The notes below the pieces were generated by a model. It was given only the letters and a program-made list of their open reading frames with translations, was not told the DNA's origin and did no database searches. DNA of 64,000 nucleotides, taken from positions 124,001 to 188,000 of the forward strand of contig CALSOZ010000001.1 in NCBI GenBank assembly GCA_943788095.1, written 5' to 3'. Positions 1-64,000 of this stretch are shown here, piece by piece. The stretch is from an uncultured Flavobacteriaceae bacterium (GTDB lineage Bacteria; Bacteroidota; Bacteroidia; Flavobacteriales; Flavobacteriaceae). Position 1 is the first letter of the stretch. Every line of letters starts with the position of its first letter. The position numbers and the translations under genes are program-made.

Positions 1-1082
1 CTTTCAGGAAAAATATCTAATGCTAAATCGACCACTTCCACCACATTTAGAAATTCGAGTTTTTGAGCCGGCATTTTAGCAAAATTAGAAAAGGCCGATG
101 CAATGGAGCTCATCGTATCAATTTGTTGGATTAAGGTTTTTGTGTATTCATCCACCTTTTTGTGAATCTCTGGATCTTGAGGGTCAAATTTATGTTGAAA
201 ACTCTGGACACTCAAGCGCATTGGGGTTAATGGATTTTTGATTTCATGAGCAACTTGCTTAGCCATTTCTCGCCAGGCCTGTTCACGCTCATTGGTCGCT
301 AGTTTTTTGGCGCTATCCTCCAACTCATCAATCATACTATTATAGGATTCTACCAATGCAGAAACCTCCAAGCTTGCCCCAACTAATTCAATTTTTTGAT
401 TGCGTTTTTCTAAACGAGTCCCTTTCATTTTGTCTCGGATGGTTTGAAGTGATTTGGTGATATATTTTGATACAAAATAAGCAAATGCAATGGCCACTAA
501 AATCATGATTATGTATGCATAACTCAATCGAATCAAGAATTCTTTAAGCTCGCCGTAATTTAAAGAATCATCATCAAAATAAGGGACATTAAGTATGCCT
601 AATGGTTTGGCGCTTGTATCTGTAAACATGATATATGAAGAGCGATAGTTGCCGCCAAGTTGGTTTATTTTTTCTACAAAACGCTTGGAGACACTTCGAT
701 TCATTTGATTTAAAACATCCGCAGACAAACAGGTTTCAATATCATTTGTATCGAAATTGGGCTTTGACATTTTAATCAGCCCTCCTTCTAAATCGTAGAG
801 GTTAAAATTTACATTATGGATGTTGGCAATCTCATAAATTTTATCTTTAAAAATCATCGAGAGGTTTTCTGTCTTAACTTCCCATGTCGTTTCCATCAAA
901 ACATAATTGATGCTCGAAATAAGTTGAGATTCCTTTCGCTCCAAACGCATTCGGTGATAATCCTGAGACTGCTCGCTATATTGATAGATCGTAACTCCTG
1001 CGATAAGCAAAGAAGCTAGCACAACCAGCATAATCATATAGAGAAAGATACGTGACCTTAAAGACAATTTGCGCTTTGCCAT
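1..1082 (-). CDS. Sensor histidine kinase, NtrY-like (3' end outside window)
   Basis: Membrane sensor kinase of a two-component system. The frame opens at ATG 1082 and runs off the left edge, so 360 codons are visible and the ATP-binding domain is not. From the N-terminus I see a membrane segment (about residues 9-28), an extracytoplasmic sensor stretch of about 150 residues, a second membrane segment near residues 180-200, a HAMP-like linker, and a phosphoacceptor helix with HEIKNPLTPMR (His near 279), the H-box form typical of NtrY-like kinases. The signal sensed cannot be told from sequence, and no response regulator is visible. The gene lies 47 bases downstream of hemJ on the same strand; I infer no functional link to heme synthesis. 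Confidence 0.85.
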   Translation of the reverse strand, partial: MAKRKLSLRSRIFLYMIMLVVLASLLIAGVTIYQYSEQSQDYHRMRLERKESQLISSINYVLMETTWEVKTENLSMIFKDKIYEIANIHNVNFNLYDLEGGLIKMSKPNFDTNDIETCLSADVLNQMNRSVSKRFVEKINQLGGNYRSSYIMFTDTSAKPLGILNVPYFDDDSLNYGELKEFLIRLSYAYIIMILVAIAFAYFVSKYITKSLQTIRDKMKGTRLEKRNQKIELVGASLEVSALVESYNSMIDELEDSAKKLATNEREQAWREMAKQVAHEIKNPLTPMRLSVQSFQHKFDPQDPEIHKKVDEYTKTLIQQIDTMSSIASAFSNFAKMPAQKLEFLNVVEVVDLALDIFPE

Positions 1083-1129
1083 AGAAATAGACTTTTGATA
1101 AATATAGAAAAAAAATCCTCGCGGTTTAA

Positions 1130-1666
1130 TTATTCCGAACGCGTTCGTTTGTGTAATTTGATCCCCAGCATAAGTAATACTGCCAATCCAACAAGTGCTA
1201 GCATTCCATAAGCCATGTTGAGGGTGCTTTTTAACAACACTAAAAACACCACCGCAAAAAGTAATAAAGTAGCGCCTTCATTCCAGATTCGCATAAAATT
1301 GGAGGTATACATAATTTGATCTTTTTGAAGTTGTTTAAAAATAAGGTGTGTTTTGATGTGATACATGATTAAAAGCATCACAAATCCTAATTTAGCGTGC
1401 ATCCAAGACTGTTCTAACCAGTAGGGTGCCAATGCTAATAACCAGATTCCAAATACTACAGCAAGAATTGCGGAGGGCCAAGTTATAATAAACCATAAGC
1501 GTTTGGCCATTAACTTTAATTGCGTGCCCAAAATTTCTTTTTCTGGAGTGGCTTTTTGAGAAGCTTCAATATGATATATGAAAATCCGAGGAATGTAAAA
1601 CAATCCTGCAAACCATGTGATTACAAAAATCAAATGAAGCGATTTAATGTAGTTATAAGAGTCCAT
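1130..1666 (-). CDS. hemJ: Protoporphyrinogen IX oxidase HemJ (UPF0093/CopD-like membrane protein)
   Basis: Small integral membrane protein of 178 residues that probably oxidises protoporphyrinogen IX to protoporphyrin IX, the penultimate step of heme synthesis. The N-terminus has the HemJ-type pattern YIKSLHLIFVITWFAGLFY followed by R-F-Y-H, with the conserved His near residue 11. Four to five hydrophobic helices follow, and a Lys in the MHAKLG segment matches the family's second conserved position. Neighbours support the call: hemH is on the same strand just beyond a MATE gene, and no hemG or hemY is present here. Members are often labelled CopD-family. The assignment rests on family pattern and context; no biochemical evidence is visible. 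Confidence 0.8.
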   Translation of the reverse strand: MDSYNYIKSLHLIFVITWFAGLFYIPRIFIYHIEASQKATPEKEILGTQLKLMAKRLWFIITWPSAILAVVFGIWLLALAPYWLEQSWMHAKLGFVMLLIMYHIKTHLIFKQLQKDQIMYTSNFMRIWNEGATLLLFAVVFLVLLKSTLNMAYGMLALVGLAVLLMLGIKLHKRTRSE

Positions 1667-1668
1667 AA

Positions 1669-3018
1669 TTATGTTTTTGATATTAATTTTGTCGATACTT
1701 CTCTATATAAAACATACGCCGTTAGGACGGTAGAAAGAACATCCGATACCGGAAATGCCATCCATACCCCTAGTTCGCCATACCATAAAGGTAATATAAA
1801 GATAAGTGGAATAAAGAAAAAAGCTTGTCGATAGAGGGTTAACAAAAGAGCGGGTACCGCTTTTCCAACAGCTTGGAAATAGGCCGATCCAATCAATTGA
1901 ATCGCTATAATTGGCGTGGCCGCAAAGACCCAGCGCATCGCAGATGGGGTTTGCTCAATGACCCGAAGATCGGTGGTAAACATTCGGGTAATTAGTTTTG
2001 GAAATCCAATCAAAACTATAGAAATTAGTGAAGCCATTACCATTGCGTAAATAATTGCAATTCGAATGGTTTGTTTAACGCGGTCATAGTTATGTGCCCC
2101 GTAATTAAAGCCAGCAATTGGCACAAAACCTTGCGTAATTCCATAAATAGGAAACAATGCAAACATTAACATTCGAGAGACGATTGCATAGGCTGTAACC
2201 GAGGTTTCACCTCCAAAATCAAATAAAATGTTATTCATCAATAAATACGTCACACTCACAATGGCTTGTCGTGAAAGGGTCACTAATCCTAAATTACTAA
2301 TTTCAGACACTATCGATGTTTGTAGCTTAAAGTGTGGCCATGAAATTTTCATTTCAGAATGCTTCGAGACGAAAAACCAAAAAATAAATAAAAAGCAAAG
2401 TGCATAAGATCCCGTGGTTGCCCAAGCGGCTCCCATCATACCTAAATCCATGACCTTAATAAATATTACATCTAATACTAAGTTGGATACCGATGGAATC
2501 ATCAAGGCATACATGGCAAACTTGGGTTTTCCTTCGGCTCTAATGACCGTGTTTCCCATCATAGAAAAGGCCAAAAAAGGAACGCCATAAAGTACAATTC
2601 GGTAGTAGATTTTGGCCGGTTCAAAAATAGTGCCTTTGCCGCCAAAAGCAGGAATAATGCCATCAATATAATACAATCCAAAAAACACCAAGATCACCGT
2701 TAGGAGTAGGGTCATCGTAATTTGATTCCCAAAAGTTTTTAAGGCTTTTGGAACCTCTTTCGCACCAAGAGCTCTTGAAATAATGGAACTCCCTCCAATC
2801 CCAATAGACATCCCTAAAGCAGCAATAAAAAACGAAACGGGTAATACTACATTAATCGCCGCAATTGCCTGTGAACCAATCCAATGCCCCACAAAAATAG
2901 TATCCACTAAAATATTGAGCGACATGACTAAAATTCCAATAGATGCTGGAACGGCCTGTTTGATCAATAATTTACCAATAGTTTGAGTTCCAAAATCGTT
3001 TGATGTGGATTTAATCAT
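1669..3018 (-). CDS. MATE family efflux transporter
   Basis: Multidrug and toxic compound extrusion (MATE) type exporter of 449 residues, expected to use a Na+ or H+ gradient to export cationic or organic compounds across the inner membrane. About twelve hydrophobic helices form two similar halves; the first half has the family-typical IGIGGSSIISRALGAK segment and the second PIYGITQGFVPIAGFNYGA. The gene sits between hemJ (2-base gap) and hemH (7-base gap) on the same strand, so it is probably co-transcribed. A role in exporting porphyrin intermediates is an attractive inference from this position, but nothing in the protein shows its substrate. Confidence 0.85.
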   Translation of the reverse strand: MIKSTSNDFGTQTIGKLLIKQAVPASIGILVMSLNILVDTIFVGHWIGSQAIAAINVVLPVSFFIAALGMSIGIGGSSIISRALGAKEVPKALKTFGNQITMTLLLTVILVFFGLYYIDGIIPAFGGKGTIFEPAKIYYRIVLYGVPFLAFSMMGNTVIRAEGKPKFAMYALMIPSVSNLVLDVIFIKVMDLGMMGAAWATTGSYALCFLFIFWFFVSKHSEMKISWPHFKLQTSIVSEISNLGLVTLSRQAIVSVTYLLMNNILFDFGGETSVTAYAIVSRMLMFALFPIYGITQGFVPIAGFNYGAHNYDRVKQTIRIAIIYAMVMASLISIVLIGFPKLITRMFTTDLRVIEQTPSAMRWVFAATPIIAIQLIGSAYFQAVGKAVPALLLTLYRQAFFFIPLIFILPLWYGELGVWMAFPVSDVLSTVLTAYVLYREVSTKLISKT

Positions 3019-3025
3019 TCAGTGT

Positions 3026-4045
3026 CTATTGTTTAGAATCCCATTCGGAAACCCACTTTGCAAGGAGTGATACCCAAGCTGGATCATCGTTTAAACAAGG
3101 GATTGTTGTAAAGTCTTTTCCACCAACTTCGTGAAAAATCTCCTCCCCTTCCATGGCAATTTCTTCGAGAGTTTCGAGACAATCGCTCACAAAAGCAGGC
3201 GTTGCGATGGCCATTGATTTGGTGCCTTCTTTTCCTATGCGTTCAATGGTTCGATCGGTGTAGGGTTGCAACCATGGGTCAAACCCTAATCGCGATTGGA
3301 ACGAGGTGGAGTAGGCCGCAGCTTCAAGCCCTAATTCTTCGCCTACCAAACGCGTTACTTCCAAACACTGGTGTTTATAGCAATATGCATGTGCTTCGGA
3401 TGGAGTCACACAGCACGACTTATCAATCTTACAATGCGACTTGGTAATGTCACTTTTTCGAATGTGGCGTTCTGGAATTCCGTGGTAAGAAAATAATAAG
3501 TGTTCGTATGTTTTTCCTTTTAAAGAGTGCTTAATCGTATTAGAGAGTACTTTAATATAATCTGGATTGTTGTAGAACGGTGGTAAATCTGACAATTTCA
3601 ATTGTGGAAAATGTTCGTCTCTTAATTCCTTTGCAAGGACTAAAATTGTTTCGGTAGTCGCCATTGCAAATTGCGGATATAATGGAATGATTAAAACCTC
3701 ATCGACCCCTTGATCTACCAGTTTTTGAAGCCCTTTTTTAATGGTCATACTACCGTATCGCATCGCGAGGGCCGTTGGTAAACTGACTTCTTTTTTTAAT
3801 TCAGTTTCCAAACGCTCGGACAAAACGATTAGCGGAGACCCTTCCTCCCACCATATTTTTTGGTACGCTTTTGCTGAGATTTTTGGACGCGTATTTAGGA
3901 TGATTCCTTTTACTAAAAGGGTTCGGGCCCATAATGGAACATCGATAACGCGCTCGTCCATCAAAAATTCGCCTAAATATTTTTTTACATCTTTGGGACT
4001 GGGGCTGTCTGGAGATCCCAGATTGACTAATAAAACGCCTTTCAT
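3026..4045 (-). CDS. hemH: Ferrochelatase
   Basis: Inserts Fe2+ into protoporphyrin IX to make protoheme. The 339-residue protein begins MKGVLLVNLGSPDSP, the standard ferrochelatase N-terminus, and carries the SYHGIPERH catalytic-His motif and the downstream YSTSFQSRLG segment. A Cys-rich stretch (SCCVTPSEAHAYCYKHQC) resembles the ligand-bearing region of some ferrochelatases, but I cannot show an iron-sulfur cluster. I chose ATG 4045: the frame is open to 4162, but the extra 39 codons would run into the AraC gene and do not look like ferrochelatase. It lies 10 bases downstream of the AraC regulator's stop, so co-transcription is likely. Confidence 0.95.
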   Translation of the reverse strand: MKGVLLVNLGSPDSPSPKDVKKYLGEFLMDERVIDVPLWARTLLVKGIILNTRPKISAKAYQKIWWEEGSPLIVLSERLETELKKEVSLPTALAMRYGSMTIKKGLQKLVDQGVDEVLIIPLYPQFAMATTETILVLAKELRDEHFPQLKLSDLPPFYNNPDYIKVLSNTIKHSLKGKTYEHLLFSYHGIPERHIRKSDITKSHCKIDKSCCVTPSEAHAYCYKHQCLEVTRLVGEELGLEAAAYSTSFQSRLGFDPWLQPYTDRTIERIGKEGTKSMAIATPAFVSDCLETLEEIAMEGEEIFHEVGGKDFTTIPCLNDDPAWVSLLAKWVSEWDSKQ

Positions 4046-4055
4046 ATCAAATTGG

Positions 4056-4976
4056 TTAGTTAAGAGATTGAATATATTTTTTGGGAGTGGTCCCGTATTG
4101 TTTTTTAAATGCTGAAATGAAATGACTGGCGGTGCTGTATCCAACCTTAAGGCCAACCTCATTCACATTGTGTGCTCCTGATTCTAATAATTTTCGAGAA
4201 ACCTCCATTTTATAGTCAAATAAGAAGCCATACACCGTAGTGCCATAAATTTGTTTGAACCCTTCTTTTAGTTTCTTTAAGCTTAAATCAATCTCAGCCG
4301 CTAATTCTATTAAAGTTGGGGGCTCAGAAATACGATGAATCATAATATCTTTGGCTTGCTTGATTTTGATAACATTTGAGTCATCGACCAAAAACGGACA
4401 TTGCTCTATATTTGCTTCTTCTCCTCTATTGAAATATAAGCTTAATAATTCATAAGCCTTTCCTTTAAAGTATAACGATTTTATAGTGGAGTTGAGGTTG
4501 TAATTGACCAATTGATTTAAAACAATCGCCATAGACGGTGAAATGTGGCCGTCTTTATAGTATTTTTTATCTTGATTGCCCTCACTTAAAAAAGTGATAT
4601 AATCGGCTTCATGAGAAAATAACCCATGAAATTTTTTGATTGAAATGAGAACTGAAACCACCCAAGAAGCAGGGTCGACTTCCAAATATATAGGTAAATT
4701 TCTTTGAGGATTATAAAGTAATAATGAATTTTCTTCCGGGATGTTTAGACTATATGTTCCATTGTTAAACACAAACTTACATTCGCCTTTTGAACAAAAA
4801 TGAAATTGAATAAAAGAGCTATCTATTTCCTTTTCAAGGAGTTGAACTTCTGATGTTTCATTTTGATACGTCATGACAATAAACCCCGATTCAATTGCTG
4901 TTTCTAAAAAAGACCCTTGAGCGGTGTTTTTTGGCTTGGACTGTCCGTTATGTGATACGTCTTTATTTAGATTCAT
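4056..4976 (-). CDS. AraC family transcriptional regulator
   Basis: DNA-binding regulator of 306 residues. The C-terminal 110 residues form the double helix-turn-helix of the AraC family: IELAAEIDLSLKKLKEGFK for the first, and VNEVGLKVGYSTASHFISAFK then YGTTPKKY for the second. The N-terminal half is a ligand or sensor domain without a motif I recognise. The gene is placed head-to-head with hemA and directly precedes hemH, so it probably controls one or both halves of the heme cluster, perhaps in response to heme or iron; that is inference from position. It could also regulate only itself and the downstream exporter. Confidence 0.85.
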   Translation of the reverse strand: MNLNKDVSHNGQSKPKNTAQGSFLETAIESGFIVMTYQNETSEVQLLEKEIDSSFIQFHFCSKGECKFVFNNGTYSLNIPEENSLLLYNPQRNLPIYLEVDPASWVVSVLISIKKFHGLFSHEADYITFLSEGNQDKKYYKDGHISPSMAIVLNQLVNYNLNSTIKSLYFKGKAYELLSLYFNRGEEANIEQCPFLVDDSNVIKIKQAKDIMIHRISEPPTLIELAAEIDLSLKKLKEGFKQIYGTTVYGFLFDYKMEVSRKLLESGAHNVNEVGLKVGYSTASHFISAFKKQYGTTPKKYIQSLN

Positions 4977-5014
4977 TATAAATAAAAATTAAAGAATTTA
5001 TTGGTTTTCTTCTG

Positions 5015-5045
5015 CAAAAATAATACTTTAAACAAAAATAACGAA
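5015..5045 (-). promoter_or_regulatory. Predicted Bacteroidota promoter for the AraC-hemH arm
   Basis: On the minus strand there is TATTTTTG (5022-5015), an exact match to the TAnnTTTG -7 element, preceded 19 bases upstream by TTCG (5045-5042), one mismatch from TTTG. It lies about 40 bases upstream of the AraC start. A second TATTTTTG at 5040-5033 has no partner at the usual distance. The call is based on consensus matching only. Confidence 0.45.
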
Positions 5046-5114
5046 ATAATACGTGGAAACCTCTAAACGACATATAAAGTTCTTCTAGCGTTATTTTTTA
5101 CAAATCAAAGCCAT

Positions 5115-5122
5115 TATTTTTG
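5115..5122 (+). promoter_or_regulatory. Candidate -7 element for hemA operon
   Basis: TATTTTTG matches the TAnnTTTG consensus exactly and sits 25 bases before the hemA ATG, but no TTTG lies at the expected 19-base spacing (TATT is there instead). The 171-base divergent gap 4977-5147 also holds the opposing promoter, so any AraC operator should be in this gap; I could not identify a repeated operator sequence. Confidence 0.35.
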
Positions 5123-5147
5123 TGTCGAAATATTTCCAAACTCATTA

Positions 5148-6407
5148 ATGGAGCAATTTAACAAATCTGAAACAACCTATTTCTATGTCATTGGCCTCAG
5201 CTATAAAAAAGCAGATGCAAAAATACGTGGAGACTTTAGCTTAGACCACAATGCGAAGGCTAATTTGATGCTCCAGGCAAAAGCAAGTGGCATTGAAAGT
5301 ATCGTCGCGACCTCTACCTGTAACCGTACCGAAATATACGGTTTTGCCCGACACCCTTTTGAGCTTATAAAGCTGCTTTGTGACAACACTCTAGGGACGG
5401 TTGAAGATTTTCAAAGGGTGGCCTATGTTTATAAAAGCAGCGATGCGATTCAACATATGTTTAGAGTTGGTGCCGGATTGGATAGTCAAATATTAGGCGA
5501 TTTTGAAATCATCAGTCAGCTAAAAATAAGTGCAAAACTTTCTAAAAAATACCAGTTACTAAATGCTTTCTTAGAACGCTTGATTAACGCAATCATCCAA
5601 GCAAGCAAACGCATCAAAACAGAAACAGAATTATCTTCTGGAGCGACTTCAGTTTCATTTGCCTCTGTACAATACATTAAAAAAACAGTCGAAGCCATTT
5701 CTTCCAAAAACATTTTACTCTTTGGAACTGGGAAAATTGGACGTAATACCTGTGAAAACTTAATAAAACACACCAAAAACGAACATATTACCCTGATAAA
5801 TCGCACCCGTGATCGCGCAGATAAGATTGCTGGAAAATTCAAACTCCTGGTGAAAGATTACAGCCAGTTACAAGAAGAAATTGGAAATACCGATATTTTG
5901 ATTGTGGCGACTGGCGCACAAAATCCAACGATCGATAAACACCTGATTCAAAACAAAAAACCCTTATTGATTCTCGATTTATCCATCCCTAAAAATGTCA
6001 ATGAAAACGTAAAGGAACTGCCTATGGTCACCTTGGTTCATTTAGATCATTTATCTCAGATGACCGATGAAACTCTCGAAAAAAGAAAGCAGTTCATCCC
6101 TGTCGCTGAAGGGATTATTACCGAAATAAAAACAGAATTTGATGAATGGGTCGACAATCGAAAGTTTGCACCTACGATCAAAGCTTTGAAAGAAAAATTA
6201 CAAGTCTTTGCGACGGCTGAAGTTGAATCGCAACGAAAAAAAATAAATGAATTTAATGAAGCGCAAGCTGCATTGATAAGCGCCAATTTAGTTCAAAAAA
6301 TAACCAACCACTTTGCTCACCATCTGAAAGACGAAACGGTCTCAAAAAATGACAGTCTCGAACTGATAAAAAAGGTGTTTCAATTAGATTCCAAAAAACA
6401 TGTCTAA
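5148..6407 (+). CDS. hemA: Glutamyl-tRNA reductase
   Basis: Reduces glutamyl-tRNA to glutamate-1-semialdehyde, the first committed step of the C5 heme pathway. At 419 residues it has normal family length. The N-terminal catalytic domain holds SIVATSTCNRTEIY, whose Cys is the expected nucleophile. It is followed by GAGLDSQILGDFEI, a Rossmann NADPH-binding region with LLFGTGKIGRNTCENL, and an alpha-helical dimerisation tail. The ATG at 5148 starts the divergent rightward heme operon and its last 8 bases overlap hemC-hemD, which suggests translational coupling. The partner enzyme HemL is not in this window. Confidence 0.96.
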   Translation: MEQFNKSETTYFYVIGLSYKKADAKIRGDFSLDHNAKANLMLQAKASGIESIVATSTCNRTEIYGFARHPFELIKLLCDNTLGTVEDFQRVAYVYKSSDAIQHMFRVGAGLDSQILGDFEIISQLKISAKLSKKYQLLNAFLERLINAIIQASKRIKTETELSSGATSVSFASVQYIKKTVEAISSKNILLFGTGKIGRNTCENLIKHTKNEHITLINRTRDRADKIAGKFKLLVKDYSQLQEEIGNTDILIVATGAQNPTIDKHLIQNKKPLLILDLSIPKNVNENVKELPMVTLVHLDHLSQMTDETLEKRKQFIPVAEGIITEIKTEFDEWVDNRKFAPTIKALKEKLQVFATAEVESQRKKINEFNEAQAALISANLVQKITNHFAHHLKDETVSKNDSLELIKKVFQLDSKKHV

Positions 6408-7974
6408 AATTATTCGAATCGGTACGCGTGATAGCGACCTTGCACTCTGGCAAGCCAAAACAGTCCAGTCTCAGCTAGAGCATTTAGGTCACAAAACGGT
6501 GTTGGTTCCTGTAAAATCTACCGGAGACTTGGTCTTAAACAAACCCATCTATGAACTCGGGATTACAGGCGTTTTTACTCGAACTTTAGACATCGCTTTG
6601 ATTAACGAAGAAATTGATATTGCTGTCCATTCCTTAAAAGATGTTCCAACTGTTTTACCAGAAGGTGTGGTACAGGCAGCCGTTTTAAAACGTGGCAATA
6701 TTAGAGATACGTTGGTGTTTAAAACCAATGAAGAGTTTTTGGCACAAAAGGATGCTGTGATTGCTACTGGCAGTTTACGACGCAAAGCGCAGTGGCTCAA
6801 CAGATACCCAACACATAGTACTGTCGGGTTAAGAGGCAATGTAAATACACGCCTCGAAAAATTAGAAAACAGCGATTGGAATGGCGCCATTTTTGCCGCC
6901 GCAGGCTTGGGACGACTGGACTTAACGCCGGTAGATTCTGTGAATTTGGAATGGATGGTACCCGCACCCGCACAAGGCGCGGTGATGATTGCAAGTTTGA
7001 AAACCAACATAGAAGCTCTTGAAGCGTGTGCAGCTCTTAATCACGAAGAGACAGAAATCTCTACCAACATTGAACGTGAGTTTTTAAATAAACTTGAAGG
7101 CGGATGTAGCGCCCCTATTGGCGCACTCGCTTACATAAAAGAGGAGGAAATACATTTCCATGGGATTGTTTTAAGTCCCGATGGCACTAAAAAAATTGAA
7201 GCAAAACGCACCGCTAAACTAGGAGAACACTATACCCTAGTCGATGATTGTGTTGAATTTATTTTGAGTCGTGGTGGAAAAACCCTCATTGGAACCACGG
7301 CAAAAGAAGATGGACCAACCACTATTTTTTCTTCAAAATTATTGAGTCCAGGACAAAAGGATTTATTTAACAACGCTCTCAATGTAGAGAGTTCGGACTT
7401 TATCAAAACAGCTGCGAACCGTATCAAACCGGTGGTGTTAAAAGCAGTCCACAAAAACGTAGTCATTACCAGCAAAAATGGTGTAGAGGCTATTTTAAAT
7501 AATTGCGCTGTTGAAGATTTAAATTTTGAAACGATTTACTGTGTGGGCAGACGAACCAAGCGACTCATTGAGCAGAAAATTGGCCCCGTTAAACATACTG
7601 AAAAAAACGCCAATGCCTTAGCAAACTATTTAGTAGAATTTATGGACGGTTCAGAAGTGAGCTACTTTTGTAGCGACATTCGGATGGATGACTTGCCGAC
7701 AGTTTTGAAAGAGAATAACATCAATGTACGTGAAATAGAAGCCTATAGCACTAAGCTAGAAGCGCCAAAATTAGCGGACTCTATTGAAGGTGTTATGTTT
7801 TATAGCCCCTCCACAATTCAAAGCTTCTTGCAAAAAAATTCACCGACGTGTATTGCATATTGTATTGGCGAAAGCACCGCTAAGGAAGCAAAAAAATATT
7901 TTAAAGATGTACGCGTAGCGAAAATCCCCACCGTGGAAAGTGTCATCGATCTTGTGAATCAAAATTATATTTAG
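6400..7974 (+). CDS. hemC: Fused hydroxymethylbilane synthase / uroporphyrinogen-III synthase (HemC-HemD)
   Basis: A 524-residue bifunctional protein. Residues 1 to about 300 are porphobilinogen deaminase (HemC): [15 protein letters not shown] at the N-terminus, [27 protein letters not shown], and EGGCSAPIG, whose Cys236 should hold the dipyrromethane cofactor. Residues from about 305 to the end look like uroporphyrinogen-III synthase (HemD), a poorly conserved family, recognised by length, [12 protein letters not shown], and the late segment [14 protein letters not shown]. Linking the two would pass unstable hydroxymethylbilane straight to cyclisation. I see no frameshift at the junction. 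The start overlaps hemA by 8 bases; hemE follows 5 bases after the stop. Confidence 0.93.
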
Positions 7975-7979
7975 ACGTT

Positions 7980-9005
7980 ATGATCAAAAACGATTTATTT
8001 TTAAAAGCTCTTAAAGGTGAAACAGTCGAACGCCCTCCAGTTTGGATGATGCGTCAAGCTGGACGTTATTTACCAGAATTCATCGCTATCAGGGAAAAAT
8101 ATGATTTTTTTACGCGTTGTCGCACGCCTGAATTGGCAAGTGAAATAACGGTTCAGCCCATCCGACGTTATGGAATGGATGCTGCTATTTTATTTTGTGA
8201 CATCTTAGTTATCCCACAAGCAATGAATATTGAGGTGGAAATGAAACCCAATTTTGGACCTTATTTACCAAACCCCGTGCGCACTCAAAAAGATGTGGAT
8301 AATGTGATCGTTCCTGATGTGACGGTAGAATTAGACTATGTTTATCAAGCCATTAAGGCAACCAAAGAATTATTAAATGACGACATTCCTTTGATTGGTT
8401 TTGCTGGATCGCCTTGGACCATTTTATGTTACTGTGTGCAAGGTCAGGGCAGTAAAAACTTTGACAAAGCCAAAGAGTTTTGTTTTACCAATCCAATGGC
8501 AGCGCATCAGTTATTGCAAAAAATTACAGATACAACCATTGCTTATCTTAAAGAAAAAGTCAAGGCAGGTGTCAATGCCGTTCAAATATTTGATTCGTGG
8601 GGTGGCATGTTGTCTCCGACCGATTACCAAGAATTTTCATGGCAGTATATCAATCAAATCATCGACGCTTTAAAAGACGATGCACCCGTCATCGCTTTTG
8701 GAAAAGGCTGTTGGTTTGCATTGGGCGATATGGCAAAATCCAATGCTTCAGCGCTTGGAATTGACTGGACCTGTTCCGCTCGAAATGCCCGTTATTTAAC
8801 CGGTGGAAATATGACACTTCAAGGAAATTTTGATCCGTCACGATTATTATCACCTCCTGCGGAAATCAAAAAAATGGTGCACCAAATGATTAATGAATTT
8901 GGAAAAGATAAATATATTGTAAATCTTGGACACGGCATTCTTCCAAACATTCCTATTGATCATGCCAAAGCATTTATTGACGCTGTAAAAGAATATAAAA
9001 GCTAA
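7980..9005 (+). CDS. hemE: Uroporphyrinogen decarboxylase
   Basis: Decarboxylates the four acetate side chains of uroporphyrinogen III to give coproporphyrinogen III in the cytoplasm. At 341 residues it is family-typical. Signature segments are [17 protein letters not shown] near the N-terminus, with the substrate-binding Arg residues, then [23 protein letters not shown], and the C-terminal [12 protein letters not shown]. The gene sits 5 bases after hemC-hemD and 3 bases before a GNAT gene, in one tight operon. Confidence 0.96.
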
Positions 9006-9008
9006 GAT

Positions 9009-9548
9009 GTGATTACTGAATTCGACTCATATTATATAGAAGCCATTCAAGAAAAAGATGCTTGGAGTCTATGTGATTTTATGGTGTCGAATGAAAACCG
9101 ACTCAAACGTTTTTTTCCTGAAACTTTAGAGAAAAACCTAACGCCAACCTTATCAAAACTGTTTTGTGAAAAAAAAGCAAAACAGTTTCAAGACAATGAA
9201 GAATTTCTCTTTTTAATAAAAGAAAAAAAATCAAATGCTCTGATAGGTTTGGTGTATCTCAAAACTCTAGATTGGAATCAAAAACAAGGCGAATTTGCAT
9301 ATTGTATTGGTTACCCATTTGAAGGAAAAGGCATCACTTCAAAAGCGATTGAACTATTATCAGTTTATGCCTTTGAAACCTTACAATTAAAAACCTTAAA
9401 AATTATCGTTCACGAGACGAATTTATTAAGTACAAAAATTGCTCAAAAATGTAACTTTAATTGGATAAAAACGCTTCCTCATGAATTTACGCCTCCCAAT
9501 GAAAACCCCTTAAATATGGAATTATATGAACGTTATAATGAAAGATAA
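9009..9548 (+). CDS. GNAT family N-acetyltransferase (RimJ/RimL-like)
   Basis: Likely acetyl-CoA-dependent N-acetyltransferase of 179 residues. The fold cues are a central LIGLVYLKTLDW strand pair, FAYCIGYPFEGKGITSKAIELL with the acetyl-CoA-binding GKG-type loop, and KIIVHETNLLSTKIAQKCNF, all typical of RimJ/RimL-type GNATs. The substrate is unknown. The frame begins with GTG at 9009; the ATG two bases earlier is followed at once by a stop, so GTG is the only sensible start. The gene is wedged between hemE (3-base gap) and hemF (short overlap), so it is co-transcribed with the heme genes, but a role in heme metabolism is not shown. Confidence 0.8.
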   Translation: MITEFDSYYIEAIQEKDAWSLCDFMVSNENRLKRFFPETLEKNLTPTLSKLFCEKKAKQFQDNEEFLFLIKEKKSNALIGLVYLKTLDWNQKQGEFAYCIGYPFEGKGITSKAIELLSVYAFETLQLKTLKIIVHETNLLSTKIAQKCNFNWIKTLPHEFTPPNENPLNMELYERYNER

Positions 9549-10443
9549 ATTCTTTAAATACATAGAAAACTTACAAGACACCATCACTTCAAAACTTGAA
9601 ATGATGGATGGAACTGCCGCTTTCAAAGAAGACCTTTGGGAACGCCCCGAAGGTGGTGGCGGTCGCACCCGTGTGATCGAAAATGGCGCTGTCTTTGAAA
9701 AAGGAGGGGTTAATATTTCAGGGGTACATGGCAAATTGCCCGCCTCTATGCAAGCATATTTTGAGGTGGGGGAGGTTGATTTTTTTGCCTGTGGTCTGAG
9801 TTTAGTCTTGCACCCAAAAAACCCAATGGCGCCAACGGTTCATGCCAATTGGCGCTATTTTGAAATGTATGATGAACAAGGGAATATCATTGACCAATGG
9901 TTTGGAGGTGGTCAAGATTTGACGCCTTATTATCTGTTTGATGAGGACGCCATTCATTTTCATCAAACCTGTAAAACCGCTTGTGACAAGCACAGTCCCG
10001 AGTTTTATGAAACCTACAAAAACCGCTGTGACGAGTACTTTTACAACAGTCATCGCAATGAGGCGCGTGGTATTGGCGGTCTCTTTTTTGATTATTGCAA
10101 AGCATCAGACGCCATGAGTATGGAACAATGGTTTGATTTTGTAAGCGACGTGGGCGATAGCTTTTTAGAAGCCTATGTGCCAATCTTAGAAAAAAGAATA
10201 CATTTACCTTATTCAAGTGAAGAACGAAATTGGCAAGAAATTCGGAGAGGGCGTTATGTTGAATTCAATTTAGTACATGACAAAGGCACTCTTTTTGGAC
10301 TCAAAACAAATGGAAGAATCGAAAGTATTTTGATGAGTTTGCCGCCCCATGTCCAATGGGTGTATGACCATCATCCAGAACCAAATAGTAGAGAAGAACA
10401 ATTAATACGGGTGTTAAAAAACCCTGTTGAATGGGTTTCTTAG
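9538..10443 (+). CDS. hemF: Oxygen-dependent coproporphyrinogen-III oxidase
   Basis: Uses O2 to convert coproporphyrinogen III to protoporphyrinogen IX. The protein has 301 residues from the chosen ATG 9538 (MKDKFFKYIENL, the usual family N-terminus); an in-frame ATG at 9526 would add four residues. Signatures are LWERPEGGGGRTRVIE, VNISGVHGKLP, FFACGLSLVLHP, WFGGGQDLTPYY, and RRGRYVEFNLVHDKGT. Its presence indicates an aerobic or facultative host; an O2-independent HemN is not seen here. It overlaps the GNAT gene by 11 bases and is followed by hemB after 24 bases. Confidence 0.96.
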   Translation: MKDKFFKYIENLQDTITSKLEMMDGTAAFKEDLWERPEGGGGRTRVIENGAVFEKGGVNISGVHGKLPASMQAYFEVGEVDFFACGLSLVLHPKNPMAPTVHANWRYFEMYDEQGNIIDQWFGGGQDLTPYYLFDEDAIHFHQTCKTACDKHSPEFYETYKNRCDEYFYNSHRNEARGIGGLFFDYCKASDAMSMEQWFDFVSDVGDSFLEAYVPILEKRIHLPYSSEERNWQEIRRGRYVEFNLVHDKGTLFGLKTNGRIESILMSLPPHVQWVYDHHPEPNSREEQLIRVLKNPVEWVS

Positions 10444-10467
10444 GATTAAAGCTTAAAACTAATTATT

Positions 10468-11457
10468 ATGTATCCTATCAAAAGAAATAGACGCTTACGG
10501 ACCAATGAATCCATCCGTAGCTTGGTAAGAGAAACCATCCTTACACCAAATGATTTTTTAGTGCCTTTATTTGTGGTAGAAGGCAAAGGCATTAAGTCCG
10601 AAATTCCTTCCATGCCCAATTACTTTCGGTATAGTTTGGACACGCTCGAAGCCGAAGTAAAATTGCTTTGGAGCCTAGGTTTAAAGTCGGTGCTGGTCTT
10701 TGTTAAAGTCGCGGATTCACTTAAAGACAACAAAGGAATCGAAGCCCTAAACTCAAACGGATTGATGCAACGGGCTGTGAAAACCATCAAAAACACATGT
10801 CCCGAAATGCTCGTGATGACCGACGTCGCTCTGGATCCGTATTCAATTTATGGACATGACGGTATTGTAACTGATGGAATTATTCAAAATGATGATACAG
10901 TGGAAATTTTGACCGGAATGAGTTTGTCTCATATTGAAGCTGGTGCCGATTTTGTCGCTCCAAGTGATATGATGGATGGTCGAATTTTAAGCATTCGTGA
11001 AGCCTTTGAAGATGATGGGTATGTTGATGCAGGCATCATGAGTTACAGTGCCAAGTATGCCTCTTCATTTTATGGCCCTTTTAGAGATGCCTTAGATTCT
11101 GCTCCCGTAGATTCTAAAAATATTCCTAAAGATAAAAAAACCTATCAAATGGATTATGCGAACCGTTTTGAAGCCCTCAGAGAAACCGAAATGGACATTG
11201 ATGAAGGAGCCGATATTGTAATGGTCAAACCCGGCTTGGCTTACCTAGACATTCTTAGAGAAATTAAAAATGAGTTTGATGTACCAGTAGCAGCCTATCA
11301 AGTCAGTGGCGAATATGCGATGATTAAAGCTGCGAGTGAAAAAGGGTGGTTAGATCATGATCAAGCAGTGTTAGAAACCACCATGGCTTTTAAGCGGGCT
11401 GGCGCCGATATTATTGCCAGTTATTTTGCCAAAGATATTGTGAGGCTTATTGGCTAA
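10468..11457 (+). CDS. hemB: Porphobilinogen synthase (delta-aminolevulinate dehydratase)
   Basis: Condenses two 5-aminolevulinate molecules to porphobilinogen. The 329-residue protein has both active-site lysines: Lys196 in YSAKYASSFYGPF and Lys254 in VMVKPGLAYLD. The metal-site region reads TDVALDPYSIYGHDG rather than the Cys-rich DVCLC...C pattern of zinc enzymes, so this is a zinc-independent, Mg2+-type enzyme. It is the last gene of the rightward heme cluster; an 83-base gap follows before an unrelated lipoprotein. The order in the operon does not follow the order of the pathway. Confidence 0.96.
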   Translation: MYPIKRNRRLRTNESIRSLVRETILTPNDFLVPLFVVEGKGIKSEIPSMPNYFRYSLDTLEAEVKLLWSLGLKSVLVFVKVADSLKDNKGIEALNSNGLMQRAVKTIKNTCPEMLVMTDVALDPYSIYGHDGIVTDGIIQNDDTVEILTGMSLSHIEAGADFVAPSDMMDGRILSIREAFEDDGYVDAGIMSYSAKYASSFYGPFRDALDSAPVDSKNIPKDKKTYQMDYANRFEALRETEMDIDEGADIVMVKPGLAYLDILREIKNEFDVPVAAYQVSGEYAMIKAASEKGWLDHDQAVLETTMAFKRAGADIIASYFAKDIVRLIG

Positions 11458-11540
11458 TATCGTTTTTTCAACTAATATTTAATGCTTGGTGTCGTTTTTG
11501 ATGGTTTTTTCCTTAAATTTATACACCCAAATTATCTATT

Positions 11541-12230
11541 ATGAAACGAGCACTCCTGTTTACGGTATGTACCCTAGCGTTGTTTTCCTGTGTAGAAACT
11601 GACTATGTCAACGACCGCATTGATCCAAAAATATTCATTTCAAATCCTTTGTTAGAATTAAAAAAAAATGGAGCAAGCCATCAATTTGAGGTGAACTATT
11701 TTAACTATGTTGGCAAAGAGATCGAAAACCCAAATGTTAGCTGGCTCAGTAGTGATCCTTCTGTATTGGCAATAACTGAAGATGGACTCGCTACAGGGAT
11801 AGAATTTGGAACTGCAACTGTTACCGCTACTCTAACGACTTCAGAGGAAAACCTGACAATCACAAACAAGGACGAGGTGAAGGTGTCAATGGCAACTTTA
11901 ACAGAGTCCATAAAGTTTATTGGAACAATTATCTCTACAAGTAACTATGAACTAGGGGGGAGTTATGTTTTAGAAACTCTTGATAATGGTATTCTAAGAC
12001 TTTCGTTAGGAGATGATTATGTAGCTTCTACTAGCCTGCCTGGACTGTATATTTATTTGGGGAATAATCGATATTCTGTGGCTGATGCCTATGAAATTGG
12101 TCCTGTGACCGTTTTTCAAGGCGCTCATTTTTACGACTTGCCTTCAACCATTAGTATATATGATTATAGCTACATCCTCTACTGGTGTAAACCATTTGGA
12201 GTGAAGGTTGGTGAAGGTCAAATACAATAA
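11541..12230 (+). CDS. Lipoprotein with Ig-like (BIG2) domain
   Basis: Predicted surface or periplasmic lipoprotein of 229 residues. The N-terminus is a lipoprotein signal, with LALFSC placing the lipidated Cys near residue 17. Residues about 30-115 resemble a bacterial Ig-like group 2 domain, with the typical VSWLSSDPSVLAITEDGLATG core and a following TVTATLT strand. The C-terminal half has no domain I recognise. It directly precedes an outer-membrane protein gene by 10 bases, and the two are likely co-expressed. The function is unknown. Confidence 0.7.
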   Translation: MKRALLFTVCTLALFSCVETDYVNDRIDPKIFISNPLLELKKNGASHQFEVNYFNYVGKEIENPNVSWLSSDPSVLAITEDGLATGIEFGTATVTATLTTSEENLTITNKDEVKVSMATLTESIKFIGTIISTSNYELGGSYVLETLDNGILRLSLGDDYVASTSLPGLYIYLGNNRYSVADAYEIGPVTVFQGAHFYDLPSTISIYDYSYILYWCKPFGVKVGEGQIQ

Positions 12231-12240
12231 AACCCCCATT

Positions 12241-13103
12241 ATGAAAAAAACAATTCTATTCAGCCTACTTTTCGTGTTTTCGTGTCAATTTATGAGCCAT
12301 GCTCAATGGTTAGAAAAAAAGGAGACGGCTATTTCAAGCTAGGTGCTTGGTCACTTGTAGCGGATCAACATTATACCGATAAAGGAAAGATTGACCCCAA
12401 CGCCACCCGAGGTACTTTTAATTTAAATTTATATGCAAAATATGGGCTTTCTGAAAACTGGAATGTGGTTACATACATCCCTTTTTATGTGAAATCATAT
12501 CAAAATCATCAAGTGTCTCAAGTTACAGGAGATGAACTCCAGAAGGGTGAAGAATTTAGTAGTTTTGGAGATATGAATTTAGGGATAGAATATCGCTTAT
12601 TCAAAAAATCCAAGCATGCCTTTTCGGCGGTTCTCACGTTAGGGATTCCATCAGGAAGAGACGAAGGCGGAAGTGACGGCAGCTATCAAACTGGCGATGG
12701 CGAATTTAACCAAGAAATTCGATTCAATGCCGGAACGTCTTTTAAAATCTCTACACTCTCTTTCTACGCCAAAGCCTATCTAGGGTTTAACAATAGAACT
12801 GAGAATTTTTCAGATGAATTTAGAACTGGGTTCGAATTGGGAACGAGCTTTTTTCAAAACAAACTACTTCTATTAATGCGTTCTGATATTGTGGAATCCA
12901 TGAGAAATGGCTCCTTAAATGCCGCCAATAGCAATGGAAGTATTTTTGCAAACAATGTAGAATTTGCAGGACTTGGTGGCGAAATCGCTTGGAAATTTAC
13001 AGAAAACTTAGGCCTCAGTTTAGGGTACGGAGGGGCCCTTTCTGGAAGGCTTATTTATGCGTCTCCTAGTTATTCGGCAAGTGTGTTTTATTTACTGAAA
13101 TAA
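12241..13103 (+). CDS. Predicted outer-membrane protein, broken by a one-base deletion
   Basis: ATG 12241 opens a signal peptide (MKKTILFSLLFVF ... SHAQW) whose frame stops 33 codons later. The rest of the protein, from KKGDGYF through a run of alternating beta strands ending in SASVFYLLK, continues in another frame to 13103. The switch falls at the A7 run 12314-12320: adding one A gives one continuous frame of 288 codons, stop included. The mature part resembles transporter-like beta-barrels (LGIEYRLF, VLTLGIPSGR, FYAKAYLGFN). Without repair the only in-frame start would be a GTG at 12282 that lacks a signal peptide. Whether this is a sequencing error, a pseudogene or slippage cannot be decided here. 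Confidence 0.7.
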
Positions 13104-13159
13104 GAAATTTGAAGGTGTCGGAAATATGTTTACTTTTATAAAAATTAAAACACTTATAA

Positions 13160-14317
13160 ATGAAGAAGTTCGTAACACGTCTCGTTATCCTAATTGCTGT
13201 ACTAATCGCCGCACTTTACATTACAGATACGACTTATATTTTAAAAGCCATTCGAACGGTATATCTTAATGGTCATACAACCGCATTTCTTGATGACTAT
13301 ACGTTTTCTGAAAACAAGACCGTTAAAACAGGAGCTTCTAAGGCATGGCCACTCCACAAAAACTACAATAAAATTCCTGCCACACAAAAACTTTTAGACC
13401 TTCACAAAGCTCAAGGAACTGTCGCATATCTAATTATTAAAAATGACAGTCTATTGTATGAGGCGTATTATGATGGCTACAACGAAGACTCAAGAAGTAA
13501 TTCATTTTCTATGGCAAAAAGCTATGTGAGTGGTCTTTTAGGAAAAGCAATAATGGAAGGGTATATAAAAAGTTTAGACCAGCCCGTAAGTGACTTTTTT
13601 CCACAATACAAAGAAGGGCTTGGTGCCAAAGTAACTGTTGGGGATCTGGCGTCCATGGCATCAGGATCGAGCTGGGACGAGTCTTACTACTCGCCTTTTT
13701 CTATCACAACAAAAGCGTATTATGGAGAAAATTTAGAAGACCTCACCCTCGGCCTAACAACCGTAATAGAACCTGGACAGGCTTTCAAATATGCGAGTGG
13801 AGATACTCAATTATTAGCCATGGTGATTGAAAAAGCGACTGGAAAAAAACTATATGATTATCTGTCAGAGAGTTTTTGGATCCCTCTAGAAAGTGAAAAC
13901 GAAGCCCTTTGGCAGATAGACAGCAAAACCAATGCGATGGTAAAAGCATACTGTTGTATTGCCACCAATGCTAAAGATTTTGCACGGTTTGGAAAACTCT
14001 ATAAAAACCATGGAAAATGGAATGGCCAACAAATTTTAGACTCCACTTTTGTTGCAAAATCTATTCAGCCACGTTTCAAGGAATCTCCCAGATATGGATA
14101 CGGATGGTGGTTGCGAAAAATAAAAGACAAATCATTTTTTATGATGGAAGGCCACCTAGGGCAATGTGTGATTGTAGAGCCAACAGACAATCTTATTGTC
14201 GTGCGTCTTGGCCATGCAAAAGATTCGTTTGATCATGATCCATACAATGGTGACATCAGTGTTTACATCGAAGAAGCCTATAAAATGTTATCCAATGATC
14301 CACAAACTCAACCTTGA
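13160..14317 (+). CDS. Serine hydrolase, class C beta-lactamase-like
   Basis: Predicted penicillin-binding-protein-like or beta-lactamase-fold hydrolase (385 residues), anchored or secreted by an N-terminal hydrophobic helix (residues 5-25). The catalytic SxxK is S117-M-A-K120. The Tyr motif position is YASGDTQLL, where YxN has become YAS, and the late GHLGQ segment fits the third motif's place. Such proteins include esterases and peptidases as well as beta-lactamases; the substrate cannot be told. The stop overlaps the next gene by 23 bases. Confidence 0.82.
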   Translation: MKKFVTRLVILIAVLIAALYITDTTYILKAIRTVYLNGHTTAFLDDYTFSENKTVKTGASKAWPLHKNYNKIPATQKLLDLHKAQGTVAYLIIKNDSLLYEAYYDGYNEDSRSNSFSMAKSYVSGLLGKAIMEGYIKSLDQPVSDFFPQYKEGLGAKVTVGDLASMASGSSWDESYYSPFSITTKAYYGENLEDLTLGLTTVIEPGQAFKYASGDTQLLAMVIEKATGKKLYDYLSESFWIPLESENEALWQIDSKTNAMVKAYCCIATNAKDFARFGKLYKNHGKWNGQQILDSTFVAKSIQPRFKESPRYGYGWWLRKIKDKSFFMMEGHLGQCVIVEPTDNLIVVRLGHAKDSFDHDPYNGDISVYIEEAYKMLSNDPQTQP

Positions 14318-15008
14318 AAACCTACTATTTCTAGACATTGAAACGGTTCCAGAAACCGGAAATTTTTCTGACCTTTCCAAAGAAAAACAACAACTTTGGG
14401 AGCAGAAATCAAAATACCAACGGAAAGAAGACTATAGTCCAGAAGCCTTTTATGACCGTGCTGGGATTTGGGCTGAGTTTGGGAAAATCGTCTGTATCTC
14501 TGTCGGCTATTTTACCTTCATAAATTCTGAACGCCACTTTAGAGTCACCTCTTTTTGTGGCGAAGAACGCGTCCTTCTTTTAGAGTTTAAAACACTGATT
14601 GAAACGCATTTTTCCAAACCCAAACACTTACTCTGCGCTCATAATGGAAAAGAATTTGACTTCCCATACATTGCTCGACGAATGATCATTCACAGCATTG
14701 AGCTTCCCTTAAAATTAAATTTATTCGGCAAAAAACCCTGGGAGGTCCCGCACCTAGACACCCTTGAGTTATGGAAATTTGGTGACTTTAAACATTATAC
14801 CTCTCTAAAATTATTAACTAGTGTGTTGGGAATCCCTTCCCCAAAAGATGATATTGATGGCAGTGAGATTTTCCGAGTTTACTATGAGGAAAATGATGTT
14901 GAGCGCATTGTGACCTACTGTCAAAAAGACACCATTGCAGTGGCACAAATTATACTTCGACTCCGCGGTGAAGCTCTATTAGAAACGGCTGAAATTGCTT
15001 ATATTTAG
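14295..15008 (+). CDS. 3'-5' exonuclease, DEDDy (PolB-like) family
   Basis: A 237-residue nuclease of the DEDDy superfamily that probably removes nucleotides from 3' ends in DNA repair. Metal ligands are visible: FLDIETVPE (Asp14 and Glu16, motif I), CAHNGKEFDFPYIARR (motif II), and VTYCQKDTIAV with the YxxxD of motif III. I chose ATG 14295; the frame is open further upstream to 14196, but that part lies inside the serine hydrolase and is unlike the family. The start overlaps the previous gene by 23 bases and the transporter gene follows after 3 bases. Confidence 0.85.
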   Translation: MIHKLNLENLLFLDIETVPETGNFSDLSKEKQQLWEQKSKYQRKEDYSPEAFYDRAGIWAEFGKIVCISVGYFTFINSERHFRVTSFCGEERVLLLEFKTLIETHFSKPKHLLCAHNGKEFDFPYIARRMIIHSIELPLKLNLFGKKPWEVPHLDTLELWKFGDFKHYTSLKLLTSVLGIPSPKDDIDGSEIFRVYYEENDVERIVTYCQKDTIAVAQIILRLRGEALLETAEIAYI

Positions 15009-15011
15009 GCA

Positions 15012-16703
15012 ATGAATAAATCGCCTATTCTTAGTGTTCGAAACCTCAACGTGGCCTTTACATCCAATACAACTTTGAATGAAGTGCTTCATGGCATCTC
15101 CTATGATGTATTTCCAAATGAAATTCTTGGGATTGTTGGTGAATCTGGGAGTGGAAAATCGGTAGCTTCTCTTGCTATCATGGGTTTATTACCGCCAAAA
15201 AATAGTGTAATTTCTTCGGGAGAAATTCTATTTAACTCTGAAGACCTCCTTAACTATTCTCAGAATCAACTCCAGGGTCTGCGTGGACAAAAAATAGCCA
15301 TGATATTTCAAGAACCGATGAGTGCTTTAAACCCGTCGATGAACTGCGGAAAACAAGTGGAAGAGATTTTAGTTCAACACACGAACATCACAAAAAAAGC
15401 GGCAAAGGAAGAAGTGATTCGTTTGTTTACTGCTGTTAAAATTCCTGAACCAGAAAACACTTTTAAAAAATATCCACACGAGATCTCTGGTGGCCAACAG
15501 CAGCGAGTAATGATTGCCATGGCCATTGCCTGCAAACCAGATATTCTAATCGCTGACGAGCCCACCACGGCCTTAGATGTGACCGTTCAAAAAGATATCA
15601 TTACGTTGTTAAAGACACTTCAAAAAGAATTCAAAATGAGTGTGATTTTTATTAGTCACGATTTGGCTTTAGTTTCTGAAATAGCGGATCGCATCCTAGT
15701 CATGTATAAAGGCTCTATTGTCGAAAAAGGCGAGACAAAAAAAGTCTTTAAAAATCCCGAAGAAGATTATACAAAAGCATTGATTGGTGCACGCCCAACC
15801 TTAAAATCACGCTTAAAACAATTGCCTACCATTAGTGATTTTCTATCCAATACGATTTCGAAAAGCATCGTTTCAAAATTAGATCGCGCTAAAAAACACG
15901 AAGAAATTTATAGCCAAGCCCCTTTGTTGGAAGTGATAAATCTTGAAAAAATATATTTTTCAAAAGCCTCCTTTTTTGGTACAAAAAAAGCATTTAAGGC
16001 CGTCGATGCTATCAGTTTTAAGGTCTATCCAGGCGAAACTCTGGGGCTTGTTGGGGAGTCTGGATGTGGAAAATCGACCCTTGGAAAAGCAATTCTACAA
16101 CTGGACAAAGCCACTGCAGGCACTCTGAAATACAAGGGGGCCGACATTACCAATCTTTCTAAAAAAGCATTGCGGTCGTTACGTAAAGACATTCAGATCA
16201 TTTTTCAGGATCCGTATGCCTCACTCAATCCGCGGCTTACTGTTGGAGATGCCATCATGGAGCCTATGAACGTTCATAAGTTGTTTTCATCCGATGAAGA
16301 ACGCAAATCAAAAACCATAGAAATTTTAGAAAAAGTGGGGCTGGAAGCGTCTCATTTTGATCGGTATCCTCATGAGTTTTCTGGAGGTCAACGGCAACGC
16401 ATTGGAATTGCTAGAACCATTGCGGTCGAACCAAAATTGATTATCTGTGACGAATCGGTGTCCGCCTTAGATATTTCGGTGCAAGCACAAGTGCTTAACT
16501 TATTGAATACGCTTAAAGATGATTATGGGTTTACCTATATTTTCATCTCCCATGATTTGTCAGTGGTGAAATTTATGTCTGATCAATTAATGGTCATGAA
16601 TCAAGGAAAAATAGAAGAGATTGGAGAGGCAGATGCTATTTATGAAGCGCCTCAAAAGGCCTATACCAAAGCGTTGATTGACGCCATTCCAAAAGGGATA
16701 TAG
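15012..16703 (+). CDS. ABC transporter ATP-binding protein with two ATPase domains (dipeptide/oligopeptide type)
   Basis: A 563-residue tandem ATPase of the Opp/Dpp/Gsi type, energising uptake of peptides or similar solutes from the cytoplasmic side. Each half has a Walker A (GESGSGKS 43-50; GESGCGKS 348-355), a signature (SGGQQQR; SGGQRQR), and a Walker B (LIADEPTTALD; IICDESVSALD). The C-terminal extensions typical of oligopeptide ATPases follow each half. Permease and binding-protein genes are not adjacent. The last 12 codons, including the stop, recur in diverged form at 17361-17396 beyond the toxin-antitoxin pair. Confidence 0.9.
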   Translation: MNKSPILSVRNLNVAFTSNTTLNEVLHGISYDVFPNEILGIVGESGSGKSVASLAIMGLLPPKNSVISSGEILFNSEDLLNYSQNQLQGLRGQKIAMIFQEPMSALNPSMNCGKQVEEILVQHTNITKKAAKEEVIRLFTAVKIPEPENTFKKYPHEISGGQQQRVMIAMAIACKPDILIADEPTTALDVTVQKDIITLLKTLQKEFKMSVIFISHDLALVSEIADRILVMYKGSIVEKGETKKVFKNPEEDYTKALIGARPTLKSRLKQLPTISDFLSNTISKSIVSKLDRAKKHEEIYSQAPLLEVINLEKIYFSKASFFGTKKAFKAVDAISFKVYPGETLGLVGESGCGKSTLGKAILQLDKATAGTLKYKGADITNLSKKALRSLRKDIQIIFQDPYASLNPRLTVGDAIMEPMNVHKLFSSDEERKSKTIEILEKVGLEASHFDRYPHEFSGGQRQRIGIARTIAVEPKLIICDESVSALDISVQAQVLNLLNTLKDDYGFTYIFISHDLSVVKFMSDQLMVMNQGKIEEIGEADAIYEAPQKAYTKALIDAIPKGI

Positions 16704-16751
16704 TCTGTTTTTGGTGTTCTGTTCCTATAGTACAGGTTAATAGACACCCTC

Positions 16752-17039
16752 TTATTTCTTTTTTAATAGCTTCAATAATTTTTTAGGATCTCTTCTGTTA
16801 TCCCAAAAAGAGGTTATCACAATTTTATCTTCAACTATTTCGTAGAACAAACTGAAGTGTTCAATTGAAATGACTCTAATATTCTTAAAATTAATTTTTC
16901 TACCAATTTCCGGAAATACTAGTAATCTGTCTGTCCGATCTTTTATTATTAATGCAAGTCGCTTAGAGTATAAATTACTGTTGTTTTTATCATTCCAAAA
17001 CTTAAATGTATCTGTCCAAAACAATTTTAGCCTAGCCAT
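16752..17039 (-). CDS. Type II toxin, RelE/ParE superfamily
   Basis: A 95-residue basic protein with the RelE/ParE layout: an N-terminal helix pair (FWNDKNNSNLYSKRLALII), a central VFPEIGRKINFKNIRVI strand-turn region, then FSLFYEIVEDKIVITSFWDNRRDP, the hallmark C-terminal strand pair with a W-D-N-R-R end, and a Lys-rich tail. Such toxins cleave mRNA at the ribosome or poison gyrase; which applies here is not visible. Its start overlaps the upstream antitoxin gene by 13 bases, the usual antitoxin-first arrangement. Confidence 0.82.
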   Translation of the reverse strand: MARLKLFWTDTFKFWNDKNNSNLYSKRLALIIKDRTDRLLVFPEIGRKINFKNIRVISIEHFSLFYEIVEDKIVITSFWDNRRDPKKLLKLLKKK

Positions 17040-17263
17040 TTAGCATCTATTTTATCAACCTCAGATTGTGGGATAATCCGCCCATTAGCTATGTCATCTT
17101 TACTCATTTGTAACATATCCTTCTGCTCTTTTGTCAATTGAAAGGCATCTTCTGGGTTTGATTCTAAAATCTTATTTAATGCAGATAATAATTCTTCACT
17201 ATTAATAGCAAGTAATTTATCTATGATACTTTGTCTAATTTCTTCTAAATGTGTCATAATCAA
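17027..17263 (-). CDS. Cognate antitoxin (RelB/ParD-like)
   Basis: A 78-residue acidic protein directly upstream of the toxin. The C-terminal part (LTKEQKDMLQMSKDDIANGRIIPQ) has the short helical, NGR-I-containing segment common in antitoxins paired with RelE/ParE proteins. The start is MIMTHLEEI; the second Met is equally possible. I assign the function mainly from the pairing and the 13-base overlap. No operator palindrome was recognised in the 127 bases between its start and scoB. Confidence 0.72.
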   Translation of the reverse strand: MIMTHLEEIRQSIIDKLLAINSEELLSALNKILESNPEDAFQLTKEQKDMLQMSKDDIANGRIIPQSEVDKIDAKWLG

Positions 17264-17360
17264 AAACTATTTGTCTTGTTAAATGTAATAAAAATACTTC
17301 ATAAATATTATCTAAATTATTTATAGATACCTTTTTTTCAGAGGTTAACACCCACAAATT

Positions 17361-17396
17361 AAGGCTTTTATCGACGCCATTCCAAAAGGATTATAG
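17361..17396 (+). repeat. Diverged second copy of the ABC-transporter gene's 3' end
   Basis: Read on the plus strand this codes [11 protein letters not shown] plus a stop, matching KALIDAIPKGI plus a stop at 16668-16703. By my count 30 of 36 bases match, including 17 consecutive. It lies beyond the toxin-antitoxin genes and overlaps the end of scoB, so the module looks inserted into, or recombined with, the transporter's 3' end. Confidence 0.75.
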
Positions 17397-18044
17397 TTCC
17401 ATTTCTGGGATCTGTCCTTCAATAATTAAATGACCTTCGGTTGCTTGTTGAATCGTTTCTACAGCAATTCCTGGCGCGCGTTCTAAGAGCTTAAAACCGT
17501 CTTTGGTGACTTCCAAAACTGCTAAATTGGTAACGATTTTTTTAACACAGCCAACGCCTGTTAACGGTAATGAGCAACGTTTCAAAAGCTTTGATTCGCC
17601 TTTTTTATTGGTGTGCATCATGGCAACAATGATGTTTTCGGCACTGGCTACCAAGTCCATGGCACCACCCATCCCTTTGACCATATAGCCTGGGATTTTC
17701 CAGTTGGCTATATCGCCATTTTCTGAGACTTCCATGGCGCCTAAGATTGTGAGGTCAACATGCTTGCCGCGGATCATGGAAAAACTAGTCGCAGAGTCAA
17801 AATAGCTAGCCCCTTCAAGCGCAGTAATGGTTTGTTTTCCGGCATTGATGAGATCTGCATCTTCTTCGCCATCAAAAGGAAATGGACCCATTCCTAAAAT
17901 CCCGTTTTCGCTTTGAAATTCGACATCTATATCTTCTCGAACAAAATTAGCAACGAGAGTCGGAATTCCGATCCCTAGGTTGACATAGTAGCCGTTTTTA
18001 ACTTCTTTGGCAATTCGTTTTGTAATTCCAGTTTTGTCTAACAT
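17391..18044 (-). CDS. scoB: 3-oxoacid CoA-transferase subunit B
   Basis: Beta subunit of a succinyl-CoA:3-ketoacid (acetoacetate) CoA-transferase, 217 residues. It contains the catalytic glutamate in [12 protein letters not shown] (Glu46) and the family segments [12 protein letters not shown] and GGAMDLV near GTKKVIV-type strands. It works as a heterodimer with the A subunit, whose gene is directly upstream and overlaps by 7 bases. The pair activates acetoacetate for catabolism or ketone-body turnover. Substrate preference is inferred from family membership. Confidence 0.92.
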
Positions 18045-18748
18045 AATTCTGTTTTTTGTCTAACGGTTCGTTTTTCGATGCGCTTCTCATAGTTTTTTCC
18101 TTCAAAAATGCGTTGTACAAAGATGCCTGGAATATGAATTTGGTTGGGATCTAGCGTGCCTACAGGCACTAGTTCTTCGACCTCAGCGACCGTGATGGTT
18201 GCAGCCCCACACATATTGGGATTAAAATTTCTTGCAGTGCCTTTAAATATTAAATTCCCTGCCGCATCGCCTTTCCATGCTTTCACAAAAGAAAAATCGG
18301 CCTTAAACGCCCTTTCCAAAACGTACATTTTACCATTAAACTCTCGAGTTTCTTTGCCTTCTGCCACTTCCGTTCCGTAGCCTGCTGGGGTGTAAATTGC
18401 GGGAAATCCTGCTTGTGCAGCACGACAGCGTTCAGCCAGGGTTCCTTGTGGAATCAATTCAACATCTAATTCGCCCGAAAGCATTTGACGCTCAAACTCG
18501 TCATTTTCGCCAACATAAGAGGCCACCATTTTTTTAATCTGATGTTTTTGAAGTAATAAACCGAGCCCAAAATCATCGACTCCTGCATTGTTAGAAATAC
18601 AGGTGAGATCCTTCACACCCATGACAACCAATTCAGAAATTGCATTTTCAGGAATTCCACACAGTCCAAAACCACCAAGCATAAGGGTCATTTCGCTAGA
18701 AACGTCTTTAAGCGCTTCTTTAACATTGGCTACTTGTTTATTTATCAT
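18038..18748 (-). CDS. scoA: 3-oxoacid CoA-transferase subunit A
   Basis: Alpha subunit of the CoA-transferase, 236 residues. It holds the CoA-binding signature [15 protein letters not shown] near the N-terminus, and [25 protein letters not shown], and FYTPAGYGT-type elements (here [16 protein letters not shown]). It is translated with scoB from one mRNA, overlapping it by 7 bases. The upstream gap to PBP1A is 57 bases, too short to contain more than a promoter. Confidence 0.93.
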
Positions 18749-18805
18749 CGTTTTAAATTTAGAATAAAAAAATACAAAAAAAATCTTGTAAATTGGTTGG
18801 TTTCG

Positions 18806-21145
18806 CTAGAAATCGAAATCTGGCGTAATCGTCGTGTTATCATTTGGAATGATGTCACCATCTTCGTTGGTAGATTCACAATCGACTAAAATCGATAGGT
18901 TTTCGGGAGCTACAAAATCCTCTGTTGAAATCCCTAATTCCTCTAGCTCATAACAGCTTCGCATGTAATTTGCCCAAATTGGAAGTGCCATCGAAGCCCC
19001 TTGTCCATAGGTAATTGTTTTAAAGTGCGTCGCGCGGTCTTCACCACCAACCCAAACACCTGTTACCAAGTTAGGAACCATCCCCATAAACCAACCATCA
19101 CTTTGGTTTTGTGTGGTGCCTGTTTTTCCAGCGATCGGGTTTTTAAATTCATACGGATAGCCAGTGATAATTTCTTTATAAACGAGTTGATTTTTAGCGA
19201 TACTATGTCGTAATCGCCGACCAGAGCCAAATTGTGTGACTCCTTCCATCAGTTTGACAGTCACATAGGCTACTTCTTTACTGAGAACATCTTTCGTTTC
19301 AGGAGAATATTGATACAGTATGGTGCCACTTTTATCTTCAATATGTGTAACCATCACCGGTTTTGTATACACGCCCTGATTTGCAAAACTTGAGTATGCA
19401 GCGACCATTTCGTAGACACTTAAATCGGGAGTTCCAAGGGCAATTGATGGGACAGCGGGGATGTTTTGTTGGACGCCTAGGCTTTGTGCTAGATTGATCA
19501 CTGGTTGGGGTCCAATTTCATTCATAAGTCGAGCGGTGATCGTATTTCTTGAATTTGCCAATGCAGACTTGAGCGTTTCGAATCCTCCATAGTTCCCTCC
19601 AGAATTTTTGGGAGCCCATGGTTTTATGTTTCCATGTTTATGTGCTTCAATAGTAATTTGAGATTTAGGGAAGGTATCACATGGCGATAAGTGTAATTGA
19701 TCTATCGCTGCAGCATAGACAAAAGGCTTAAAAGTTGAGCCTACTTGTCGCTTACCTTGTTTGACCATGTCGTATTGGAAATGCTTATAATTTATACCAC
19801 CAACCCAAGCCTTTACATGGCCAGTTTGTGGCTCCATAGACATCATTCCTGTTCTTAAAAACGTTTTATAATACCGCATCGAGTCTAGAGGCGTCATTAC
19901 GGTGTCTATTTCATTGTTTTTTGCTGTCCATGAAAAGATTTTCATTGGAGCTGGCTTCTCAAACGAGGCTCTGATTTCCGCCTCTGATTTTTTAAGATCA
20001 TACTTCATTTTTCGCCAACGTTCCGAACGTCTCATTCCACTATTTAATAACTCTGTAATTTCCTTTGGTTTTAAATCTAAAAAGGGGGCGGTTCTATTTC
20101 GTTTTGGTGTGTTTTGAATAAAAAATTCCGCTTGTAGATTGGCCATGTGCTCTTTGGAGGCTGTTTCTGCAAAGGTTTGCATCCGAGAATCGATCGTGGT
20201 GTGAATTTTTAAACCGTCTTTGAAGATGTTGTATTTATCTCCATTCGGTTTTGTGTTTTGAGGGTCTTCAACCCATTCTTTCATAAACCCTCTAAGGTAG
20301 GCTCTAAAATAGGTCGCGATCCCTTCTCGATGTGATTCTGGAGAATAGTTGAGTCCTAACGGCAATTGTTGAAGTGAATCTTTGAGTGTTTCATCAATAA
20401 ACTCGTATTTAGCCATTTGGCTTAACACCACATTTCGACGGTTTTTAGTCCCTTCAGGATTTCGTTTTGGTCGCGGGTTGTATAGCGAAGAGTTTTTAAA
20501 CATCCCAACTAACATCGCCGATTCGTTGATACTTAAATCTTTGGGTTCTTTTCCAAAATAAATTCTGGAGGCGGATCGAATGCCGTCAGCATTATTCCCA
20601 AAATCGTAGATATTAAAATATTGAGCAATGATTTCTTCTTTGGTGTATTGGCGTTCTAGACGTATGGCTATGACCCATTCTTTAATCTTTTGAGTGATTC
20701 TACCAAATGTGTTTCGAGAACCTTCTCCGTGAAAAAGTTGTTTGGCTAATTGTTGGGAAATGGTACTAGCACCCCCTCCTTTTCCGAGTTTGACCATTGC
20801 TCGCAATGTCCCTCTTGCATCAATTCCTGCATGTTCATAATAACGGACGTCTTCTGTGGCAATAAGTGCCTCCACGAGATGTTTGGGGAGTTCACTATAC
20901 GCGACAGGAGTCCGGTTGTCTTCGTAATAAAATTTTCCAAGAGTTTTACCGTCAGATGAAATAATCTCAGTGGCTAAATTGGTGCGAGGATTTTCAAGTG
21001 CTGTATGATCTGGCATCGACACAAAAAGCCCAAATGACGCTAAAATAAAAACGAAAAAAGCACCCACAAGAAGCGCTAAAAAACCCATCCAAAACCAACG
21101 AATTGGTTTTGAAAAATTAGGAGAGGATGTCTTTTTTTTTGCCAT
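18806..21145 (-). CDS. Class A penicillin-binding protein 1A (transglycosylase/transpeptidase)
   Basis: Bifunctional peptidoglycan synthase of 779 residues, with one N-terminal membrane anchor (about residues 15-40). The glycosyltransferase-51 domain shows ATEDVRYYEHAGID with the catalytic Glu and GASTISQQLAKQLF. The transpeptidase domain shows the three penicillin-binding motifs in order: STFKP (SxxK), SRN (SxN) and KTGTTQNQSDGWF (KTG). The acidic, Asp-rich C-terminal tail is not part of the enzyme core. It lies 5 bases after gldH on the same strand. Confidence 0.94.
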   Translation of the reverse strand: MAKKKTSSPNFSKPIRWFWMGFLALLVGAFFVFILASFGLFVSMPDHTALENPRTNLATEIISSDGKTLGKFYYEDNRTPVAYSELPKHLVEALIATEDVRYYEHAGIDARGTLRAMVKLGKGGGASTISQQLAKQLFHGEGSRNTFGRITQKIKEWVIAIRLERQYTKEEIIAQYFNIYDFGNNADGIRSASRIYFGKEPKDLSINESAMLVGMFKNSSLYNPRPKRNPEGTKNRRNVVLSQMAKYEFIDETLKDSLQQLPLGLNYSPESHREGIATYFRAYLRGFMKEWVEDPQNTKPNGDKYNIFKDGLKIHTTIDSRMQTFAETASKEHMANLQAEFFIQNTPKRNRTAPFLDLKPKEITELLNSGMRRSERWRKMKYDLKKSEAEIRASFEKPAPMKIFSWTAKNNEIDTVMTPLDSMRYYKTFLRTGMMSMEPQTGHVKAWVGGINYKHFQYDMVKQGKRQVGSTFKPFVYAAAIDQLHLSPCDTFPKSQITIEAHKHGNIKPWAPKNSGGNYGGFETLKSALANSRNTITARLMNEIGPQPVINLAQSLGVQQNIPAVPSIALGTPDLSVYEMVAAYSSFANQGVYTKPVMVTHIEDKSGTILYQYSPETKDVLSKEVAYVTVKLMEGVTQFGSGRRLRHSIAKNQLVYKEIITGYPYEFKNPIAGKTGTTQNQSDGWFMGMVPNLVTGVWVGGEDRATHFKTITYGQGASMALPIWANYMRSCYELEELGISTEDFVAPENLSILVDCESTNEDGDIIPNDNTTITPDFDF

Positions 21146-21150
21146 AATCG

Positions 21151-21651
21151 CTAGTTATTTGTTTGGGACTCAATACTAAAACCAACATCAATAATACCTT
21201 CTAACTTAGTAATGCCTTTGGATTCTCCCCGAATACGCATTGCTTGTTGGATGTGTATTTGATAAGACCCTTTTTCTAAAAACACAAAAGGCCTTTCATG
21301 TCCTTTAAACCAAAGCTTGTGCTCTTTTATTGAGGTAAATCCGGTTCCTAGAAGCTCGCCATTCGGTTTGGCCATTTTATATTCTAGAGTATCTTTAGTG
21401 ACTTTACCATTTGGGTAATTTAACTCAACTATTAAAAATAAATTACTAAACTTGTAGTCTGTAGTCGTTCTTAAATTAATAAATAAATCATACGGATTGA
21501 TGGTGTCTGGCGCGATAAAATCATAGCGAATGGTTTGTTGTTTATCCCAACTGTCTGGGATAGACGTATAGCGGTCAAACGGCTTTTTTTGCTGGCATGA
21601 AAATGTTACAAAAGCAAAAAGAAGGATCCATAAAACAGGTTTACTTTGCAT
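21151..21651 (-). CDS. gldH: Gliding motility lipoprotein GldH
   Basis: Lipoprotein of 166 residues required for gliding in Flavobacterium; it is probably part of the T9SS-linked motility machinery at the cell envelope. The signal ends FVTFSC, and the mature part follows with DRYTSIPDSWDKQQTIRYDF, INPYDLFINLRT, and YQIHIQQAMR, as in known GldH. I chose ATG 21651: the open frame extends to 21747, but those 32 codons run inside ricT. The start overlaps the ricT stop by 11 bases, so the pair is translationally coupled. Confidence 0.92.
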   Translation of the reverse strand: MQSKPVLWILLFAFVTFSCQQKKPFDRYTSIPDSWDKQQTIRYDFIAPDTINPYDLFINLRTTTDYKFSNLFLIVELNYPNGKVTKDTLEYKMAKPNGELLGTGFTSIKEHKLWFKGHERPFVFLEKGSYQIHIQQAMRIRGESKGITKLEGIIDVGFSIESQTNN

Positions 21652-22828
21652 TGTTATTTTGGGGTCTTGGTTTTTTGTTGTTTCTATTATTTCTATTATT
21701 CCTACGTTTATTGCTTCTGGATCGGCTTTGGTTTTTAGGTTTATCAAATCGAGTTAAGCTATCTTGTCCAACAACGTTTTCAAAATCTACTTTAGTATCA
21801 ACAATTAGTTCAGATGCAAATTCTTCTAAACTTGCAACCTTTTCCTTTTTAGCATTTTTTGCTATAATTTCATTGGCTTGATCTGTAGTAAGAACATGCC
21901 AATTCATCCATTCGCCTTCATAAGCATACCACATATGGCCTTTGAATATATCTGTTTTTTGACAAACAGCAGTGCCTTTTTCTGTTCTTAATTTAACCTC
22001 TGTTTTGGGAAAGGATTTTAAAGCATCTAAATACGCGTCTAATTCATAGTTCAAACAACATTTTAGTTTTCCGCATTGACCGGCTAGCTTTAACGGGTTT
22101 AACGACAATTGCTGGTAACGGGCTGCAGAGGTGTTTACAGATCTAAAATCGGTGAGCCAGGTGGAGCAACACAATTCTCGACCACAAGAACCAATCCCCC
22201 CAAGTCGAGCCGCTTCTTGACGCAGTCCGATTTGTTTCATTTCGATTCGTGTTCTAAATTCACGAGCAAACAATTTGATGAGTTCTCTAAAATCTACACG
22301 CTCATCGGCTGTATAATAAAACGTTGCTTTACTCGCATCGCCCTGAAATTCAATGTCAGAGATTTTCATTTTCAGCCTTAAATCAATCGCAAATTGTCTT
22401 GCTTTGACTTTCATCGGCTCTTCTTTTTCTCTTGCTTCAATCCAAATATCGATATCTCTTTGGGAGGCTTTTCTATAAATCTTAAGAACGTCTTCGGGTT
22501 TCTCAGAGATTTTTTTGCGTTTCATTTGAACTTTAACCAATTCCCCCGAAAGGGTTACCATGCCGATATCGTGTCCTGAAGCCGCTTGGGTCGCAACCAC
22601 ATCACCGATACTTAAGGTTAAATTTTCGGTGTTTTTATAATATACTTTTCGGCCGTTTTTAAAACGAACCTCTACCCAATTAAAAGGGGTTGCACCAGTA
22701 GGAAGTGTCATGTTTGAAAGCCAGTCAAAAACAGTGAGTTTGTTACAACTATCTGTACCACATGTGCCATTATTTTTACAGCCTTTAGGTTGGCCATCTT
22801 TCCCTGTTGAGCAACTTGTACACCCCAT
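21641..22828 (-). CDS. ricT: Regulatory iron-sulfur complex subunit RicT (PSP1 domain)
   Basis: A 395-residue PSP1-domain protein. In Bacillus, RicT forms a complex with RicA and RicF that carries iron-sulfur clusters and modulates RNase Y, sporulation and competence; the Bacteroidota role is unestablished. Visible here are an N-terminal Cys-rich cluster (seven Cys in the first 30 residues), the PSP1 core with RFKNGRKVYY, and GSCGRELCCSTWL and QCGKLKCCLNYE, whose Cys residues are the conserved cluster ligands. The tail is a low-complexity Arg/Asn stretch, perhaps RNA-binding. It is followed by gldH, a neighbourhood I believe is conserved in this family. Confidence 0.88.
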   Translation of the reverse strand: MGCTSCSTGKDGQPKGCKNNGTCGTDSCNKLTVFDWLSNMTLPTGATPFNWVEVRFKNGRKVYYKNTENLTLSIGDVVATQAASGHDIGMVTLSGELVKVQMKRKKISEKPEDVLKIYRKASQRDIDIWIEAREKEEPMKVKARQFAIDLRLKMKISDIEFQGDASKATFYYTADERVDFRELIKLFAREFRTRIEMKQIGLRQEAARLGGIGSCGRELCCSTWLTDFRSVNTSAARYQQLSLNPLKLAGQCGKLKCCLNYELDAYLDALKSFPKTEVKLRTEKGTAVCQKTDIFKGHMWYAYEGEWMNWHVLTTDQANEIIAKNAKKEKVASLEEFASELIVDTKVDFENVVGQDSLTRFDKPKNQSRSRSNKRRNNRNNRNNKKPRPQNNNAK

Positions 22829-22948
22829 AATTTATATATATTGAATTTGTCAATGCCACAGGCACTACAAATGCGGATTAATTTTTTGATCTAAAACGTA
22901 AATATAAGATTATTTTGAGGACTTAAAAAATCTATTAAGTTGTCTAAA

Positions 22949-24025
22949 TTAAGAATGTTTCGGCTTTGCTAAGGTCTCAAAAATATTTCTGAGATCTTTT
23001 TTATATGGCAAATGATCGGCACGACCTTTTTTAAAAATATCATTACTATTTCCTTGACCTTTTCTCAATTCCTTTTGAGCTTCTGGAGGTAGTCGATTGA
23101 CTTCCATACAATTTGTGGAACAGCAGTTTCCCATTGCTTCTTTACAAGCATCACATTGAATAAATAATAAATGGCAAGCGGCATTGGCACAATTCACATG
23201 AATGTCCGCAGGTTCTCCACATTGGTGACAATTTGCAATGACATCCTCCGAAATTTTTTCAGCGCGTCTTTGATCAAACACAAAATTTTTCCCTATAAAT
23301 TTATTTTCTACGCCCAGCTCTGCTGCTTGTCGGGCATAGTTTATAATTCCACCTTCCAATTGATACACGTTTTTAAATCCTTTATGCTTGTAATACGCAC
23401 TGGCTTTTTCGCAGCGGATTCCACCAGTGCAATACATTACCAATTTTTTGGATTCTTTATAATCTTTAAGGTCCTCTTCTATTAAATCCAAGGATTCTCT
23501 AAAAGTATCTACATCGGGGGTGATGGCATTTTTAAAGTGTCCTATTTCGCTTTCGTAGTGGTTTCTCATGTCAACTACTACCGCATTTTCATCTTCAATA
23601 AGCGCATTAAATTCTGAAGCATTGACGTGTATGCCTCTATTTGACGCATCAAATGTTTCATCGCTTAACCCATCAGAAACAATTTTATCCCGAACCTTCA
23701 CTTTTAGTTTTAAAAACGAAAATAAATCGTGCTCAATCGCGATATTAATACGCACGTTTTCTAAAAAAACAATGGTATCTAAATGATTCTTAAAGGCCTC
23801 AAAGTTGTCAGCCGGCACAGAAAGTTGTGCATTGATTCCTTCGTGCGCAATGTATATTCGCCCTAAAACGTCAATGCTGTCCCAGAAAAGAAATAAATGG
23901 TTTCTAAGCAACTCGGTGTTGCCAATTTTTGAATACTTATAGAAAGAGATAGTCAAGCGATCTTTACCTGCTTTTTGGATGAGTTCCGCTCTTTCAATAT
24001 TGCTTAAGGTATTGTACAGTTGCAT
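22949..24025 (-). CDS. trhO: tRNA uridine(34) hydroxylase TrhO (rhodanese-related)
   Basis: A 358-residue rhodanese-domain protein of the YceA/TrhO family, which hydroxylates uridine 34 of tRNA with O2 on the path to 5-methoxyuridine. It has an N-terminal ferredoxin-like acylphosphatase region (FYKYSKIGNTELLRNHL), then the rhodanese domain with VVDMRNHYESEIGHF and active loop CTGGIRCE with Cys199. A Cys-rich C-terminal region (CHQCGEP, CDACKEAMGNCCS) may bind metal. The start at 24025 is supported by the promoter element 36 bases upstream. Confidence 0.9.
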   Translation of the reverse strand: MQLYNTLSNIERAELIQKAGKDRLTISFYKYSKIGNTELLRNHLFLFWDSIDVLGRIYIAHEGINAQLSVPADNFEAFKNHLDTIVFLENVRINIAIEHDLFSFLKLKVKVRDKIVSDGLSDETFDASNRGIHVNASEFNALIEDENAVVVDMRNHYESEIGHFKNAITPDVDTFRESLDLIEEDLKDYKESKKLVMYCTGGIRCEKASAYYKHKGFKNVYQLEGGIINYARQAAELGVENKFIGKNFVFDQRRAEKISEDVIANCHQCGEPADIHVNCANAACHLLFIQCDACKEAMGNCCSTNCMEVNRLPPEAQKELRKGQGNSNDIFKKGRADHLPYKKDLRNIFETLAKPKHS

Positions 24026-24060
24026 GCTATACTAATTTTAAGTTCATAATGATTGAAGAA

Positions 24061-24068
24061 CAAATGTA
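24061..24068 (-). promoter_or_regulatory. Candidate -7 element for trhO
   Basis: TACATTTG on the minus strand matches TAnnTTTG exactly, 35 bases upstream of the trhO ATG. No TTTG is present at the 19-base spacing, so the call rests on the -7 element alone. The rest of the 178-base divergent gap to recA shows no clear consensus for recA; TATTTTAG at 24166-24173 is a weak candidate. Confidence 0.4.
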
Positions 24069-24203
24069 GTAATTTTTAGAACACACGCTGTAAATGCAGC
24101 TAAAAAGCGTTCATAAATAATACAAAAAGGTTCGTTAAATTTTAAAAACTTTACAAAAGATATGCTATTTTAGCAGGAAGAAAGAATTAGATACAAAAGA
24201 ATT

Positions 24204-25208
24204 ATGAGCAGCGAAAAAGATGCAAAATTAAAAGCCCTCAAGCTAACCTTAGACAAGCTTGACAAAGCATACGGCAAAGGCACCGTAATGAGAATGAGTG
24301 ATGCTCCCGTGGTGGATGTCGAAGTAACCTCATCAGGATCTTTAGGATTAGACATCGCCTTGGGCGTTGGAGGTTACCCTAGAGGTCGTGTGATTGAAAT
24401 CTATGGCCCTGAATCTTCCGGGAAAACAACCATGACATTACACGCAATTGCCGAAGCTCAAAAAGCGGGTGGTATTGCAGCGTTTATTGATGCTGAACAT
24501 GCTTTTGATCGTTTTTACGCTCAAAACTTAGGCGTAGATATTGACAACCTTATTATTTCTCAGCCGGACAATGGTGAGCAAGCCTTAGAAATTGCCGATA
24601 ATTTAGTGCGTTCTGGCGCTATTGATATGGTGGTGATTGATTCTGTGGCTGCATTGACACCAAAAAGTGAAATTGAAGGCGAAATGGGCGATTCTAAAAT
24701 GGGTCTTCATGCCCGTTTGATGTCTCAAGCTTTGAGAAAATTAACAGGATCGATCAGTAAAACGAATTGTACGATGATTTTCATTAACCAATTGCGTGAA
24801 AAAATTGGGGTAATGTTTGGAAATCCTGAAACAACTACCGGTGGTAACGCCTTAAAGTTTTATGCATCTATCCGTTTAGACATTCGTCGTTCGACTCAAA
24901 TAAAAGATAGCGACGGCAATGTGCTAGGAAACAAAACCCGTGTGAAAGTCGTAAAAAACAAAGTGGCACCGCCGTTTCGTTTGGCAGAATTTGACATCAT
25001 GTATGGGCAAGGCGTTTCTAAAGTTGGAGAAATTTTAGATGTGGCTGTAGAACATGAAATCGTTAAGAAAAGTGGCTCGTGGTTTAGCTATGAAGACACC
25101 AAACTGGGTCAAGGTCGCGATGCTGTAAAGCAAATGATTAAAGACAATCCTGAGTTAATGGATGAGTTAGAAGAAAAAATAAAAGCTATTTTGAAAGCTG
25201 AGGCTTAA
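24204..25208 (+). CDS. recA: Recombinase RecA
   Basis: ATP-dependent strand-exchange protein for homologous recombination, and coprotease in the SOS response. At 334 residues it is family-length, with Walker A GPESSGKT (68-75), [29 protein letters not shown] (Walker B and loop L1), [29 protein letters not shown] (loop L2), and the C-terminal domain ending in a charged tail. No LexA-type box was recognised upstream. A terminator follows 18 bases after the stop. Confidence 0.98.
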
Positions 25209-25225
25209 AAAAATATAAATTTATT

Positions 25226-25252
25226 AAAAATCCCGACGAGTCGGGATTTTTT
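25226..25252. terminator. Bidirectional rho-independent terminator between recA and plsC
   Basis: An 11-base-pair stem (AAAAATCCCGA with TCGGGATTTTT) closes on the tetraloop CGAG, with A and T runs on either side so that it can end transcription from both directions. The plsC stop codon at 25251-25253 lies in its flank. Confidence 0.9.
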
Positions 25253-25994
25253 ATGCCTTTAAGTCAGATTCTAAGCTGTTTGAAATTAAGTTATAAACGT
25301 CTTCGCTTAGAGTCTTAGTGTCGTCTATGGTTAACTTTTCTGTGGGAATGATCTGATGTATTTTTGCACGCATTTTTCCAGGACTTCCACTAAAAAAGGT
25401 GTAAGACAAGCGTTTTTTATTGTCAAAAAAGGTCATAGGTACCAAGGGTACTTTGTGATTGATGGCCAGTCGGAATGCACCGGCCTTGAAACGGTCCAAA
25501 ACTACCGATTCTTCTGGCACCCCTCCTTCAGGGAAAATACAAATACTAGACCCCTGCTTGATGCGTTTTTGAGCTCTCATAAAAACGGCTTGACGACTTT
25601 TTGGACTGCTTCGGTCGACTAAAATACAAGTCCGTTTATAGAAAAATCCGAAAATGGGAATTTTGACCAATTCTTTTTTACCAATAAACACAAAGGGATG
25701 GTCCTTTATGGCCACAAGCATCAGCATAATATCGGTCATGGAGGTGTGGTTGGCGACAAACACATAACTTTGTCCTTTCTCTAAAGGAGTTGATTGTTTT
25801 ATGATCCAATAAAACCCCATTCCGATAAGGATACATTTGGCCCAAATCCGAGCCAACTTAAAAAATACCGGATACCATTCTTCCTTTAATACCGATAAAA
25901 ACAAGAATGGAAACATGAAAATAATTGGCAAGGCTACAAGCACATAGAACCAAATTCTGTACAGAATCCACAATGGATATTTAATGATTTTCAT
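25251..25994 (-). CDS. plsC: 1-acyl-sn-glycerol-3-phosphate acyltransferase (PlsC family)
   Basis: Membrane-bound acyltransferase of 247 residues that adds the second acyl chain to make phosphatidic acid. Motif I is NHTSMTD (the HxxxxD catalytic pair), motif II is CILVDRSS-type, and motif III is FPEGGVPEE. Two hydrophobic segments occupy the first 50 residues. I chose ATG 25994 (MKIIKYPLWILY); the frame is open to 26033, but the extra 13 residues start inside an A/T-rich leader. It converges on recA across the shared terminator. Confidence 0.88.
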   Translation of the reverse strand: MKIIKYPLWILYRIWFYVLVALPIIFMFPFLFLSVLKEEWYPVFFKLARIWAKCILIGMGFYWIIKQSTPLEKGQSYVFVANHTSMTDIMLMLVAIKDHPFVFIGKKELVKIPIFGFFYKRTCILVDRSSPKSRQAVFMRAQKRIKQGSSICIFPEGGVPEESVVLDRFKAGAFRLAINHKVPLVPMTFFDNKKRLSYTFFSGSPGKMRAKIHQIIPTEKLTIDDTKTLSEDVYNLISNSLESDLKA

Positions 25995-26337
25995 GGAGTT
26001 CAAAATTACTAAAAAAATTGAGCGCTTGAACAAAAAACGTTTTTTTAGTTAAAATTAAAGTCGGTTGCAACACAAATAAATAATTTTTGCTACATTTATC
26101 AGAGTCTTAGACCTCAAATCTGATTCTTCATTTAACCAATTCCATTTTCAACTAAGATATTAAGTACTGATATTATACAGCGGTGTGCGGGTGTGCGTTG
26201 TTTTTAAAACAGATTGAATATCCAATGTGCGTTGTATGATAAAATAAATAATGACAAATAAAATATAAATAACATTTAAGCCACGAGTGGTTTATATACA
26301 CTAGTTGTGTGTAATTTGACCAAACCAAGAAAATTCT
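25995..26337. other. AT-rich gene-free interval with a relic-like repeat
   Basis: No coding frame is credible here. At 26168-26195 there is TTATACAGCGGTGTGCGGG followed by TGTGCGTTG, related to the boundary sequence TTATATACACTAGTTGTGTG at 26291-26310 and to the bottom strand of 26745-26760. It may be remains of an earlier cassette junction. The interval also carries the promoters for plsC (leftward) and the cassette gene (rightward), neither of which could be pinned down. Confidence 0.4.
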
Positions 26338-26760
26338 ATGAATGAAATAAGTTTACCATACCATTTAATTATCCCTTCAATAATTTCAATTCTGATTTTA
26401 GGAATAATATTTTACAATAGAAAACGACTATTCAAAAGCGGAAAATGGAAATTGTTTTGGATTAGTCTGACTGTGTTTTTTGCTTTTTACCTTCTAATTG
26501 TCGGAGGAGCAACTTATTTAGATATTTCGTCGGAATTGACTTTGCGGAAATTTGACCTGAATGGAGACGGATTTTTTAACGGAGACGAAATTACAACGGA
26601 ACAAAGAAAAGCAATGAGAAATGTAATTTCTGATACTGGAAGAAATTTTTCATTTATAACTGGACTAATTTTTTCTGGAATTGTTTCGTTCTTTGTTTTT
26701 GGAATTGGAAAAATAACTGAATTAATAAAAAAGAAAAAAACTACACACAACACCGTATAA
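26338..26760 (+). CDS. Small membrane protein with one EF-hand loop, unknown function
   Basis: A 140-residue protein I do not recognise as a named family. Three hydrophobic segments lie near residues 8-26, 39-60 and 105-127. Between the second and third is a canonical 12-residue EF-hand loop, Asp73 to Glu84 (DLNGDGFFNGDE), with ligands at positions 1, 3, 5, 9 and 12 and GDEITTEQRK following, so Ca2+ binding is plausible. The last codons lie inside the left arm of the cassette-like repeat; the stop is part of ACCGTATAA. AT-rich codon use and the flanking repeats suggest acquired DNA. Confidence 0.7.
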   Translation: MNEISLPYHLIIPSIISILILGIIFYNRKRLFKSGKWKLFWISLTVFFAFYLLIVGGATYLDISSELTLRKFDLNGDGFFNGDEITTEQRKAMRNVISDTGRNFSFITGLIFSGIVSFFVFGIGKITELIKKKKTTHNTV

Positions 26761-26877
26761 AAATAATTGCTTATTTTAGGTTTAACCAAAGGTCGTTGCA
26801 ATTTTGTTACGTCTGATTTTCCTGCGGAAAATCCTCGCACACAAAACCGCAACTATTCTTATACTTACACGTTGGGT
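26745..26877 (+). repeat. attC-like imperfect palindrome (gene-cassette boundary)
   Basis: The ends are ACACAAC (26745-26751) and GTTGGGT (26871-26877), close to the attC core patterns RYYYAAC and GTTRRRY; the second fits exactly, the first with one mismatch. Inward, ACCGTATAAAAATAATTGC pairs imperfectly with GCAACTATTCTTATACTTACAC. An internal perfect hairpin is GATTTTCC-TGC-GGAAAATC (26815-26833). A second boundary of the same type, GTTGTGT, occurs at 26304-26310 before the EF-hand gene. No integrase is in the window. The identity is inferred from structure. Confidence 0.5.
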
Positions 26878-26901
26878 ACAATTACTAACAGAACAAACTA
26901 A

Positions 26902-27792
26902 ATGACAAACAGAAAATTTGATGAAGAGCTATTAAAAGAAATAAGATTGTATTATGGATGGCTAATAATCAAAGGTGAGTCTGATGAAATTGTACCTAAA
27001 GAATTAACTCATAATTATTTGTTGAGTAATTTCAAAATCTCTGAAAACATAAGGGAATATTACTATCTACCTTGTCGTGACATGCTATCCAAAACCGACT
27101 ATGAAAATATGGTTTCTCATGGTTATGTTGGCGACTCAAATACAACATTAACACCATACCCATTTTGCTATAAAGGTTCTTATATCCAAAGAAAAAAACT
27201 CTTTTTTCAAATAATGCATCTAATGCATAAAACAGAAAAATATAAGAACAAACCTATTGAAAAACTTGTAGACTTATTTCCTTACTTTGATGTATATAGT
27301 CAAGGTTTTAAAAAAGGTTTTGAATCTTTTGAAGATGATTGCATAGCAAAGTTTTTTCCAATGTTTGCAGACAAATCTGATTATGTAAATAAAGTATTTG
27401 AATACGTTACTAAAGAAATTATTTTTAGACATAGCTGGAGAAACAACCATTCTGGATTTACAATTTCTATGAGCGTTAGTGATAAGATTAAAAATAGTGG
27501 AGAAATTGTAGATGCATTCGAAGATGGAAAATTTCAAGGATACTTTTATAAAGCTTGGAGTTTAATTCTTTCTAATAGCAATTTATATGAACAATTGTTC
27601 AATGATTATCTGAATCCAAAAGTAGAATCTAGTGACTATAATATTGCTACTGATTTACTAAAAGCAGCTCATACTCTTCAACAAAACAAAATCTTTTGGA
27701 CTGCAGATGAAGATACTAGAACTAGACAGCTACTAGACTTATTACCGGAAAAATACCAAACAAAAAAACCAGTCAAAATATGGAAAATCTAG
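26902..27792 (+). CDS. Hypothetical protein of the accessory island
   Basis: A 296-residue protein starting at ATG 26902 (MTNRKFDEELLKEI) that I cannot assign. It is rich in Lys, Tyr, Phe and Asn, has no signal peptide or membrane helix, and shows a mostly alpha-helical pattern. It begins 24 bases after the attC-like site, in strongly AT-rich DNA unlike the heme or recA regions. Its C-terminus may be artificial: deleting one A in the A7 run 27762-27768 would carry translation into the next frame without a stop as far as 28174. Confidence 0.6.
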   Translation: MTNRKFDEELLKEIRLYYGWLIIKGESDEIVPKELTHNYLLSNFKISENIREYYYLPCRDMLSKTDYENMVSHGYVGDSNTTLTPYPFCYKGSYIQRKKLFFQIMHLMHKTEKYKNKPIEKLVDLFPYFDVYSQGFKKGFESFEDDCIAKFFPMFADKSDYVNKVFEYVTKEIIFRHSWRNNHSGFTISMSVSDKIKNSGEIVDAFEDGKFQGYFYKAWSLILSNSNLYEQLFNDYLNPKVESSDYNIATDLLKAAHTLQQNKIFWTADEDTRTRQLLDLLPEKYQTKKPVKIWKI

Positions 27793-27823
27793 TAAAGGTA
27801 TTAAAGCTGGTAGTGTCGATGGC

Positions 27824-28174
27824 GTGATAAAAATAAATGGAATTGAAATTTTTGTTGAAGCATTTAATCTCAATAATTTGACCAAATCAATAATTAAAAG
27901 TCATTTAAACAAACTTGAAAACAATTATGATTCCAAAGGATTAAAAGAAAAGTTTGTAGTAGTTTATTATAATTTAAGAACAAATACCTTTAAAAAGGCT
28001 TTTGAGAAATATAAGGACTATATAGAAAATGAGCATAAGTTTATTTATCCTAGAGTCAAAGAAGCTGAAGAAATAACAACAAAATATACTGATAGCAGAA
28101 TGTTCAAAACTTTTCATGATAGAGAAGGTAAAGAAGTCATTTTGTATCATTTAGTCTTAATGTTTCCAAAGTAA
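27824..28174 (+). CDS. Hypothetical protein, or C-terminal part of the preceding gene
   Basis: A 116-residue frame that starts with GTG 27824. Upstream the frame is open to 27737 but has no ATG, and the upstream codons translate sensibly (GKSSKGIKAGSVDGVIKINGIE). Combined with the preceding gene the span is 1273 bases, three times 424 plus one, the same excess of one base seen in the other broken genes of this window. So this is either a small second gene of a pair or the end of a roughly 423-residue protein. No domain is recognised; the C-terminus ends LYHLVLMFPK. Confidence 0.5.
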   Translation: MIKINGIEIFVEAFNLNNLTKSIIKSHLNKLENNYDSKGLKEKFVVVYYNLRTNTFKKAFEKYKDYIENEHKFIYPRVKEAEEITTKYTDSRMFKTFHDREGKEVILYHLVLMFPK

Positions 28175-28191
28175 AATAACTTTACCCCGCT

Positions 28192-28237
28192 CCTCAAAGT
28201 TTGACTGCGTCGAATCTTTGATTTCCCGACTTTGAGG
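28192..28237. repeat. Inverted repeat in gap before trpS
   Basis: CCTCAAAGT (28192-28200) and ACTTTGAGG (28229-28237) form a perfect 9-bp stem around a 28-base loop, flanked by partly matching CCCCGCT and CCCCGCT sequences. There is no T tract. It lies 18 bases after the island's last frame and could be the island's right border or a weak terminator. Confidence 0.5.
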
Positions 28238-28323
28238 CCCCGCTACCACACAAATCCTTTCGTGCAACTTGTATCCTAAAGCATCTTAATAGAGCTCCCC
28301 GCATTCAAAACTCCTAAAAAAAA

Positions 28324-28354
28324 TTGAGCGATTGCCTCAAAAAAAGTACCTTTG
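28324..28354 (+). promoter_or_regulatory. Predicted promoter for trpS
   Basis: TTG (28324-28326), 20 bases, then TACCTTTG (28347-28354), an exact TAnnTTTG. The expected start of transcription is about 20 bases before the trpS ATG. Confidence 0.5.
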
Positions 28355-28380
28355 CTATTCATTCGGATAAAAAATAGACA

Positions 28381-29349
28381 ATGGCAAGAATTTTAACAGG
28401 CGTACAGAGTACAGGCACCCCACACCTCGGAAATATTTTAGGTGCAATTATGCCTGCAATTGAAATGAGTAACGACCCAAAAAATGATTCTTATCTATTT
28501 ATTGCCGATATGCATTCGCTCACTCAAATAAAGGACGCAAAAACATTGCGTCAAAACACCTATGCCACTGCGGCGACTTGGTTGGCATTTGGATTAGACA
28601 TCAAAAAAACAGTGTTTTACCGACAAAGTGATGTCCCACAAGTCACAGAATTGTCTTGGTATTTGAGTTGCTTTTTTCCGTTTTCTCGATTGGAATTAGC
28701 CCATAGTTTCAAGGACAAGGCCGACCGCTTGGAAGATGTCAATGGAGGGTTGTTCACCTATCCCATGTTGATGGCCGCCGATATTTTACTGTACGATGCC
28801 AATATCATTCCTGTTGGGAAAGACCAGCTCCAACACATTGAAATGACCCGCGATGTAGCCTCCAGAGTGCACGCAAAAATCGGAGAGGTCTTTGTGATTC
28901 CAGAAGCTAAAGTCCAAGAAGAAAATATGCTTATTCCAGGCCTTGATGGTCAAAAAATGAGCAAGAGTAAAGGCAATGTGATCGATATTTTTCAAACCGA
29001 TAAAGCCTTGCGAAAGCAAATCATGTCCATTCAAACGGATAGCACAGCTCTAGAAGACCCTAAAGATTGGGCGAATTGTAATTGTTTTGCCATTTATAAG
29101 CTCCTAGCTTCAGAGGCGCAAATATCAGAGATGAAACAAAATTACGAAGCCGGAGGCTTTGGCTATGGCCATGCCAAACAAGCCTTGTTTGAATTGGTTT
29201 GTGAGCGCTTCTCAGAACCAAGAGAGCGTTACACTTATTATATGTCCAACTTAGAAGAAGTGGATCAAGCACTTGCTGTTGGTGCCAAAAAAGCGGCGGC
29301 CGTAGCAGATGGCGTATTGGCACGTGTTCGAGAGAAAATTGGCTACTAA
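28381..29349 (+). CDS. trpS: Tryptophanyl-tRNA synthetase
   Basis: Charges tRNA-Trp with tryptophan. This 322-residue class I enzyme has the HIGH-like motif TGTPHLGNILG near the N-terminus and KMSKS at residues 192-196, plus the IADMHSLTQI and GKDQLQHIEMTRDVA segments shared by bacterial TrpRS. The gene stands alone and converges with dprA, overlapping it by 4 bases at the stop codons. The upstream promoter match supports the ATG at 28381. Confidence 0.96.
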   Translation: MARILTGVQSTGTPHLGNILGAIMPAIEMSNDPKNDSYLFIADMHSLTQIKDAKTLRQNTYATAATWLAFGLDIKKTVFYRQSDVPQVTELSWYLSCFFPFSRLELAHSFKDKADRLEDVNGGLFTYPMLMAADILLYDANIIPVGKDQLQHIEMTRDVASRVHAKIGEVFVIPEAKVQEENMLIPGLDGQKMSKSKGNVIDIFQTDKALRKQIMSIQTDSTALEDPKDWANCNCFAIYKLLASEAQISEMKQNYEAGGFGYGHAKQALFELVCERFSEPRERYTYYMSNLEEVDQALAVGAKKAAAVADGVLARVREKIGY

Positions 29350-30446
29350 ACCAACTCAAATTCTTTTCCGGGCAGAGGTCTGCAAACGCCTTTTAATTCT
29401 AGGTTTAACAATAAATAAGCTGCTTTGGACGTGGGCATTTCACAGGCAATAGCAATCACATCCAAGGCGGTTTTTTCTTCTTTCTTTAAATAGTTATAAA
29501 TTATTTTCTCGTCAGAGTCAAGTTCTACAAATAGCTTTTTTTGTACTATTTTTTTTTGGGTTTCCAACGACCAGTTGAGGATGTAAGGAATATCTGCTGG
29601 GGTAGAAACCAAATGCGCATTTTTAGTTTTGATCAAATTCAAACAGCCCTGACTTTGACTGTCGGTGATTCGACCGAGAAGAGCAAACACCTCTCTATTA
29701 TATCCAAAAGCCATGGCCGCTGTTGCCAAACTCCCGCCTTTTTCGGCAGATTCAATGACAATTATGGCTTCGCTCAATCCTGCGATAAGCCGATTCCGTC
29801 TTAAAAAATTTGAAGGATCCATCACAGCAGTACTCCAAAAATCAGTCACAAAACCACCTTGGTTTTCTATTAAGTGTCGAAATTTGAGATGTTGTTTTGG
29901 ATAGGTGTTTTGAAGGCCTTGCGCCATGCAACCCACGGTTTGAAGCTGATGTTTTAAAGCCGATTTATGAGCCACAATATCAGTTCCATAAGCAAATCCA
30001 GACACAACAATGGGATTGAACTCGGCAAGCGTTTCTACGATTTTCTCACATTGCGAGGTGCCGTAGGTCGTAATTTTTCGGGTGCCAACAATACTAATAA
30101 TGGGTGTATGGTCCCATTTAATGTTCCCTTTTTGAAACAATACAATGGGGCCATCAATACAGTGTTTTAATTTAAATGGATACTGGGTATCTTCAAAATA
30201 AAGCCCTTGAATCTTGTGTTTTTCCATAAAACTAAGCTCTTTTTCGGCCGCTTTAAGATGTTTTGTTTCATGTAGATGTTTGATGGTCTGTGTGCCAATC
30301 CCTTCTATTTTTGAAAGGTTGGTTTTGGTTTCTTTAAAAACAGCCTCGGAGCTGCCACAGTGGTGAATTAGTTTTTTCGCCGTGATGTCGCCAATATTAG
30401 GCACGGCCTGCAATGCAAGCGCATATAGGAGTTGAGATGAGTTCAT
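29346..30446 (-). CDS. dprA: DNA-processing protein DprA
   Basis: A 366-residue DprA/Smf protein, which loads RecA on incoming single-stranded DNA in natural transformation. An N-terminal helix-hairpin-helix-like region (residues about 10-70, AVPNIGDITAKKLI) is followed by the extended Rossmann fold with SIVGTRKITTYG, VVSGFAYGTDIVAH, VTDFWSTAVMDPSNFLRRNRLIAGLS, and VIESAEKGGS. It ends with a C-terminal winged-helix domain (KTALDVIAIACEMPTSKAAYLLL). All parts are present. Confidence 0.95.
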   Translation of the reverse strand: MNSSQLLYALALQAVPNIGDITAKKLIHHCGSSEAVFKETKTNLSKIEGIGTQTIKHLHETKHLKAAEKELSFMEKHKIQGLYFEDTQYPFKLKHCIDGPIVLFQKGNIKWDHTPIISIVGTRKITTYGTSQCEKIVETLAEFNPIVVSGFAYGTDIVAHKSALKHQLQTVGCMAQGLQNTYPKQHLKFRHLIENQGGFVTDFWSTAVMDPSNFLRRNRLIAGLSEAIIVIESAEKGGSLATAAMAFGYNREVFALLGRITDSQSQGCLNLIKTKNAHLVSTPADIPYILNWSLETQKKIVQKKLFVELDSDEKIIYNYLKKEEKTALDVIAIACEMPTSKAAYLLLNLELKGVCRPLPGKEFELV

Positions 30447-30499
30447 AGGGGGCTATGTTTGCTGTAAATATAAGCAACCCTACAAACATATCCCTAAAT

Positions 30500-33400
30500 T
30501 TATGGTAACGTAATAAACTCTAACTCATTTCCATAAAACACTCCATTACAATCCTCACCATAAGCTCTAAAATAATAGGTTGTGTTAGGTTGAAGATTAT
30601 ACATATAAGAATCATATGGTCCGTTTAGACTTCCATTTTCAGATGAAAAATCATTAACATCATCAATTGTAGGGTTCGCGGATGTACTCCAAACAATACC
30701 TCTAGATTTCATTTTAGTGTATGAGGTGATGTTAGTAGCTGTTTGTGCTTGGTCAGAGCTGATATTAAATGCAGCAACGGTTTGTATGTCAATTGGTGGA
30801 ATCAAACTAGGGTCTTGGAAACAATAGGTATCATCTAAATTATTTGACACATTAATATCTCCAAACGTACAATCAAGTCCATCATTCTCTAGCACAAAGA
30901 GCTTACAAGGGAAGTCATTTAAATCTAATTGTTGGTTGTTTTGAACTGTTAGACTTGTATACACCTTAAGTAATGATTCAAAATTAATGTCATTTAGAGT
31001 TTGATTAGAATTTAAATAAAAAGAATTTTGATTGTAGACTTTATCACCCGTTGTCTCTAATTTTGGCATATGAATCTTAGAAAGGCTGCCATTATTTTGA
31101 ACATCTAAGTTTTTATGAACAGTTGTAAGTTCAGGGAAAATTACTTCAGAAAGAGAGTCATTATTATTTATGGTTATTTTATAAAAATCTTCTAGACTTG
31201 GCGCATTAATTTCCTCTAACAATTTATTGTTACTAATTAAAATGTAAGGTTCATGCCAATAATCTTTATCTTTAACATCATTTGAAGATTTTAAACTATC
31301 AAAACTTACGCTTTTTAATGATCTCATTATCATGAAACTTCAATTTCTCCTGACTCTGGACCTTTGTTAATATTTATTAACAGTTTATTTCCTCTAATTT
31401 TTCATTATCGACGAATTTGTATTGTAGTGCTTCTAAGATCTCAAGCCAGTCCCTAAACGAATTGATTTTCAAATTTGAATTCTCAGTTGATTCTAAAGGG
31501 GGTAGAACCTCCACCATCATTCCATCCTACGACTATTTGTAAAAGCTGTCCATTTAGGTTAATTTCAGATTAGACGATCATTGTATTTCCAATCGCAAAA
31601 TAATGATACCTAGCGTTAGTCCCTTCCCAACTATGCTAAGTCTAGTTCATTTAAATTTTCATTGTTACTAATTGAACTTTCACGGGGCCCACTAGTTTGT
31701 AGTTCTGGCAATAAAAATTTTTCAATATTATTATTGTTAACCACATTTAGCCTATTGTGAAATTTCCCTTAGTTTTGGCGCGTTGAATTCCCTTAGTGAG
31801 TACTCATATTTTAAAATCAAATTTCCCTGTAACTCCTATCCAAACTAGGAAAGTTAACAATCACTATATTACTGTAGTTTGGAGAGCCATATTCCCAATT
31901 TAAATTTCTTAAAGAGATTATATTTTGAAATGTGATTTCAGAAGTAGTAGTGATTGTATAGTTTTCAGGGCTAAAATCTCCTGAATCCGTAGAAAAATTA
32001 TAAATATGATTTCGGTTTGGGTCTTCGTTAGCTATTGCAATTTGATTACCATAAACGGTATCCCCACCAATTGTGGTCACAAAAGGCCTTACAAATAATG
32101 AGTCTACAGGAACTCCAACCAAATCCAGCTCAAAAATAGGAGGGACTTCTTTCCAGAATCCGCCATCATAATAGGCTTGCTCTACTTTTGGATCTAAGGT
32201 TGTCGGTCCACCAGTAGTATTATAACAAAGCCCCGCTGAAGCTATATTTTGAATATTATCAGTTACTATTTCTGCGCCAAAGGTTACAGCATTTGCAAAA
32301 ACTATGGCTTCAATATTGTTAATTAAGGTTACATCAATTGAAGAACAATCAGAAATACTTAATACCATAGAATCCTCTAGCTCTTCAAGACTCCCACATG
32401 AGTCATTTTGAGCTTTTACAGTAAGGGTTACTGAACCAGAATTAAAATCTTCATTTGTTGGGACATATTTAGGATTAGGGGAGTTGGAATTATCAAAAGT
32501 TCCATTTCCACTAGTTGTCCAAAAAATATTGGTTGCATTCCCCACATTTCCTGCTATTTGAAAGATCTCTCCAGAACAAATTGTTGCATCAGCTCCAGCT
32601 TCAGCAGTTGGATAACATGTACTACAATCAGTAAAACTTAGGGTTCCAGTGATTGAAACGGCAGCACAAGTTCCTGGATCGGTCTCGATAGTGTAAATGT
32701 ACGAGGAACCGTCGATTAGAGTGCTGCCGGGGGTCCCTTGAATGATGATCCGATTCCCAACAATCGACGAGGTAATTCCAGAGGGCAAGCCTGTAATCGT
32801 TGCGCTTGATTGAGAATTTTCGATAAGGTACTCTATGGGTTCTATGGGCTCGAGAAGGCATGAGCTTACGTTTTGCTCGCCAAGATCTAGCAGAATTTGA
32901 GGAGCTGGTTCGAATGTGATTTTTCCATAGGCAACTCTATTCGGACCATTCGACTGTGGCACTTGGACTTGGTACTCAAAAGTACTTGTTTGCAATAGTT
33001 GCTGGGTAATTTTTCCAGAGATGACCAATTCATTGTTTGTAAGTTCAAAAGTGAGTCCTGATGGCAGTCCAATCACCGTTATTCCAGAAACTACTTCAGA
33101 AAATGAATAAAAAATTGGTTCAATCTCAACATTTGCACAAACCGATTGATTATTGGTTCCAGTTGATGAAATTAGAATAATACTAGTATCATCAGGTGTA
33201 ATCACGGTGATGTCCCAGCTTGTGCCATTCCAAATCCATTGCAGGTAATCTCCATTTTGAACTCCGTCAGGAAGTTCAAAGGCAAAGTCATCGCCATCGT
33301 CACCATCAGCTCCTTTAAGGGAGTTTATGAACGTTTGTTCATCGCCCGTATTTCCAAGTTCTAACCAAACTTCATAGGCCGATGGTCCTGCCAAACCATC

Positions 33401-33898
33401 TTCACCATCTTCACCTGGCTCGCCAGCTTCGCCTTGAGGTCCTGCAGTTCCAGCTCCTGGCGCATATAGTGCAAACGGAACGGCTGTGAGTTGTTGTAAG
33501 CTTAATGCTTCGAAGTCGTTGCACTGTCCCGTAATATCAAAATCGACTTTTAGGGATTTCATCGCAGCTGACCATTCGATATCGCTCCACTGACTACCGC
33601 CAATTGGGGTGCCTGTACCAATTACCAAATTAACCATTCCTTGAGAATCAGTAGTGGTTCTGACATGCTCTATATATTCATAATTCCCTGTTTCGTCAAT
33701 GAGTGAGAATTGTAGACAGATCTCCTTATTTCTTAATGGACTGTCTTTTTGATTGGCACCTGGAAGTTCTACCTCGCTTGTGTTTAGGATTAGGGCCTGA
33801 TAACTAATTCCGCTGCGTTGGTCTTGAGCCGCTATAAATGTAGCATTGAAAAGACATAAAAATAGAACGAATTTTAGAGGTTGAAATATATTTTGCAT
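30500..33898 (-). pseudogene. Decayed giant surface protein: collagen-like, Ig-like and leucine-rich repeats
   Basis: Two large open parts (33898-31817 and 31333-30500) belong to one protein. The first has a signal peptide (LFNATFIAAQ), a TonB-box-free adhesin N-terminus, a collagen-like GxY stretch (GPQGEAGEPGEDGEDG, about residues 150-170), Ig-like/PKD-like units, and the first leucine-rich-type repeats. The second continues those repeats and ends with a fibronectin-III-like domain (LQPNTTYYFRAYGED). Between them, 31334-31816 translates in scattered frames to repeat remnants (LREFNAPKLREIS, NNNNIEKFLLPELQTSG, FVDNEKLEEI) broken by several stops and shifts. The decay could be real or could reflect a bad consensus across repeats. 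It is the third gene of a three-gene surface operon. Confidence 0.75.
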
Positions 33899-33900
33899 GC

Positions 33901-34958
33901 TTACTGTTTTTGCGTTAAAACGATTAGAACCCTTCGATTAGAATCATAAATTTTTTGATTGAACTGACTGGTTTCACCCGCCCCTTTGACGGTACATTGT
34001 GTTGGGTTTACTTGCTTAGAAATTAAAAATTCCCGAACACTTAGCGCCCTGTTGTCAGAGAGTGTTTGATTGGACTCTGTATTTCCTGTCGTGTCATCGG
34101 CATACCCAACAAGGGTTGCTGCTGTCGTTGTATTCTTTCGTAAATAATCGGCGAGAGCTTCCAGTTTTTGATATTGATCTTTATCAATTTTATAAGAATC
34201 TAGATTAAAAAAGACCGTGACTTCTGGTATTTGTTTGGAAGGTTGTTTAAGTGAATTTATGGCCAATTTTAAAGTTTGGATTTCTTGGACCATGTTTACT
34301 TGATTCCCTGGAGCACCAACGTTAGAGTTGTTGTGTTCATGATCTTGAGCGTCTTGTTTGTTTGTTTTCAAATGAATTCTAAAATAGAGTTGATTGGATA
34401 CATACGAAAGGGATTCCGATCCTTGATCGTTCGGTTTTATCGCCATCGAAAAATTATAACCAAGGTCCAGCCCAAAAGTATTTGAATCAATGATTTTGGT
34501 GAAAAGCCCTATACTGGGGTTAAGCCAAAATCCATTGACTTCTTTTTCATCATTTAGGCTAAATGTTTCGCCTCCAATTTTTTGTTTCCCCGACGCTAAA
34601 TAAAGGAAGTCTGCACTTGCTTGAATCGCTAATAGGTTTTTATAAATTGGTTTTTGATACTGAAGAAACCCTCCTAGATAATTCGTTTTCCAATCATAAT
34701 TTTCATAGCCATCTCCCCCGTTGCATTAAACTGTTGAAAGCTAATTCCGTAGTTAATTTTTTGTTTGAGCAATCGGAAAGACGCCAGTCCTAAACGAGAA
34801 TAAAGCCCCGAAGAGGAGGTCACATTTTCGTTGGAGACCCCCATAGAGTTTTCATAGTCGTATGAAGTAAAATTGAGTCCAGTTTCAAGAGAAATTTCTT
34901 GTGCTGACCCTGTTGTCCAAATAAGTAAAACACTAATAATTGTGATTAAATTTTTCAA
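33901..34958 (-). CDS. OmpA family outer-membrane protein, broken by a one-base deletion
   Basis: The intact protein would have about 352 residues: a signal peptide (LIWTTGSAQ), an N-terminal beta-barrel of about 180 residues, and a C-terminal OmpA peptidoglycan-binding domain with VFFNLDSYKIDKDQYQKLEALADYL, LVGYADDTTGN and SDNRALSVREFLI. The first frame stops after 94 codons; the barrel continues in another frame from DGYENYDWK onwards. The switch is at the C5 run 34715-34719 (G5 on the coding strand), where one more base restores a single frame. The start overlaps the upstream T9SS gene by 4 bases. Confidence 0.8.
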
Positions 34959-35479
34959 AGTTTCTTTATGATTTTAGTTTGGAAATTAAGGTTTTGACCA
35001 ATCAGCGAAATGATATATTCACTGTCAGAAAGAAAAGGGAGGTCTAATAAAATAGATTTATTTGAGGTTTGCACTGTGGTTGTCAATACGTTTCGACCCA
35101 GGATATCTATAATTGTAATTTGAATGGGATCATACTCCGACTGAAACTCAAAGTTGAGTTGGGTTGAAAATGGATTTGGATAAAATTTAATCCCCTCTAA
35201 ATTTGAAATAGATTGTACTGTATAGTTATTAAACATGGGATGTTGATACCCTTGTATAACAGATGTTGAAGTTAATTCAGAGGATCCAATGACAGACGAT
35301 TGCCCGACTGTTTGAGAGATTGAATAATTACCACGGACTTGGCTGCTTCCTAACGCTCCAATGGATTGATGGTGTAACTGGGCATAGACGGAAGTGGTAA
35401 ACAAAAACAGCGCTAAAATGAATAGCAGATTTCTGGTGCTGGATAAAAACTTCTCTTTAATGCGCATTCGTAAATTCAT
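34955..35479 (-). CDS. T9SS type A sorting-domain protein
   Basis: A 174-residue secreted protein: signal peptide (LFLFTTSVYAQ), a mature part with SIGALGSSQVRGNYSISQTVGQSSVIGS, and a C-terminal type A sorting domain of about 80 residues (IKFYPNPFSTQLNF, ITIIDILGRNVLT, then KIIKKL), which targets it through the type IX secretion system. The cargo part is very small, so it may be a surface-anchored tag protein for the OmpA and collagen-like proteins encoded next. It is the first gene of the three-gene unit. Confidence 0.85.
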   Translation of the reverse strand: MNLRMRIKEKFLSSTRNLLFILALFLFTTSVYAQLHHQSIGALGSSQVRGNYSISQTVGQSSVIGSSELTSTSVIQGYQHPMFNNYTVQSISNLEGIKFYPNPFSTQLNFEFQSEYDPIQITIIDILGRNVLTTTVQTSNKSILLDLPFLSDSEYIISLIGQNLNFQTKIIKKL

Positions 35480-35656
35480 TTAATTATTGAAAACTGAAAA
35501 AACACTTGTATAAAGCGCTCAACACATTCGCATAAATAAATTAACAAAGAGTATACTTAGGGAGGTGAAAGTTGAAGTTTAACACAATAAAAACTCTAAC
35601 TACACAAAAGTAGAGAAATATAATTGTTTTTACAAAAAAAATTATAACTTTGGTTT

Positions 35657-36596
35657 ATGCAACTAAATCAGTACATAAGCGATTTACTTTACCGTTATGA
35701 ATGCGTAACACTTCCAAATTTCGGAGCCTTTTTATCGCATCCTGTTTCGGCAAAGATTAATGAGGCCACCAATGATTTTTATCCGCCACAAAAACGGTTG
35801 TCATTTAATGCACAGCTGCAATCTAACGATGGTCTTTTAGCCTCCTATATTTCAGAGGTTGAAAACATTCCATACGAAGCAGCGACTCGCAAAATTGAAA
35901 CACAAGTTTCACAACTTAAATCGAGTTTAGAAAAAGGGGAAACTATTGAATTCAAAAATATTGGCGAATTATCCACTTCTAAAGAAGGAAAAGTGATGTT
36001 TGCTCCGTCGGAAACTCTTAATTACTTGACTGAATCTTTTGGGTTAGCTGGTTTTGTATCGCCCTCAATTGAACGACAAGCACATCAAGCAATGGTTGAA
36101 AAACTAGAAGCCACTGGTGCTATCGCCTTGTCTCCAACACGATTCTAAATCCAATCAATACATGAAATATGCCGCTATTGCGGTACTTGCCCTTGGGTTG
36201 AGTGGTTCAATTGGATCTAATTTGTACCTGACTCAAATTGAGCGTCAAAATAATTTAGCCATTGATGCCGCAACTGCAACCTTAGATAACAAAATACAAG
36301 AAGCAACCTTTGTCATTGAAAACCCATTACCTGCGGTCATGGTTAATTTAAAAAAGCAAAGCGGAAATTTTCACGTTGTTGCGGGTGCTTTTAGAATTGA
36401 AGCCAACTGTAACAAAAAACTAAATCAGCTAAAAGCGTTAGGGTTTAATGCGCGAAAAATCGGTAAAAACAGATTTGGACTTCACCAAGTTGTTTACGAA
36501 AGTTTCGAAACTCGAAAAGAAGCAGAAAAAGCCCTTTTTAAAATCAGAAAAGCACAGGATCGTGCTGCATGGATGTTGATCAAAAATATTCCCTAA
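35657..36596 (+). CDS. HU-CCDC81 and SPOR domain protein, broken by a one-base insertion
   Basis: A Bacteroidota envelope/cell-division-type protein of about 312 residues after repair. The N-terminal region (QYISDLLYRYECVTLPNFGAFL ... FKNIGELSTSKEGKVMF) is a tandem HU-CCDC81 domain; the C-terminal half has a membrane helix (MKYAAIAVLALGLSGSIGS) and a SPOR domain (NFHVVAGAFRIEANCNKKLNQLKALG) that binds denuded peptidoglycan. The first frame ends at 36148 and the second is open across it; removing one T near 36143-36147 joins them. The span is 940 bases, three times 313 plus one. Confidence 0.8.
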
Positions 36597-36669
36597 TTCA
36601 CTTTAGCCTTTATCCTAACAACTTAGTACAGGTTTCTGTGCTCTATCCCTCATTATACATTCTAAATAT

Positions 36670-37179
36670 ATGGAATCCAAACACCCTCAAGACTCAAAAA
36701 CTACGATGACCGACTCGGTGCTCCCAAGTGAAACCAACGCCATTCATACATTATTTGGTGGTGAGTTATTAGCGCGAATGGATCGTGCTGCGAGTATCGC
36801 TGCCCAACGTCATTCGGGTAAAATTGTAGTCACTGCTTCGGTAAATCATGTGGCATTTAAACATCCTGTTCCGTTAGGAAGTATCGTCACTGTGGAAGCA
36901 AAAGTGTCTCGCGCTTTTAAAAGTTCTATGGAAGTTTATATCGATGTTTGGGTCGATAATAAGGCTTCAAAAGGATCCATTAAAGTGAACGAAGCCATTT
37001 ATACATTTGTGGCGGTTGACAAAACTGGAACACCAGTTATAATTCCTCAATTAGTGCCTCAAACAGACGAAGAAATTAAACGCTTTGAAGGCGCCTTGCG
37101 TCGCAAACAATTAAGTTTAGTATTGGCTGGAAAAATGAAGGCTCAAGATGCAACGGAACTAAAAGCCCTTTTTAATTAA
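36670..37179 (+). CDS. Acyl-CoA thioesterase (hotdog fold)
   Basis: A 169-residue single-hotdog thioesterase of the YciA/BACH type, hydrolysing acyl-CoA to the free acid and CoA. Diagnostic segments are NAIHTLFGGELLARMDRAASIAAQRH, with the Asp of the active site, and VNHVAFKHPVPLGSIVTVEAKV, followed by IYTFVAVDKTGTP. It lies 73 bases after the HU-SPOR gene and converges on envC. Confidence 0.88.
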   Translation: MESKHPQDSKTTMTDSVLPSETNAIHTLFGGELLARMDRAASIAAQRHSGKIVVTASVNHVAFKHPVPLGSIVTVEAKVSRAFKSSMEVYIDVWVDNKASKGSIKVNEAIYTFVAVDKTGTPVIIPQLVPQTDEEIKRFEGALRRKQLSLVLAGKMKAQDATELKALFN

Positions 37180-37182
37180 CTT

Positions 37183-38412
37183 TTACAATCGATAGATCCA
37201 GGTCGAAGGATCTTCTGTAGAGCTGTCTTTGTAAATTCCAAAACTTAAAATCGACTCGCCAGATGCTTTGTTGGTAATGACTTCGCCGATCGTTTGTTTG
37301 GTGGTGACTGTATCTCCTTTATTGACATAAAACTTAGAGAGATTTTTGTAAATCGTGATATAATTTCCATGCCGAATCATGATGGTATTATTTCCGTTTT
37401 TAGGAGTCATAATTCCTTGTACCACCCCGTCAAAGACCGCCCGAACTTGCCCTCCTTTGCTCGTGGCAATACGAACGCCATTGCTTTTAATCGTTAACGA
37501 TGGATCGATCGGAGAGGGGTTGTTTCCATACCGCAACTTCACAACACCATTAGTAACTGGCCATGGAAGTTTTCCTTTGTTAGACGTAAAATTAGCCGCC
37601 AAAACCTTCTGCTCAGGAGTCAGTGAAAACACTTTTCGAGTCGTCGATTTCCCTGCTTTTTTGTTCGAGGCAGCGATTGCTGCCTGAATAATTTTACGAA
37701 TTTCTTTATCAATCTTATTTGATTCGCGTTGTTTAGCTTTTATTTGAGCCGTAAACTGGGATAGGTTGTTTTTAATTTCTTTTATCAGAGACTCTTGTTG
37801 CGCACGTTCGGTATCTAAAACAGTTTTCGCTTTTTTATTGGCATCAATCAAAGCTTGCTTGTTCTTTTTTTGAGTTACCAGCTCAATATTTAACTGTTGC
37901 ATTTTGGTGGTTTCAGTTTTAATCAACTCTGCTTGTCGCTTTTGATAGTCTGCATATTGCTTGATATATTGCAGCCGCTTATAGGCTTGTTGAAAAGTAG
38001 TAGACGACAGTAAAAACATGAGTTTACTCTGGTCCGATCGGCTCTTGTAAGACTTTACAATCATCTTCGCATAATCGGCTTTTAATGCTTTAAGCTTTAG
38101 CCTTAGTTTTGAAATTTTAGTTTGATTGCTATTAATTTCTCGGGTTAAAAGATTAGTTTGCTGATTGGTAATGCTAATGAGGTTTGTTCTGACTTGAATC
38201 TTAAAATTCAAATCTTCCACAACTGACACCACTGATTTTTGTTCTTTTTTTCCTTCAAACAGCAAGCTCCCAATTTGTTGTATTTCGCGTTGTAATTCAC
38301 GGCGACGTTCCTCCAATTCCTGCTGCTTCTTACTTTGAGAAAAGCTACTTAGATGCAACATGAACATCAAAAGGAGAACACCAAAGGTGAAACGAGAGTT
38401 ACTTAATTTCAT
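37183..38412 (-). CDS. Murein hydrolase activator EnvC-like (coiled coil plus degenerate M23)
   Basis: A secreted protein of 409 residues with a signal peptide (LLLMFMLHLSSFSQ), a long coiled coil (residues about 25-260), and a C-terminal LytM/M23-type domain (about 290-409). In the LytM fold the zinc ligands are missing: the usual HxH of YAHL is here IYKNLSKF, and the first His-Asp region reads SPIDPSLTIKSNGVRI. So it should activate amidases during cell separation and not cut peptidoglycan itself. It overlaps the DUF4292 gene by 4 bases. Confidence 0.85.
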   Translation of the reverse strand: MKLSNSRFTFGVLLLMFMLHLSSFSQSKKQQELEERRRELQREIQQIGSLLFEGKKEQKSVVSVVEDLNFKIQVRTNLISITNQQTNLLTREINSNQTKISKLRLKLKALKADYAKMIVKSYKSRSDQSKLMFLLSSTTFQQAYKRLQYIKQYADYQKRQAELIKTETTKMQQLNIELVTQKKNKQALIDANKKAKTVLDTERAQQESLIKEIKNNLSQFTAQIKAKQRESNKIDKEIRKIIQAAIAASNKKAGKSTTRKVFSLTPEQKVLAANFTSNKGKLPWPVTNGVVKLRYGNNPSPIDPSLTIKSNGVRIATSKGGQVRAVFDGVVQGIMTPKNGNNTIMIRHGNYITIYKNLSKFYVNKGDTVTTKQTIGEVITNKASGESILSFGIYKDSSTEDPSTWIYRL

Positions 38413-39180
38413 TTTAATTCAATTGCTTTAAACCCTTTTGGAATGCTAAAAGGAAATCGTATTGGTTGATCCAAATTTACGGATTTTAAATTCAAATTTA
38501 ATGTGGTTAATTCACTCGCATTGATCGCTGTAATGGTCATATTTTCAGGAAGCACTAATCCGGTTGCTTTCTGATAGGATTGATACTTGATTTTTAGGGT
38601 GTTTTGCTTCAGTGATTGAGAGATTTCCTGAGCGTCTAACTTAAAGCTGGTTGGATTGATTAAATACAAAAGATCAAAAAGAGCATTGGGACGTTTGGGA
38701 GTTATCTGATAGGAACTCGGGTGATCGATTTTTTTGAGCCCGTTAGATTTTAAATCAAAAACAGCTTCCCCCAATAATAAATTTTGGAGGTTTTCAAATT
38801 GAAGATCCGTTCCTAAAAACTGACTAATTAGCGCGTAGTCTCCATCAAAATAGGTATTGTCTAACTTGTTGTAAAAGCGCACACGATCTGGTGTGATTTT
38901 AACCCGTACCATGTTCAGAAATGCATTCACCCAAATGGTGTTGCCATAACCCATTCGAAGCGTTAAAGTGTGTGACTCCGAACGGTCGCCACGAATGAGT
39001 TCAACTTTAAGTCGTCCTTGGAGAGTCTTAAATTTAGATTGAAATTCAGTGTGATTTTTAACGATCTGCTTCACGGACATCTTGGCGTCGAAAGCTTCGG
39101 AAGTACCGAGCAGTTTGTACACTTTTACAGCCTAAAAAAAGAAGACCTGATGACGAGGCTACAGTATTACGTTTTTTCAT
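38409..39180 (-). CDS. DUF4292 lipoprotein, N-terminus displaced by a one-base insertion
   Basis: A Bacteroidota lipoprotein of about 256 residues whose function is unknown; the fold resembles outer-membrane lipoprotein carrier proteins. ATG 39180 opens a lipobox (LLFLGC) in one frame, while LGTSEAFDAKMSVKQIVKNH and the rest follow in another. The extra base is at 39111; removing it gives CKSVQTLGTSEAFDAK, which reads naturally. The preceding gene ends 11 bases upstream, so the ATG has room. Without repair the frame would start at a GTG inside, with no signal. The neighbours are a TPR protein and EnvC. Confidence 0.75.
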
Positions 39181-39191
39181 GGTTATTTGTT

Positions 39192-40538
39192 CTAATAAGC
39201 CGTGGCTTTTTTAGTAAACGCTTCGGACTCCTGTATATTACCTTGTAGCATGTAAGCACTGCTAAGCTGTTTATAAAAATCGATTTGAAGGGGTTTATTA
39301 TCAATGACATAATCTAAGCCCATTGTTAAAAACTCAATGGCGACATCGAGCTTATTTAATTGTTTATTTGCGGTGCCGTTGACTAAATATAAAAGAGGTT
39401 GTGAAGGATATAACTCGAGTTGATTATGGGTGAATTCAGCGGCCTTTTCATATTGATTTGTTTCTAAATATAAGAGGGCTATGTTTTTTATAATTGTAAA
39501 ATTATCCGGATCAAATCTCAACGCTTTTGCGTAGTATGACAGTGCTTTTGAAAATGCTTTTTGATTGTAATAATAATCGGCCCACTCTATATCAGAACGG
39601 TTGGGAGTCGTTTGAGTCGCCGTATTAGTGACCTCCAATAACGCAGGCTTATACTCTGGAAACTGGGCAACGAAACTCATAAAATCGTTCACAACTTTTA
39701 CTTTGATATCTGGAGAAACAACAGAACTCGTGGTTACAATTTTCATGGATTCGATCGCCTTGTCATACGCCTTTTGATCCAAGTAAAACTTATACAAGGC
39801 TACATGTACCAAATGAGATTTTGGGTGTTGTTTTAGAAATACTTGAGCCGTTTCAAATGCTTCTTTTTTTTGATTTAATTGACTGTGCGCATATATTAAA
39901 TTTAAAAAATTAGCAGGAGCTTCTGGTGCATCCCGCAAGCGTTTTGTAAGGTGTGTGATTCGCTGCCCCTCATTACCACTTCGATCATAAACCTCATTGC
40001 GAATAGAGTCTCTTAGGGCGTTGTGCCCAAATGTTGCGTCCAAATCATCAAGAACCGTTAGTGCAGCGTCATAACGCCCTGCATTTAGGTTAAGGTTCAC
40101 TAAGTCTTGTTTATAATCGGGGTGTCTGGAAAGTAATGGCTTAACGGCTAAAATAGCATCCTCATAGCGGTCTTGATCCACATATAAATGATACAAGCTT
40201 TCTTTATACCAAAAATTGGCTTCATCTAATGATATGGCCTTTTGAAAATTATATTCGGCCGACTCATATTGTTTTAGATTGAAATAATTAATTCCTAATT
40301 CATGAAAAACCACAGCTTCCAACGGGCGTAATGCCTTACAGCTTAACAACTCTTCGATGGCTTTCGAATGATTTTCAAGGGTTTTTTGTTTAATCGCTTC
40401 GTAGAAATGCGTTTGAAATTTGACATGCGTTGAGTCATTCGAAACCAATCCTAAAGAATCTGTTTCAACTTGCGCCTGTCCCCAAATAGAACTGAGAAGA
40501 GTGCAAATAATCACAAAACGATAGGGTCCTTTTTTCAT
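39192..40538 (-). CDS. Secreted tetratricopeptide-repeat protein
   Basis: A 448-residue protein with a signal peptide (LLSSIWGQAQ) and TPR helices throughout (for example AVVFHELGINYFNLKQYESAEYNF, KALSYYAKALRFDPDNF, ALLYLETNQYEKAAEF). TPR proteins are scaffolds; no catalytic motif is seen. It overlaps the dut stop by one base (TAATG), so the cluster dut-TPR-DUF4292-envC is tightly co-transcribed and is probably a conserved envelope module. Confidence 0.85.
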   Translation of the reverse strand: MKKGPYRFVIICTLLSSIWGQAQVETDSLGLVSNDSTHVKFQTHFYEAIKQKTLENHSKAIEELLSCKALRPLEAVVFHELGINYFNLKQYESAEYNFQKAISLDEANFWYKESLYHLYVDQDRYEDAILAVKPLLSRHPDYKQDLVNLNLNAGRYDAALTVLDDLDATFGHNALRDSIRNEVYDRSGNEGQRITHLTKRLRDAPEAPANFLNLIYAHSQLNQKKEAFETAQVFLKQHPKSHLVHVALYKFYLDQKAYDKAIESMKIVTTSSVVSPDIKVKVVNDFMSFVAQFPEYKPALLEVTNTATQTTPNRSDIEWADYYYNQKAFSKALSYYAKALRFDPDNFTIIKNIALLYLETNQYEKAAEFTHNQLELYPSQPLLYLVNGTANKQLNKLDVAIEFLTMGLDYVIDNKPLQIDFYKQLSSAYMLQGNIQESEAFTKKATAY

Positions 40539-40969
40539 TATTTACCGGTACTTCCAAACCCGCCTTCGCCTCTAGCGGTTTCGTTTAGTTGTTCAACTTC
40601 GCGCCAGTCGGCCCGTTCGTGTTTGGCAATGACTAATTGCGCAATGCGTTCGCCATTTTCAATTTTAAAATCAGTATCAGAGAGGTTGACTAATATAACG
40701 CCTATTTCGCCTCGGTAATCTGCATCAACCGTGCCAGGGCTGTTCAAAACGGTGAGGCCATGTTTCGCAGCCAAACCACTTCGTGGACGAACCTGTGCTT
40801 CAAATCCTACGGGGAGCTCTATAAATAAGCCTGTTTTAATGATGGCACGGGCTAATGGTTTTAAAATAACTGATTCTGAAATATTGGCGCGAAGGTCCAT
40901 GCCTGCAGACGCGATTGTTTCGTATTCTGGAAGTTGATGACTTGAATTGTTGATGATGTTTATGATCAT
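40538..40969 (-). CDS. dut: dUTP diphosphatase
   Basis: Hydrolyses dUTP to dUMP and pyrophosphate, keeping uracil out of DNA and supplying dTMP synthesis. It is a 143-residue trimeric-type dUTPase with the five motifs in order: [40 protein letters not shown], and the C-terminal P-loop-like [10 protein letters not shown]. It overlaps the flippase gene upstream by 4 bases. Confidence 0.96.
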
Positions 40970-42432
40970 GAAGAGGGTTTTAAAAATTGTTTGATCGTCG
41001 CTTTTTCACTCATCCAAATAATGAGTATTAAGAGTCCTATCATCCCAGACCCTATCAAATACTGCGATCTAAATTGATAAAAGGAAAGAGCAGATAAGAC
41101 AATTGTAAGAATTAAATATATGCTTATTTTTTTTAGGTTATACGGAATTGGATAGTGTTTTCGTCCAAAATAATACGAGAGTAAGGTCATTGAAAAATAG
41201 GCTAACAAAGTGGCTCCAGCGGAGGCCATATATCCGAAAGATGGGATGAAAATTAGGTTGATTAAAAGCGTAATAGCAGCGCCAATAACAGAAATATAAG
41301 CTCCAAATTTGGTGCGATCTGTGATTTTGTACCAGACAGATAAATTGTGGTAAATCCCCAGAAAAAGATAGGCTAATAGTAAAATAGGCACCACTTTCAT
41401 GGCGTCCCAATAGGCTTCATTTGGAATAAGAATGCCTTTTAATACATCGATAAAAACAACCACAACCAGTAAAATAAGCGCGCCACAGATCACGAAAAAC
41501 TCCAAGATTTTTGCATAGTTTTTGGTGGCATCTTTAGTCTTGGATTGACTGAAAAAGAAGGGTTCAATTCCCAAACGGTAGGCTGTTGCAAACAACATCA
41601 TAAAGAGGGCAAGTTTGTAACAGGCAGAGTACATTCCGACGGATGTTTTAGCAACAGACTCTGGAAGTAATCGCTCTAATAACACCCGATCAAAAGTTTC
41701 GTTAATGGAAAAAGCAATCCCCGCAACTAAGACTGGCAACGCATAGCGGAGCATTTTTTTCCAAAGATCGAGATCGATTTTATAGTTGATTTTAAAGTAA
41801 AACGGAAGCAGAAACAGCAAAGTAACGCCACTCGCAACTAAATTTGCAATAAAGATATAATTCACTTCAAAATTGGGGATATAAATAGAATCCCAGACAC
41901 TGTTGTCAACGGACAACGCTTTTAAATATATGAGTAAGAAAACATTTAAACCAAGGTTGACAACCACATTGGTAAGCTTTACGACTGTGTATTTAACAGG
42001 TTTTCCTTGCGCTCTCAAAAAAGCAAATGGAATAATGACTAAGGCATCTAGAAACAAGGTCCAAACAACCAGGGTGATGTAGTGGACATTAATGTGTGTG
42101 AGCTCAGCAATTTGTTGTTGAAACACCAATCCAAGCCCTAAAAATCCTAAGGACGTTCCTAAAATAGACATTGCAGCAGTACTCAAAACTTTGGCTTGGT
42201 CCGAATCTTTATTAAAAAAACGAAAAAAAGCGGTTTCCATGCCATACGCAATTACGACATTAAAAAGCACAAAATATGCATAGACTAAAGAGACATCGCC
42301 ATAATCCGAGACGTTTTCGAGCACCGATTTATCGGTGTGTAAACGCACCAAAAGGAAGCTCAACATTCTGGGAACCACCGTTGCCAGTCCGTAAATGAAA
42401 GTTTGTTTGTATAGTGTTTTTAGGACGCTCAA
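40966..42432 (-). CDS. Polysaccharide flippase-like transporter (Wzx/MATE-like)
   Basis: A membrane protein of about 490 residues with 12-14 hydrophobic helices, similar to lipid-linked oligosaccharide flippases ([27 protein letters not shown] at the N-terminus, [26 protein letters not shown] near the end). It probably moves undecaprenol-linked sugars across the inner membrane for surface polysaccharide. I favour a TTG start at 42432, since the residues before it (from ATG 42462) look like untranslated leader; the true start is uncertain. The gene is far from the glycan locus at 58-64 kb. Confidence 0.75.
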
Positions 42433-42490
42433 ATGAATCTCTTTTATCCTATAAAAATACACATTTTAACGAACAAACTATAATTGAAGT

Positions 42491-42994
42491 TTATTGCTTT
42501 TTGGGCGCCGAGGAGGGGTAAGCAATCTCTCGAAGACTTTTAAGGTTTGAAACCTTATAGTAGAGTCGTTTGTTGTTGATCCTGTAGCTAATCACGCACT
42601 GATTATTGGTTAACGTAAAAGGAGATCGATCTGTTTTTGAAGGCAGTGTATTGCCATATTCATCGTGAGGATTGGAGCTCATAATTAGTTTTTTTGGATG
42701 AACCCTGGAATATTTAAAGCGGCCAATAAGCAAAAGATCTCTTTTAACAACCACCGATTTTTCACCTCTGAAATGAATGCTATCAACCTTGACACGACCA
42801 AGATCCTCTTTTAAGGGTATAAATAAATTAACTCCAGCACCTGCACTTTCAATCCCTCCAACCCAGGAGTTGTAATAAGGTTCGACCATTTCGAAAGGAG
42901 CAGTCGATTGAAACTGAAGGGCCGATTCTTTGGACGTTTTACAACTGAAAAGACTTAAAAAAATGACTAAAATAAGGGGGAGAATTCGTTTCAT
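42491..42994 (-). CDS. Hypothetical lipoprotein
   Basis: A 167-residue protein with a lipoprotein signal peptide (LILVIFLSLFSC, Cys near residue 18) and a mature domain of beta-rich character (VEPYYNSWVGGIESAGAGVNLFIPL, IHFRGEKSVVVKR, YRINNKRLYYKVSNLKSLREI). No family is recognised. It lies between an outer-membrane protein and the flippase gene; its function is unknown. Confidence 0.7.
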   Translation of the reverse strand: MKRILPLILVIFLSLFSCKTSKESALQFQSTAPFEMVEPYYNSWVGGIESAGAGVNLFIPLKEDLGRVKVDSIHFRGEKSVVVKRDLLLIGRFKYSRVHPKKLIMSSNPHDEYGNTLPSKTDRSPFTLTNNQCVISYRINNKRLYYKVSNLKSLREIAYPSSAPKKQ

Positions 42995-43029
42995 AATGGG
43001 TTTATTTAAAATATAAACTTACGTCTTTT

Positions 43030-43581
43030 TTAATTGAGTTTAAAATTAAAGCCTAAAAACACAGCGACTCCGTCAGATGAAGTTTCGTTGATGGTAATGT
43101 TTTGAGCATTAAAATAGGGCAATTGGAGTTGTAAATGTAACTTGTCATTTAATTTATAATTAACCCCAGCACCCACGCTAAAAACAGTCAATGCACTGTT
43201 TTCGATGTCCCCATAATTACGAGTCAAATCTTCAAAACCAAAGCCGTAGCCTAAGTGTCCAAAAACAGTAAACTTTGGTTTATTAATGAAATAATATTGA
43301 AAGGTTGGTACAAACCCATAGGAATTGATCTTAGCGCCACTATCGTCCTTAAAAAGCACGTTGTTGGAAGTGAAAAAACTGCCTTGAAAAGAAACTGCAT
43401 TTGAGAGGTGAAACTCCAAACCTACCTTTGCAATAAGGCCAAAATCGTGATTGCCAGAATAGGTTGTTGGAAAGGGAGAGGCGGTAATGGAAAGGGCCAT
43501 GTCACCTTTCTGATTTTGAGCAGTGGCGGATAAGGATACAACTAATAAAAAGAGTAGCGAACGTTGTTTTAAGTAGGTCAT
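43030..43581 (-). CDS. Outer-membrane beta-barrel protein
   Basis: A 183-residue protein from the chosen ATG 43581 (MTYLKQRSLLFLLVVSLSATAQ is a signal peptide). The mature part is eight or so amphipathic beta strands (FGLIAKVGLEFHLS, FTVFGHLGYGFGFEDL, LTVFSVGAGVNYKL) ending in a Phe-rich strand VFLGFNFKLN, as expected of an OmpW/OprF-like barrel. The frame is open to 43611, but the extra residues precede a clean signal peptide. Its function is unknown. Confidence 0.75.
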   Translation of the reverse strand: MTYLKQRSLLFLLVVSLSATAQNQKGDMALSITASPFPTTYSGNHDFGLIAKVGLEFHLSNAVSFQGSFFTSNNVLFKDDSGAKINSYGFVPTFQYYFINKPKFTVFGHLGYGFGFEDLTRNYGDIENSALTVFSVGAGVNYKLNDKLHLQLQLPYFNAQNITINETSSDGVAVFLGFNFKLN

Positions 43582-43627
43582 TAGATTTGATTTAAGCATG
43601 CTGAAAGTCAAACAACTTTTGTGCCAT

Positions 43628-43656
43628 AGAAAAAAGCCTTACAAATGCAAGGCTCT
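43628..43656 (-). terminator. Rho-independent terminator of the ATP synthase operon
   Basis: On the minus strand AGCCTT-gcatttgt-AAGGCT forms a stem followed by a T tract (complement of 43628-43634), 28 bases after the atpG stop. Confidence 0.75.
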
Positions 43657-43683
43657 TCGATATTATAATTTTAAATTAAATTT

Positions 43684-44538
43684 CTAACCATTCAGCGCTT
43701 CCGCCCCTCCAACGATTTCTAAAATCTCATTGGTAATGGATGCTTGACGTGCTTTGTTGTACGTCAATTTAAGCTGGTCTCTGAGCTCCGTGGCGTTGTC
43801 CGTTGCTTTGTGCATCGCCGTCATACGTGCGCCATGCTCGCTTGCAAAACTATCACGAATCGACTTATAAAGCTGTGTTTTTAACGACTTTGGTATCAAG
43901 GTTTCTACAATCTCTTCTTTAGACGGCTCAAAAATATAATCGAGGTTTGCATTGGTATCGCCTTCTATGGGTTCAATAGGCAAAAACTGCTCGGTCATAA
44001 TTTCTTGGGTCGCCGCATTTTTGAATTTATTGTAAATAATTTCAATCTTATCGAATGCTTTGGATTCAAATTGTTCCATCAGCATCTCTGCAATTGCAGC
44101 CACATTGTCAAATGTTAAATCGTCATAAACAGCACTTTGGTTGGAGACGATCTCAAAGTTTTTTGAGAGGGCGTCATTCGCTTTTTTTCCAATCGCCACA
44201 ACCGATACGTTCGCATCGTAACGTTCTGCAACCACATTGGCTTGTTTGATAATGTTAGAATTAAATGCCCCACAAAGTCCTCTGTTAGAGGTAATCGCTA
44301 CAATAAGTACGTTTTTGATGTCGCGTTGTTCTGAATATTTACTTCCAGAATCGGCGTCCAAAGTGGCACTGAGGTTTTGTAAAAGCTCCGTGAGTTTATT
44401 CGCATAGGGACGCATCGCTGTGATGGCATCTTGTGCTTTTTTCAACTTAGCAGCCGATACCATTTTCATGGCACTTGTAATCTGCATCGTTGAAGATACG
44501 GATGCTATTCTATTTCGGATTTCTTTTAAATTTGCCAT
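43684..44538 (-). CDS. atpG: ATP synthase F1 gamma subunit
   Basis: Central rotor shaft of the F1 head, 284 residues. The N-terminus MANLKEIRNRIASVSSTMQITSAMKMVSAAKLKKAQ and the C-terminal helix (FASEHGARMTAMHKATDNATELRDQL) form the antiparallel coiled-coil axle; the middle NVLIVAITSNRGLCGAFN domain faces the c-ring. It is the last gene of the operon. Upstream, 434 bases carrying a four-helix-bundle element separate it from atpA. Confidence 0.95.
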   Translation of the reverse strand: MANLKEIRNRIASVSSTMQITSAMKMVSAAKLKKAQDAITAMRPYANKLTELLQNLSATLDADSGSKYSEQRDIKNVLIVAITSNRGLCGAFNSNIIKQANVVAERYDANVSVVAIGKKANDALSKNFEIVSNQSAVYDDLTFDNVAAIAEMLMEQFESKAFDKIEIIYNKFKNAATQEIMTEQFLPIEPIEGDTNANLDYIFEPSKEEIVETLIPKSLKTQLYKSIRDSFASEHGARMTAMHKATDNATELRDQLKLTYNKARQASITNEILEIVGGAEALNG

Positions 44539-44542
44539 TTTT

Positions 44543-44972
44543 CAAGTTATCAGTGATGAGTTAAGAGTTTTTAATGATTGCCACTAAAATTCTAATTAAC
44601 TCTTCACACTTATTCATCAATTCTGTTGGAACGTCTCTTCCAGTAGCTTCAAGAATTTCTAACCAATATTTGGTTTCATCAGCTTCTTTTAAAGCAATTC
44701 CAAATTTATTTTTAAAGTCTTTTTTACTAACTCCTCTTTGAGCTTCTCTTGTATTGGCGCCAATACTCGTTCCGCTTTTTAGCAATTGAGAAGCTAACTC
44801 AAAATCCTTATTTTCTTTTAATTTATCCGTAAAATGAACAATCTCGCAAGCAAACTGAAAACTCTTTACTCGAATTGGACTGTTATTTAAGGACATTTCC
44901 TTTAAGTTTTTAGTATGAAGTTAAAGTTATGAGCTTGTAACTCTGAACTCATCACTCTAAACTCTAAACTTG
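44543..44972 (-). mobile_element. Inverted-repeat-bounded insertion carrying a four-helix-bundle gene
   Basis: The 430-base segment fills the atpA-atpG gap almost exactly: its right end touches the atpA stop codon and its left end is 4 bases from the atpG start. Three collinear complementary pairs close it: CAAGTT (44543-44548) with AACTTG (44967-44972), AGTGATGAGTT (44552-44562) with AACTCATCACT (44946-44956), and AGAGTT (44564-44569) with AACTCT (44939-44944). Read as RNA these make a long stem, like the rRNA intervening sequences that carry the same protein family. It is not a known insertion sequence and encodes no transposase. Confidence 0.6.
44561..44896 (-). CDS. Four-helix-bundle protein, 23S rRNA intervening-sequence family
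   Basis: A 111-residue protein of the S23 ribosomal/four-helix-bundle family, known from intervening sequences in 23S rRNA genes and structurally related to the Avd protein of diversity-generating retroelements. Family-typical segments are VKSFQFACEIVHFTDKL, ELASQLLKSGTSIGANTREAQRG, KKDFKNKFGIALKEADETKYWLEIL and a final helix with ELIRILVAIIKNS. The gene lies within the ATP synthase operon between atpA and atpG, inside paired inverted repeats. Its cellular role is unknown; a nucleic-acid-binding role fits the family. Confidence 0.85.
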   Translation of the reverse strand: MSLNNSPIRVKSFQFACEIVHFTDKLKENKDFELASQLLKSGTSIGANTREAQRGVSKKDFKNKFGIALKEADETKYWLEILEATGRDVPTELMNKCEELIRILVAIIKNS

Positions 44973-46554
44973 TTAATCTTTATACTTTCCTGATAATTCT
45001 TTTGCAACTGCTGTTAAGGTATCTGTCACTTCGTCCGTTAATTTACCAGATTTTAAGGTGGCTAACACATCGCTGTGCTTGGCTTTTAAAAACTCGATAT
45101 ATTCGGTTTCAAATTCTTTTACTTTGTTGACAGGAACTGCTCTCAAAAGGTTCTTTGATCCTGCATAGATGATCGCTACTTGATCTTCTACTTTGAAAGG
45201 ATCGTTTTGTGCTTGCTTTAAAATTTCAACGTTACGTCTTCCTTTTTCAATCACATTTAAAGTGACGGCATCTAAATCAGATCCAAACTTAGCAAAGGCT
45301 TCCAATTCACGGAACTGTGCCTGGTCTAATTTTAAGGTTCCAGATACTTTTTTCATTGCTTTGATCTGTGCATTTCCACCCACACGAGATACCGAAATAC
45401 CAACGTTAATTGCTGGACGAACACCAGAATTAAACAAATCACCATCTAAGAATATTTGACCATCCGTAATCGAAATTACGTTGGTTGGAATATAAGCAGA
45501 TACATCACCTGCTTGTGTTTCAATAATTGGTAAGGCTGTTAAAGAACCACCACCTTTTACAATCGGCTTTAAGGAGTCTGGTAAATCGTTCATGTCTTTT
45601 GCAATTTCATCGTTGTTGATGACTTTTGCTGCACGCTCTAATAAACGGGAGTGTAAGTAAAATACATCTCCTGGATACGCCTCACGTCCTGGAGGACGAC
45701 GTAATAAAAGAGATACCTCACGGTACGCAACGGCTTGTTTTGATAAATCGTCATAGACAATCAATGCTGGACGACCAGTATCTCTAAAATACTCACCAAT
45801 AGCGGCTCCTGCAAAAGGTGCATACACTTGCATTGGTGCGGGATCCGAAGCATTTGCTGCGACAATAGTTGTATAGGCTAAGGCGCCTTTTTCTTCTAAT
45901 GTTTTAGCGATCAATGCCACTGTAGACGCTTTTTGTCCAACTGCTACATAGATACAATAGACTGGTTCCCCAGCATCGTAAAATTCTTTTTGATTTAAGA
46001 TGGTATCAATACAAACGGCTGTTTTACCAGTTTGTCTGTCACCAATCACCAACTCACGTTGTCCACGTCCTACTGGGATCATGGCATCAATCGACTTGAT
46101 CCCTGTTTGTAAGGGCTCTGTTACAGGCTCACGAAAAATAACCCCAGGTGCTTTACGCTCTAAAGGCATTTCGTAAAGTTTTCCTTCAATAGGACCTTTA
46201 CCGTCAATCGGTGCGCCAAGTGTATCAACCACACGACCAACAATTCCTTCACCAACATTGATCGAAGCAATACGTCCTGTACGTTTTACTGTGGAGCCTT
46301 CCTTTATTACATTAGAAGCTCCTAAAAGTACGATACCAACATTGTCTTCTTCAAGGTTTAATACAATCCCTTCAAGATCGCCTTCAAATTGTACAAGTTC
46401 GCCATACTGTCGCATTCGAAAGCCCGTATGCACGTACAATACCATCCCCTACAGTTAATACAGTTCCAACCTCATCTAAGGAAGCTGTTGCTTCGAAACC
46501 TGAAAGTTGTTGTTTTAAAATTGCTGATATTTCAGCTGCTTTTACTTCTGCCAT
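44973..46554 (-). CDS. atpA: ATP synthase F1 alpha subunit, frame broken by one extra base
   Basis: Regulatory nucleotide-binding subunit of F1. ATG 46554 opens [19 protein letters not shown] and reads correctly to AYGLSNA, after which the frame breaks; [14 protein letters not shown] continues in another frame. The excess base is at 46410-46413 (a C in GTCGCATT). The repaired protein is 526 residues, with Walker [42 protein letters not shown], and the C-terminal domain intact. The span is 1582 bases, three times 527 plus one. Because the gene is needed for oxidative phosphorylation, I treat the break as a sequence error. Confidence 0.92.
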
Positions 46555-46595
46555 CTTAATTTATTTTATACCTCTGATTGAATCTCAGTATAGTT

Positions 46596-47133
46596 TTAGT
46601 TTATTGTAAATTTTCGTTTTAACGTATTTAATTGGTTCGAGACACTCGCATCATATTGCTGATCTCCAACGCGTAAAATGAAACCCCCGAGGATGTTTTC
46701 ATCTACAGAATTGCTAAGGGTCACCTCCTTTGTGGTTAAGGTTTTAAGCTTTGCCATGACTTTGGCTTCTAATTCTGAAGTCATCGGGATGGCGGTGGTT
46801 ACAAAAGGCATTTTCTTTATTGTTTGCTAGATCGTATAGAATCCCGTATTGGGAGGCGACTTGACTTAATATATCAACTCTATTATTAGTAACAAGAATA
46901 TTAAACAGCGATTTACTTTCTGAACTTACAGAAGGAAATATAGCTTTCAATACAGCTTCTTTTTCAGATAGTTTGACCACGGGGCTTTTGAGTGCTGCTT
47001 CCAAAGAAGCATTGTCTGCAATCGCCTGACCAATATGTGCCATATCTGCTTGCACTGCCGCTGCTTGTTTGTTATCTGATGCTAAGCTTAATACGGCTTT
47101 TGCATATCTAATTGCTGCTCTTGTTCCTGCCAT
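46596..47133 (-). CDS. atpH: ATP synthase F1 delta subunit, frame broken by one extra base
   Basis: Stator subunit joining F1 to the b stalk. The repaired protein has 178 residues: AGTRAAIRYAKAVLSLASD at the N-terminus, SLFNILVTNNRVDIL in the middle, and the C-terminal LGGFILRVGDQQYDASVSNQL. The frame breaks at the run of four A at 46803-46806 on the plus strand; three would join YDLANNKENAF to VTTAIPMTSELEAK. The span is 538 bases, three times 179 plus one. It ends 41 bases before the atpA start and begins 6 bases after atpF. Confidence 0.9.
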
Positions 47134-47139
47134 GAGTAA

Positions 47140-47634
47140 TTAGTTTAGGGTAGCGTCTTTCAACATTGATTCCACTAATTTTTCTTGTTTTGATTTGTCT
47201 GAAAGTTCTTCACGAACCACTGTTTCTGCAATCGAAATTGAAAGTTCTGCAACCACCGATTTTAAATCGGCAATGGCCGCTTTCTTTTCAGATGCAATCG
47301 CAGCTTGCGCTTGCGTTACTAATTTATTGGCTTCTTCTTTAGCTTCAGTTTTAGCAGTTTCAATTATGTTGCTTTTTAACTCACGAGCTTCTTTGAGCAT
47401 CGCTTGACGCTCTGCCCGAGCTTCTTTTAAAATACGGTCGTTATCGGCTGTGAGGTTTTCCATTTCTTTGCGTGCATTTTCTGCAGATGCTAAAGCAGTT
47501 TTGATCCCTTCTTCACGCTCGCTAACGGCGCCCAAAATTGGGTTCCAAGCAAATTTTCTTAATATCACTAATAGGAAAATGAACGTTAGTGCCGTCCAAA
47601 ATACCAATCCAAATCCTGGTGTAATTAAATCCAT
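47140..47634 (-). CDS. atpF: ATP synthase F0 b subunit
   Basis: Peripheral stalk subunit of 164 residues. One N-terminal membrane helix (about residues 8-27, LVFWTALTFIFLLVILRKFAW) is followed by a long charged coiled coil rich in Ala, Lys and Glu, ending in the delta-binding segment. It lies between atpE and atpH; a strong hairpin separates it from atpE. Confidence 0.94.
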   Translation of the reverse strand: MDLITPGFGLVFWTALTFIFLLVILRKFAWNPILGAVSEREEGIKTALASAENARKEMENLTADNDRILKEARAERQAMLKEARELKSNIIETAKTEAKEEANKLVTQAQAAIASEKKAAIADLKSVVAELSISIAETVVREELSDKSKQEKLVESMLKDATLN

Positions 47635-47663
47635 TTCTTTGTTGTTTTTTAAATAACTTAAAT

Positions 47664-47703
47664 TTAAAAAATACTGAAGTAACCAACCGTCACTTCAGTA
47701 TTT
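47664..47703 (-). terminator. Hairpin with T-tract between atpE and atpF (partial terminator or mRNA-stabilising structure)
   Basis: AAATACTGAAGT and ACTTCAGTATTT form a perfect 12-bp stem with an 11-base loop, and a run of T follows on the coding strand (complement of 47664-47670). It begins 9 bases after the atpE stop. Since the genes beyond it are in the same operon, it should be leaky: it could end a fraction of transcripts or protect the atpE 3' end, giving the excess c-subunit mRNA the enzyme needs. Confidence 0.7.
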
Positions 47704-47711
47704 CTTGTGTT

Positions 47712-47921
47712 TTACCCTTGTAAGAAAGCAACAACAACTCCAAAGAGTGCTACCGCCTCTACGAAGGCTGCTAAAATTAATGCGGAAGATTGAATTTTTC
47801 CGTGCATTTCAGGTTGACGTGCCATGGCATCCATCGCTGATCCACCAATTTTACCAATACCAACACCAGCTCCAATAGCTGCTAAACCAGCTCCAATAGC
47901 TGCAATTCCAGTAATAGTCAT
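47712..47921 (-). CDS. atpE: ATP synthase F0 c subunit
   Basis: Membrane rotor subunit (69 residues), a hairpin of two helices. The N-terminal helix is Gly/Ala-rich (GIAAIGAGLAAIGAGVGIG), the loop has ARQPEM, and the second helix has the ion-carrying Glu in LAAFVEAVALFGV. The residues of the typical Na+-binding set are not evident, so H+ coupling is likely. A strong hairpin follows the stop. Confidence 0.96.
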   Translation of the reverse strand: MTITGIAAIGAGLAAIGAGVGIGKIGGSAMDAMARQPEMHGKIQSSALILAAFVEAVALFGVVVAFLQG

Positions 47922-47941
47922 AGTTATAAAATTTAAATTAA

Positions 47942-49018
47942 TTAATGTTCTTCTTCAGTTGCCATTCCAAAATAGAGGGCTGACAATATTGTAAATATAT
48001 AGGCTTGTATCGCAGTTACGATAATTTCGATCACTGTAATAAATAATGAAAATGCTACAGATACGGGGGCAATTGCAACCGACTTAAATACAAATATTAA
48101 TGACATTAATGCTAATATGATCACGTGTCCTGCTGTAATGTTAGCAAACAAACGAATCATTAACGAGATCGGCTTTACAAACATCCCGATAATCTCGATA
48201 GGCATTAAAAATATTTTCATTGGAACAGGCACACCTGGCATCCAAAAAATGTGTTTCCAGTAGTTCTTGTTTCCACTAAATGTTGTAATGATAAATGTAA
48301 ACATGGCGAGAGTAAATGTAAACGCGATGTTGCCACTCAAGTTGGCTCCATTTAAAATCGGAATTAAACCGAATATGTTATTAATCCAAATAAAGAAAAA
48401 GATGGTTAACAAATAAGGCATGTACTTTTTGTACTTGTGCTCGCCAATCATTGGCTTGCCAATTTCATCTCTTACAAATATAATTAAGGGCTCCATAAAT
48501 CCAGCAACCCCTGTTGGGACACCATCTTTGGAGTTTTTGTAGCTTCGTGCGGTGGTTAAAAATATAAATAATAACAATGCTACAGAAACCCACATCATAA
48601 ACACGTTTCTGGTAATAGAAAGGTCTATTGGTTTTTGTGCATTTGTTGGGTGGTGTTCTGCATCATAAGCGATAGCAGTAGCCCCAGCATCTAATTGATA
48701 GATTTTTTCGTGTAATTTAACAAAACTCCCGCCGTTTGCTTGCACAATAGTTTTGCCTTCATCATCATGGTGAAATTCACTTGAAGAAAATCTTGTCAAC
48801 CCATTATCTGTCCACAATATAATTGGTAAGGACAGTGACACAGGGCTTCCTTTCCAGTCCCATAAATGAAACTCATGCGCATCCTTTACGTGGTGTAAAA
48901 TCATCGCTTTTGGATCAAAAGGCGCATCGTCTTTAGATGGTTCTTTCTCGGAAGCAATGCCGACAAATGATAGTGCTAAAAAAAATGTTGAAAATAATAC
49001 GGTTCTAAAGGTGTTCAA
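47942..49018 (-). CDS. atpB: ATP synthase F0 a subunit
   Basis: Proton-channel subunit with the conserved Arg in ISLMIRLFANITAGHV. The long N-terminus is a signal peptide (LFSTFFLALSFVGIAS) and a Bacteroidota-specific periplasmic domain with DAHEFHLWDW; five or more membrane helices follow. The start is uncertain: the frame is open to a GTG at 49072, but that lies at the -7 element of a very good promoter, upstream of the expected transcript start near 49053. I therefore choose TTG 49018, giving 358 residues beginning at the signal peptide. Confidence 0.88.
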   Translation of the reverse strand: MNTFRTVLFSTFFLALSFVGIASEKEPSKDDAPFDPKAMILHHVKDAHEFHLWDWKGSPVSLSLPIILWTDNGLTRFSSSEFHHDDEGKTIVQANGGSFVKLHEKIYQLDAGATAIAYDAEHHPTNAQKPIDLSITRNVFMMWVSVALLLFIFLTTARSYKNSKDGVPTGVAGFMEPLIIFVRDEIGKPMIGEHKYKKYMPYLLTIFFFIWINNIFGLIPILNGANLSGNIAFTFTLAMFTFIITTFSGNKNYWKHIFWMPGVPVPMKIFLMPIEIIGMFVKPISLMIRLFANITAGHVIILALMSLIFVFKSVAIAPVSVAFSLFITVIEIIVTAIQAYIFTILSALYFGMATEEEH

Positions 49019-49059
49019 TATGCTGCTTTTAATTAAAAATACCTTGATTAATTTTGCTG

Positions 49060-49090
49060 CAAATGTACACACATTTAATTAAATGACAAA
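49060..49090 (-). promoter_or_regulatory. Consensus promoter for the atpB operon
   Basis: On the minus strand TTTG (49090-49087), exactly 19 bases, then TACATTTG (49067-49060): a full match to the Bacteroidota vegetative promoter TTTG-N19-TAnnTTTG. It is the best promoter in the window. It lies within the gap after the 143-residue membrane gene and shows that atpB-E-F-H-A-G can be transcribed independently of the genes upstream. Confidence 0.75.
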
Positions 49091-49104
49091 CAATATTATA
49101 ATGA

Positions 49105-49536
49105 TTATTTACCCTCTTTGAGGGTTGGGTCGTGTTGTTCCTTTTTTTGAAGAAATTTAGTCACAGAATACACTTCAAAAGCCAATAATATGAAATATGG
49201 AACGAAAAAATTCATTAAATCATATCCTTGTTGGTCAGGTTTAGATAAAAGCCATGGCAATAGAAAAACAATAACTAGAGTCATTTTTAAAAGCATTCCA
49301 AGCATAAAGACATTAAACACCTCTGTTTTTCCTATGGAATCACGATAATTTATAAAAGAATAAATCAATAAAACGGTCATAAAATGAAATACATATATAT
49401 GCCATAGTGGGAAAAACAAAACAATATCTTTAGCAAAATGGTAGTTTAAATAGCTGTGAGCGCCAAAAAGTAAAGCACTTAGTCCAAGAAGTTGAATAAG
49501 AAAATTCAATTGTCGCTTTACGAAAAGTTCGTTCAT
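49105..49536 (-). CDS. Hypothetical membrane protein of the ATP synthase locus
   Basis: A 143-residue protein with four predicted membrane helices (near residues 11-29, 38-60, 76-97 and 108-128) and a charged C-terminus. No family name is certain. Its place between the AtpZ-like gene and atpB is where other bacteria carry atpI, so it may help assemble F0; that is inference. Its start overlaps the upstream gene's end by 4 bases. Confidence 0.7.
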   Translation of the reverse strand: MNELFVKRQLNFLIQLLGLSALLFGAHSYLNYHFAKDIVLFFPLWHIYVFHFMTVLLIYSFINYRDSIGKTEVFNVFMLGMLLKMTLVIVFLLPWLLSKPDQQGYDLMNFFVPYFILLAFEVYSVTKFLQKKEQHDPTLKEGK

Positions 49537-49751
49537 TTATTTATCTTTTTTGAAGCTGAAATAACACGTCTTATAACATAATAAATTGATATGACAACTG
49601 ATGTCAATGTTAGTATTAATGTAAAAAGGTTGTTTTGGTTAGGATAGGCTTCGTCCAACTTAACCCCAATAAATGTACCGACTGCAATTATTGCGACCAT
49701 CTGAATCCCTATTCCAGAGAGTAGGGCGAGCTGTTTAAGCGGATTGTCCAC
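49533..49751 (-). CDS. AtpZ/AtpI family protein
   Basis: A 72-residue protein with two membrane helices: LLSGIGIQMVAIIAVGTFIGVKLDE, matching the AtpZ pattern of a helix ending in a G-x-K-L-D-E turn, and LFTLILTLTSVVISIYYVIRRV. In bacteria that have it, it accompanies atpI and may assist Mg2+/Ca2+ handling or F0 assembly. It overlaps the bactofilin gene by 17 bases and the next gene by 4. Confidence 0.82.
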   Translation of the reverse strand: MDNPLKQLALLSGIGIQMVAIIAVGTFIGVKLDEAYPNQNNLFTLILTLTSVVISIYYVIRRVISASKKINK

Positions 49752-50167
49752 TTTTTGAATTATTTTGAGATGCGTCCACTTTTGTTTCTTTTTTCAATTC
49801 TTTTACAGAGCCTTTCATAAGGCAATTCGCATTAAACGTTGCTCCAGGCTCGACGGACAATTTCCCTATATGTACCTCTCCTTCGACCTGAGCTGAAGAA
49901 CGTAAACTAAGCATGTCTGAAACGTTTAAATTTCCTTTAAACTTACCTTCTAGGTCAGCATTATTACATGTTAAAACCCCATCGACAAGGCCTGTTTTTC
50001 CAATGACAACTTTTCCAGAAGTTTTCAAGGATCCAATAATAATGCCTTCGATTCTGAAATCGCCTTCGCTTATTAAATCGCCATTAAAAGTCGTTCCTTG
50101 AGCAATGGTGTTTCTGTTGTGAAAATGAATTCAGATTCGATTTTGAATTTTTATGATCTGTGAACAT
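49735..50167 (-). CDS. Bactofilin (polymer-forming cytoskeletal protein), frame broken by one extra base
   Basis: A small cytoskeletal beta-helix protein that polymerises at the membrane. The repaired protein has about 143 residues: a short Ser/Asn-rich tail, NTIAQGTTFNGDLISEGDFRIEG, then repeating beta-helix turns (LKTSGKVVIGKTGLVDG, AQVEGEVHIGKLSVEPG). ATG 50167 opens the tail, which breaks at the T3 run 50111-50113; two T would restore one frame. The span is 433 bases, three times 144 plus one. Its stop overlaps the AtpZ gene start. Confidence 0.85.
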
Positions 50168-50178
50168 GTGTGTTGTTT

Positions 50179-52698
50179 TTATTTGATTGTTGTTATATAA
50201 GATTCTAAATTTTTATGAATTTGAACGGTTTGATAGTTTTTGGAAGAAATTCCAAAAGAGGGTCTGGATATTATAAGGTCGTTTTCTCTTTTTAAGATTT
50301 CTGCAAATTGAGAGGCACTTTGAACGCTTTTTAACCCATGAACCACGACAAAGATAGTGTTTGTATCGTAACGATCTTTAGAAATGCTCCAATTAAAACC
50401 CTCAAGCTCTTCAATAGCAGCGCTTAACGACTCTTTAAATATTTTCAACCCTTCTGTTTCCGAAGCTTCAAATTTAAAAATAGCTTTAAATTTAGTTTGA
50501 GTTGAGTCCTGGACAAACGCTTGATTTTCTAAGGCAGGAATAACGGTTTCATACATCTTAGCTGCTTTTTTACCTTCAATGCTACTCGGATAATTTAACG
50601 CTACAAAATTAAGGCCTTCTTTGTAGGCTTCAAAACCAAATAATCGAGCTTTGGACGTTACCTTTAAGAGTTCTAACTTAGGCACAATTTCGTCACCATC
50701 AAGCCGAGTAATCTGCAAATCACAGCCATCGATGACCTGTTGGTATTCGCCTTTTTCAAACTGTGTATACAACTTATTGTAAAGTGTTTCAGGGCTATTT
50801 TCGTTGTTTGAAAGCGCAGATTCTGGGTTTAATAAAATCTCTGCGTACCGAGAGTCTGGGTAATTTTCAATTATATCTCCTTTGATCTGAGCTTGCAAAC
50901 GACTCAAATCTAACTGCGAATATATTTTGTATAAATTATATTTTGCTGGCAAAACAAGGCGGTCTTCTGGGTTTTGTTTCAGAAGCTGTTCCAGTTTATT
51001 TTGAGCCCGTTTGTAATCGTTAAATTTATCTTTATAAATAAGTCCCAATTGATAATATGCGAAGTTGCGTTCTTTAGCAATACTATCTAAGACAATTTGA
51101 TCGGTAGGGATTTGTGATAAATAATACTCAACCTTATACCTGCTTTGATCTGTTTCTTGGGAAGTTTCAACGATTTCAGACGGTGTGTTTGAATCTGACT
51201 GTGAGGTTTTGCTGGACCATCGCCAATTGGCTTCCAAGGCACGATCGCCCCAGATTCTTGCAAATTCATTTTTACCAAATGCAACGGTGGTTGGGTTGTA
51301 AAAATAGAACGTCTTTCCCTTTTTGGGAATTGGATTTTGAGACGCTCCAAACGAACTGCCTGTAGATGTTGTGCCTTTTTTAAGAGCGTCTTCCTCAGAC
51401 TTTAAGGTCTCAATATAGGATTGAAAATACGCTTCTTTATCCGCATCTGAGAGTGCTGTGATTTGTAAAATGCTGTCATTTACTTGGGCGATGGATTCAA
51501 AATAAATCACATCTTCCAAGTTATCTCGTTTTCGTTTGATGGCGCGAAACGATTTACTGTTTTCTTTTAGGTTTAATAACGTACTGTCATAATACGATCC
51601 AGCTAAGCTATACTCCGAAAAATCAAAATTTAAATCGCCTAAAGATTGATAATTTAAGGCGGTCAATTGGTCATCGTCCGAATTGGTTCGCAAGGATTTA
51701 TTGTAATACACAATTGCTAAAGAATCCGACTTGTTTTGAAGGTGATAGTTTGCAATTTGATGGTGTATTATGTCTAAATAAGGTCTGTTTTCTCTGTTTG
51801 TTTCTAAGGATTCTAAAAACTCTTCAAGGGCCATTTTGTCGCCATTATCTGAATTCAAAGTTTTTAACTTTTTCTAAATGCGCTGCAATCATGTAGGCCC
51901 GAGACGTTTTGCGTTTAAGGGCAATCACTTTATCAAATGCCAGGTTGGCGCTGTCTTTTTTTCCTAAAACAGAATAGAGTTGGCCTTCAATAAAATGAAG
52001 TCTTCCGCGGTGGTCCTTATTTTTTGGTGAGTTGTGAGGCTAATTGTAATTGTGTAATGGCACTGTCCAGCGATTTGGTGTTAATATATGCCTGTGCCAA
52101 AGTGGAGGAAGCTTCTGCCCTATCTTCATTTGAAAGTTGATTGTTTTCAATAAGTTGTTTCAGATTTTTAATCGCTACATCTTCATTTTGGAGGCGAAGG
52201 TTGGTTTTGGCGCGCCAAATTTTGGCTAAATTAATATTGCTACTAGCGGGGTATTTGAATAAAATATAGTTGAAGGCTTCTAAAGCAGGAATGAATCGGT
52301 TGTCAAAATAACGTGCTTTTCCAAGCAAAACAAACACTTCGTCTATTTGTGGGTTTTTTTCTTTTCCCTTAATGTTCATCGCCATGTTTTTGGATGGCTT
52401 TCACTGCTTTTTCTTCGGCGCGTTCAAAATTAGGGTCTTTGGCATCTGTATCAGACTGGAAGTCATCTGAAATTTGTAAACGCTCCACCGGCAAAATGTC
52501 CCAATAATTATCTTTGAAGGACGTATTAACCGAATTCAAACCCGATTCTAAAGCGACATTTCCATTGAAAAGCACATTGTACTTTGTGTTTACAGAATGC
52601 CAAGCGCGATTTAGGAATTTATCTTTTTTCCTAGAACAACTTGTAACGGTGAAGACGATTAAAGCCCCAACGACTATGTAATTAAAAACGTTTTTCAA
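50179..52698 (-). CDS. sprE: SprE/PorW-like gliding and T9SS lipoprotein, broken by three extra bases
   Basis: A TPR lipoprotein needed for gliding motility and type IX secretion in Flavobacterium. The signal has VTSCSRKKDKFLNR, followed by RAWHSVNTKYNVLFNG, then many TPR units (RYFDNRFIPALEAFNYILFKYP; YYQLGLIYKDKFNDYKRAQNKLEQLLKQNP). The frame breaks three times: near 52380-52383, in the T6 run 52020-52025, and at the A3 run 51857-51859. Each break needs one base removed, so the total length (2520) stays divisible by three. The repaired protein is about 838 residues, close to the family's size. It lies 11 bases upstream of bactofilin. Confidence 0.85.
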
Positions 52699-52895
52699 CA
52701 GTGATGTTTTTATATATTCATAACTAAAACAACGTGCATATTCGTATGCAAGTTTGTAAAAATAATCATCTTTTTGTATAAAACTAATAAAATACAGTCT
52801 TTTGCCCTAAATTAACAGCGACTTTCATGTTAATTTTGGGGAAGTCTTAACAGATGATTCTATGAAATCTTTCTTATTTTTGCTAAAAAAATTTT

Positions 52896-53951
52896 ATGGC
52901 TCAATTTCACGCATTGAAAATTCAATCGATTGTTAGACAAACGGACAAAGCAGTTAGTATTACTTTTGAGGTTCCAAAATCTTTAAAATCTGAATTTACT
53001 TTTAAAGCTGGACAATACATCACGCTTAAAGCAGTCATAAACGACCAAGAAGTTCGAAGAGACTACTCACTGAGTTCAAGTCCAGCGAGTGGATCACTAA
53101 TGGTAACGGTTAAGGAAATTGAGGGCGGATTGTTTTCTTCCTATGCAAATACACGCTTAAAAACTGGAGACACTCTAGAGGTCGGTTCGCCAAATGGGCG
53201 TTTTCTTTATGAAACTAAAAAGGAGAATAGAAATACCGTTGTCGCTTTTGCTGCAGGCAGTGGCATCACGCCAATAATGAGCATTGCTAGAACCATTTTA
53301 GAAAGCGAAACGAATACCAAATTTGTATTGATTTATGGAAACAAAAGCCCTAAGGAGACCATTTTCCATCAAGAAATTTTAGACTTACAAACTCGGCATT
53401 CCGATCGTTTTAACATTCAGTTTGTATATAGCGAAACTGATGAAACTGGTGCTTTGTTTGGACGAATTGATGCAGGAATTGTTAATTATGCTCTTAAAAA
53501 TTTGATTGATATTGATGCCGCTCAAAAGTTTTACTTGTGTGGACCTGAAGGCATGATCCATACCGTGAATAGTATTCTAACAGAAAAAGGGGTTGAAGCC
53601 TCTCAAATTCTATTTGAATTATTTACCGCTTCGGCCGTAGAATCACCTTCAAATACCACAATTAAAAAAGGCGACTCTGAAATTACAATTCTTGTAGATG
53701 AAGAGGAAACCACCTTTTCAATGCCTCAAAAACAAACTATTTTAGAAGCAGCACTCTCTAGAGATGTCGATGCGCCTTATTCCTGTCAAGGTGGAGTTTG
53801 CAGCAGCTGTATTTGCCGGGTTACCGAAGGGTCCGCTAGCATGCGACAAAACAATATATTAACGGACAATGAAGTGGCAGAAGGCTTGGTTTTGAGCTGT
53901 CAAGCAGAACCAACTTCTGCGAAGATTAAAGTTGATTTTGACGATATTTAG
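52896..53951 (+). CDS. PaaE-like NADPH-dependent ferredoxin/flavin reductase with 2Fe-2S domain
   Basis: A 351-residue electron-transfer protein. An N-terminal FAD-binding domain (RRDYSLSSSPASG) and NAD(P)-binding domain (VAFAAGSGITPIMSI, FYLCGPEGMI) are followed by a plant-type 2Fe-2S ferredoxin domain from about residue 260, with Cys ligands in YSCQGGVCSSCICRV and a later LSCQAE. The closest relatives transfer electrons to phenylacetyl-CoA epoxidase (PaaE) or to fatty-acid and steroid monooxygenases. No paa genes are adjacent, so the partner oxygenase is unknown. A TATTTTTG element lies at 52875-52882, 14 bases before the ATG. Confidence 0.88.
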   Translation: MAQFHALKIQSIVRQTDKAVSITFEVPKSLKSEFTFKAGQYITLKAVINDQEVRRDYSLSSSPASGSLMVTVKEIEGGLFSSYANTRLKTGDTLEVGSPNGRFLYETKKENRNTVVAFAAGSGITPIMSIARTILESETNTKFVLIYGNKSPKETIFHQEILDLQTRHSDRFNIQFVYSETDETGALFGRIDAGIVNYALKNLIDIDAAQKFYLCGPEGMIHTVNSILTEKGVEASQILFELFTASAVESPSNTTIKKGDSEITILVDEEETTFSMPQKQTILEAALSRDVDAPYSCQGGVCSSCICRVTEGSASMRQNNILTDNEVAEGLVLSCQAEPTSAKIKVDFDDI

Positions 53952-54964
53952 AGGTTTTCTTGAACCGTCTTTACAATGCTTTTAACAGGAATGGTTTGAA
54001 TAGCAAATTCATAGCCATCAGGAAACCGATTCCCGTAAATGGACGTCGGTATTTTTGGATATACGTTACGATCTGAAAGTAAATTGTTTGTTTCGATTTG
54101 ATTAAATGGTGCAAATCCCGCAAATGGATGTGTCACGCCCCAAAGTGTGACCACTTTCACCCCAAACATTGCAGCCATATGACCATTACTAGAGTCCATA
54201 GACAACATCACTTTTAAATTTGAGATAATGTCTAACTCTTGAGTTAAATTGAATTTACCAGCCACACAACATACATTTGCATATTTGGAAGCGAGTGTTT
54301 CAAGTTGTTTGGTTTCCTCTGATCCACCTCCAAACAATAAAACTTTCGAATCTTTTTGGAGTTCAGAAATCACTGTATCCATTTGTGAGAGCGGATATGT
54401 TTTGGAGTCATAAGCCGCAAAAGGCGCAACCCCTACAGTTGCATTAGAGAACTCTCCAAGTACCTTTTTGGTGTCTAAATCGAGTGATTTCGGAGCTAAA
54501 AAAGAAGGTGGGTCTATTTCAAGATCAAAACCTAAGTGTCTAAAAACATCCGAGTATCTCTGAGGCGTTGTACGTATAGGCTCAAAAGTTTTCTCTGAGA
54601 CTAATGCTTTTTTTTCAGCGCGACCTTTATCAATTTGAGCCGTCTTAAATCCAGATAAAAAGAATTTTAAAACCTTTGTCCGCAACACATTGTGAAGATC
54701 TGCAATGGCATCTATTTGGAGATTTCGAACTGATTTTGACAGTTGATATAAACCAAATACTCCTTTGTGCTCATTTTTAAAATCTGCAAAAAGAACTGTA
54801 ACAGATTCTAGGTCTCTAAACAACGGTGCAAACTGTTTTTTGGTCAGAACCGTCAGTTTAATTTCTGGATATGAGTTTGAAAATGCAAAAAGTACCGGAA
54901 CCGTCATTGCAACATCTCCCATTGAAGAGAGTCTAATGACAAGTATGTGTTTGATTTCCGACAC
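53948..54964 (-). CDS. Glycosyltransferase family 9 (heptosyltransferase-like)
   Basis: A 338-residue GT9 enzyme expected to add a sugar, by analogy heptose from an ADP-activated donor, to the lipopolysaccharide core. It has IRLSSMGDVAMTVPVL at the N-terminus and the C-terminal donor-binding MLSMDSSNGHMAAMFGVKVVTLWGVTHP. GTG 54964 is the start (MSEIKHILVI). It converges with the PaaE-like gene, overlapping by 4 bases, and follows the DUF4254 gene on its own strand. Confidence 0.88.
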   Translation of the reverse strand: MSEIKHILVIRLSSMGDVAMTVPVLFAFSNSYPEIKLTVLTKKQFAPLFRDLESVTVLFADFKNEHKGVFGLYQLSKSVRNLQIDAIADLHNVLRTKVLKFFLSGFKTAQIDKGRAEKKALVSEKTFEPIRTTPQRYSDVFRHLGFDLEIDPPSFLAPKSLDLDTKKVLGEFSNATVGVAPFAAYDSKTYPLSQMDTVISELQKDSKVLLFGGGSEETKQLETLASKYANVCCVAGKFNLTQELDIISNLKVMLSMDSSNGHMAAMFGVKVVTLWGVTHPFAGFAPFNQIETNNLLSDRNVYPKIPTSIYGNRFPDGYEFAIQTIPVKSIVKTVQENL

Positions 54965-54976
54965 CTCTTAACTAAT

Positions 54977-55585
54977 TTATTTGACGCCTCTTAAAACAGG
55001 ATTTAGCTCATCGTCATTATACATTTTCATTTGCTTATATACTTTCATGTATTTATCGCCGTTGGAAATGTCTTCTAACAAATCATCAATGGCTGTAGAC
55101 AAATCTGTACGCTGTTCTAACAGGGTCTCTAGCTTTTTTTGACAACTTTGCTTGTGACTGTCGGTCGCATCATCGCGCTCGGTTTCAAGTTGCATATGAT
55201 AGATTTTTAAAGCCAGAATTGAGAGCCGGTCAATAACCCATGCAGGGCTTTCCGAATTGATTTTGGCAGTTGATTTTGCTTGAATATCTTTGTAAATTTC
55301 TAAAAAATAACTATCAATAAACTCAACGGTATCCGTCCGATCTTGGTTAGACGCATCAATTTTTCTTTTTAATTTTAACGCGGCTACTGGATCAATATTT
55401 GGATCTCTAATAATGTCTTCGTACGCCCACTGTACCGTATCTATCCAGCATTTTCTATAGAGTAAATGTCCGATAAGATCTTCTCCTTTATCGTATTTGT
55501 TTTGAAACGGTTGATCTACTGAATTTAAAACTTTATACGTTGCGATAACGTCTTGGAAAATGGAATTGGCTTTCTTTGAAAACAT
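54977..55585 (-). CDS. DUF4254 protein
   Basis: A 202-residue cytoplasmic alpha-helical protein of unknown function, found mainly in Bacteroidota next to GT9 genes, as here. Visible segments are DLIGHLLYRKCWIDTVQWAYEDIIRDPNIDP, SIDASNQDR-type (KIDASNQDRTDTVEFID), and LSILALKIYHMQLE. I chose ATG 55585; a TTG at 55606 extends the frame, but it lies at a TATATTTG -7 element (55611-55604). Confidence 0.8.
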   Translation of the reverse strand: MFSKKANSIFQDVIATYKVLNSVDQPFQNKYDKGEDLIGHLLYRKCWIDTVQWAYEDIIRDPNIDPVAALKLKRKIDASNQDRTDTVEFIDSYFLEIYKDIQAKSTAKINSESPAWVIDRLSILALKIYHMQLETERDDATDSHKQSCQKKLETLLEQRTDLSTAIDDLLEDISNGDKYMKVYKQMKMYNDDELNPVLRGVK

Positions 55586-55627
55586 GCGATTGATTTTATG
55601 TGACAAATATAAGTGTAATTCTTTAGT

Positions 55628-56572
55628 TTAGTGAATCCGAGAATAAATATTCCATCCCATTTGAAAGATCACTGCTAAAAGCAGGAGCCCAATCATTAGC
55701 TCGGAGAACCAACGGAACTTGGTTGTTTCCGAAAAATTAGCTAGTAAAATAGCTGTTGGGATAAATGTAAATAAATAGTATCCTGTCTCATTACTTGGAC
55801 TTAGAAATATAATAGAAACCCCTATGAAAATAGCTAAAATAAGAACTATAAAACTAGGCCTGTTTAGGCGGTTTTTTTTTAGTCCCTTTGCTAGAAAAAC
55901 AACAATCCCAAATAATATAAATATAATAAATTGGATGGGGGCTTCCAGCAGGTATTGGTCGCTAAAGGATGGCCTATCAAAATTAATTTCTGGAATGTAT
56001 TTGAAAAAAATTGGAAACACATTATCCGTTAGCAACCGAAGACATGTCATTAGGATTCCAACAATCAAAATTCCACAAAATGGAATGACCATGTTTTTAA
56101 TTTGAGAAACAGAATAAAGGACCATTGCCATAAATATAAGTGCTAAAAATAAAATAGCCCAGGGCTCGAAAACAGCAGCAAGACAAATCCACATGGAGGC
56201 ATCTAATAGCTTTTTTTTAATATTTGTTTTGGTTTTTAAACTCACAATTCTTCGAAGAGAGAGAAGTATAAACAGATTGGAGATGAGTATTGAATTGATC
56301 TCTAAGCTGGAAGGTATGAGTCCAACGAATAAGCAAAAGTAAAGTTCTGCATAACTATTATTGTGGGTTAAATTGTTTTTCGTGACAATAAAAATTAGGA
56401 GGAAAAAAGAAGTTAATACAATTAACAAATACCCCATTTCTTCTAGTGAATTTAAAAACTTGACACCAAAATCTCCCACGATAATTCTTTGATATAAAAA
56501 CACAAGAATCAATACAATTATGAAAATTATATAGTGAATTGGTTTAGATGTCCTAAAAAAGCTTGTAATCAT
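55628..56572 (-). CDS. DUF6427-type multi-pass membrane protein
   Basis: A 314-residue protein with about nine predicted membrane helices and few conserved polar residues; its family is, I believe, DUF6427, common in Flavobacteriia between DUF4254 and purD genes. It starts MITSFFRTSKPIHYIIFI. Its function is unknown, though the neighbourhood (GT9, DUF4254) suggests surface-polysaccharide work. Confidence 0.72.
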   Translation of the reverse strand: MITSFFRTSKPIHYIIFIIVLILVFLYQRIIVGDFGVKFLNSLEEMGYLLIVLTSFFLLIFIVTKNNLTHNNSYAELYFCLFVGLIPSSLEINSILISNLFILLSLRRIVSLKTKTNIKKKLLDASMWICLAAVFEPWAILFLALIFMAMVLYSVSQIKNMVIPFCGILIVGILMTCLRLLTDNVFPIFFKYIPEINFDRPSFSDQYLLEAPIQFIIFILFGIVVFLAKGLKKNRLNRPSFIVLILAIFIGVSIIFLSPSNETGYYLFTFIPTAILLANFSETTKFRWFSELMIGLLLLAVIFQMGWNIYSRIH

Positions 56573-56695
56573 ATAAAGTGTTGACTATATTTGTCCTGTA
56601 AATATAAGGTTATTATAAAAATGTCGCCTCAATTTTAGTCATCAACACTATAATTTAGACATTTAATTAGCCTGATAACTTTAAATTAGAGACCC

Positions 56696-56923
56696 ATGAA
56701 AGATTTTTTTAATGCCATTCAAGACCTTTTCGAAACCGTATTACTTGCTCCTTATGATGCTTTAAGAGCTCTTGAACTAGAAAACTGGTTTGGCGCCAAC
56801 ATCGTGTCCTGGATATTTATGGCAATTGGACTGGTTGCTTTTGTGTATTGGATGTTACAGCTAAAATCGTTCAGCGACAATAATGAAGAAGATAAAAGCA
56901 TCTCTTCACATTCATATCTATAA
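56696..56923 (+). CDS. Small membrane protein, DUF6341 type
   Basis: A 75-residue protein with one amphipathic N-terminal helix (FFNAIQDLFETVLLAPYDALR) and one membrane helix (about residues 38-57, IVSWIFMAIGLVAFVYWML). It is conserved beside purD in Flavobacteriia as far as I recall. It converges with purD, overlapping by 6 bases. TAACTTTA at 56676-56683 may be its -7 element. Its function is unknown. Confidence 0.78.
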   Translation: MKDFFNAIQDLFETVLLAPYDALRALELENWFGANIVSWIFMAIGLVAFVYWMLQLKSFSDNNEEDKSISSHSYL

Positions 56924-58189
56924 ATCGAATCCGATATCTTTTCGGAAGTTCATGTTTTCAAACTTGATGTGTTTGATGGACTCGTAAGATGTGTTTAGAG
57001 CAGATTTAATATCCTCTCCAAATGATGTTACCGCCATCACACGACCTCCTGAGGTTAGGACTTTACCATCTTTGTGGTCCGCACCTGCATGAAATATAAT
57101 TGAGTTTTCGATTGATTTGAATCCAGTAATTTCTTTCCCTTTTTCGTAAGCCTCTGGATACCCTCCTGAAACTAACATGACCGTAACTGCGGTTTTTGGA
57201 TCAATCTCGATTTCGATTTCATTCAAACGTTGTTGGTCAATCGCTTGAAAAATTTCAACTAAGTCTGTTTTTAATCTTGGTAAAACTGCTTCGGTTTCAG
57301 GATCGCCCATACGCACGTTATACTCGATCACCATCGGTTCGTTATCCACAACAATGAGTCCAATAAATATAAACCCTTTATAAGGTAACTGATCTGTGAT
57401 AAGGCCCTCAACGGTTGGTTTAACGATTCTATCTTCTATCTTCTTTAATAAAATAGCATCTGCAAACGGAACGGGTGAAATAGCCCCCATACCGCCGGTG
57501 TTTAGTCCTGTGTCTCCTTCACCGATGCGTTTATAATCTTTGGCAGTTGGAAGTAGTTTATAATGAATGCCATCCGTTAACACAAAACAACTGAGTTCAA
57601 TACCGTCCAAAAACTCCTCAATAACAACTTTCGTGCTTGCGGCTCCAAATTTAGAATCTACCAGCATATTTTTAAGCTCTTGCTTGGCTTCTTTTATATC
57701 TGAGATTATAAGCACGCCTTTCCCTGCTGCTAATCCATCGGCCTTCAAAACATATGGCGGTTTTAACGTTTCTAAAAATGCATATCCCGCTTCTAAATTA
57801 GCTTTGGTGAAGCTCTCATAGGCGGCTGTTGGAATGTTGTGACGGAACAGAAATTCTTTTGCAAACTCTTTACTGCCTTCCAGTTGGGCTGCAGCTTTTT
57901 GAGGGCCAATAACAGCCACATGTTGGAGGTCAGAATCCTCTAAAAAGAAGTCGTAAATACCATTGACTAAAGGGTCTTCTGGCCCTACAACAACCATGTT
58001 GATTGAATGTGCAAGCACCTGTTTTTTAATGCCCTCAAAATCTGTAACGGAAATAGCGAGGTTGGTTGCTATGGATGCGGTTCCAGAATTTCCTGGAGCG
58101 ACAAAAAGTGCCTTACACAAAGGGCTTTGAGCGATTTTCCAAGCAAACGTATGCTCTCTACCTCCGGCGCCTAATATTAAAATATTCAT
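56918..58189 (-). CDS. purD: Phosphoribosylamine-glycine ligase
   Basis: Joins glycine to phosphoribosylamine with ATP in purine synthesis. This 423-residue ATP-grasp enzyme starts MNILILGAGGREHTFAWKI and contains KADGLAAGKGVLI (ATP binding), EEFLDGIELSCFVL, DYKRIGEGDTGLNTGGMGAISP and EYNVRMGDPETEAVLPRL. The C-terminal domain is complete. It is a solitary gene of a pathway otherwise outside the window. Confidence 0.96.
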   Translation of the reverse strand: MNILILGAGGREHTFAWKIAQSPLCKALFVAPGNSGTASIATNLAISVTDFEGIKKQVLAHSINMVVVGPEDPLVNGIYDFFLEDSDLQHVAVIGPQKAAAQLEGSKEFAKEFLFRHNIPTAAYESFTKANLEAGYAFLETLKPPYVLKADGLAAGKGVLIISDIKEAKQELKNMLVDSKFGAASTKVVIEEFLDGIELSCFVLTDGIHYKLLPTAKDYKRIGEGDTGLNTGGMGAISPVPFADAILLKKIEDRIVKPTVEGLITDQLPYKGFIFIGLIVVDNEPMVIEYNVRMGDPETEAVLPRLKTDLVEIFQAIDQQRLNEIEIEIDPKTAVTVMLVSGGYPEAYEKGKEITGFKSIENSIIFHAGADHKDGKVLTSGGRVMAVTSFGEDIKSALNTSYESIKHIKFENMNFRKDIGFDL

Positions 58190-58203
58190 GCTAAAATTTT
58201 GAA

Positions 58204-59562
58204 TTAATACGCTTTTTCTTCCCCGTTGATGGTATTAAAAAACGTTTGAAAAATGATTTTGATGTCTAAAAAGAAGGACCAATTTTCAATATAAAAAATA
58301 TCGTGTTTTACACGTCCTATGATATCTTTATCCGATTCGACTTCGCCTCTAAAACCACTGACTTGTGCGAGGCCCGTAATGCCTGGTTTTACAAAATGGC
58401 GTACCATAAATTTGTCTATTTTTTTAGCATACATTTCTGTATGACTCAACATATGAGGGCGTGGCCCTACAACAGACATGTCTCCCAAAAGTACATTGAA
58501 AAACTGTGGCATTTCATCAAGACTGGTTTTGCGAAGTATTTTTCCAAAATTAGTAATGCGCGCATCACCCCTCGTGACTTGAATTAAATCTGCATTAGGA
58601 TTTTGAACCATGGACCTAAACTTAAAACACCTAAAAGACTTGTAGTTGTACCCATTTCGTAACTGAGTGAAAAACACATTGCCTTTGGATTCTATTTTAA
58701 TTATGAGGGCAACCAAAGGCGTTAACCAAGATAATATAGTCACAATTACTAATAATGAAAAAACGATGTCAAAAGCCCGTTTCAATAAAAGACTAAGTGG
58801 GTCGTCTAAAGGAATTGTTCTAAACGTAAGAATTGGAATAAGTCCATAATAATCATGTTGTAATTTTTTTGACAACACTTGCTTATTATCTGGGATGAAC
58901 TTAACGACCTTTAAGTTGTTGTCGGCAAAACTGATTACTTGAGCTATATCTTGATTTTTAAGCTCTTTAATAGAACAAAATAATTCATCAATGTCTTCTC
59001 TTAAGATGTATTCAAAAACAGCTTCAAGATCTAACTTTTTGCGGTCTTTAAAACAGACTATTTTGTTGTTAATGAACCCAAGTTGAGGGCTGTCATTGAA
59101 AAAACGCTCTAACACTTCTGATTCTTTAGTTTTCCCTAAAATAATGGTTTTACGAATATTGCCTTTAAAATACGCTCGATATCTTTTCAGTAAAAAAAAC
59201 ATCAAGTATTTGAAAAACGTAATACATAGAAAAACGATCAGTACATATTTAATAATATGAATTGGATGCAGGTTTAGCTTGAAATTAACCCCTGAATATG
59301 CAAATATTAATAAAATGAAGAATAGAAATTGTCTAAACAAAAGTTTGAAAATTCTGATCACACTGGAGTACCTATGGACCTCATAAAACCCAGACACGAT
59401 TGCCATTACGACCCATCCCAATGAAATAGAGATTATAAAATTTAAAGGGGGGATTTCTTTAAAAAAACAGAAAAGCCCCAAAGCGTTTATAAGCACCAAA
59501 TCGGTGGTATATGAAATTGGTTTTATGAACCCTGAATATCGTCCTTGTTTAAATAAGCTCAC
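58204..59562 (-). CDS. Exopolysaccharide polyprenyl glycosylphosphotransferase
   Basis: Starts repeat-unit assembly by transferring a sugar-1-phosphate to undecaprenyl phosphate. It has 452 residues: four to five membrane helices at the N-terminus, a CoA-binding-like cytoplasmic region, then the catalytic bacterial sugar transferase domain from about residue 265: LLLKRAFDIVFSLLVIV (membrane helix), KFRSMVQNPNADLI, LRKTSLDEMPQFFNVLLGDMSVVGPRPHM. The donor sugar cannot be read from sequence. It directly follows the decarboxylase gene, which stops one base upstream of its start. Confidence 0.92.
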   Translation of the reverse strand: MSLFKQGRYSGFIKPISYTTDLVLINALGLFCFFKEIPPLNFIISISLGWVVMAIVSGFYEVHRYSSVIRIFKLLFRQFLFFILLIFAYSGVNFKLNLHPIHIIKYVLIVFLCITFFKYLMFFLLKRYRAYFKGNIRKTIILGKTKESEVLERFFNDSPQLGFINNKIVCFKDRKKLDLEAVFEYILREDIDELFCSIKELKNQDIAQVISFADNNLKVVKFIPDNKQVLSKKLQHDYYGLIPILTFRTIPLDDPLSLLLKRAFDIVFSLLVIVTILSWLTPLVALIIKIESKGNVFFTQLRNGYNYKSFRCFKFRSMVQNPNADLIQVTRGDARITNFGKILRKTSLDEMPQFFNVLLGDMSVVGPRPHMLSHTEMYAKKIDKFMVRHFVKPGITGLAQVSGFRGEVESDKDIIGRVKHDIFYIENWSFFLDIKIIFQTFFNTINGEEKAY

Positions 59563-60553
<991 letters not shown>

Positions 60554-60698
60554 CTATGATTTAAATGATTTACAAATGTAAGAAAATATTATTCTAAGAT
60601 TGATTTGAAGCGCGCTTTAAGTTTGAAAGAGTTCAAATTTTTTATTCATCTTGTTACGTTTAAAAATTGAATCTGTATGGGATATTAGGAACCGTTAT

Positions 60699-61803
60699 TT
60701 ACACATTTAAACTTAGCGATTTTAAGGTGACTAAAAAAACAAAACAATTAATAGGATAATAAAGAAAATTTCCTCCGATAAAAATAAAAAATAAAATTAC
60801 AATAAAATAGAACAAGCTTAATTCATTTTTAACAAAATTGTTTTTTAGTAATTTGAAAAAGAAAAAGAAAACAACAATCCCAATTATTCCAAAATACATT
60901 AAAACGTCTATGGGCTCCATTTCAACTCTAAAATCTTTTAATTTAATCCCTCCAGTAATTATATTAAAATTGATTTCGGACAAGTCTATTCCAGGTAGTG
61001 CTTAAGAGACCGTTTCTCGTTGAAGATAACGCGGTCAAAAACCCTTCAGTTTCAATAATTTCTTTGAATGTTTTCTGATAAAAGAACATTAAAGAAATAG
61101 CGGTAAAAATTGAAGTTAATGAGATCAATGCCCTTAACCTTGTCTTACGTTTTTTAAGTTTTGAAAATACCACATATATCCCTGCGAAAAATAAAAACCC
61201 TAATAAAATTTTGGTTCCCACAAATAATGACGAAATTAGACTAACAAGTAGAAACGTTTTGTCCTTTATCTTTATTGCTAAAACAATTGATGAAATATAG
61301 AAATAGGTAGATTGCATAGCGGTAAGCAATAAGCCATTATAACCAAACCTAGAATGATATGTTTTATAAAGTTGTACGTCTGTCAACAAGCCATAAATAA
61401 TGAAAAAAAAATTAATATAGACTAAGCTCTTCATGGTGTTGACAACATTTTTCTTCCAAAATACATCATCTACATCTAGGAAAAATAGTGGAGCGAAAAA
61501 CAAAAAACAACTATATTTTAAAAAATAATTAAAATCTGTTCCATAATAAACGTTGTTAAATAAAAAAACACTGAATAAAATAAATAATAGTCCGTATATG
61601 CTTTGTAGTGACCTGGGAGACCTTCTGAAAATAAAAAACCCAAAAATAACTGCCAACAAAACCATTAGAACTTTGACAATTCTACTAGGGTAAATTAAAA
61701 AATTGTAATTCGAGTATTTTTGAAGAAACTTAGTTATACCATCTGCTAAATAGATTGAAATTAAGGTTACATTTATAACTACAGGAATAGCTTTTTCAGT
61801 CAT
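60699..61803 (-). CDS. O-antigen polymerase-like membrane protein, probably one gene broken by one extra base
   Basis: The first frame (61803 leftward) has eight or more membrane helices and ends soon after LSSTRNGLLS, a typical polymerase loop; the second frame (to 60699) continues with PGIDLSEINFNIITGGIKLKDF and three more helices. Removing one base near 60991-61005 joins them without a stop; the span is 1105 bases, three times 368 plus one. Together they look like a Wzy-type or EpsG-type polysaccharide polymerase of about 367 residues. Membership is inferred from topology and position in the locus. It overlaps the next upstream gene by 8 bases. Confidence 0.65.
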
Positions 61804-63058
61804 CGTTTATTGTAAATTCAAATACTGTGAATATTATTAGAAAAAAAGAAAAGGAAACTACCCCCCATTGCCTACTCAGCATTGATTCAGTAAAAAATCC
61901 CACCGAAAACACGTTTGTCATCAATAATAAATATATTTTATTAACCGCATATTTGTAGGCGTAGAAAAAGATCAAAATTAATATTGAGAAACTAAATAAG
62001 CCCCCATAGAGCAAAGTGTCTAAATATTGGTTATGAGAATTATACTTATTGTAGTAGCCTAAATAAAATTTATCTTTTTTGTATTGGTCCAGCAACTTGT
62101 TTTTAGCATCACCTACTCCATAGCCAGCTACTGATCCGGCAGCTATGCTCCTAATCGCATTCGTCCATTTTTTTAAGCGTATTGATGTGCCTCCAAAATG
62201 ATCTTGGTAAAACGCTTCTTTGATTGAGAAAGACTCTTTTGCCCTAATTCTTGTTACAGGATTGATGGCTCCTATAGCTAAAATAGTTGCAACTAACGAA
62301 ACTAAAATAAAGGTTTTTTTTGTAAAGGTAGAGTTGTCAATAAATATAATAAATATGAAATAATTTAAGGCAAAAATCAATATCTGCCATCTAGAAGCTG
62401 CTAATAAAATCAAAAGCCCTAAAGTTATTAATTGAAAATAATAGTATTTTATCTTTCGTATTTTTTTTAAATAAAATAAAAAAACAACTGCTATGTTAGT
62501 AAACACACCTAAGTAAATAGGTTGGATTCCGATAGGGGAAGTGAAATTTGCATAAGCAAAGTACCAGTAATTAAAATAATCATATCTCCCGTTTTCTACT
62601 TCCCTGCCTCTTAGTGTGTCAAATACATATTCTAAAGTATAACCTTCAATTACATTCTTATAAATTGAAGTTGAAAAAAGAAAAAAGAATAGCAAGCAAA
62701 GAAAACCGATATAGCTTTTGGTTATAAATTCTAAGTTAACTTCTTTTTTGGAAATAAATAACGGAATTAACGGAATTACTAAAAATGATAGTGAACTAGT
62801 AATAACAGAAACTCCTGTCTTAAGATCTTTTGAATAAAACAAAGATACTAACAGCATAAAAAAATAAAGAATAAAGAATAAAGAGACTTTATTGAAATTA
62901 GTTTTATGAAAGTTAGTATTAATGATGTGTCTCACAAAGGTTAAACCCAACAGTACCCCTATAAATATTACGTTTAATATTTTGGGAGGGACAACAAAAG
63001 TTATAAGTATTAACACCATCAGAATATTAACAAATCCGATTTTTTTAAGCTTGATCAT
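61796..63058 (-). CDS. O-antigen ligase/polymerase family membrane protein
   Basis: A 420-residue protein with about eleven membrane helices and the large loop containing RLKKWTNAIRSIAAGSVAGYG and YNKYNSHNQYLDTLLYGGLFSF, as expected of the Wzy/WaaL superfamily. Either it polymerises repeat units or it ligates the polymer to a carrier. The next gene downstream has a similar topology, so the locus may have two such enzymes. It overlaps the glycosyltransferase gene upstream by 14 bases. Confidence 0.82.
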   Translation of the reverse strand: MIKLKKIGFVNILMVLILITFVVPPKILNVIFIGVLLGLTFVRHIINTNFHKTNFNKVSLFFILYFFMLLVSLFYSKDLKTGVSVITSSLSFLVIPLIPLFISKKEVNLEFITKSYIGFLCLLFFFLFSTSIYKNVIEGYTLEYVFDTLRGREVENGRYDYFNYWYFAYANFTSPIGIQPIYLGVFTNIAVVFLFYLKKIRKIKYYYFQLITLGLLILLAASRWQILIFALNYFIFIIFIDNSTFTKKTFILVSLVATILAIGAINPVTRIRAKESFSIKEAFYQDHFGGTSIRLKKWTNAIRSIAAGSVAGYGVGDAKNKLLDQYKKDKFYLGYYNKYNSHNQYLDTLLYGGLFSFSILILIFFYAYKYAVNKIYLLLMTNVFSVGFFTESMLSRQWGVVSFSFFLIIFTVFEFTINDD

Positions 63059-64000
63059 TGTTTTCTTTTAATTTAGATGACAAATAATTCTCATATTGAG
63101 AATTTATCAACTCCCAGTTGAAGTTTAACTTTATTTCTTGAATATTATTGTTTTTAAAAAGTTCTTTATACTTTTTGAAAAAATATTCCCCATCATTAAT
63201 AATGTTACACACGTCATGAGGATTCTTAAAATATAGGGCGTTGGCTTTTAAAATACTTTTATTAAAAATATTGTCATTTGCTGTTATTAGAGCACCAGAA
63301 GCCATTGCCTCAAGCAGAGAGGGATTCGTCCCCCCTACAGAGTGTCCGTGAAAATAAAATTTTGAAAAAAATCTTAGATTATTTAAAGTATCTAAATTAT
63401 ATATCCCTCCTATAAACTGAATATTAGAATGTTTTTTATATTTATTTTTCAAGTAGGAGCCGAATTTATTGGTATCATGTTTGCCTATGACAAGGAAAGT
63501 TTCTTTTGATTTCGCAAAAGTTATTCCATCTAAAATAGTTTCAATATTATTTTCTGGTTCTAATCTTGCTATTAGCATATTATACTTAAAGGGCTCTATG
63601 TTGTATTGTTCTAAAGACGCCTTATCTGTTTTACTAATAACATCTGCGCCATATGCGATGAATTTAGAGTCTTTTCGGTAAGTTTCTTTAATGTAGTCTT
63701 GAATTCCGATGGAATCTGATATAAGATAATCACTATTTTTTATAGCCAAGGCTTCAGCGAACTTTAAAAATTTTCTAACTAGTATATTGTACTTAGATCT
63801 TTTCCATTCTAAACCATCCATATTTGTTATAATTAAAGATTTACTGGGAAGTAATTTGCTCCATATTGAGCTGCTTGTATATCCTAGCTGAAGTATGACG
63901 TCAAAATGTACTTTTCTGCAAAATTTAATACAATTTAAGTCATAAATAAACTGTCCAGCTGTCCCTATTTTGTCTTCAGGATCATTTCTATGAATAATTT
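63045..64000 (-). CDS. DUF1972 glycosyltransferase, GT4-like (5' end outside window)
   Basis: A glycosyltransferase whose frame is open to the right edge, so the N-terminus is missing. The visible 318 codons begin IIHRNDPEDKIGTAGQFIYD and contain ILQLGYTSSSIWSKL, typical of DUF1972 rhamnosyltransferases, then a GT4-like Rossmann half with LIARLEPENNIETILDG, FYFHGHSVGGTNPSLLEAMASGALI. Relatives add rhamnose to capsule or cell-wall glycans. A Met at 63821 is internal and not a start. Confidence 0.85.
   Translation of the reverse strand, partial: IIHRNDPEDKIGTAGQFIYDLNCIKFCRKVHFDVILQLGYTSSSIWSKLLPSKSLIITNMDGLEWKRSKYNILVRKFLKFAEALAIKNSDYLISDSIGIQDYIKETYRKDSKFIAYGADVISKTDKASLEQYNIEPFKYNMLIARLEPENNIETILDGITFAKSKETFLVIGKHDTNKFGSYLKNKYKKHSNIQFIGGIYNLDTLNNLRFFSKFYFHGHSVGGTNPSLLEAMASGALITANDNIFNKSILKANALYFKNPHDVCNIINDGEYFFKKYKELFKNNNIQEIKLNFNWELINSQYENYLSSKLKENNDQA

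Follow-up and report, generated by a model that had tools for sequence, protein, structure and literature searches.

An IVS-like cassette with heptad-repeat arms and an S23-family gene between atpA and atpG in a Flavobacteriaceae bacterium, and its relatives at other operon junctions

The window, a 64,000-nucleotide stretch of contig CALSOZ010000001.1 from an uncultured Flavobacteriaceae bacterium, carries ATP synthase genes on its minus strand. The gap between atpA and atpG is filled by a segment in which a gene for a 23S rRNA-intervening sequence protein (IVP) stands between two complementary arms, so that the order on the minus strand is atpA, 5′ arm, IVP gene, 3′ arm, atpG. The features, in window coordinates, are as follows.

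44973..46445, minus strand: atpA (ATP synthase alpha), the upstream cistron; its TAA stop (44975-44973) directly adjoins the 5′ arm
44543-44972, minus strand: the segment, 430 nt, from the base adjoining the atpA stop to 4 nt 5′ of the atpG ATG (44538)
44939..44972, minus strand: 5′ arm, 34 nt, heptad array CAAGTT-TAGAGTT-TAGAGTG-ATGAGTT-CAGAGTT
44561..44896, minus strand: IVP gene, 111 aa, matching PF05635 and TIGR02436
44543..44569, minus strand: 3′ arm, 27 nt, AACTCTTAACTCATCACTGATAACTTG, pairing with the 5′ arm by sequence
43684..44538, minus strand: atpG (ATP synthase gamma), the downstream cistron, whose ATG follows the 3′ arm after 4 nt

The initial annotation had described three collinear inverted repeats and a flush fit with the atpA stop codon. 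Both descriptions are exact. The stop directly adjoins position 44972, and the repeats pair CAAGTT (44972-44967) with AACTTG (44548-44543), AGTGATGAGTT (44956-44946) with AACTCATCACT (44562-44552), and GAGTT (44943-44939) with AACTC (44569-44565). The annotation did not contain the heptad structure: the arms are tandem 7-base repeats, (NNGAGTT)n against (AACTCNN)n, and the 5′ arm is the longer by one 7-nt unit (34 vs 27 nt). The 3′ arm is laid out as AACTC-TT-AACTCATCACT-GAT-AACTTG (44569-44543), and the end of the IVP gene (AAC TCT TAA, the last two codons and the stop) falls inside it, with TT-AA overlapping the stop. RNAduplex gave the arm duplex an energy of -28.7 kcal/mol, which was reached by none of 1000 dinucleotide shuffles (minimum -24.3) and at none of 159 minus-strand positions in the window with matching geometry. 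The entire segment folds at -102.6 kcal/mol (z -3.73), with 0 of 100 shuffles as low.

The segment thus has complementary ends that would form a stem around an ORF, as an rRNA intervening sequence (IVS) has, and differs from one in lying between atpA and atpG rather than inside an rRNA gene. An Rfam scan of 43600-46500 returned no match up to E 1. The IVP gene is the only ORF of at least 60 aa inside the segment, which leaves no candidate for a transposase or recombinase there. Upstream, the atpA ORF starts late compared with relatives (matching from residue 8; open frames of about 524-553 aa), and atpH is apparently split over overlapping ORFs at 46744-47133 and 46596-46811 (window 46430-47133, minus strand); these two irregularities look like frameshifts or assembly errors.

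The IVP gene is intact, and its product matches PF05635 (E 5.1e-22, 78.5 bits against a cut-off of 33.8, profile positions 7-105 of 106) and TIGR02436 (E 1.4e-28, 99.3 bits, cut-off 24), which bears out its assignment to the S23/IVS family, that is, 23S rRNA-intervening sequence protein / four helix bundle. The nearest solved structure is 2RLD (E 1.7e-22, a sequence relation only), and by eye an SD-like AAAGGA stands just 5′ of the ATG. PF05635 is present in 192 of 249 Flavobacteriaceae genomes, with up to 18 matches each, and in none of 14 control genomes; across many Bacteroidota such genes are annotated under names such as "four helix bundle protein". Relatives occur in 25 plasmid records, all distant (one at 60-80% identity, 24 below 60%) and mostly cyanobacterial by the first names listed, and in two phage records, both below 60% identity. 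In the available part of a study of Flavobacterium psychrophilum biofilms, a gene annotated as of IVP type is among those differentially expressed (PMC5787105), so IVP-type genes can be transcribed.

PF05635 is also described, in the accessible portion of PMC10053308, as resembling Avd, the related protein family of diversity-generating retroelements. The IVP gene might then be an accessory part of such an element, or of another retroelement acting in trans. We consider this highly improbable, given that its neighbours are operon genes and that, in contrast to Avd systems, the cassette has no reverse transcriptase and the genome (75% complete) no RVT_1 match.

Besides the copy at atpA-atpG, the genome of the window has another full IVP gene, located at fadJ-fadA (L011, G000:C12:1868-2176), and an IVP fragment match about 1.3 kb from it, apparently across fadA (L282, G000:C12:423-539). 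At L027, L022, L094, L100, L113, and L129, IVP genes (some of them cut by the locus end) flank the thiolase gene fadA on both sides; a single operon can contain several consecutive cassettes.

According to the initial annotation, known members of the family lie in rRNA genes. The copies read here lie elsewhere: in 107 of the 108 Flavobacteriaceae rows with both neighbours found, the IVP gene and the protein genes on either side of it are codirectional (106/107 after correction for one locus, L131, that was counted twice). The PF05635 sample behind this figure comprised 30 loci and 80 regions (one spanning two matches), or 110 loci, which were the best-scoring of roughly 150 matches listed and not a random draw; the atp loci were taken in as well. 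An ORF filter dropped three of them (L081, L110, and L132, genes with a stop), and the 119 gene rows include L131 twice, several fragments, and 11 rows without one neighbour. Placement was similar in a phylum-wide set of 19 loci, where both neighbours were found for 17 and ran in the direction of the IVP gene in 15 of these, and at six of six further loci occupied by relatives of the atp lineage. The copies fall into 40 neighbour-family pairs, some with one neighbour missing. By eye, from the neighbour sequences, we take the junctions to include fadJ-fadA (30 tree rows), two parts of metH, panB-rluA, sdhA-sdhB, pabB-tilS, the borders of hemE, trpG-trpD, rfbB-rfbA, groES-groEL, hisH-hisA, argH, and two CoA-transferase subunits. 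A Flavobacterium columnare gene table, in the part available, has a four helix bundle protein flanked by guanylate kinase and a nicotinate adenylyltransferase in a phage region (PMC5524665), a placement that fits the intercistronic address; the accompanying text available makes no mention of arms.

Complementary arms also surround other copies of the gene family. They do not share the CAAGTT...AGTGATGAGTT arms that the initial annotation had proposed as a search key; each junction has its own repeat unit, matched between both arms, such as (by eye) AGTATTG at fadJ-fadA, GGTTGTT at metH, and the 8-nt TTTGAAAC at the ctaA junction. We compared flanks in a single draw that took one element at random from each of 39 neighbour-pair classes; some classes repeat a junction already counted, one neighbour being missing, and this biases the comparison against the signal. 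The 5′ flank and the complement of its own 3′ flank had 293 6-mers in common, compared with 136.6 when partners were exchanged (sd 17.3, maximum 220, 20,000 permutations), and at least three shared 6-mers were found in 32/39 self pairs and 47.5% of exchanged pairs. The own 3′ flank was the best partner in only nine of the 39 classes, because many units are alike; among 110 elements, nine had no 6-mer in common between their own flanks. Duplex energies, obtained for 110 of the 119 rows, were -29.5 for self and -21.7 for cross, and self was the best of 40 duplexes in 21/110 (2.8 expected). Self-match of bases in the flanks peaked at lag 7 (0.428) and lag 14 (0.396), against 0.27-0.35 at other lags from 2 to 15. 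The 5′ arms resemble each other more within a junction than between junctions (5-mer Jaccard 0.129 vs 0.072), with hemL-hemE as an exception (0.017 within, 0.039 between). Arms that differ by site yet stay complementary are what would be expected if pairing is selected.

Of 102 relatives found for the IVP lineage at atpA-atpG, we took the best 80, a set that overlaps the PF05635 genome sample and is not independent of it. Seventy-four of the 80 are located in atpA-atpG, in Gelidibacter, Bizionia, Flagellimonas, Kordia, Dokdonia, Salinimicrobium, Galbibacter, Maribacter, Winogradskyella, Polaribacter, and others, and also in Crocinitomicaceae. The heptad period is strong in these 74 loci (lag-7 self-match 0.534 vs 0.24-0.29 at other lags from 3 to 13), and in 68 of them GAGTT occurs at least once 5′ of the gene and AACTC at least once 3′ of it. 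In four of the five Crocinitomicaceae loci (L209, L211-L213) the 5′ unit is GAATT, and its 3′ counterpart is AATTC in three and, by eye, ATTC in L212, which is a change on both arm sides; the fifth, L205, has mixed arm units. Arms from the atpA-atpG set paired no better with their own partners than with those of other genera (P 0.38), because the unit is too conserved for that test, and covariation within this set therefore rests on the Crocinitomicaceae shift. In L146, L148, L151, L158, and L197, a 3′-type array also lies 5′ of the IVP start codon. Such a second array could give the 5′ arm two possible partners, like a switch; it was present (at least two AACT) in only 8 of the 26 loci with a long 5′ segment (61/74 loci examined), and we set the alternative pairing aside for that reason.

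The IVP gene is intact at 59 of the 74 atp loci and interrupted or split in the alignment at the other 15, and the arms persist around interrupted genes (for example, L035, L040, and L046). Across the 59 intact loci, the distance correlation is 0.83 between IVP and atpG and 0.81 between atpA and atpG, and IVP fourfold sites are about as diverged as those in the host genes. In the closest IVP pairs, 0.92 of residues are unchanged against 0.68 of fourfold sites, and over the 59 intact rows 30 columns are conserved at 97% or more. By these measures, the IVP at atpA-atpG evolves about like atpG, under purifying selection, and the pattern as a whole speaks for long residence, selection on the protein, and repeated decay.

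Lineages in the wider family stay for the most part at one junction. On a tree of 131 IVP proteins (118 columns; 66 of 128 inner branches open), 18 junction labels required 19 changes, the minimum being 17; shuffled labels averaged 74, and none of 200 shuffles was as low. A starred branch sets all 21 atpA-atpG rows to one side. Six unlabelled rows share that side, and the fidelity is not absolute: L216, L217, L218, L220, and L221, which were unlabelled in the 19-change count, nest with the atpA-atpG rows. Four of them, L216, L217, L220, and L221, together with L219 (absent from the tree), lie between two CoA-transferase subunit genes and have TTTGAAAA/TTTTCAAA arms; L218 lies between metH and metF and its arms are likewise of TTTGAAAA type. 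Since the nested rows sit at other junctions with arms of this type, the atp lineage must have changed both site and arms at least once.

The arrangement at atpA-atpG is far from universal, and since other copies of the family do have arms, neither of the results that the initial annotation had named as refuting its reading was obtained. We surveyed 140 genomes of 139 genera and could measure 135 atpA-atpG gaps, as lengths between tblastn match ends that include the stop codon and unmatched end residues. Only ten gaps are IVP-sized (397-464 nt; two of these in the genus of the window, and with the IVP gene confirmed for fetched loci only); one measures 788 nt, 97 fall within 40-179 nt, and 27 are shorter than 40 nt. 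Forty gaps were picked by hand and fetched, and 39 were folded (38 from the 40-179 nt class and one of 30 nt). Twenty-six of the 39 were more stable than mononucleotide shuffles at z <= -3; by eye, about nine hold heptad hairpins without a gene, and the gaps of L230 and L254 end in an apparent IVP gene 3′ end. In L223, L236, and L260, from other genera, the gap contains a different palindrome, TGTCATTCC...GGAATGACA, that by eye looks like a REP-like repeat.

Many relatives, then, have a gene-less hairpin in the gap, where the stem may matter and the gene be incidental. The stem, with or without the gene, could be a host regulatory device that sets the ratio of atpA to atpG product, either by shielding the 3′ end of atpA or by dampening atpG; the IVP would then be a passenger or a stem-binding tuner. 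Besides the prevalence of mid-sized gaps, their stable folds, and the gene-less heptad arrays, purifying selection on the protein counts in favour of such a device, as does a scan of 44400-45100 for intrinsic terminators (a GC-rich hairpin followed by a T run), which found none. We nevertheless regard it as unlikely. The 27 gaps below 40 nt, and five of 13 same-genus loci with a 17-nt gap and no arm, mean that no stem is needed at atpA-atpG, and similar cassettes in many unrelated operons are ill suited to a role specific to ATP synthase.

The same-genus loci supply the empty sites for which the initial annotation had called. The atpG locus was recovered from 13 of the 18 genomes of the genus: three have intact IVP genes, three broken ones, one has arms only, five have the 17-nt gap, and one ends with its contig. 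On an atpG tree with half of its inner branches open, the element needs three changes, and the species of the window is sister to one without the element (99/99; L032 with, L034 without). The five empty alleles (L034, L037, L041, L043, and L044) agree in their last atpA codons and have 17-nt gaps that resemble one another; in this they differ from the seven alleles that hold the cassette or its arms alone (L032, L033, L035, L036, L038, L040, and L042), and in 12 of 12 loci the presence of cassette or arms tracks a different atpA C-terminus (SGKYKD or SGKYND vs SSKYSA). Since empty and occupied alleles differ in both the atpA end and the gap, whole local alleles seem to have been exchanged. Within the genus, identical codons make up 0.84-0.98 of the IVP gene and 0.68-0.86 of the host genes atpA and atpG (ten pairs). 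In a control, the IVP excess recurred in 42/42 between-genus pairs (0.604 vs 0.503); because it is so general, we rejected it as proof of recent transfer. The within-genus excess hints at recent spread, with part of it due to composition.

The patchy presence, the consistent allele differences, and the codon excess would suit an element that actively moves, by homing or transposition, from one operon junction to another, with excision at the RNA level protecting the host. The presence of atp-lineage relatives at other junctions with other arm units, which means that lineages have changed site, and the distant relatives in the 25 plasmid records point the same way. Most lineages, however, stay at one junction, IVP and host genes diverge together over larger distances, and the codon excess is partly compositional. 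Nor does the cassette contain a nuclease, transposase, or reverse transcriptase ORF. Homing was set aside for lack of a nuclease and because IVP distances track those of the hosts, and no recent jump to a new site was seen among the copies compared. We therefore hold active mobility to be quite improbable. Of the mobile element that the initial annotation had suggested, past site changes (the five nested rows) and flips of presence between sister species survive; ongoing movement sits poorly with lineages that are mostly at one junction and track their hosts. The element is, we think, best described as a resident, either selfish or semi-domesticated, that rarely changes site and is not actively jumping.

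The closest known parallel to this resident cassette is the IVS of 23S rRNA with an S23p/IVP ORF, as in Coxiella and Leptospira, which resembles it in length (430 nt here, 428 nt in Coxiella), four-helix-bundle ORF, and complementary ends. The available part of the Coxiella report describes a 428-nt IVS with an S23p ORF, a 28-bp stem, and tandem heptamers in the 5′ arm, its cutting by RNase III in vitro, and decay of the ORF (PMC4990558); the heptamers and the decay have their likeness in the cassette as well. The differences are that the cassette lies in mRNA between protein cistrons, has heptads on both sides in junction-specific units, occurs in several copies per genome in many genomes, and has RNase III cutting proposed by analogy.

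Because the anatomy matches the Coxiella IVS in all but the host RNA, we propose that a stem forms in the operon mRNA and that RNase III cuts it. The unit on which this mechanism would act consists of a heptad arm, an IVP/S23 gene, and a complementary heptad arm, in sense orientation between two operon cistrons. Within the polycistronic mRNA, the arms are predicted from sequence and folding to pair, looping the gene out on a stem of about 25 bp. RNase III, which acts on the Coxiella IVS in vitro (PMC4990558, as far as available), would be the most likely enzyme to cut this stem; its gene is present in the genome of the window, with a score of 164.0, just under the curated cut-off of 166.25. 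Cutting would release the IVP message and leave the atpA and atpG messages as separate molecules, with possible effects on expression, and the insert would cost the host little because the messages would be split in this way. The stem could also act without being cut, and the IVP protein may, at a guess, bind the stem of its own arms. The cassette belongs to a large, old, mostly site-faithful set in which IVP lineages and arm units go with particular junctions; at atpA-atpG its history is mostly one of descent with the host genes under purifying selection, during which it has often decayed, been lost, or had its local allele replaced by that of a close species. The initial annotation's picture of an IVS-like architecture in an mRNA setting gains support from a gene between complementary arms at atpA-atpG. 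The full reading, namely a resident, rarely site-changing intercistronic cassette that is the mRNA counterpart of the 23S rRNA IVS, with a stem that would carry the gene in its loop and that RNase III probably cleaves, has in our judgement about an even chance of being right.

Several other systems share some of these traits. REP palindromes with RAYT transposases also associate an intergenic palindrome with a small gene; in the cassette the palindrome encloses the gene, which reads in the direction of the operon, and there is no transposase. Insertions in 16S and 23S rRNA of CPR bacteria have the same protein domain inside the inserted segment, and differ in their rRNA hosts and in that most encode homing endonucleases, of which the cassette has none (PMC11270868, as far as accessible). 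The TAACTGA heptamer repeats of Beggiatoaceae, Cyanobacteria, and five Bacteroidetes are likewise 7-nt and intergenic, with many near start codons; they consist of one fixed unit, almost always direct, with no inverted arm or enclosed gene reported in the available part of the source (PMC4679880). In the open-licence literature, as far as its text was available, we found no account of genes of this kind placed between cistrons. What appears to be new is the systematic placement in mRNA with junction-specific heptad arms, the protein family and the rRNA IVS being known already.

With these results, IVP/S23 genes gain a consistent address, between codirectional cistrons, and a consistent anatomy, the heptad stems. 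The mechanism, in which RNase III would process the mRNAs of operons such as atp, fad, metH, sdh, and groES-groEL, is a testable one. If it is right, core operons of the phylum would be cut after transcription at inserted cassettes, and the puzzling rRNA IVS would gain a likely source. More broadly, and only as a tentative possibility that we lean against, Bacteroidota may carry a large family of mRNA intervening sequences in which IVPs and heptad arms co-evolve as junction-specific RNA-protein pairs, each lineage recognising its own unit and the stems processing mRNAs at cistron borders, with the 23S rRNA IVS as a minor branch that invaded rRNA.
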